From Symbiobacteriaceae bacterium (GTDB lineage: Bacteria; Bacillota_E; Symbiobacteriia; Symbiobacteriales; Symbiobacteriaceae): a DNA stretch of 8,913 nt. The stretch spans positions 1 through 8,913 of the forward strand of contig DAHVXO010000236.1 of assembly GCA_027356675.1 (NCBI GenBank). Direction: 5' to 3'. The notes below the pieces were generated by a model. That model worked only from the letters and a program-made list of their open reading frames with translations. It had not been told where the DNA came from and ran no database searches. How positions within the stretch are numbered: the first letter of the stretch is position 1; each line of letters starts with the position of its first letter. A program made the translations under genes and the position numbers. Shown piece by piece: positions 1 to 8,913 of this stretch.

Positions 1-289
1 CCGGCAGCACGGCCTCCGCCAGGTATTCCACCGCCGCCTCGTCGCGACCCAGTCCCGCCACGAAGTCCAGGTGTACGAAGAGCAGCTTGCCGGCCTTGCT
101 TGTGGCGTCGGCAACTGAGCCGAGCCGGGCGATGGAGGAGCCCAACAGGAAGACTACCCGCGCCAGCGAACTCAACGCGGCCTCCAGGGATTGCTCGTCC
201 CGCACCGCCGCGATCACCGGATGCGCCCGCAGCCCCGCAGTCAGGGCCTCCAGGGCACTGGCGTTCCCTGTGGGATGGACCGGACCCAT
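1..289 (-). CDS. glpP: Glycerol-3-phosphate-responsive antiterminator GlpP, N-terminal half (cut by window edge)
   Basis: Reading the minus strand from an ATG at 289-287 gives 96 codons with no stop to the window edge. The translation has the GlpP landmarks: HPVIAAVRD at residues 23-31, a hydrophobic strand RVVFLLGSSI at 44-53, and KLLFVHLDFVAGLGRDE at 68-84, followed by AVEYLAEAVLP. In the family GlpP is an RNA-binding protein of about 190 residues with a TIM-barrel-like fold. It binds glycerol-3-phosphate and prevents premature termination in the leaders of glycerol genes (glpFK, glpD). The ATG is chosen because GAGAGGTGAGG lies just upstream. A terminator at 376-401 separates it from the ArsC-like gene, so it probably has its own promoter. 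A TTGACA lies at 346-341, but I see no convincing -10 at the right distance. The C-terminal half is outside the window. Confidence 0.85.
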   Translation of the reverse strand, partial: MGPVHPTGNASALEALTAGLRAHPVIAAVRDEQSLEAALSSLARVVFLLGSSIARLGSVADATSKAGKLLFVHLDFVAGLGRDEAAVEYLAEAVLP

Positions 290-360
290 CAGACCTCACC
301 TCTCGATAGCCCGTTCTTCGACGCCTGTATTCCCGCCCCCTGTCAAACGCGGGTAGCGAT

Positions 361-401
361 TCAAGCACAAAAGTCCGGAGGGGCCACATGAGACCCCTCC
401 G
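361..401 (-). terminator. Intrinsic terminator after the ArsC-like selenoprotein gene
   Basis: An 8-bp perfect GC-rich stem (CGGAGGGG at 376-383 pairs with CCCCTCCG at 394-401) closes a 10-nt loop. Read on the minus strand it is followed by ACTTTTGTGCTT, a modest U-tract. It begins about 20 nt past the TAA of the ArsC-like gene (422), the normal place for a terminator. It also lies 87 nt before the glpP ATG, so a role as a glpP leader attenuator cannot be excluded. Confidence 0.7.
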
Positions 402-421
402 AACTCATATGTCCTTGTCCC

Positions 422-778
422 TTAAGCCAGGAACGCACCGAGGCTCTTGGCATCCAACCCGACCACTGCCGTACTGCCCCGTACGATGATCGGCCGCCGC
501 CACAGCCCGGGCTCCGCGGCTAACAGGCTCAGGAGTTCCTCATCGGAAAGCTCCCGCTCCGCCAACCCCAATTCTTTGAACCGCCGGCTCCGGGTCGAGA
601 GGATATCCCGGGCACCACCCGGCAGCAGGGCTGCCAGGGTCCTGACCTCCTCCACCGTCGCCTTCTGCTTAAAGAACAGCCGCTCCTTGATCTGGACCGG
701 CGAGGCGCCAAGCACCTGCTTGGCCTTCTGGCAGGAGCTTCACGTCGGATACGTATAGAAGGTTACCTCCGTGCTCAA
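422..778 (-). CDS. ArsC/Spx-family thioredoxin-fold selenoprotein (in-frame TGA read as selenocysteine)
   Basis: Starting at TTG 778-776, which has AGGAGG 7 nt upstream, the frame encodes 118 residues if the TGA at 740-742 is read through. The N-terminus is MSTEVTFYTYPT-U13-SSC16-QKAK. This is the beta1 strand and active-site loop of ArsC/Spx/YusI proteins, which normally read C-x-x-C-[RQ]-K-A. The UGA replaces the first, catalytic Cys and Cys16 is kept as the resolving residue. The rest is family-typical and intact: STRS at 61-64, EPGLWRRPII at 89-98 with the RRP motif, and a C-terminal helix. Length matches the roughly 115-130 residues usual for the family. Opening the gene at GTG 715 instead gives 97 residues lacking the first strand and the whole active site. 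The likely role is a thiol/selenol reductase in the cytoplasm; the substrate (arsenate, a disulfide or a peroxide) is unknown. Its RBS overlaps the stop of the upstream hydrolase gene, so the two are one operon. Alternatives are a Cys-to-stop mutation or a sequencing error. Confidence 0.87.
707..724 (-). promoter_or_regulatory. Candidate bacterial SECIS element
   Basis: In the mRNA, GCCAAGC (724-718) pairs perfectly with GCUUGGC (713-707) around the 4-nt loop AGGU (717-714). The stem starts 16 nt and the loop 23 nt after the UGA. Bacterial SECIS elements lie within the coding sequence just after the UGA, with a small apical loop carrying a G near its 5' side, about 16-37 nt from the UGA. This hairpin meets those rules and would be bound by SelB. 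A competing fold, AAGC-U-CCUGC (740-731) with GCAGG-U-GCUU (719-710), starts at the UGA's own last base and excludes this one. Confidence 0.7.
740..742 (-). other. In-frame UGA, predicted selenocysteine codon 13
   Basis: Minus-strand codon 13 of the ArsC-like gene is TGA. It lies in the CxxC position (T-U-S-S-C-Q-K-A), with coding sequence of the same family in the same frame on both sides. Apart from this TGA the frame is open from the TTG at 778 to the TAA at 424-422. Cys/Sec exchange at exactly the redox-active residue is the standard signature of a selenoprotein. Confidence 0.85.
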
Positions 779-789
779 TCCGCCACCTC

Positions 790-1674
790 CTAGAATCGCC
801 GATAGCCACCCCGCTGTCCTTCGGTCGGGATTACCGGGGTAACCGGCCGCAGCCTGCCGTGAAGGAAGTCAGCGGACATCCGATTGTAAACGGCGGGGTG
901 CTCTGCCATACATAGACACCCGGCCCCCGGCACGACCGCCACGCGCGCATCGACCATCTCGGCCGCCGCCTCCAGCGCATCCGCGGGCGAGGCCAACCCA
1001 TCCCGCTCTCCTACCACGAGGAGCACGGGTTGGGTCACCTCCCGCAGGGAGTCCAGCAAGGGGTAAGCGGACTGGGCCAGCAGGTCGCCGTATCGGACGA
1101 TCGGGCTGGTGTTGCGCCAGCGCGTCATCTGGGCGGAGACCAGCTGCCGAGGTACTGCAGCACTGAACAGATTGGCAACGAATGCTTCGGCCGCCTCGCC
1201 GCGGGCGGCCGCCTCACGGGTGGCGTGACAGGCCCGACCACCTTCGCTGAGGCCGCTCAGGATCAGACCAACCACCCGATCGGGCACGCTCAGCGCCAGA
1301 TCGACGGCAATTGACGAGCCCAGACAGACCCCGACCACGGCGACGGGCCAGCGAATCGCCAGGGCGTCCAGGAAGCCGAGCACCGCCTGCCCGTACTCTG
1401 CCACCGAAGCGGACCCCAGGCCCTCTGACCGCCCATGACCAGGCAGGTCAAGGGCGATGCACCGGGCACCTTGCGACAGACCAACCAGTTGCGCCTGCCA
1501 CGTGGCGGCCGTCCCGCCGTCCTCATGCAGGAAAAGCACAGTCGGACCATGTTCGGATAGACCGGCTGTCTCGTAGTAGACACTCACGCCATCGACTTGG
1601 ACGGACCCGCGTGAGCGAATCTCAGAGCCCTTCACGCGTCTCGCATTCACCCTGGACGAGTAGATCAGTCCCAT
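790..1674 (-). CDS. Alpha/beta-hydrolase fold protein with Cys at the nucleophile and His positions
   Basis: The 294-residue product has the alpha/beta-hydrolase plan: beta3 and oxyanion loop VLFLHEDGG (46-54), ALDLPGHGRSEG (74-85), nucleophile elbow VVGVCLGSS (113-121), acid strand VLLVVGERD (217-225), and the C-terminal PGAGCLCMAEHP (249-260). The nucleophile is Cys117 in G-x-C-x-G, not Ser. Where relatives have the catalytic His (GAGH), this protein has Cys253, with Cys255 close by. Asp225 is kept. A normal Ser-His-Asp esterase is therefore unlikely. It could be a divergent thiol enzyme, a non-catalytic binding protein, or carry a disulfide or metal between the paired Cys. The ATG at 1674 has no strong SD; internal GTG codons at residues 9 and 14 are possible starts. 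No signal peptide is evident, so it is probably cytoplasmic. Its TAG is 11 nt from the start of the ArsC-like selenoprotein gene, so they are cotranscribed. Confidence 0.8.
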   Translation of the reverse strand: MGLIYSSRVNARRVKGSEIRSRGSVQVDGVSVYYETAGLSEHGPTVLFLHEDGGTAATWQAQLVGLSQGARCIALDLPGHGRSEGLGSASVAEYGQAVLGFLDALAIRWPVAVVGVCLGSSIAVDLALSVPDRVVGLILSGLSEGGRACHATREAAARGEAAEAFVANLFSAAVPRQLVSAQMTRWRNTSPIVRYGDLLAQSAYPLLDSLREVTQPVLLVVGERDGLASPADALEAAAEMVDARVAVVPGAGCLCMAEHPAVYNRMSADFLHGRLRPVTPVIPTEGQRGGYRRF

Positions 1675-1876
1675 CGATCAGGTTCGCCCCACGTACCAGA
1701 AGTGGCACCGATTACGGTGTTGTCCCTGCTGCGATGCCGCCCCTCCTCGACAGGAAACGGCGCAGGGTAGCGCGGCCGGACCCTCACCCCCGTCCCCACG
1801 GGAGCGCTGGAACCCCTCAGACCCCGACCTTTGCCGCATCACCTCATTCCGACGAACCGCCCGTGGACCAGTGATA
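1675..1876. other. Intergenic region upstream of the hydrolase/selenoprotein operon
   Basis: These 202 bases lie between the hbd stop and the hydrolase start, both on the minus strand. The only clear structure is a small inverted repeat, CACCG-ATTA-CGGTG, at 1706-1719, about 32 nt upstream of the hydrolase ATG. It could be an operator or a short leader hairpin. I see no convincing -35/-10 pair and no U-tailed terminator for hbd. A 53-codon Arg/Gly-rich reading frame ends at 1678, but I do not call it a gene. Confidence 0.35.
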
Positions 1877-2740
1877 TTACGCTTTGGGGTAATCCCCCAG
1901 GAATCCCTTGCCGGCCTTGCGTCCCAGGCGCCCGGCCCTGACCATCTGCTTGATGAGCAGGGGCGGTGCGTATTGCGGCTGGCGGAATTCGTGGTGGAAA
2001 TACTCCATAACGTTGTAGCAAACATCAACCCCCGTAAAGTCCAGAAGCGTAAAGGGGCCCATGGGATGGTTCAGGCCCAGGGTGATCGCGGTGTCCACCT
2101 CTTCAGGCGTCGCAATGCCCTCTTCCACCACCTTGATGGCCTCGGTCATCAGCGGCATCAGGATCCGGTTGACCACGAAGCCCGGCGAATCCTTGCGCAC
2201 TTCGATGGCCTTCTTGCCCAGCCGCTCGGCGAGGTCCATGGCCGTGCGGACCGCCTCGTCCGAAGACTGATAGCCGTGAATCACTTCCACCAGCCGCATG
2301 ACCTGCGCCGGATTGAAGAAGTGCATGCCCACCACGTTGCCGGGGCGCCCGGTGGCGGCAGCAATCTCTGTGATGGACATGGAGGATGTATTGGTTGCCA
2401 GCACCACGCCCGGTCGGCAGATCCGGTCCAGGTCGGCAAAAAGCCGCTTCTTGATGGCGAGGTCCTCAAAGATGGCCTCGATGACAAAATCCGCCTCAGC
2501 AAACTGTTCGAGATCCGTGGTGGTCGTTATGAGGGCCAGCGTAGCAATGCGATCTGCCTCGGTCAGTCTGCCCTTTGCAATCGCCCGCTGCATCAGGGAG
2601 TCCATGGTAGCGACTGAGCGCTCAACGTACCCGATCTCCAGGTCACGCAGGATGACATTGAAGCCTGACTGGGCCGCCACGTGGGCGATTCCCGTCCCCA
2701 TAGCCCCTGCCCCGCACACACCGATGGTCCGGATTTCCAT
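1877..2740 (-). CDS. hbd: 3-hydroxybutyryl-CoA dehydrogenase
   Basis: The enzyme interconverts (S)-3-hydroxybutyryl-CoA and acetoacetyl-CoA with NAD(P) in beta-oxidation or butyrate metabolism. The 287-residue product is the usual length for the single-function bacterial enzyme. It has an N-terminal Rossmann domain with GAGAMG at 10-15, VIEAIFED at 86-93 and ATNTSSMSI at 115-123. The signature VGMHFFNPAQVMRLVEVI (137-154) supplies catalytic His140 and Glu152, spaced 12 residues apart as in characterised members. KDSPGFVVNR (183-192) leads into the C-terminal helical domain (NHPMGPFTLLDFTGVD, GRKAGKGF). The ATG at 2740 has GAGGAG 8 nt upstream. The next gene upstream is the FadF-type oxidoreductase, 216 bases away, with inverted repeats between, so hbd probably has its own regulated promoter. 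No thiolase, crotonase or acyl-CoA dehydrogenase lies in the window. Confidence 0.95.
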   Translation of the reverse strand: MEIRTIGVCGAGAMGTGIAHVAAQSGFNVILRDLEIGYVERSVATMDSLMQRAIAKGRLTEADRIATLALITTTTDLEQFAEADFVIEAIFEDLAIKKRLFADLDRICRPGVVLATNTSSMSITEIAAATGRPGNVVGMHFFNPAQVMRLVEVIHGYQSSDEAVRTAMDLAERLGKKAIEVRKDSPGFVVNRILMPLMTEAIKVVEEGIATPEEVDTAITLGLNHPMGPFTLLDFTGVDVCYNVMEYFHHEFRQPQYAPPLLIKQMVRAGRLGRKAGKGFLGDYPKA

Positions 2741-2771
2741 GTCCTACACTCCTCTATGGTACTGCAATGGT

Positions 2772-2784
2772 AGACCGCGGGTCT
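2772..2784 (-). repeat. Inverted repeat in the hbd 5' untranslated region
   Basis: AGACC-GCG-GGTCT forms perfect 5-bp arms, lengthened by GG/CC beyond one mismatch on each side. It lies about 32 nt upstream of the hbd ATG, between the start codon and the operator-like palindromes farther upstream. It could be a leader hairpin or a protein-binding site. Confidence 0.4.
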
Positions 2785-2799
2785 GCCTTATTCCATACC

Positions 2800-2819
2800 C
2801 GAACAGTGTTCGTAACGAA
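2800..2819 (-). promoter_or_regulatory. Overlapping palindromes upstream of hbd (candidate operator)
   Basis: Two inverted repeats overlap: CGAACA-G-TGTTCG at 2800-2812 and TTCGT-A-ACGAA at 2809-2819, giving three half-sites in 20 bases. They lie 60-80 nt before the hbd ATG. On the minus strand they fall between a -35-like TTGACC (2829-2824) and a -10-like TATGGA (2797-2792), although the spacing of these two boxes is not canonical. The first palindrome resembles the Gram-positive LexA box but is one base too short in the middle. A repressor of fatty-acid genes (TetR type) is my guess for the ligand protein. Confidence 0.45.
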
Positions 2820-2956
2820 AGTTGGTCAATTTGAAGGATCACCGACACCAGTCGACGCGCAGCCAAATCTGACCGACCCTTTCTGATCCACCAGATCCCC
2901 TCAGAGCGTTTGCTAAAGCTGTCCGGAGAGGTCGCCCTCCCAGATATTGTTTCCCC

Positions 2957-5008
2957 CTACGACTGCTGCTTCGGCACTGAGACGGACGCCAGCAGCAGCT
3001 CCGCTACATCCAGCACCTGCACGTTGCCGGAGGCGTCCTCGGCGGCGACGCCGTCGCTCATCATGGTCATGCAGAACGGGCAGTTGGTCGCCACTGTGGT
3101 CGCCCCGGTCGCAAGCGCCTGGCGGGTCCGCTCTACGTTGACCCGAGTGCCGACGGACTCCTCCATCCACATCCGAGCACCGCCGGCGCCGCAGTACATG
3201 GACTGCTCGTGGTTGCGCTCCATCTCCTTGATCTGCACACCTGGAATCGCCTGGAGCAGATCGCGGGGTGGAGCGTAGACATCGTTGTAGCGCCCCAGGT
3301 AGCAGGAGTCGTGGTAGGCGATCTCCCGTTCAACCTTGGTAACCGGCTTGAGCCGCCCCGCCTTGACGAGGTGGTCGAGCATCTGCGTGTGATGGATGAC
3401 CTCCGCCTCGAAGCCCATTTGCCGGTACTCGTTAGAGAACGTATTCGCGCAGTGCGGGCAGTGGGTAATGATTTTTTTCACGCCATAGCCCTTCATCGTT
3501 TCGATATTCTCCGTCGCGAGCTGCTGGAAGAGCATTTCGTTGCCTGCGCGGCGGGCCGCATCGCCCGTGCACTTCTCCTCCTTGCCCAGGATCGCAAAGG
3601 ATACGTCGGCAGCCTGCAGCAACTGTACAATGGACCGGACGATCTTCTGGCCCCGCTGGTCGAACGCCCCGGAGCAGCCCGGCCAGAACAGATACTCTGC
3701 GTCGGGATTCTCGGCCATGGTGGGCACGTTCAGATCTTCCGCCCACTTGGTGCGGGTGTGAGCGCCCAGGCCCCAAGGGTTCCCCTGCCGCTCGAGGTTC
3801 TTGAAGGTCTGATTCAGCTCAGAGGGGAACTCGCCCGCCAGCATCACCTGATGGCGGCGCATCTCAATGATCTTCGGCACGTGCTCGATGTTGACTGGGC
3901 AAACTTCCATACAAGCCCGGCAGGTCGTGCACGACCAGATGACCGCGGGCGCGATCACGGGCCCGACCAGCTCGGACTCAACCGCCTGCTCCAACGGGCG
4001 CTCGCCCTTCGTAGCCGCCAGGGCCAAGAGCGGACCCTTCTGGTGCAGGTGATACTGCAGGTCGAGGATCAAAGCCTTGGGGTTCAGCGGCTTGCCGGTC
4101 AGGTAGGCCGGGCAGTTCTCCTGGCAGCGCCCGCACTCGGTGCAGGCATCGAGGTCGGCGAGGTCCTTCCAGGAGAAGTCCCAGAGGCTGGCAGCGCCCA
4201 GAACCGGGGTCTCGGTCTCCAGGTTGGTCAGGCTCAGCTGCCCCTTGGGCTTCAGGTCCTGGAGGAAGATGTTGGCCGGCCCGCTGAAGATGTGGAGCAT
4301 CTTCGAGAACGGCAGGTAAGCCAGGAACGAAAACGAGATGGTCAGGTGGAACCACCAGAGCACGCGGTGGAGACCCAGCAGCGCCACCGGGCTGAAGAGG
4401 GCACCCAGCAACTGTCCGTGCAGGTACCCGAACGGCGACCAGACGCCCCAGGGGTCGCCCGTGGTCACAATCCGGATGCCTTCGATGAGGAACCCCGTCC
4501 ACATGATCAGGAGGTAGTGGGCCAGGAAGATCCAGTCAGCGAAAACCGAGGGGATGTTCTTGCCCGCAGTAAGAGCCCGGGGCTTGAAGATCGACCGCCG
4601 CACCCAGGCGATGGCCACGCCCACCATCGCCAGGAACCCCACCGTATCCAGGGTAAGGGACTGGAAGAACAAGTAGAAGTTTCCCCGCATGATGTGGATG
4701 CGCAGGTCGGCGTCGATCATGACTACGATCGTGCCCAGGAAAAGGATGACGAAGCCCCAGGAGAAGAGGATGTGGAAGAACCCCGCCAGCGGGTTGCGCG
4801 CCAACCGTGCCTGCAGCACCCCGTTGGTCAGAACCTGCCTGACCCGTACCCAAACCTGGTCGAACCGGTTTTCCGATCGCCCGATGCGCCAGAGCCGGAG
4901 CCGCCGCCAGACGCCGTAGGCAAAGATAGCGACGGTCGGCAGCAGCAGCAAGTACATGATTGCGATACCAGAGATGTTCCAGTAGATTTCCCGCGTCGGT
5001 GTGGACAT
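2957..5008 (-). CDS. fadF: FadF-type membrane (Fe-S) oxidoreductase with cytochrome-like, 4Fe-4S and two CCG domains
   Basis: The 683-residue protein has an N-terminal membrane domain like the nitrate reductase gamma subunit. Hydrophobic segments lie near 13-34, 77-98, 111-136, 157-178 and 200-236, with His residues (80, 164, 221) that could ligate haem b. Next come two 4Fe-4S motifs: C289-x2-C292-x2-C295-x3-C299 and C360-x2-C363-x2-C366-x3-C370. Two CCG-type domains follow, with WPGC at 442-445, EKCTGD at 478-483, HCPHC at 516-520, then DSC at 567-569, MYCGAGG at 604-610 and NCPFC at 642-646. In the family this passes electrons from acyl-CoA dehydrogenases, via electron-transfer flavoprotein, to membrane quinones. 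The neighbouring hbd fits that role. The ATG at 5008 has a G-rich AGGGGGG 7 nt upstream. An operator-like palindrome lies about 80 nt farther up. The gene symbol follows the Bacillus homologue; ETF genes are not in the window. Confidence 0.85.
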   Translation of the reverse strand: MSTPTREIYWNISGIAIMYLLLLPTVAIFAYGVWRRLRLWRIGRSENRFDQVWVRVRQVLTNGVLQARLARNPLAGFFHILFSWGFVILFLGTIVVMIDADLRIHIMRGNFYLFFQSLTLDTVGFLAMVGVAIAWVRRSIFKPRALTAGKNIPSVFADWIFLAHYLLIMWTGFLIEGIRIVTTGDPWGVWSPFGYLHGQLLGALFSPVALLGLHRVLWWFHLTISFSFLAYLPFSKMLHIFSGPANIFLQDLKPKGQLSLTNLETETPVLGAASLWDFSWKDLADLDACTECGRCQENCPAYLTGKPLNPKALILDLQYHLHQKGPLLALAATKGERPLEQAVESELVGPVIAPAVIWSCTTCRACMEVCPVNIEHVPKIIEMRRHQVMLAGEFPSELNQTFKNLERQGNPWGLGAHTRTKWAEDLNVPTMAENPDAEYLFWPGCSGAFDQRGQKIVRSIVQLLQAADVSFAILGKEEKCTGDAARRAGNEMLFQQLATENIETMKGYGVKKIITHCPHCANTFSNEYRQMGFEAEVIHHTQMLDHLVKAGRLKPVTKVEREIAYHDSCYLGRYNDVYAPPRDLLQAIPGVQIKEMERNHEQSMYCGAGGARMWMEESVGTRVNVERTRQALATGATTVATNCPFCMTMMSDGVAAEDASGNVQVLDVAELLLASVSVPKQQS

Positions 5009-5067
5009 GGGTGGCCCCCCTCGTCATCTGTCCTGCGTACCCCGCGCAAACCGTATGCAGCCGGAGC

Positions 5068-5118
5068 GTGATTCGCACGTTGACACAACCAAACGATTGG
5101 TTGATTCAGGTGATTCGC
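5068..5118 (-). promoter_or_regulatory. Candidate operator: 18-bp palindrome flanked by direct repeats
   Basis: CAACCAA-ACGA-TTGGTTG at 5086-5103 is a perfect inverted repeat with 7-bp arms. GTGATTCGC occurs at 5068-5076 and again at 5110-5118, flanking the palindrome on both sides; a shorter TTGATTC overlaps its right arm at 5101-5107. The palindrome ends 78 nt upstream of the FadF-type ATG. TetR-family repressors of fatty-acid degradation bind palindromes of this size. This is inferred from form and context, not from a matched consensus. Confidence 0.5.
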
Positions 5119-5195
5119 CCGGATTAGCGATATCGTATTCGTGGAGGGCGAGCGGTTGTCCTCTCGATGACATGAGAGAATCCCCGGCAATTGCG

Positions 5196-5237
5196 GCATA
5201 CGCCCCCGAGCCGATAGACCGGCGCGGGGGCGTATGC
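5196..5237 (-). terminator. Strong hairpin after the envelope-protein operon
   Basis: A 13-bp perfect stem (GCATACGCCCCCG at 5196-5208 with 5225-5237) continues past one A-G mismatch into 4 more pairs (GCCG/CGGC), closing a 6-nt loop. It begins 13 nt after the TAA of the Pro-rich protein gene, so it most likely ends that transcript. Neither strand has a U-tract after it, so it may act by stabilising the 3' end or as a tract-less terminator. Confidence 0.6.
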
Positions 5238-5250
5238 GGAGCCTCTGCAT

Positions 5251-5958
5251 TTACGGGCGGCGGGGCGATGGTGTCGGGGTCGCCGGCGCCCCCAGCGGAC
5301 CCGGGCGAATGGGTGTCTGCGGTTCCTGACCCATGGGCTCTTGCGGCGCCGGACCCTGGCCGGGCCGGGTCAGCGACGGACTCTCCGGCCCTTCGCCCTG
5401 GTCGAAGAGGCGGTACTTGTCTGCCAGCTGGATCTGCCAGAGCCGGTGGATCGGCATCTGGTAGAGCGTCGGTTCGATGCGCCGATCGCCCTTTCCGATT
5501 GGGTACATCCAGATCGCCGGCTCGGTCACGATCCCCTCATGCATCCGCACGCCTATGTAGATCGAATCCCGGTACCCCTTCTTGTAGCAGATGACCGTCA
5601 ACTGCCCGTGCAGTTCCGCCAGCAACTGCTCCAGCCTGGGGTTGCGGAAGACCGGAGCGTCGATTGCAGGTGCCACGCCCTGGGCGTTGGTCTCGACCCG
5701 GTCGCCGCTCTCGCCCACGGCGCACCCGGCCCCGGGGATGCCCTTCTGTGTGATGGCGTCCACGACGGAGATATGCAACTTCGCCGTCTTGACGCCCAGT
5801 ACCCGCCAGTAGGCCCGGCGGATCATGCCGGCTGGCTGTGGCACGCCTTTTCCCTCGGACGCCTCCGTCACCTGATACCCTGCCAATCCACCGGCGATGA
5901 CCAACACTAGCACCACCGCCAGCCACTTGATGCGCGTCACGCTTCTCCCCCTCTTCAC
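5251..5958 (-). CDS. Membrane-anchored exported protein with Pro-rich C-terminus, function unknown
   Basis: I do not recognise this protein. The 235-residue product has a basic N-terminus and one hydrophobic segment at about 12-30 (KWLAVVLVLVIAGGLAGY), a signal anchor or signal peptide. Residues 58-100 (AKLHISVVDAITQKGIPGAGCAVGESGDRVETNAQG) resemble the carboxypeptidase-regulatory-like beta-sandwich seen in secreted proteins, a weak similarity by eye. A mixed region with ICYKKGYRDSIYIGV follows. The last 45 residues are a Pro/Gln/Gly-rich, probably unstructured tail. The first start is GTG 5958, 3 nt after the SpoIID-like gene's stop. GTG 5940 (codon 7) has a better SD (GAGGGGGAG) and may be the real start. 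Tight spacing puts it in an operon with the SpoIID-domain gene, so a role at the cell envelope or in sporulation is likely but unproven. Confidence 0.75.
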   Translation of the reverse strand: MKRGRSVTRIKWLAVVLVLVIAGGLAGYQVTEASEGKGVPQPAGMIRRAYWRVLGVKTAKLHISVVDAITQKGIPGAGCAVGESGDRVETNAQGVAPAIDAPVFRNPRLEQLLAELHGQLTVICYKKGYRDSIYIGVRMHEGIVTEPAIWMYPIGKGDRRIEPTLYQMPIHRLWQIQLADKYRLFDQGEGPESPSLTRPGQGPAPQEPMGQEPQTPIRPGPLGAPATPTPSPRRP

Positions 5959-5961
5959 GTC

Positions 5962-6579
5962 TTACCCCGGCAGCGACATGAGCGAACGGCCCTGATAGTA
6001 CCACTGCAAGATCCGGAGCATGTTGTAGCCCTGATCGGCCCAGTATTGCGTGCCCCACTGGGACATCATGTTGGCGTTGCGGTACTCCCAGTTCGGTCCG
6101 CCCTCGTATCCCGCGCGGTAGTTGAGCTCTACAATCGTACCGTCGGGCGCCGTGTAGGCCACGTTCCGGGTGCGCTGGTAGGCTTCGTTGGCTGTCGCAA
6201 AGCGGTTTCCCTCGCGATAAGTCTGGAAGTTGGTCGTGTTGTCCAGGTCAAACTCCCAACCATCCAAAATGGTCGGGTGGAGGACATGATACCAGGCGAA
6301 CATCTTCACCGCCATGGCGCCGGCCTGGAGCGCCTCCTGCTGCCAGGACGGGATCCACTCGTTGGGCAGCGAATCGTACACGTAATTCTCGAAGGGGACC
6401 GTCTTCACGTAGATGATACGGCCGCGCGGGTTTGGCTCCCCGTTCGGCCGCGCCTCCCGGATCGCGACTCGGATCGCTGTGGGATAGGGCGTGTTGTAGA
6501 TCGTCTGGTTCTCGGCCAGGGCGCTGGTCGGACTCATTGCCAGGGTAAACAACAGGACCAGAGACAGGATGCGCTTCAC
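5962..6579 (-). CDS. Exported SpoIID/LytB-domain protein, short form
   Basis: The 205-residue product has a signal peptide (MKRILSLVLLFTLAMSPTSALA, cleavage near 22). A SpoIID domain follows: VKTVPFENYVYDSLPNEWIPSWQQEAL (58-84), QAGAMAVKMFAWYHV (85-99), and the C-terminal MSQWGTQYWADQGYNMLRILQWYYQG (172-197). The last matches the family pattern M-S-Q-x-G, then A-x-x-G, then I-L-x-x-Y-Y. SpoIID is a lytic transglycosylase that trims denuded peptidoglycan during engulfment. The Glu of the P-N-E motif, catalytic in the Bacillus protein, is kept as Glu74. At 205 residues it is well short of classical SpoIID (about 340) and is close to a lone domain. Start is GTG 6579 with GGGGGG upstream; a better SD, AAGGAG at 6611-6606, precedes an in-frame ATC instead. 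It probably acts outside the membrane on the cell wall; whether it is the sporulation SpoIID or a paralogue cannot be told here. Confidence 0.82.
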   Translation of the reverse strand: MKRILSLVLLFTLAMSPTSALAENQTIYNTPYPTAIRVAIREARPNGEPNPRGRIIYVKTVPFENYVYDSLPNEWIPSWQQEALQAGAMAVKMFAWYHVLHPTILDGWEFDLDNTTNFQTYREGNRFATANEAYQRTRNVAYTAPDGTIVELNYRAGYEGGPNWEYRNANMMSQWGTQYWADQGYNMLRILQWYYQGRSLMSLPG

Positions 6580-6635
6580 GGCTGACCCCCCGATTGAGAT
6601 GAACTCTCCTTAATCTCTCCGCACCCGGCGCCGGG
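6580..6635 (-). other. Short intergenic spacer with 12-bp palindrome
   Basis: CCCGGCGCCGGG (6624-6635) directly abuts the stop codon of the cupredoxin-like gene on the minus strand. It is a perfect 12-bp palindrome but leaves almost no loop and has no U-tract, so termination here is doubtful. AAGGAG at 6611-6606 is the strongest SD in the gap. The lipoprotein and SpoIID-domain genes are probably cotranscribed across it. Confidence 0.4.
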
Positions 6636-7094
6636 CTATTCCACTTTTAACGTGCCAACCAGGGATGTCTCCGGCTCGCCGGGCGCGTCCGAGTACAGTG
6701 GCCAGTCACCCTTTTCGCCGGCCGTAAACTCAACGTAGGACTCCTCGCCCGGCCCCAGGGTACGCGTGACAATGCCGTAACGGGGGATGATGACGTTGTG
6801 CGCGGCGGTGCCCGCGTTGCGGACGTGGATGCGCACTTGGCCGCCCACCTTGGCCGGGATGATCTGCGGTCGGAAGCCGCCCTCCGTGATGGTCAGGTCG
6901 ACAATGCCCGTCTTGCCCGCCATCTGCAGGGCGATGGGGACCGGCGCCTCCTGCATGGCCAGAATCTCCGGACCGGATGGGGTGGAGTCGGCCTTCGCAC
7001 CCGCGGCCGGCTGCTCGGCGTGGCGCCCCGGGCCGCCGCCCGCCCCGCAGCCGGTTATCATCAGCATTAGTAGAACCAGGCAGACCGCGCGCAT
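6636..7094 (-). CDS. Cupredoxin-like lipoprotein lacking most copper ligands
   Basis: The 152-residue product opens with a lipoprotein signal, MRAVCLVLLMLMITGC, whose lipobox ITGC puts the lipidated Cys at 16. A low-complexity linker follows to about residue 60. A cupredoxin-type beta-sandwich then runs from 62 to 152: ITEGGFRPQIIPAKVGGQVRIHVRN (69-93), AAHNVIIP (97-104), and GDWPLYSDAPGEPETSLVGTLKVE (129-152). In copper-binding relatives the last segment reads Y-C-x-x-P-G-H-x-x-x-x-M-x-G. Here Cys is Ser135, His is Glu140 and Met is Leu145; only His99 remains. It probably does not bind copper as a blue-copper protein. It should sit on the outer face of the membrane. The ATG at 7094 has GAGGAG 9 nt upstream. 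It is the first gene of a probable operon with the SpoIID-domain gene (56-nt gap) and the Pro-rich protein gene. Confidence 0.82.
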   Translation of the reverse strand: MRAVCLVLLMLMITGCGAGGGPGRHAEQPAAGAKADSTPSGPEILAMQEAPVPIALQMAGKTGIVDLTITEGGFRPQIIPAKVGGQVRIHVRNAGTAAHNVIIPRYGIVTRTLGPGEESYVEFTAGEKGDWPLYSDAPGEPETSLVGTLKVE

Positions 7095-7136
7095 GATCCA
7101 CGACTCCTCTCACCGCAAGTCTTTCCCTGTGGGGTG

Positions 7137-7170
7137 AAAAAAACGCGCCCCCTGCGAGGAGGGGCGCGTT
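7137..7170 (-). terminator. Intrinsic terminator pointing toward the cupredoxin-like gene
   Basis: AACGCGCCCC (7142-7151) and GGGGCGCGTT (7161-7170) form a 10-bp perfect stem. Read on the minus strand it is followed by a run of seven U (7143-7137), a textbook intrinsic terminator. It ends 42 nt before the cupredoxin-like ATG. No minus-strand gene ends just upstream, since the neighbour there is the plus-strand aminotransferase. It either stops antisense transcription coming through the aminotransferase or is a leader attenuator of the lipoprotein operon. On the plus strand the same hairpin would fall upstream of, or in, the aminotransferase leader. Confidence 0.85.
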
Positions 7171-7196
7171 GAACGCCGAATATCGTGGAGGTGTAA

Positions 7197-7229
7197 ATGG
7201 TCCCTGCGGAGGAGGAACTCAGCCCGTGA
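7197..7229 (+). CDS. 10-codon leader mini-cistron overlapping the aminotransferase start
   Basis: ATG at 7197 is preceded by GGAGGTG at ideal spacing and encodes MVPAEEELSP before TGA at 7227-7229. That stop overlaps the aminotransferase GTG (7226-7228) as GTGA. The mini-cistron contains the GGAGGAGG that serves as SD for the downstream gene, so translation of one should affect the other. It lacks the run of a single amino acid that marks classical attenuator peptides. It may be a coupling device rather than a functional peptide, or chance. Confidence 0.45.
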   Translation: MVPAEEELSP

Positions 7230-8392
7230 CCAAGCCCCAGCGCCTGCAGCAACTCGCCGCCGCCGTCTTCACCACCATGGATGAGGCACGCAAGGCAAAG
7301 CTCGCATCCGGCACCGACGTCATCAATCTCTCCATCGGCAGCCCCGACCTGCCCCCGGCGCCGCACATCGTCGAGGCGCTGGCCGCAGGCGTGCGCAACC
7401 TGGGCAACTACGGCTATCCCATGCGGGACCTGCCGGTCTTCCGGCAGGCGGTCGCACACTGGTACCGGCAGCGGTTCGGCGTGGTGGTCGACCCCGAATC
7501 CCAGGTGGTTGGCCTCACGGGCTCACAAGAGGGCCTGGCGCACATCGCACAGTCCGTGACTGACCCCGGGGACTTGGTGCTGGTGCCCGACCCGGGCTAC
7601 CCGATCTATACGGCTGGTCCTGTGCTGGCTGGGGCCGAACTCTATCCGGTGCCGCTGGCCGCCGAACGGGGCTTCCTGCCCGACCTCGAGGCTCTGCCGG
7701 CGGAGGTGAAGCAGCGGGCCAAGCTGCTCCTGCTTAACTATCCCGGCAATCCACTGGCGGCCGTGGTGCGACCAGGATTCTACGAAAGCGTTGTTGTCTT
7801 CGCCCGCCGGTACGGCGTGGCCGTGCTCCACGACGCAGCTTACAGTGAGTTGACCTTCGATGGCTACCGGCCCCCCAGCTTCCTACAGACCCCCGGGGCT
7901 ACGGACGTAGGCCTTGAGTTCAACTCGCTCTCGAAGACCTTCAACATGGCCGGTGCCCGCATCGCTTACGCCATCGGCAACGCAAGCCTGATCGGGCAAC
8001 TCGCTGAGGTGAAGAGCCACCTGGACTACGGCATCTTTCGCCCGATTCAGGAGGCGGCCATTGCCGCCCTGACGGGCCCGCAGGATTGCGTCCGGGAGAT
8101 GGCGGCCACCTACGAACGGCGCCGCAACGTGCTGGTGGATGGACTGACCCGGGTTGGCTGGGCGCTGCCCCGCCCAAAGGCCACCATGTTCTGCTGGGCA
8201 CCCATCCCGCCCGGCTGGGGTTCCAGCCTGGACTTCGCCATGGCCGTGCTAGAGCAGGCCGGGGTGACCATCGTCCCCGGCAGTGGCTTCGGCGCCATGG
8301 GCGAAGGCTACGTCCGCATCGCCCTGGTGCAGAGCGAGGAGCGCCTGGCGGAGGCCGTCGAGCGCATCGGGCGCAGCGGGGTGATCAAGTAG
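7226..8392 (+). CDS. Class I/II PLP-dependent aminotransferase (DapL/AspC-like)
   Basis: From GTG 7226, with GGAGGAGG 10 nt upstream, the product is 388 residues, normal for fold-type I aminotransferases. Landmarks in order: DVINLSIGSPDLPP (31-44), YGYP (62-65), the phosphate-binding turn TGSQEG (98-103), PDPGYPIY (121-128), NYPGNP (171-176) with the PLP-contacting Asn, HDAAY (202-206) with Asp and Tyr for the pyridine ring, and SLSKTFNMAGAR (234-245) with Lys237 as the PLP lysine. YVRIAL (362-367) carries the Arg364 that binds substrate carboxylate. It resembles enzymes annotated as LL-diaminopimelate aminotransferase or MalY/AspC-like, but the substrate cannot be fixed from sequence alone. 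The frame is open back to 7169, but that region overlaps a terminator hairpin and lacks an SD. It is the only plus-strand gene here, divergent from the lipoprotein operon and convergent with the YceI-family gene. Confidence 0.9.
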   Translation: MTKPQRLQQLAAAVFTTMDEARKAKLASGTDVINLSIGSPDLPPAPHIVEALAAGVRNLGNYGYPMRDLPVFRQAVAHWYRQRFGVVVDPESQVVGLTGSQEGLAHIAQSVTDPGDLVLVPDPGYPIYTAGPVLAGAELYPVPLAAERGFLPDLEALPAEVKQRAKLLLLNYPGNPLAAVVRPGFYESVVVFARRYGVAVLHDAAYSELTFDGYRPPSFLQTPGATDVGLEFNSLSKTFNMAGARIAYAIGNASLIGQLAEVKSHLDYGIFRPIQEAAIAALTGPQDCVREMAATYERRRNVLVDGLTRVGWALPRPKATMFCWAPIPPGWGSSLDFAMAVLEQAGVTIVPGSGFGAMGEGYVRIALVQSEERLAEAVERIGRSGVIK

Positions 8393-8484
8393 TCGGGGGG
8401 ATGCAGAGCGCCGTAACACCCCCGACACCCCCCACGCCTTGGGCAGTCTCGTCGGTGCCATGACGTCATGCCGACATGGCAACC
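8392..8484 (+). terminator. Hairpins between convergent genes
   Basis: Just after the aminotransferase TAG, GTCGGGGG (8392-8399) pairs with CCCCCGAC (8419-8426) across a 19-nt loop. Farther on, TGCCATG (8456-8462) pairs with CATGGCA (8475-8481), extended by GG/CC past a bulge. The perfect 12-bp palindrome CATGACGTCATG (8459-8470) offers an alternative fold. A TTTTT run occurs on the plus strand only at 8500-8504, within the 3' end of the convergent gene. These probably end transcription of one or both genes, but none is a textbook U-tailed terminator. Confidence 0.45.
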
Positions 8485-8492
8485 TCTGTGTG

Positions 8493-8913
8493 TTACTGCT
8501 TTTTCGCCGTGAGCTTCACATCGAGCTTGACCGCCTCGTTCACCGTCAGCATCCCGGCGATGCTGGGGGGCTGTATATTGAAGTCCCCCAGATTGAACTT
8601 GACGCTTGCCGTGAGAACAACGGTACCCCCCTGCAGTGATGCCTTAGCGTCGAAGACGAGGGGCTTATTGGTATTGTGGATTTTCATTTCCCCGGCCAGC
8701 TTGAAGCTGACCTCCTTGCCGTCGCTGGGGATCGTGACCCCGCCCTCGGCACCCTTGACCGTGAACTCGGCGAAGGGATACTTCTGCGACTCCAGACCCT
8801 GGGTCAGGAGCCGGGAATCCCGGCGAGGCTCGTCGCTCTTCAGCGTCCGCAGGTCCACCGTCACCTTCGAGGGCTGGAGCGCCCCACCATCCAGGATCAG
8901 CTCGCCCTGCACT
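8493..8913 (-). CDS. YceI-family lipocalin-like protein, C-terminal part (cut by window edge)
   Basis: The minus-strand frame is open from the window edge to TAA at 8495-8493, giving about 140 residues of the C-terminal part. It follows the YceI pattern: GELILDGGALQPSKVTVDLRTL, then a charged segment DEPRRDSRLL, then SQKYPFAEFTV, and the end GMLTVNEAVKLDVKLTAKK. YceI proteins are about 170-190-residue beta-barrels, usually exported, that bind isoprenoid-type or other hydrophobic ligands; cellular roles are mostly unclear. The GTG at 8912 is only where the window cuts the gene. A missing start of about 35-60 residues, probably with a signal peptide, should lie beyond the edge. Confidence 0.85.
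   Translation of the reverse strand, partial: VQGELILDGGALQPSKVTVDLRTLKSDEPRRDSRLLTQGLESQKYPFAEFTVKGAEGGVTIPSDGKEVSFKLAGEMKIHNTNKPLVFDAKASLQGGTVVLTASVKFNLGDFNIQPPSIAGMLTVNEAVKLDVKLTAKKQ

Follow-up and report, generated by a model that had tools for sequence, protein, structure and literature searches.

A probable selenocysteine codon in an Spx/ArsC-like gene of Symbiobacteriaceae and its relatives

Why does a small gene of the Spx/ArsC type carry a TGA at the very codon where its homologues encode the catalytic cysteine, and what would its product do if that codon were read as selenocysteine (Sec)? The question is raised by a locus on the minus strand of a contig from a Symbiobacteriaceae bacterium, of which the analysed stretch, 8,913 nucleotides in all, is called the window throughout.

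Reading frame, flanking signals and database records

The frame on the minus strand (422..778) opens with TTG at 778, meets TGA at 742-740 and continues to a TAA, yielding 118 residues with the motif U13-x-x-C16. The TGA (740..742, minus strand) is codon 13 and occupies the position of the catalytic cysteine of both Spx (C10) and E. coli ArsC (C12). A Shine-Dalgarno sequence AGGAGG, read directly at 786..791 on the same strand, lies 7 nt ahead of the TTG; it overlaps codon 792-790, at which the alpha/beta hydrolase gene upstream (790..1674, minus strand) terminates 11 nt before the TTG, and this overlap suggests translational coupling. On the 3' side stands an intrinsic-terminator-like hairpin of 15 pairs with a T-rich tail (371..406, minus strand), which by number carries little weight, since one such hairpin was found and the shuffle mean is 1.0. 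With cysteine written for the TGA, the frame matches the Pfam ArsC family (PF03960) at 2.2e-19. The standard gene call, in turn, is a 97-aa open reading frame from GTG 715, and the protein database holds the same short form as record P0002. The initial annotation of the locus, which described a ribosome-binding site before a TTG start, a TGA at the first cysteine of CxxC followed by an open frame to the end, and a standard call from GTG 715 that loses the active site, is thereby borne out.

The truncation extends to the records of relatives. A protein database search returned 96 matches including the window itself and hence 95 non-self relatives, 85 of which begin at residue 14-45 as inferred by local alignment, that is, after the catalytic residue. 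The active-site half is missing from these 85 records, and copies of the gene are recorded as truncated genes in many related bacteria. The other 10 relatives are full length, and all of them have cysteine at position 13, the alignment that the initial annotation had anticipated; some of the records of relatives are named as RNA-polymerase-binding regulators. Two of the matched records, P0003 and P0004, show 86% and 81% identity. Bacterial selenoproteins are marked by an in-frame UGA where homologues have cysteine, and judged from sequence the gene bears this mark.

The TGA codon and a downstream hairpin among relatives

How constant is this codon? A scan of genome contigs located nine loci, with a catalytic TGA in seven (two of these titled Chloroflexi) and TGC in two. 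In the family of G001, which includes the Symbiobacteriaceae locus L001, the gene is found in five of five genomes, four times with TGA and once, in G011, with TGT. Searches with a full-length profile covered a phylum and a class sample under E-value limits of 1e-10 and 1e-15 for the two samples, which share a few genomes; both consist of assemblies of unstated completeness, and at most 15 (phylum) or 29 (class) first-look candidates were scored per genome, so that family matches may have been missed. The phylum sample gave matches in 62 of 299 genomes at 73 places, 30 with one TGA and 43 with no stop, and neither TAA nor TAG lies inside any of the 73. In the class sample, 72 of 154 genomes match, likewise at 73 places: 60 contain TGA, one contains TAG and 12 are stop-free. 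For two of the 60 the match as reported takes in another TGA; a single TGA lies within the aligned stretch.

DNA-level reading covered every place with a TGA in either sample, the whole class list and, for the phylum, 19 of the 43 places free of a stop. The TGA of the aligned rows falls in the catalytic column, and among the homologues so read the catalytic codon is TGA, TGC or TGT, and never TAA or TAG. Removal of nine duplicate loci and of identical stretches left 124 rows, 91 with TGA at this codon and 33 with cysteine. Counted by genome, in a sample centred on one class and drawn under two E-value limits, the TGA form is present in 87 of the 131 genomes that gave a match to the family, which does not agree with the earlier expectation that ArsC-like Sec proteins are rare. 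Apart from the catalytic TGA codons, the aligned stretches contain a single in-frame stop, the TAG, which lies elsewhere in a Cys-type copy, L092 (G382:C26:2115-2453), with a catalytic TGT. The same genome has a TGA-type copy, L098, on a different contig, and L092 is possibly decaying after duplication.

The TGA of the window is followed by a bSECIS-like hairpin (707..724, minus strand) that spans the 16th to the 33rd nucleotide after it and consists of 7 bp closed by the loop AGGU. This structure, GCCAAGC-AGGU-GCUUGGC at 724-707, has a folding energy of -11.1 kcal/mol and a z of -3.92 against synonymous shuffles. We compared the best hairpin of each row, with G required in the first two loop positions, against synonymous shuffles, and obtained a mean z of -1.64 for the 91 TGA rows versus -0.12 for the 33 Cys rows (Mann-Whitney p 5.6e-7); the whole 51-nt fold gives mean values of -0.86 and -0.23 (p 0.02). 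A helix of at least six contiguous pairs in a fixed register is present in 62 of the 91 TGA rows versus 1 of the 33 Cys rows, the latter serving as control because the registers were picked post hoc, with the window and its relatives in view. The 6-bp helix is absent from the other 29 TGA rows, including L071 and L007, from the family of G001, which are two of the nearest rows.

Seven close TGA rows, chosen in register, have 98% of their cells paired, versus 22-55% when the register is slid, and contain one compensatory pair (CG and AU). Of 500 shuffles of this alignment, 16 reach its covariation score and 436 its number of doubly changed pairs, and because of the latter figure the seven rows are weak evidence by themselves. 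Folded without constraint, 53 nt of the window sequence prefer another pairing (z -0.18), the energy of a 43-nt fold is no better than that of shuffles (z 0.20), and no Rfam family matched in the window. What defines a bSECIS element, a hairpin just downstream with a G in its apical loop, is accordingly seen by comparison of rows, and the longer single-sequence folds do not stand out. A stricter test of Sec against hairpin on phylogenetically independent pairs gives a median p of 0.25, which is not significant, although no pair runs in the opposite direction; with five pairs the numbers are too small for significance.

Among the Cys forms, L004 (genome G004, TGC) retains a 6-bp hairpin in the SECIS register. 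The hairpin looks like a remnant, since G004 still has selA, selB and tRNA-Sec, and L004 itself looks like a recent change from Sec to Cys. Together with G011 (TGT) it forms near-relative pairs with the TGA-bearing G010 and L001, which are natural material for testing what Sec buys.

Selenocysteine decoding and its alternatives

The genes for Sec insertion accompany the TGA form in relatives. All 87 sampled genomes with this form carry selA or selB. In the phylum sample, where selA is found in 198 of 299 genomes at E 1e-50 (197 over cut-off), it is present in 30 of 30 TGA genomes versus 8 of 32 Cys-only genomes; the corresponding figures in the class sample are 55 of 60 and 4 of 12. For the union of the samples this amounts to 82 of 87 versus 12 of 44 (Fisher p 1.4e-15, with genomes counted as species and not as independent events). 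The five TGA genomes without selA all have selB over cut-off, and two of the five have tRNA-Sec. In the family of G001, selA and tRNA-Sec are present in five of five genomes (every tRNA read as tRNA-SeC by ARAGORN) and selB in four of five; in G001 itself selB was not found, the best match having 92.9 bits. Among the nine genomes of the contig scan, seven have selA and seven have selB over cut-off. The tRNA-Sec search counts eight of these nine, of which seven are credited because the match in G003 is a tRNA-Ser; G009 stands among the seven without an ARAGORN reading. One selA match, G427:C33:64640-65902, contains a TAA in frame; its genome has a TGA-type copy of the Spx-like gene.

The conserved TGA, the hairpin and the association with selA in relatives all support the initial view of the gene as a selenoprotein with Sec at the catalytic cysteine position, cut short by gene callers. 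We regard it as probable, on the strength of these sequence comparisons, that Sec is decoded here and forms a Sec-Cys redox pair in an Spx-like fold. The in-frame UGA would be decoded with the help of the bSECIS hairpin 16-33 nt downstream, as the comparison with relatives suggests.

Could the TGA instead be a damaged cysteine codon, left by decay of the gene or by a sequencing error? A single base separates it from TGC or TGT, but an error or a pseudogene is very unlikely because TGA stands at the same codon in 7 of 9 scanned loci, in 60 of the 73 class places and in 30 of the 73 from the phylum, with no TAA or TAG there; the hairpin downstream and the association with the Sec machinery also speak against it. 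In addition, synonymous change (uncorrected) exceeds non-synonymous change on both sides of the TGA in nine of ten pairs of TGA rows, the exception being L008/L009, whose upstream ten codons have no synonymous change at all. We reject the pseudogene on the restriction of the catalytic codon to TGA, TGC and TGT and on this excess of synonymous change. Reassignment of UGA in the host to Trp or Gly, with residue 13 not being Sec, could draw on the absence of TGA as a stop from all nine window genes read, but it is scarcely credible. In the window genes the Trp codon is TGG; nearly full-length alignment with relatives is obtained for the 3-hydroxybutyryl-CoA dehydrogenase and Fe-S genes, which contain no internal TGA; TGA is the stop codon of 11 of the 19 genes read from near relatives, including the same Spx-like gene in L001 and L002; and residue 13 aligns with cysteine. 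The TGG codons, the nearly full-length TGA-free neighbours and the TGA stops of near relatives lead us to discard an altered code.

Fold, candidate function and gene context

What kind of protein would be made? The nearest solved structures by sequence are Spx (E 2e-29) and then ArsC-type proteins. The predicted model has a mean pLDDT of 90.4, and its best fold match is Spx 1z3e (TM 0.89, 32% identity), which is Spx complexed with the C-terminal domain of the RNA polymerase alpha subunit. Spx is also the likeness seen with profiles: with Cys written for Sec, the protein passes the Spx/MgsR model TIGR01617 narrowly (76.7 bits, cut-off 75.05). It differs from Spx in staying below the cut-offs of the Spx-proper models PRK01655 (76.8/123), PRK12559 (59.3/159) and PRK13344 (47.7/152), and in having 118 residues where most Spx chains have 131-132. 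A plasmid search gave 37 records, all below 60% identity, and the named ones among the best 20 of the 37 are Spx-type.

At residue level, Spx C10, C13, G52, R60, K62 and R92 have their counterparts in U13, C16, G55, R63, R65 and R95. The position of the redox pair and the equivalents of G52, R60 and R92 are shared with B. subtilis Spx, whereas Sec stands at C10, Arg at K62 and Glu at K66. In an alignment of 70 of the 97 proteins, window included, the G52 equivalent is Gly in 69 rows, and those of R60, K62 (as Arg) and R92 are Arg in all 70. Position 13 is missing from 62 of the 70 rows because these are truncated calls, and position 16 is occupied in ten rows, in five of them by Ser. According to the available text of PMC2801614, active Spx has an oxidised C10-C13 pair, contact is made in part through G52 and alpha-subunit Y263, and activation requires R60 and K62.

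The product would be a thioredoxin-fold Spx/ArsC-like protein in which Sec13 and Cys16 replace the C10-C13 redox pair. The function that we favour, with a confidence just short of even, is that of an Spx-type redox switch. The selenolate of Sec13 would be attacked by an oxidant, Cys16 would then close a selenenyl-sulfide, and the change would be relayed to the basic helix-4 region (R63, R65) and to R95; the oxidised protein would act on RNA polymerase via the C-terminal domain of the alpha subunit and would be reset by a thioredoxin-type reducing system. In G011, a relative, the alpha C-terminal domain contains the motif RSYNCLK, with Tyr at what we take to be the place of Y263, to which the spacing of C265 and K267 fits. 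This is weak support for a switch, since Y263 is described as a conserved residue of Gram-positives. If the switch is true, the gene encodes a selenoprotein transcription regulator, and should the function prove Spx-like, selenium would have a direct part in the control of transcription.

Nearly as much credence, still on the lower side of even, is due to a selenoenzyme with no regulatory role, a Sec reductase of disulfides, of glutathione or selenenyl adducts or of peroxides, in which Cys16 would be the resolving residue. The fold is that of glutaredoxin and ArsC, and catalysis fits better where the distant Sec groups lack the Spx contact residues and where, in 24 of the 91 TGA rows, Ser, Ala or Val replaces the resolving cysteine. 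The near relatives argue the other way: UxxC is kept in all ten rows taken as the window's clade, the equivalents of G52, R60, K62 and R92 are retained almost without exception (69-70 of 70 rows), and no thioredoxin- or glutaredoxin-type partner was found among the eight other window proteins scanned. Since Sec forms elsewhere lose the resolving cysteine and the G52 and R60 equivalents, the switch is plausible for the UxxC clade of the window and the enzyme for the others. Sec forms with UxxS, UxxV or UxxA (L101, L056, L052, L149 and others) probably follow a chemistry different from that of the window's UxxC.

Arsenate reduction, which the initial annotation had named among the possible reactions, finds less room. 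The fold and PF03960 are those of ArsC, and Sec aligns with ArsC C12 and R95 with ArsC R94. ArsC relies on an Arg triad, R60, R94 and R107. The corresponding positions here are S61, R95 and a gap, so that the triad is not kept and the likeness to E. coli ArsC is confined to the fold and the catalytic position. The ArsC model TIGR00014 gives 54.2 bits against a cut-off of 106.05, the nearest structures are Spx, and no arsenic-resistance family was found among the eight other window proteins scanned. We consider an arsenate reductase with Sec for its catalytic cysteine improbable, and on the TIGR00014 score and the incomplete triad we reject it.

Proteins of this general type are already on record. 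We take cd03032 to be the ArsC_Spx subfamily. In the available part of the Global Ocean Sampling selenoproteome (PMC2398784), Arsenate reductase 2 is assigned to cd03032 with UxxC in 42 sequences, and ArsC 1 has UxxS. The former resembles the window protein in having Sec in the UxxC of an ArsC-superfamily protein, and differs in consisting of marine reads, the two being compared by description only. The Sec arsenate reductase of the Sargasso Sea, as the accessible portion of PMC1088965 describes it, has 14 sequences and shares Sec at the ArsC catalytic position, with UxxS in place of UxxC. ArsC-like selenoproteins are reported from two deltaproteobacteria in PMC1794560, whose list of 12 selenoproteins of Symbiobacterium thermophilum has no ArsC-like entry in the text available. 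The excerpted text of a 2026 review (PMC13188914) places an arsenate-reductase-like UxxC family, likewise ArsC-like with Sec, under NF041106. Measured against that model (ArsC_rel_Se_1), the window protein scores 38.8-38.9 bits, far from the cut-off of 85, and the best E among 38 scanned members (32 of the 91 TGA rows and 6 Cys forms) is 7.5e-15. As 38.9 bits corresponds to 1e-9 there, no scanned member would reach 85 bits, and we do not count the window protein as a member of NF041106. Within the parts of the literature searched, a Sec-containing Spx by that name was not found; the terms ArsC, arsenate and Spx do not occur in the text available of PMC12013277 and PMC5029168, and recent reports of new selenoprotein families may contain the group. 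Sec-containing ArsC/Spx-like UxxC proteins are thus known, and the group of the window is widespread and stands outside the curated NF041106 model.

The distribution of the two forms was also followed on a quick tree of 123 rows, built from few columns and without the partial L007. On this tree the Sec/Cys label must change no fewer than 11 times, 5 of them on well supported branches, and the mean for shuffled labels is 29.3; the tree is unrooted, so that the direction of change is not read. A wider reading, which we hold tentatively and consider less likely than not, is that Symbiobacteriaceae and their kin sense oxidants with Spx-type RNA-polymerase-binding regulators by a Sec-Cys switch. 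Across Bacillota and Chloroflexota, the larger Spx/ArsC-like family would in that case have exchanged Sec and Cys at this site no fewer than 5 times (11 on the best tree), with Cys-type Spx possibly arising inside a Sec-rich family.

The gene context is conserved and points to no partner. Upstream in the window lie genes for an Fe-S oxidoreductase, a 3-hydroxybutyryl-CoA dehydrogenase and the alpha/beta hydrolase; counterparts of all three occur in L002, of the dehydrogenase and the hydrolase in L001, and of the Fe-S oxidoreductase in L171 and L172, with the hydrolase gene also 5' of the Spx-like gene in L001 and L002. The downstream gene (2..289, minus strand), which is cut by the window end, has homologues that are glycerol-3-phosphate-responsive antiterminators (PF04309), and such a homologue is also found downstream in L001, L171 and L172. 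Farther along the window, three adjoining genes occupy 5251-7094; one product matches no Pfam family, another is SpoIID-like, and the third is cupredoxin-like and begins with a lipobox-like segment. In G011, the stretch L172:5290-6400, which lies upstream of the Cys-type gene, has a repeated peptide-like motif in open frames on both strands and is probably a tandem repeat array.
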